DNA of 6,280 nucleotides, from NCBI GenBank assembly GCA_022710245.1, contig JAKLHH010000473.1:1-6280 (forward strand), read 5' to 3'. Below, in pieces: positions 1 through 6,280 of this stretch (position 1 is its first letter; every line of letters begins with the position of its first letter). Both the position numbers and the translations under genes were made by a program. The notes under the pieces were generated by a model, which saw only the letters and a program-made list of their open reading frames with translations, was not told the DNA's origin and searched no databases. The stretch comes from Myxococcota bacterium. Lineage in GTDB: Bacteria; Myxococcota; Polyangia; GCA-2747355; JAKLHH01.

Positions 1-1
1 G

Positions 2-1444
2 CGCTTCTCCTTCGACCTCGGCCGCGACGATGAGGCGATCGAGCAGGCGATGATCCAGGCCCTGCGTGGCGACGTCCGGCTGGCTCAGGCGCTCGCCAAC
101 CGCCCGGGCAGCGGCGTGGTCCAGCTCCTCGACCTGACCCGCGACTCGCGCAGCGTCTCCACCTACCTCGGGGCGTACTTCCTCAGCATGCGCTTCTTCC
201 GCCAGCAGCTGGCCCGCTCGGGCTCCATCGTCATCACCAGCGGCCCCGACAGCCAGCAGCTCCTCTTCGACGAGCTCGACAAGGAGAGCGGGCTCTTCTT
301 CACCACCCGCGGCTTCAAGCGGCGCGGGCTGGCCTCGCTGCGGAGCACCGCGGGCCGGCTCGTCGACGCGGACCTCAACCTCGGGCTCCAGCTGCGCGAG
401 AACGACAGCTACACCGAGCGGGATCAGATCCTCGATCACGTCGACCCGCTCCTCCTCGCCTTCCTCGGCAAGGAGCGGCTCTCGACGCAGGTCGCGCCGA
501 TCACTGACGCGCTCGAGCGCTACATGGAGAAGCGCTGCCCACGGCCGGTGAACACGGGCAACGGCAAGGGCGCAGGGGGCGCGAACGCCGCCGCCGACGC
601 CGCCTACCGCACCTGCCTGGAGAACGCCGCCAAGGATCCGGCGGTGCTCTCGGGCCGGGCGAAGGCCGAGGTGGCCCTCCAGGCGCTGGTCGACGAGGGC
701 GTCCGCGACGGGCTCGACCCGGCCTTCGACTCCGGCGCGAAGGTGGTCCGCGAGCTGCTCAAGCTGAAGCTCGCCGTGCAGTCGAGCTCGCAGTTCCCCG
801 CGCTCTGGACCGGTCCCAAGGCCGCGATGACGGTGGACGTCAAGCTGAGCGGCGCGGCGCTCGCCTCGCTCCTCGCCACCGCGGAGGGCGCGAAGCGCTT
901 CACCGCCGCGCTGCAGGACACGCTCGCCGTGATGCACGTCGATCGCCGCGCCGAGCCCGACGAGCAGGCCGAGGACCTGCAGGAGCGGCTCTCCGACGTC
1001 GGCGGCGAGGTGAAGAAGGCCGCCGGGCTCCTCGCCACCCGTGCGCTCGCCTTCGCGCGGCTGCAGAAGGTGGCGGCGGCGAGCTACCAGAGCGAGGCCA
1101 TGGGCCAGACCACGCTCGGCCAGCAGGCGCACCTCGCGGTCCTCGACGGCAAGGGCGCCGTCACGCTGACCAGCGTGGCCGAGCGGCAGATCGCCGAGGT
1201 GGTCGCGCTCGTCGACGAGCTCCGCAGCAAGCTCGACCTCGACCTGCCGAGCGAGGCCCAGGCGATCGGCTACGCGCTCCTCGCGGCCACGGATCCGTCG
1301 CAGCTCGAGCTCCTCATCAACCTCGACTTCAAGAAGGACGACTACAGCGACTTCCCCGACACGCGCCTCCACGGGCGTGGCAGCGGCGTCAAGCTGATCG
1401 ACGCCGGGCAGTACGACGTCGACGCGCTGATCGGCAGCAACTGA
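2..1444 (+). CDS. Hypothetical protein, C-terminal part (left edge)
   Basis: I do not recognise this family. The frame is open to the left edge: 16 sense codons precede the first ATG at position 50, and no convincing Shine-Dalgarno lies before that ATG. The gene therefore most likely starts outside the window, and 480 residues are visible up to the TGA at 1442-1444. The visible part is mostly predicted helix, rich in Ala, Leu, Asp and Arg, with no membrane segment. Counting from M50 as residue 1, a Gly/Ala/Asn-rich low-complexity stretch (about 168-184) is bracketed by the only two cysteines, C163 and C189, which could pair if the protein is exported. Segments near 300-345 and 376-397 look like amphipathic or coiled-coil helices. 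Codon use (strong G/C in third positions) matches its neighbours. It converges on the lipoprotein gene that follows, with a 58-bp gap, so the two are not co-transcribed. Coding status is confident; function is unknown. Confidence 0.85.
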   Translation, partial: RFSFDLGRDDEAIEQAMIQALRGDVRLAQALANRPGSGVVQLLDLTRDSRSVSTYLGAYFLSMRFFRQQLARSGSIVITSGPDSQQLLFDELDKESGLFFTTRGFKRRGLASLRSTAGRLVDADLNLGLQLRENDSYTERDQILDHVDPLLLAFLGKERLSTQVAPITDALERYMEKRCPRPVNTGNGKGAGGANAAADAAYRTCLENAAKDPAVLSGRAKAEVALQALVDEGVRDGLDPAFDSGAKVVRELLKLKLAVQSSSQFPALWTGPKAAMTVDVKLSGAALASLLATAEGAKRFTAALQDTLAVMHVDRRAEPDEQAEDLQERLSDVGGEVKKAAGLLATRALAFARLQKVAAASYQSEAMGQTTLGQQAHLAVLDGKGAVTLTSVAERQIAEVVALVDELRSKLDLDLPSEAQAIGYALLAATDPSQLELLINLDFKKDDYSDFPDTRLHGRGSGVKLIDAGQYDVDALIGSN

Positions 1445-1470
1445 TCCGGCCGCTCCCGCTCCACGCCCCG

Positions 1471-1520
1471 CAGTCGACCCCCCAGTCGAGCCCGCCCCAC
1501 GCTTACCAGTCGAGCCCCAC
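1471..1520. repeat. Short CAGTCGA repeat at the convergent gene ends
   Basis: The heptamer CAGTCGA occurs at 1471-1477, 1483-1489 and 1507-1513. Successive starts are 12 and 24 bp apart, so all lie on a 12-bp register, and each copy is followed by C-rich sequence. The last copy is inside the 3' end of the minus-strand lipoprotein gene, where it encodes the final LDW residues; the other two are in the 58-bp gap. It may be a small slippage-derived tandem duplication of the gene tail. I see no clear intrinsic terminator with a T-run in the gap. Confidence 0.4.
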
Positions 1521-2909
1521 CGAGGCCATCGGCACGCCGAGCGGCAGCGAGCTGTAGAACGACGAGACCCCCGGGCACAGCGGCGCCAGGAAGGTGAGAT
1601 CCAGGTAGACGCCGCGCCCGAGGACACGCACGCCGTAGAGGAGGAGCCACACCTTGCCGACGTCCTCGAAGTCGCCGAGCGGCACGTGGACCTCGAGGTT
1701 GAGCCGCACGCGGCGGCTGACCCGCCAGGAGAGGCCGAGGTCGGGGATGGCGAACCAGCGGTCGACGAAGTAGACGCGGCTCAGCTTGGTCAGCTTCTTC
1801 GTCACCGGGTCGTAGTCCTGCCTGTACTCGCGCTCGCCGTGACGCACCCCGTACACGGGCAGCCCCGCGTTGAGCAGCACCGGCCCCGCCTGGTAGCTGA
1901 GGTAGACGCCGCCGCCGTACGCCGCGAAGCGCGTGGTGAAGAGCCCGGCCAGCAGCTCCGGCTCCAGGTAGGGCCAGAAGATGCCGCCGCTCAGGTGCAC
2001 GCCGAACGCGAGGTTGGGGCTCAGCGGATGGACGTAGCGGAGCTGCGGGAACACCCCGACCCAGAGCACGGGCAGGGTGGCCTGCACCCCCAGCTGCCAG
2101 CGCTCGGAGAGGCGCGCGTCGAGCTGGTGAAAGAGGATGTCCGAGATGCCCCAGCCGAGGTTCGCCTGCGGGCGCGGCCGCGCCACGGGAGAGAGGATCA
2201 GGCGGAACGCCGTGTCCTCGTCGCCGATCTCCTCGGGCCGCTTGAAGCCGCGCTTGCGCGCCACGCGCCGGGTGACGGGCCCGCTGACGTGGATGCGCTC
2301 CGGCGTGAACTGCGCCTGCTCCTGCCGCGCGTCGAGCGGGAAGAGCGTGCGCGCGTCCGGCCAGCTCTCGCTGCCCGCGCCGGGCTCGCGCGGGAGCGCC
2401 GCCTCCACCTGCGCCTCGCCAGGCAGCCGGAAGAGGCTGGTGCCGTCGCAGCTCCCCGAGCCAGCGACGCCGCTCTCGTGCTCGAGCCGCCAGAGCGCCC
2501 GCTCCGCGCCCGGAGCGCAGCGCCTGAGCCGCGCCTGCACGGCGGCCCGCAGGCGATCGAGCCAGACCTGGAGCTTCGCGGCGCCGGCGACGGTGGCGGC
2601 GCGGTAGGGCTTCGGGCGCGAGCAGACCCAGAGGTGGTGCCAGCGCTCGCCGAGGATCAGGTGATAGAAGACCACCGCCTGCTTGCGGTGGTCGGCGCAG
2701 CGCTGCTCGCGCAGCTCCTCGATCGCGGCCTCGCCGCGGCCGCTCTCGCGGTCGACGACGGCGTCGACGAGGAACCGGTAGGGCAGCCCATGGGTGCTGG
2801 GCCTCGTCGCGCGTGATCTCGCCCCCTCCGACGAGGGGTCGGCGGGCGGCGGGGGCTGACAGGCGGCGAGCAGGAGCAGCAGGAGGAGCGGGGGGGCGCC
2901 GCGGTGCAC
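1503..2909 (-). CDS. Lipoprotein with C-terminal beta-barrel-like domain
   Basis: 468 residues, not a family I can name. A short n-region (MHRG) and a run of leucines lead to the lipobox LAAC with acylated C17, so signal peptidase II processing and envelope anchoring are expected. A Pro-rich tether (18-30) follows, then a helical region (about 40-145) with C71, C96, C131 and C154. Residues 160-245 look linker-like and charged. From about 246 to the end the protein alternates hydrophobic and polar residues in strand-like blocks rich in Gly, Tyr and Trp, including GWGISD at 252-257, and ends in an aromatic residue, W468. This resembles an outer-membrane beta barrel. The start is GTG at 2907-2909; an in-frame TAG at 2919-2921 rules out a longer form. 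No good Shine-Dalgarno is visible. The TAA is at 1503-1505. The palindromic element ends 9 bp upstream, so promoter or leader signals probably lie in or beyond it. The lipoprotein call is firm; the barrel is inferred from composition. Confidence 0.85.
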   Translation of the reverse strand: MHRGAPPLLLLLLLAACQPPPPADPSSEGARSRATRPSTHGLPYRFLVDAVVDRESGRGEAAIEELREQRCADHRKQAVVFYHLILGERWHHLWVCSRPKPYRAATVAGAAKLQVWLDRLRAAVQARLRRCAPGAERALWRLEHESGVAGSGSCDGTSLFRLPGEAQVEAALPREPGAGSESWPDARTLFPLDARQEQAQFTPERIHVSGPVTRRVARKRGFKRPEEIGDEDTAFRLILSPVARPRPQANLGWGISDILFHQLDARLSERWQLGVQATLPVLWVGVFPQLRYVHPLSPNLAFGVHLSGGIFWPYLEPELLAGLFTTRFAAYGGGVYLSYQAGPVLLNAGLPVYGVRHGEREYRQDYDPVTKKLTKLSRVYFVDRWFAIPDLGLSWRVSRRVRLNLEVHVPLGDFEDVGKVWLLLYGVRVLGRGVYLDLTFLAPLCPGVSSFYSSLPLGVPMASVGLDW

Positions 2910-2918
2910 GCGACTACT

Positions 2919-3082
2919 CTAGCCCCAAGACAAGCGCATGTCGCCTACTGCGGAGGGCGATACCGTCGGCGATACGGCGTCGGGCCTTCTCGAAGTACCA
3001 GAAGTACGACTTCGTCGGCCCTCCTTGCCTCGCCTCGGTCTCGCCCTCCTCGCTACGGCTCATGCGCTTGTCTTGGGTCTAG
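2919..3082. mobile_element. Palindromic MITE-like element with CTAG borders
   Basis: The ends are inverted repeats: 2919-2940 and 3061-3082 pair at 21 of 22 positions, sharing a perfect 17-bp core (CCCAAGACAAGCGCATG, 2924-2940). The symmetry continues inward: 2952-2960 (GGAGGGCGA) pairs with 3041-3049, 2962-2965 with 3036-3039, 2982-2986 with 3017-3021, and 2991-2996 (CGAAGT) with 3009-3014. The whole element can fold into one long imperfect hairpin centred near 3001. Both edges read CTAG. IS630-family transposons are known to insert at TA within CTAG and to duplicate the TA, so TA at 2920-2921 and 3080-3081 may be the target duplication around a 158-bp element. No transposase gene is present, so it would have to be moved in trans. 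It could instead be a structured RNA or another palindromic repeat family; copy number elsewhere in the genome would decide. Confidence 0.6.
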
Positions 3083-3147
3083 CCGACGAGGGGGGCCGCA
3101 GTCGATCTCGCCGGTGAAGGCCACCCGTTGATCGGCGCCCCCGTCGG
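3083..3147 (-). terminator. Stem-loop just after the Cys-rich lipoprotein stop
   Basis: CCGACG at 3083-3088 and GGGG at 3090-3093 pair with CCCC at 3138-3141 and CGTCGG at 3142-3147. This gives a 10-bp stem with one bulged A (3089). Inside the loop, GGTG and CACC around 3114-3125 can form a smaller stem. The structure abuts the TGA at 3148-3150 of the minus-strand gene, as expected for a terminator or a 3'-end stabilising structure. No T-run follows on the minus strand, so it is not a classic intrinsic terminator. The palindromic element begins immediately beyond it. Confidence 0.4.
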
Positions 3148-3942
3148 TCAGCAGCCAGTGCTCTGGCAGGCGTTGTAGTCCGCGGCGCACTTGCCGAGCA
3201 GGCAGGTGCGGCACCACGAGTTGTAGCCGGTCAGGCAGTCGACGTTGCACTTGCTGAACTTGCAGGCCTCGAGCTTGTCGAAGACGACCTTCGAGGTCTT
3301 GCACGCCTTGTCCCGGCAGTCGTCGACGCAGCCCTGGTACATGCAGCCCTCGCTGCAGGTGATGACCTGGTAGCAGGTGTCGCCGCTCTCGGGCGGCGGC
3401 TTCGTCGTGCCGGAGTCCACGCCAGGGGTGGGCTGGGGCTTGCTCCCGCCGTCGGCCTTGGGCGCCGGCGGCGGCGGGCACATGACGGTGGTCCCGCAGC
3501 TGTTCGCGTCGCAGGCCTTCACCTGGGCGGCGCAGGCCTGCTTCGAGCAGGCCTCGCAGTCCGGGGTGAAGCCGCCCATGCACTTGAAGAGGCAGCTCGC
3601 CATCACGCAGTCGGTCACCGCGGTGAAGGCGGCGGCGGCCGAGGCGCAGCCCTTCTTCTTGCACGCCTCCATGCAGTCCATGCTGATCCCGCACTGGCTC
3701 GAGCAGGCGCTCACGTCCGAGCAGCTCAGCCCCGACGCCTTGGTGATCTGGCAGTCGGCCGACGGCGCGGCCCCGCCATCGGAGGGCGTGCCCGGGTTGC
3801 TTGGGTTCGTCGGCTTCGTCGGGCTGGTCGGATCGTCGGCCTTGCCGGGCGCGTTCGGATCGTCGGGGAACGGTGGATCCGTGCAGGCGGCCATCGAAGC
3901 GAGCAGGGCGACAACGAGCGAGAGCGAGCTCCGCGAGCGCAT
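3148..3942 (-). CDS. Lipoprotein with two 14-cysteine modules
   Basis: 264 residues. A basic n-region (MRSRSS) and hydrophobic core lead to C20 in SMAAC, a plausible lipobox with Met at -3. A Pro/Thr/Asn/Asp-rich tether spans about 21-60. Two cysteine modules follow, joined by a Pro/Lys/Gly linker (156-188). Module 1 has cysteines at 74, 80, 84, 90, 94, 99, 112, 117, 121, 129, 132, 137, 144 and 149. Module 2 has them at 190, 196, 200, 205, 209, 214, 227, 232, 236, 244, 247, 252, 259 and 264. The spacing agrees in every interval but one, which differs by a residue, so the modules are an internal duplication. C64 and C155 flank module 1. Both counts are even, which fits full disulfide pairing outside the cytoplasm. 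ATG at 3940-3942 is supported by GGAGG at 3947-3951, four bases upstream. Function is unknown; a disulfide-stabilised surface or binding protein is a guess. Confidence 0.88.
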   Translation of the reverse strand: MRSRSSLSLVVALLASMAACTDPPFPDDPNAPGKADDPTSPTKPTNPSNPGTPSDGGAAPSADCQITKASGLSCSDVSACSSQCGISMDCMEACKKKGCASAAAAFTAVTDCVMASCLFKCMGGFTPDCEACSKQACAAQVKACDANSCGTTVMCPPPPAPKADGGSKPQPTPGVDSGTTKPPPESGDTCYQVITCSEGCMYQGCVDDCRDKACKTSKVVFDKLEACKFSKCNVDCLTGYNSWCRTCLLGKCAADYNACQSTGC

Positions 3943-3946
3943 CGGG

Positions 3947-3951
3947 CCTCC
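3947..3951 (-). promoter_or_regulatory. Shine-Dalgarno GGAGG
   Basis: The minus strand reads GGAGG here, four bases before the ATG at 3942. It is a strong ribosome-binding site and fixes the start of the Cys-rich lipoprotein. Confidence 0.75.
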
Positions 3952-3975
3952 GAGAAGGGTCGTGCCCCCGGTGTG

Positions 3976-3991
3976 TGCAAGAGGCGTACCT
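3976..3991 (-). promoter_or_regulatory. Candidate sigma-54 promoter (-24/-12)
   Basis: The minus strand reads AGGTACGCCTCTTGCA. Against the sigma-54 consensus (TGGCACG, four variable bases, TTGCW) it keeps GG and GC exactly ten bases apart, the ACG after the first element and the complete TTGCA. It departs at the first T and at the C after GG. The implied transcription start near 3965 would leave a leader of about 23 bases that still contains the GGAGG site. Sigma-54 promoters need an enhancer-binding activator; I could not identify an upstream activator site. Confidence 0.45.
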
Positions 3992-4142
3992 CCAGAATCT
4001 CCAGCATGACCGAACCCTTGGAGAGGTAGGTGCTGGGGCTACAGTCGCCGCTGCTGGCTGCCGGATCAGGGCGAAGACCGCAAGATCGTTCGGGCAGGAG
4101 GGGCTCCCCGGGTGGGGACTTGGCTCCCGGGCCTGGCCGGGG
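3992..4142. other. Intergenic stretch between the two minus-strand genes
   Basis: Together with the promoter and ribosome-binding site just described, this makes up the 200-bp gap between the large exported protein and the Cys-rich lipoprotein. I see no RNA gene or convincing small coding frame. The part nearest 4142 is GC-rich and holds the hairpins listed separately. Confidence 0.5.
4105..4131 (-). terminator. GC-rich hairpin downstream of the 631-aa gene
   Basis: CCCGGG occurs at 4107-4112 and 4126-4131 and can form a 6-bp stem with a 13-base loop. A competing 5-bp stem with a 4-base loop forms at 4105-4118 (TCCCC with GGGGA). The structure lies 12-38 bases after the TGA at 4143-4145 on the minus strand. 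No T-run follows, so it is only a possible terminator. Confidence 0.25.
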
Positions 4143-6038
4143 TCACTCCCAGCGCAGGCACGTCCCCGGCGCGTCGTCGGTGATGAAGCCGTGGTGACGC
4201 CCCAGCCAGTACGCGATCAGGTAGTCGACGCCGGGGTGCACCGTGGTCAGCGCCCCCTCGCCGACGAGGGTGAAGGGATCGCTCTGCCACATGAAGTCCT
4301 CGTGGAGGCGATCCTTGACGTCGACCGCGACGGTCGTCTTCCCGGGACACCCTGGATCGGCGGGGTACTTGCCGGTCAGGTCCACGGCCAGGTGCACGAT
4401 CGGCGGCGGGCCGAACTGCGCGAGCTGCGCGACGGCGTCCGTGACCTGCGCCGCCGTCGGGCCGTTCTGCAGCGCCGCGTGCATGAAGGTGAAGTAGGGG
4501 TTCTTGTGGTCCTTGATGAACTGCCACATCTTGCCGGCGAAGCCCTGGCGGAAGGTGGCGAGGAGCGCTGGATCGTTCTCGAGCCGGAGCAGGTTGTACA
4601 TCGGCTGATGGCTGATGTTCAGGCCATAGTAGGCCTTCCAGCACCCCGGCGGCCCCGCGTAGGTGTAGCCCCAGCTCTTGGCCACGTCCGTGAAGGACGC
4701 GATGTTCTTCTGGTAGTGATCGACGAAGGTCTGGTTCGCCTGGGTGTAGCCGGGGACGCCGTCGGTGACCTTGATGCAGGCGCGCAGGAACGAGGAGAGC
4801 ATGATCGCGCTCCCGGAGCGCGGCAGCGGCGGGATCAGCGCGCCGATGAAGGGCGTCTGCTTCAACATCACCGAGGGGTCGGGCATGAACTCGCGGAAGC
4901 CGGACTGGGTCGACTCGTCGAGCGCGGTCGGGTCCTCGTCGCTGCCGATCTGCAGGTAGGGCGCGCCGTTCTTGAACTCGCTCGGCACCAGCAGCGCGTA
5001 CTGGACGTCGTACTTGAGCGGCAGCTCGATCCAGGTGCCGCCGACCTTGAAGCGCAGGTTCACCGGGACCTGCTTGCGGTCCTTGATCAGCTCGCTGCAG
5101 AAGGTCACCAGATCGTCGCGGATGAGCTGCCTGTGCGTCGTCGAGCTGAGCGCCTCGTAGGCGAGCGCGTAGCCGAGCACCACGCCCTGGTACTGGTCGC
5201 GGCTCGTCGAGCCGGTGTAGAACCAGTCCTTGCCCTGGACCTTCACCTTGTGGTGCTCGGGGTTGGTCGGGTCGTAGAGCGCGTCGAGGAGCGGATCGAC
5301 GCCGAGCGGAGCCGCCTGCCGCGCCATGTAGCCGGGGTCGCCGGTGATGGCGAAGAGCCCGTGGAGGATCTCGACCAAATGCTCCGCGTTGGCGCGCGCC
5401 TCCGGCGAGCCGGTCACCTGCAGCCGCAGCGCCTCCGCCGCGAGATAGGACCCGGTCCAGATCGCGCCGTCGCGCGTGTGGCCGTAGCCGCCGAGCTTGC
5501 TCAAGGTCTGGTCCGTGAACCAGGCGTTGAAGACCACCCCGGCCGGCAGGTGGTGCGCGCGCAGCCACGCGTCGTGGAGCCGTGCCCGGTCGCGCGTGCC
5601 GGCGCCTGGCGCGACGCTCTTGCCGGCGGCGAGCGAGTAGAGCTTGCACTCCTGCGTCTTGCCGGCGACCTCGCGGCTCGCGCCGAGGAGGCACTCATCG
5701 GTGCAGCTCGAGGCGCAGGCGGTGGCCAGGCAGCGGCTGCCGGGGCCGCAGGCCTCGGTGACCCACTCGAGCCGGCCGCCGACCTCCTTGCACTGCCGCT
5801 GGTGATCGAGGTCGGGGCAGCTCGAGGCGCCGGCCGAGCAGGCGGGCACCGAGTCAGGCGAGAGCAGGTCCGGCAGGGGCGAGAGGTCCTGCCCCGGCGC
5901 GGCCTCGGCGGGCGGCGGGGCCGCGTCGCGGGCGGCGGCCTGCTCGGCCGCCGGAGGTGCGGGCGGCGCGTTGGTGCTGCAGCGAACGAGGACCAGGGCA
6001 CCAGCCACGACGAGGCCGACCACGGGACGACGGCACAC
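4143..6038 (-). CDS. Exported Cys-module protein with large helical enzyme-like domain
   Basis: 631 residues. An n-region with two arginines and a hydrophobic core (5-18) reach C20, but Arg at -1 is poor for a lipobox, so lipidation is uncertain. An Ala/Pro-rich linker (22-65) precedes a nine-cysteine module: C67, C74, C83, C97, C103, C108, C112, C116, C131. Its early C-x6-C-x8-C spacing and a Trp five residues before the fourth cysteine resemble modules I associate with myxobacterial secreted proteins. From about 155 to 615 the chain is mostly helical with recurrent aromatic and acidic motifs: GYGHTRDGAIWTG (184-196), TSRDQYQG (278-285) and GLNISHQPMYN (472-482). These recall (alpha/alpha)6-barrel glycosidases and lyases; D190 and D281 are candidate active-site residues. 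That fold is an inference and no substrate can be named. GTG at 6036-6038 is preceded by AGAGGTGA, and an in-frame TGA six bases before it excludes a longer start. The permease stop is 94 bp upstream, so co-transcription with it is possible. Confidence 0.85.
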   Translation of the reverse strand: MCRRPVVGLVVAGALVLVRCSTNAPPAPPAAEQAAARDAAPPPAEAAPGQDLSPLPDLLSPDSVPACSAGASSCPDLDHQRQCKEVGGRLEWVTEACGPGSRCLATACASSCTDECLLGASREVAGKTQECKLYSLAAGKSVAPGAGTRDRARLHDAWLRAHHLPAGVVFNAWFTDQTLSKLGGYGHTRDGAIWTGSYLAAEALRLQVTGSPEARANAEHLVEILHGLFAITGDPGYMARQAAPLGVDPLLDALYDPTNPEHHKVKVQGKDWFYTGSTSRDQYQGVVLGYALAYEALSSTTHRQLIRDDLVTFCSELIKDRKQVPVNLRFKVGGTWIELPLKYDVQYALLVPSEFKNGAPYLQIGSDEDPTALDESTQSGFREFMPDPSVMLKQTPFIGALIPPLPRSGSAIMLSSFLRACIKVTDGVPGYTQANQTFVDHYQKNIASFTDVAKSWGYTYAGPPGCWKAYYGLNISHQPMYNLLRLENDPALLATFRQGFAGKMWQFIKDHKNPYFTFMHAALQNGPTAAQVTDAVAQLAQFGPPPIVHLAVDLTGKYPADPGCPGKTTVAVDVKDRLHEDFMWQSDPFTLVGEGALTTVHPGVDYLIAYWLGRHHGFITDDAPGTCLRWE

Positions 6039-6041
6039 GGT

Positions 6042-6050
6042 TCACCTCTC
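6042..6050 (-). promoter_or_regulatory. Shine-Dalgarno before the GTG start
   Basis: The minus strand reads GAGAGGTGA here, three bases before the GTG at 6038. It agrees with the anti-Shine-Dalgarno at AGGTGA and supports the GTG start of the 631-residue protein. Confidence 0.6.
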
Positions 6051-6107
6051 GGTCTGCTGCTGTTGGCGCGCACCGTAGCATGGCCGCCGCGAGCAGGGTC
6101 GCTCTCG

Positions 6108-6133
6108 GCGCATGACTGCGCGTGCGTGCGCAC
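6108..6133 (-). terminator. Nested hairpins at the permease 3' end
   Basis: GCGCA at 6108-6112 pairs with TGCGC at 6117-6121 around a TGAC tetraloop. The same TGCGC can alternatively pair with GCGCA at 6128-6132. The structures abut the permease stop (6133-6135, minus strand). They may act in termination or as a 3' stabiliser, but no T-run is present. Confidence 0.3.
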
Positions 6134-6280
6134 TACCTGTAGAGCAGCCCGGCCGCCATGGAGAAGCCGAAGATCGCCGCCACGTAGAGGGCCACGAAGC
6201 GAGGCTTCATCACCGCCGTGAGCGAGAGGATCGGGGTCACGCGCGTCGCGGGCCCGACGAGGAGGAAGGAGAGCGCGGCG
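6133..6280 (-). CDS. Permease, ArsP/YraQ (DUF318)-like, C-terminal end (right edge)
   Basis: Only the last 48 residues and the TAG stop (6133-6135) are inside the window; the start lies beyond the right edge. The fragment opens with AALSFLLVGPATRVTPILSL, then a short basic turn (VMKPRF), then a second hydrophobic segment (about residues 28-47) ending GLLYR. The FLLVGPAT motif followed by a loop and a final transmembrane helix is what I know from the predicted permeases of the ArsP/YraQ (DUF318) group. In that group a GPAT-like motif lies in the second repeat half. Some members export organic arsenicals, but most have no known substrate, so none is assigned here. The protein would sit in the inner membrane. 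It is on the same strand as, and 94 bp upstream of, the 631-residue gene. The fragment is short, so the family call is moderate. Confidence 0.6.
   Translation of the reverse strand, partial: AALSFLLVGPATRVTPILSLTAVMKPRFVALYVAAIFGFSMAAGLLYR

What the first reader, a model, noticed from the sequence alone, without database searches (positions are those of the whole stretch)
2919..3082. Full-length palindromic element with CTAG borders, a possible IS630-type MITE
The ends pair at 21 of 22 positions, and inward arms keep pairing to a small central hairpin near 3001, so the whole 164 bp folds on itself. CTAG at both edges matches the IS630 target rule (TA duplication inside CTAG). It sits in the gap between two lipoprotein genes, 9 bp before the GTG of one. 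Excising it with one TA copy would leave the genes about 78 bp apart. The near-perfect outer repeats with diverged inner arms suggest selection on the ends, as expected for a mobilised element.
Basis: partly seen in the sequence, partly recalled or inferred. Interest (0 to 1): 0.72.

Follow-up and report, generated by a model that had tools for sequence, protein, structure and literature searches.

The report
Palindromic mini-transposon with shared hairpin core
A 154-base palindrome between two genes is a small passenger transposon that most likely moved with an IS1380-type enzyme, duplicating six bases of target, and its centre belongs to a family of DNA hairpins that often sit exactly at the ends of genes in related bacteria.

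Summary
The palindrome is real (fold z -10.1 and -9.4), but its edges are not those proposed. The element is 2924-3077 (154 bp), flanked by a 6-bp direct repeat TCTAGC. Over 34 paired copies from three sources the 6-bp repeat, nearly always NCTAGN, is exact in 21; random pairing gives 3.35. So the rule is 6 bp, not TA inside CTAG. One MAG (G001) has 417 matches to the end motif against 1 for the control. In that MAG and three other genomes, 1.8-1.9 kb elements with IS1380-family transposases have matching ends; 5 of 6 complete ones have the same 6-bp repeat. No IS630 or IS481 gene bounded by these ends turned up among the loci examined. Unexpectedly, the centre (2958-3043) belongs to a covarying hairpin family matched in 129 of 309 genomes of one class. 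Many copies start at a stop codon: 62 of 97, against 1-6 of 97 at shifted positions. Pairing shows little G-U excess, pointing to DNA rather than RNA. Copies and empty sites in the window's own genome could not be tested.

The parts
2918..2923 (.). left copy of the target duplication, TCTAGC
   Evidence: identical to 3078-3083; 6-bp repeat exact in 21 of 34 paired copies
2924..3077 (+). palindromic non-autonomous element, 154 bp
2924..2940 (+). left terminal repeat CCCAAGACAAGCGCATG; CCCAANNCAAGCG is shared with G001 and G002 copies and resembles the ends of IS1380-type elements
3061..3077 (-). right terminal repeat, inverted copy of 2924-2940
2958..3043 (+). 86-bp hairpin core shared with other palindromes; covariance-model match with flanking arms is 2936-3064, 117 bits (the window is in the training set)
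3078..3083 (.). right copy of the target duplication, TCTAGC
1503..2909 (-). 468-aa ORF with lipoprotein-like start (by eye); GTG 8 bp from the left duplication
3148..3942 (-). 264-aa cysteine-rich ORF with lipoprotein-like start (by eye); its end lies 64 bp beyond the right duplication

Best explanation
The 154-bp palindrome is a MITE-like passenger element. An IS1380-family transposase acting in trans recognised its CCCAANNCAAGCG ends, cut a CTAG site with a 6-base stagger and inserted the element, duplicating TCTAGC. Its interior is a member of a dispersed palindromic hairpin family whose arms and outer ends differ between lineages, so the window copy is that hairpin carried by IS1380-type ends. 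Shown: the ends, the 6-bp duplication, many copies of the ends in another genome, IS1380-type elements with matching ends and target in four genomes, and the shared core. Inferred: trans mobilisation, activity, and the order in which core and ends were joined.
For: 6-bp duplication: 21 of 34 pairs exact (G001 18 of 30, G002 2 of 3, window 1), random mean 3.35, maximum 9 in 300 re-pairings; the two variable positions agree in 24 and 26 of 34 (10.1 and 11.4 expected) (binomial p 2e-13). G001: 417 matches to CTAGNCCCAANNCAAGCG with up to 1 mismatch against 1 for the reversed control; G002: 13 against 3. Some neighbouring G001 copies share one CTAG, as expected if elements insert into the CTAG at each other's edges. 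IS1380 transposases score over the curated cut-off in 7 of 19 genomes that hold at least one exact end motif. Complete elements bounded by such ends: G509 1877 bp, G380 1894, G001 1810 and 1807, G753 1871 twice; 5 of these 6 have an exact 6-bp NCTAGN repeat. The window has only two CTAG, one at each edge.
Against: No genome of the window's host is held, so copies, empty sites and a resident IS1380 element were not seen there; the flanking 468-aa ORF has no relative but itself, so no orthologous gap was found. The autonomous partners lie in other genomes, and G001's own two have CCT or CTT, not CCC, at their tips; two of the twelve IS tips (G380 right, G001 L234 right) deviate further. 13 of the 34 pairs lack an exact duplication. 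12 of the 19 genomes with the motif show no IS1380 match over cut-off. IS1380 elements are recalled as making 4-5 bp duplications, so a 6-bp NCTAGN rule is unusual for the family. No relative of the element's translation was found, and viral contigs gave no exact match to the window's own 17-base end.
Confidence: 0.8

Rival explanations
1. IS630-family MITE with TA duplicated inside CTAG.
For: CTAG is at both edges, and the TA would be duplicated. Related palindromes in G871 show TAG at both ends in 10 of 10 fetched copies, which would fit a TA duplication there.
Against: The bases outside the TA, including the variable ones, are duplicated too. DDE_3: 0 matches in G001, 2 in G002, neither with the ends at fewer than 4 mismatches.
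Confidence: 0.04
2. MITE of the IS481 family, whose published target duplication is the same NCTAGN.
For: NCTAGN duplications are reported for IS481-family elements (passages of PMC2516522 and PMC6794481).
Against: NF033577 matches in 9 of 12 genomes, none over cut-off; of the 30 loci fetched, five hold a single 3-mismatch match to the ends and none a pair bounding the gene. rve_3 gives no match in G001 or G002. The published IRs begin TGT, not CCC.
Confidence: 0.07
3. A structured RNA element (3' UTR or small RNA) conserved for its RNA fold.
For: 88.5% of cells form standard pairs against 61.0% shuffled, and 30 of 36 pairs have changes on both sides. Many family members begin at a stop codon on the sense strand.
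Against: On 88 distinct copies G-U cells (115) only modestly exceed A-C cells (79), and 52 of the G-U lie in two columns. No Rfam match for the core. The window copy follows no long frame on its sense strand (open for 20 codons only).
Confidence: 0.08
4. Intrinsic transcription terminator of the upstream gene.
For: GC-rich hairpin downstream of 3148-3942 on the minus strand.
Against: It has target duplications and its ends are dispersed in another genome. Short-arm relatives show no T-run after the right arm (63 copies); the window itself was not scored for one.
Confidence: 0.03

Closest known systems
IS1380-family insertion sequences (NF033539) and their possible MITEs
   Same: Ends mostly CCYNNNNCAAGCG and 6-bp NCTAGN repeats found here around IS1380-family transposase genes.
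   Different: The window element has no gene, is palindromic throughout, and resembles the IS elements only at its tips, about 13-16 bp (by eye). Searches for 'IS1380' with 'MITE' (7 papers) and 'IS1380 family' with 'CTAG' (1 paper) showed no IS1380 MITE in titles, abstract starts, or the passages I read of three of them (PMC4133298, PMC11578231, PMC9330008).
IS481 family
   Same: NCTAGN target duplication; TAG of the repeat can serve as a stop codon (PMC2516522, PMC6794481, passages read).
   Different: Different ends, and no IS481-type gene bounded by these ends among 30 loci.
REP repeats (GTAG and CGTC families), BIMEs
   Same: Dispersed palindromes close to 3' ends of ORFs, their termini often giving the TAG stop, some in dimers (PMC3733652, passages read).
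   Different: REPs are 20-40 bp with a GTAG or CGTC foot; these are longer hairpins with an 83-87 bp core. RAYT association not tested.
Small mobile repeats (SMR) of Haloquadratum
   Same: About 110 bp, prominent inverted repeats, strong target preference, mobiliser unknown (PMC3119063, passages read).
   Different: SMR-A insert into other elements and make no target duplication.

Membership tests
IS630-family MITE | 2-bp TA target duplication | tested here: not met
   6 bp duplicated, 21 of 34 exact
IS630-family MITE | ends shared with an IS630 transposase element | tested here: not met
   only G001 and G002 searched: DDE_3 0 and 2 matches, the 2 without the ends; window host not testable
IS481-family MITE | 6-bp NCTAGN duplication | tested here: met
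   rule from passages of PMC2516522 and PMC6794481
IS481-family MITE | ends shared with an IS481 transposase element | tested here: not met
   12 genomes, 30 loci scanned, no bounding pair
IS1380-family MITE | terminal repeats shared with an IS1380 element | tested here: met
   6 complete elements in G001, G380, G509, G753, with tip differences; not testable in the window's own genome
IS1380-family MITE | same target and duplication length as the IS | tested here: met
   exact 6-bp NCTAGN in 5 of 6 complete IS pairs; the family norm of 4-5 bp is recalled and differs
IS1380-family MITE | moved in trans by the transposase | not testable with these tools
   needs a transposition assay
MITE (any) | dispersed copies in the host genome | not testable with these tools
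   no host genome held; copies of the ends shown in G001
MITE (any) | short, no transposase gene, terminal inverted repeats, target duplication | tested here: met
REP | 20-40 bp with GTAG or CGTC foot | tested here: not met
   154 bp with CCC ends
REP | association with a RAYT transposase | not tested
   no search made
Rfam RNA family | match at gathering score | tested here: not met
   window and 17 loci (only a neighbouring tRNA matched)
Intrinsic terminator | T-run after the hairpin | tested here: not met
   63 short-arm relatives; not scored for the window

The most novel reading that the evidence does not exclude
The core defines a family, for which I found no description, of mobile DNA hairpins that seat themselves exactly at the 3' ends of genes (stop codons and tRNA ends), keep their symmetry by DNA-level pairing, and have repeatedly acquired different terminal repeats, so that different transposases, IS1380-type among them, carry the same core. 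The window copy would be one that left the gene-end site by riding IS1380-type ends into a CTAG.
Probability: 0.35. Interest if true: 0.8.

Novelty: new variant of a known kind. Interest (0 to 1): 0.6.

Why it matters
It gives a case of a palindromic passenger element with an IS1380-type, 6-bp NCTAGN signature. CTAG is scarce here (449 seen against 1054 expected in the fetched G001 loci, overlaps between loci counted; 2 against 16.6 in the window). Where elements sit it falls at the stop of a long frame more often than elsewhere (37 of 107 element ends against 92 of 438 other CTAG readings; p 0.005), a modest excess, so targeting CTAG may be a way to land without breaking genes. The shared core poses a testable question: how does a hairpin come to sit within a few bases of stop codons and tRNA ends, and how does it change its ends?

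Tried and rejected
Rfam gave nothing for the core. BLAST in plasmids and phages gave only 21-22 base matches with E 0.6-0.7. Viral contigs: no exact 17-base end; the looser motif gave 49 stretches with one match each, and a pair scan showed among them only one repeated 3.3-kb candidate with poor ends (L140, L145, L151), not pursued. IS630 (DDE_3), rve_3, rve and IS481 models were tried before IS1380. The single rve hit in G001 (C47, next to an ATPase-like frame, probably IS21 type by eye) shows only one 3-mismatch match to the ends. A first end scan of the IS1380 loci used a pattern one base too long; corrected. The RNA reading was tested by G-U against A-C counts and not supported. A protein-level search for other copies of the window element found none. 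L270's very long perfect arms begin at a contig end and may be an assembly artefact; it stayed in the alignment A1. For the IS1380 duplication length I saw listings and passages of PMC4133298 and PMC9330008 that do not state it; the 4-5 bp norm is recalled. 'Myxococcales' with 'MITE' and 'repetitive' gave 0 papers. Other papers were seen as listings only, except PMC3733652 and PMC3119063 (passages).

Rows dropped or chosen: one search kept pairs with both ends within 1 mismatch of CCCAANNCAAGCG, 100-420 bp apart, with 12-bp flanks and no second start inside. One search used 84 of the 92 matches (the eight weakest left out). One search used those 84 plus 30 of the 31 matches (a weak second match left out), then only distinct ones with at least 330 bp upstream: 97. 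One search used 107 of 119 ends (300 bp of outside sequence needed). The 7 loci were picked by eye for tRNA-like flanks or missing stops; 4 of 7 have a tRNA. 'Genes' are open frames of at least 100 codons, not annotated genes.

Full report
What is there. The window holds one inverted repeat between two ORFs that both read on the minus strand (1503-2909 and 3148-3942). The 164 bases fold far better than shuffles on either strand. The end motif occurs only at the two edges. The window's genome is not held, so relatives had to come from elsewhere.

Relatives with the same ends. A scan of genome contigs for TAGNCCCAAGACAAGCGC gave 14 stretches, 5 of them in one MAG (CALHXW, here G001). With CTAGNCCCAANNCAAGCG and up to one mismatch, G001 has 417 matches against 1 for the reversed control, and a Planctomycetota MAG (G002) 13 against 3; two other MAGs have one each. 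At zero mismatches only G001 matches among 52 genomes of its class; 7 of 377 genomes of its phylum match (G001 included) and 12 of 392 of the phylum of G002 (G002 included), several with a single match that may be chance. Of 30 paired G001 copies 24 are 171-172 bp; the three G002 copies are 206, 240 and 361 bp.

The edge rule. I paired ends without demanding CTAG. Among 34 pairs the six bases before CCC and the six after GGG are identical in 21, against 3.35 by random pairing. Exact agreement at 3, 4 or 7-11 bases is 0, at 5 bases 1 and at 2 bases 5 (5.3 expected). In the window both sides read TCTAGC. The base between CTAG and CCC, which fails to pair across the palindrome in many copies (by eye), is thereby explained as target and not element. 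This contradicts a 2-bp TA rule.

Which transposase. NCTAGN is published for IS481-family elements (passages), but none of the 30 IS481-type loci examined has a bounding pair of these ends. DDE_3 (IS630) gives no match in G001. Reading the interiors of loci bounded by the motif gave two IS1380-family transposases (275.9 and 210.5 bits against a cut-off of 180; the second is a fragment of an open frame). Searching 19 motif-bearing genomes with that model gave matches in 13, over cut-off in 7. Scanning the 30 loci returned and reading out the edges gave six complete elements of 1807-1894 bp; five have exact 6-bp NCTAGN repeats, and the sixth (G001, L243) differs at one base and abuts a palindromic copy. 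A seventh (G176, L232) is cut at its left repeat, the five visible bases agreeing. An eighth (G656, L231) has a degenerate left end. This ties the ends and the target rule to IS1380-type elements, though not in the window's own genome.

The core. A search with the window's element in 317 genomes of the class of G338 (a genome with a 48%-identical relative of the neighbouring 631-aa protein) gave matches in 16. They cover the interior only, and only two candidates per genome were scored. The better-scoring loci are palindromes too, but with other arms; for several of the weakest, short matches no clear palindrome was found. On 15 sequences (the window and 14 loci from 10 genomes) 30 of 36 predicted pairs show changes on both sides, with all measures above shuffled and slid controls; the structure was derived from the same sequences, which favours the share of paired cells. 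A covariance model finds matches in 129 of 309 genomes of that class, the class from which its 10 training genomes came, with at most 11 candidates scored per genome. In 405,645 bases of other loci it finds nothing below E 0.6. In two samples not chosen by matches it finds one match in 400 kb of G910 and two, one of them strong, both in G871, in 187 kb of G871 plus G977, so a rough guess is tens of copies per genome. Of the G002 loci, L036 matches inside its palindrome (30.5 bits, E 2e-5), others weakly; in the sampled G001 stretches one match stands out (L086, 28.4 bits, E 8.5e-5), and it lies outside the palindromic copy there. Homology of the G001 interior to this core is therefore not shown.

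Where the core family sits. In five genomes with short arms (G911, G910, G261, G942, G977), 44 of 49 copies have the stop codon of a long sense frame within -12..+8 bp of the arm start (counted from the listing). Over 97 distinct copies a window of -5..+8 holds such a stop in 62 (TAG 32, TGA 22, TAA 8), against 1-6 when shifted by 30-120 bp; on the other side it is 13 of 88, against 2-11 when shifted. The copies are the best-scoring ones of their genomes, not a random sample. Four loci abut tRNA genes that end within 3 bp of the match start. In G871, G872 and G334 the arms are longer and end in repeats shared within the genome, so one core is found with several sets of ends. G-U cells only modestly exceed A-C cells (115 against 79), which I read as symmetry kept at DNA level. 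The window copy is not at the stop of a long frame, as expected if it arrived by CTAG insertion.

Reading. The best account is an IS1380-type MITE whose cargo is a hairpin of a wider family. How the family reaches gene ends, and how ends are exchanged, is open; REP repeats offer the nearest precedent for gene-end placement (PMC3733652, passages). The taxon of the window is inferred only: relatives of its 631-aa protein include records named Deltaproteobacteria and Polyangia, besides one named Thiohalocapsa.

Noticed in passing
L359 801-928(+)/1037-1165(-); L361 193-320(+)/801-927(-); L362 801-927(+)/1084-1209(-); L363 801-927(+)/1036-1161(-); L384; L390: Core-family hairpins occur as inverted pairs 8-480 bp apart; in three of the four G910 pairs both hairpins follow the stop of their own long frame, so they lie between convergent frames. 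Reminiscent of REP dimers.
   Followed up: partly
L294 1415-1502, L295 1430-1504, L298 1427-1500, L305 1429-1503: Core-family hairpins start within 3 bp of tRNA 3' ends (tRNA-Ser, two tRNA-Arg, tRNA-Ala).
   Followed up: partly
L316-L325 (G871): All ten fetched copies carry TAGACC at both ends, so TA may be the duplicated target there; in several the TAG is the stop of a neighbouring long frame. No transposase was sought.
   Followed up: no
L216 and L217 (G634): Tiny 33-bp palindromes made of little more than two CCCAANACAAGCG ends, flanked by CTAG.
   Followed up: no
L086 196-305 (G001); L005 139-251 (G002): Core-family matches (28.4 and 22.8 bits) lying outside the CTAG-bounded copies in those loci; perhaps independent members.
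   Followed up: no
window 3148-3942: Cysteine-rich 264-aa lipoprotein-like ORF with a weak, below-cut-off Vanabin-2 match.
   Followed up: no
window 4143-6038: 631-aa lipoprotein-like ORF; 59 proteins at E <= 1e-3 including itself, none with a listed Pfam domain, some from records named Deltaproteobacteria and Polyangia.
   Followed up: partly
G753: 32 matches to the IS1380 model, many with internal stops: a genome with many decayed IS1380 copies.
   Followed up: no
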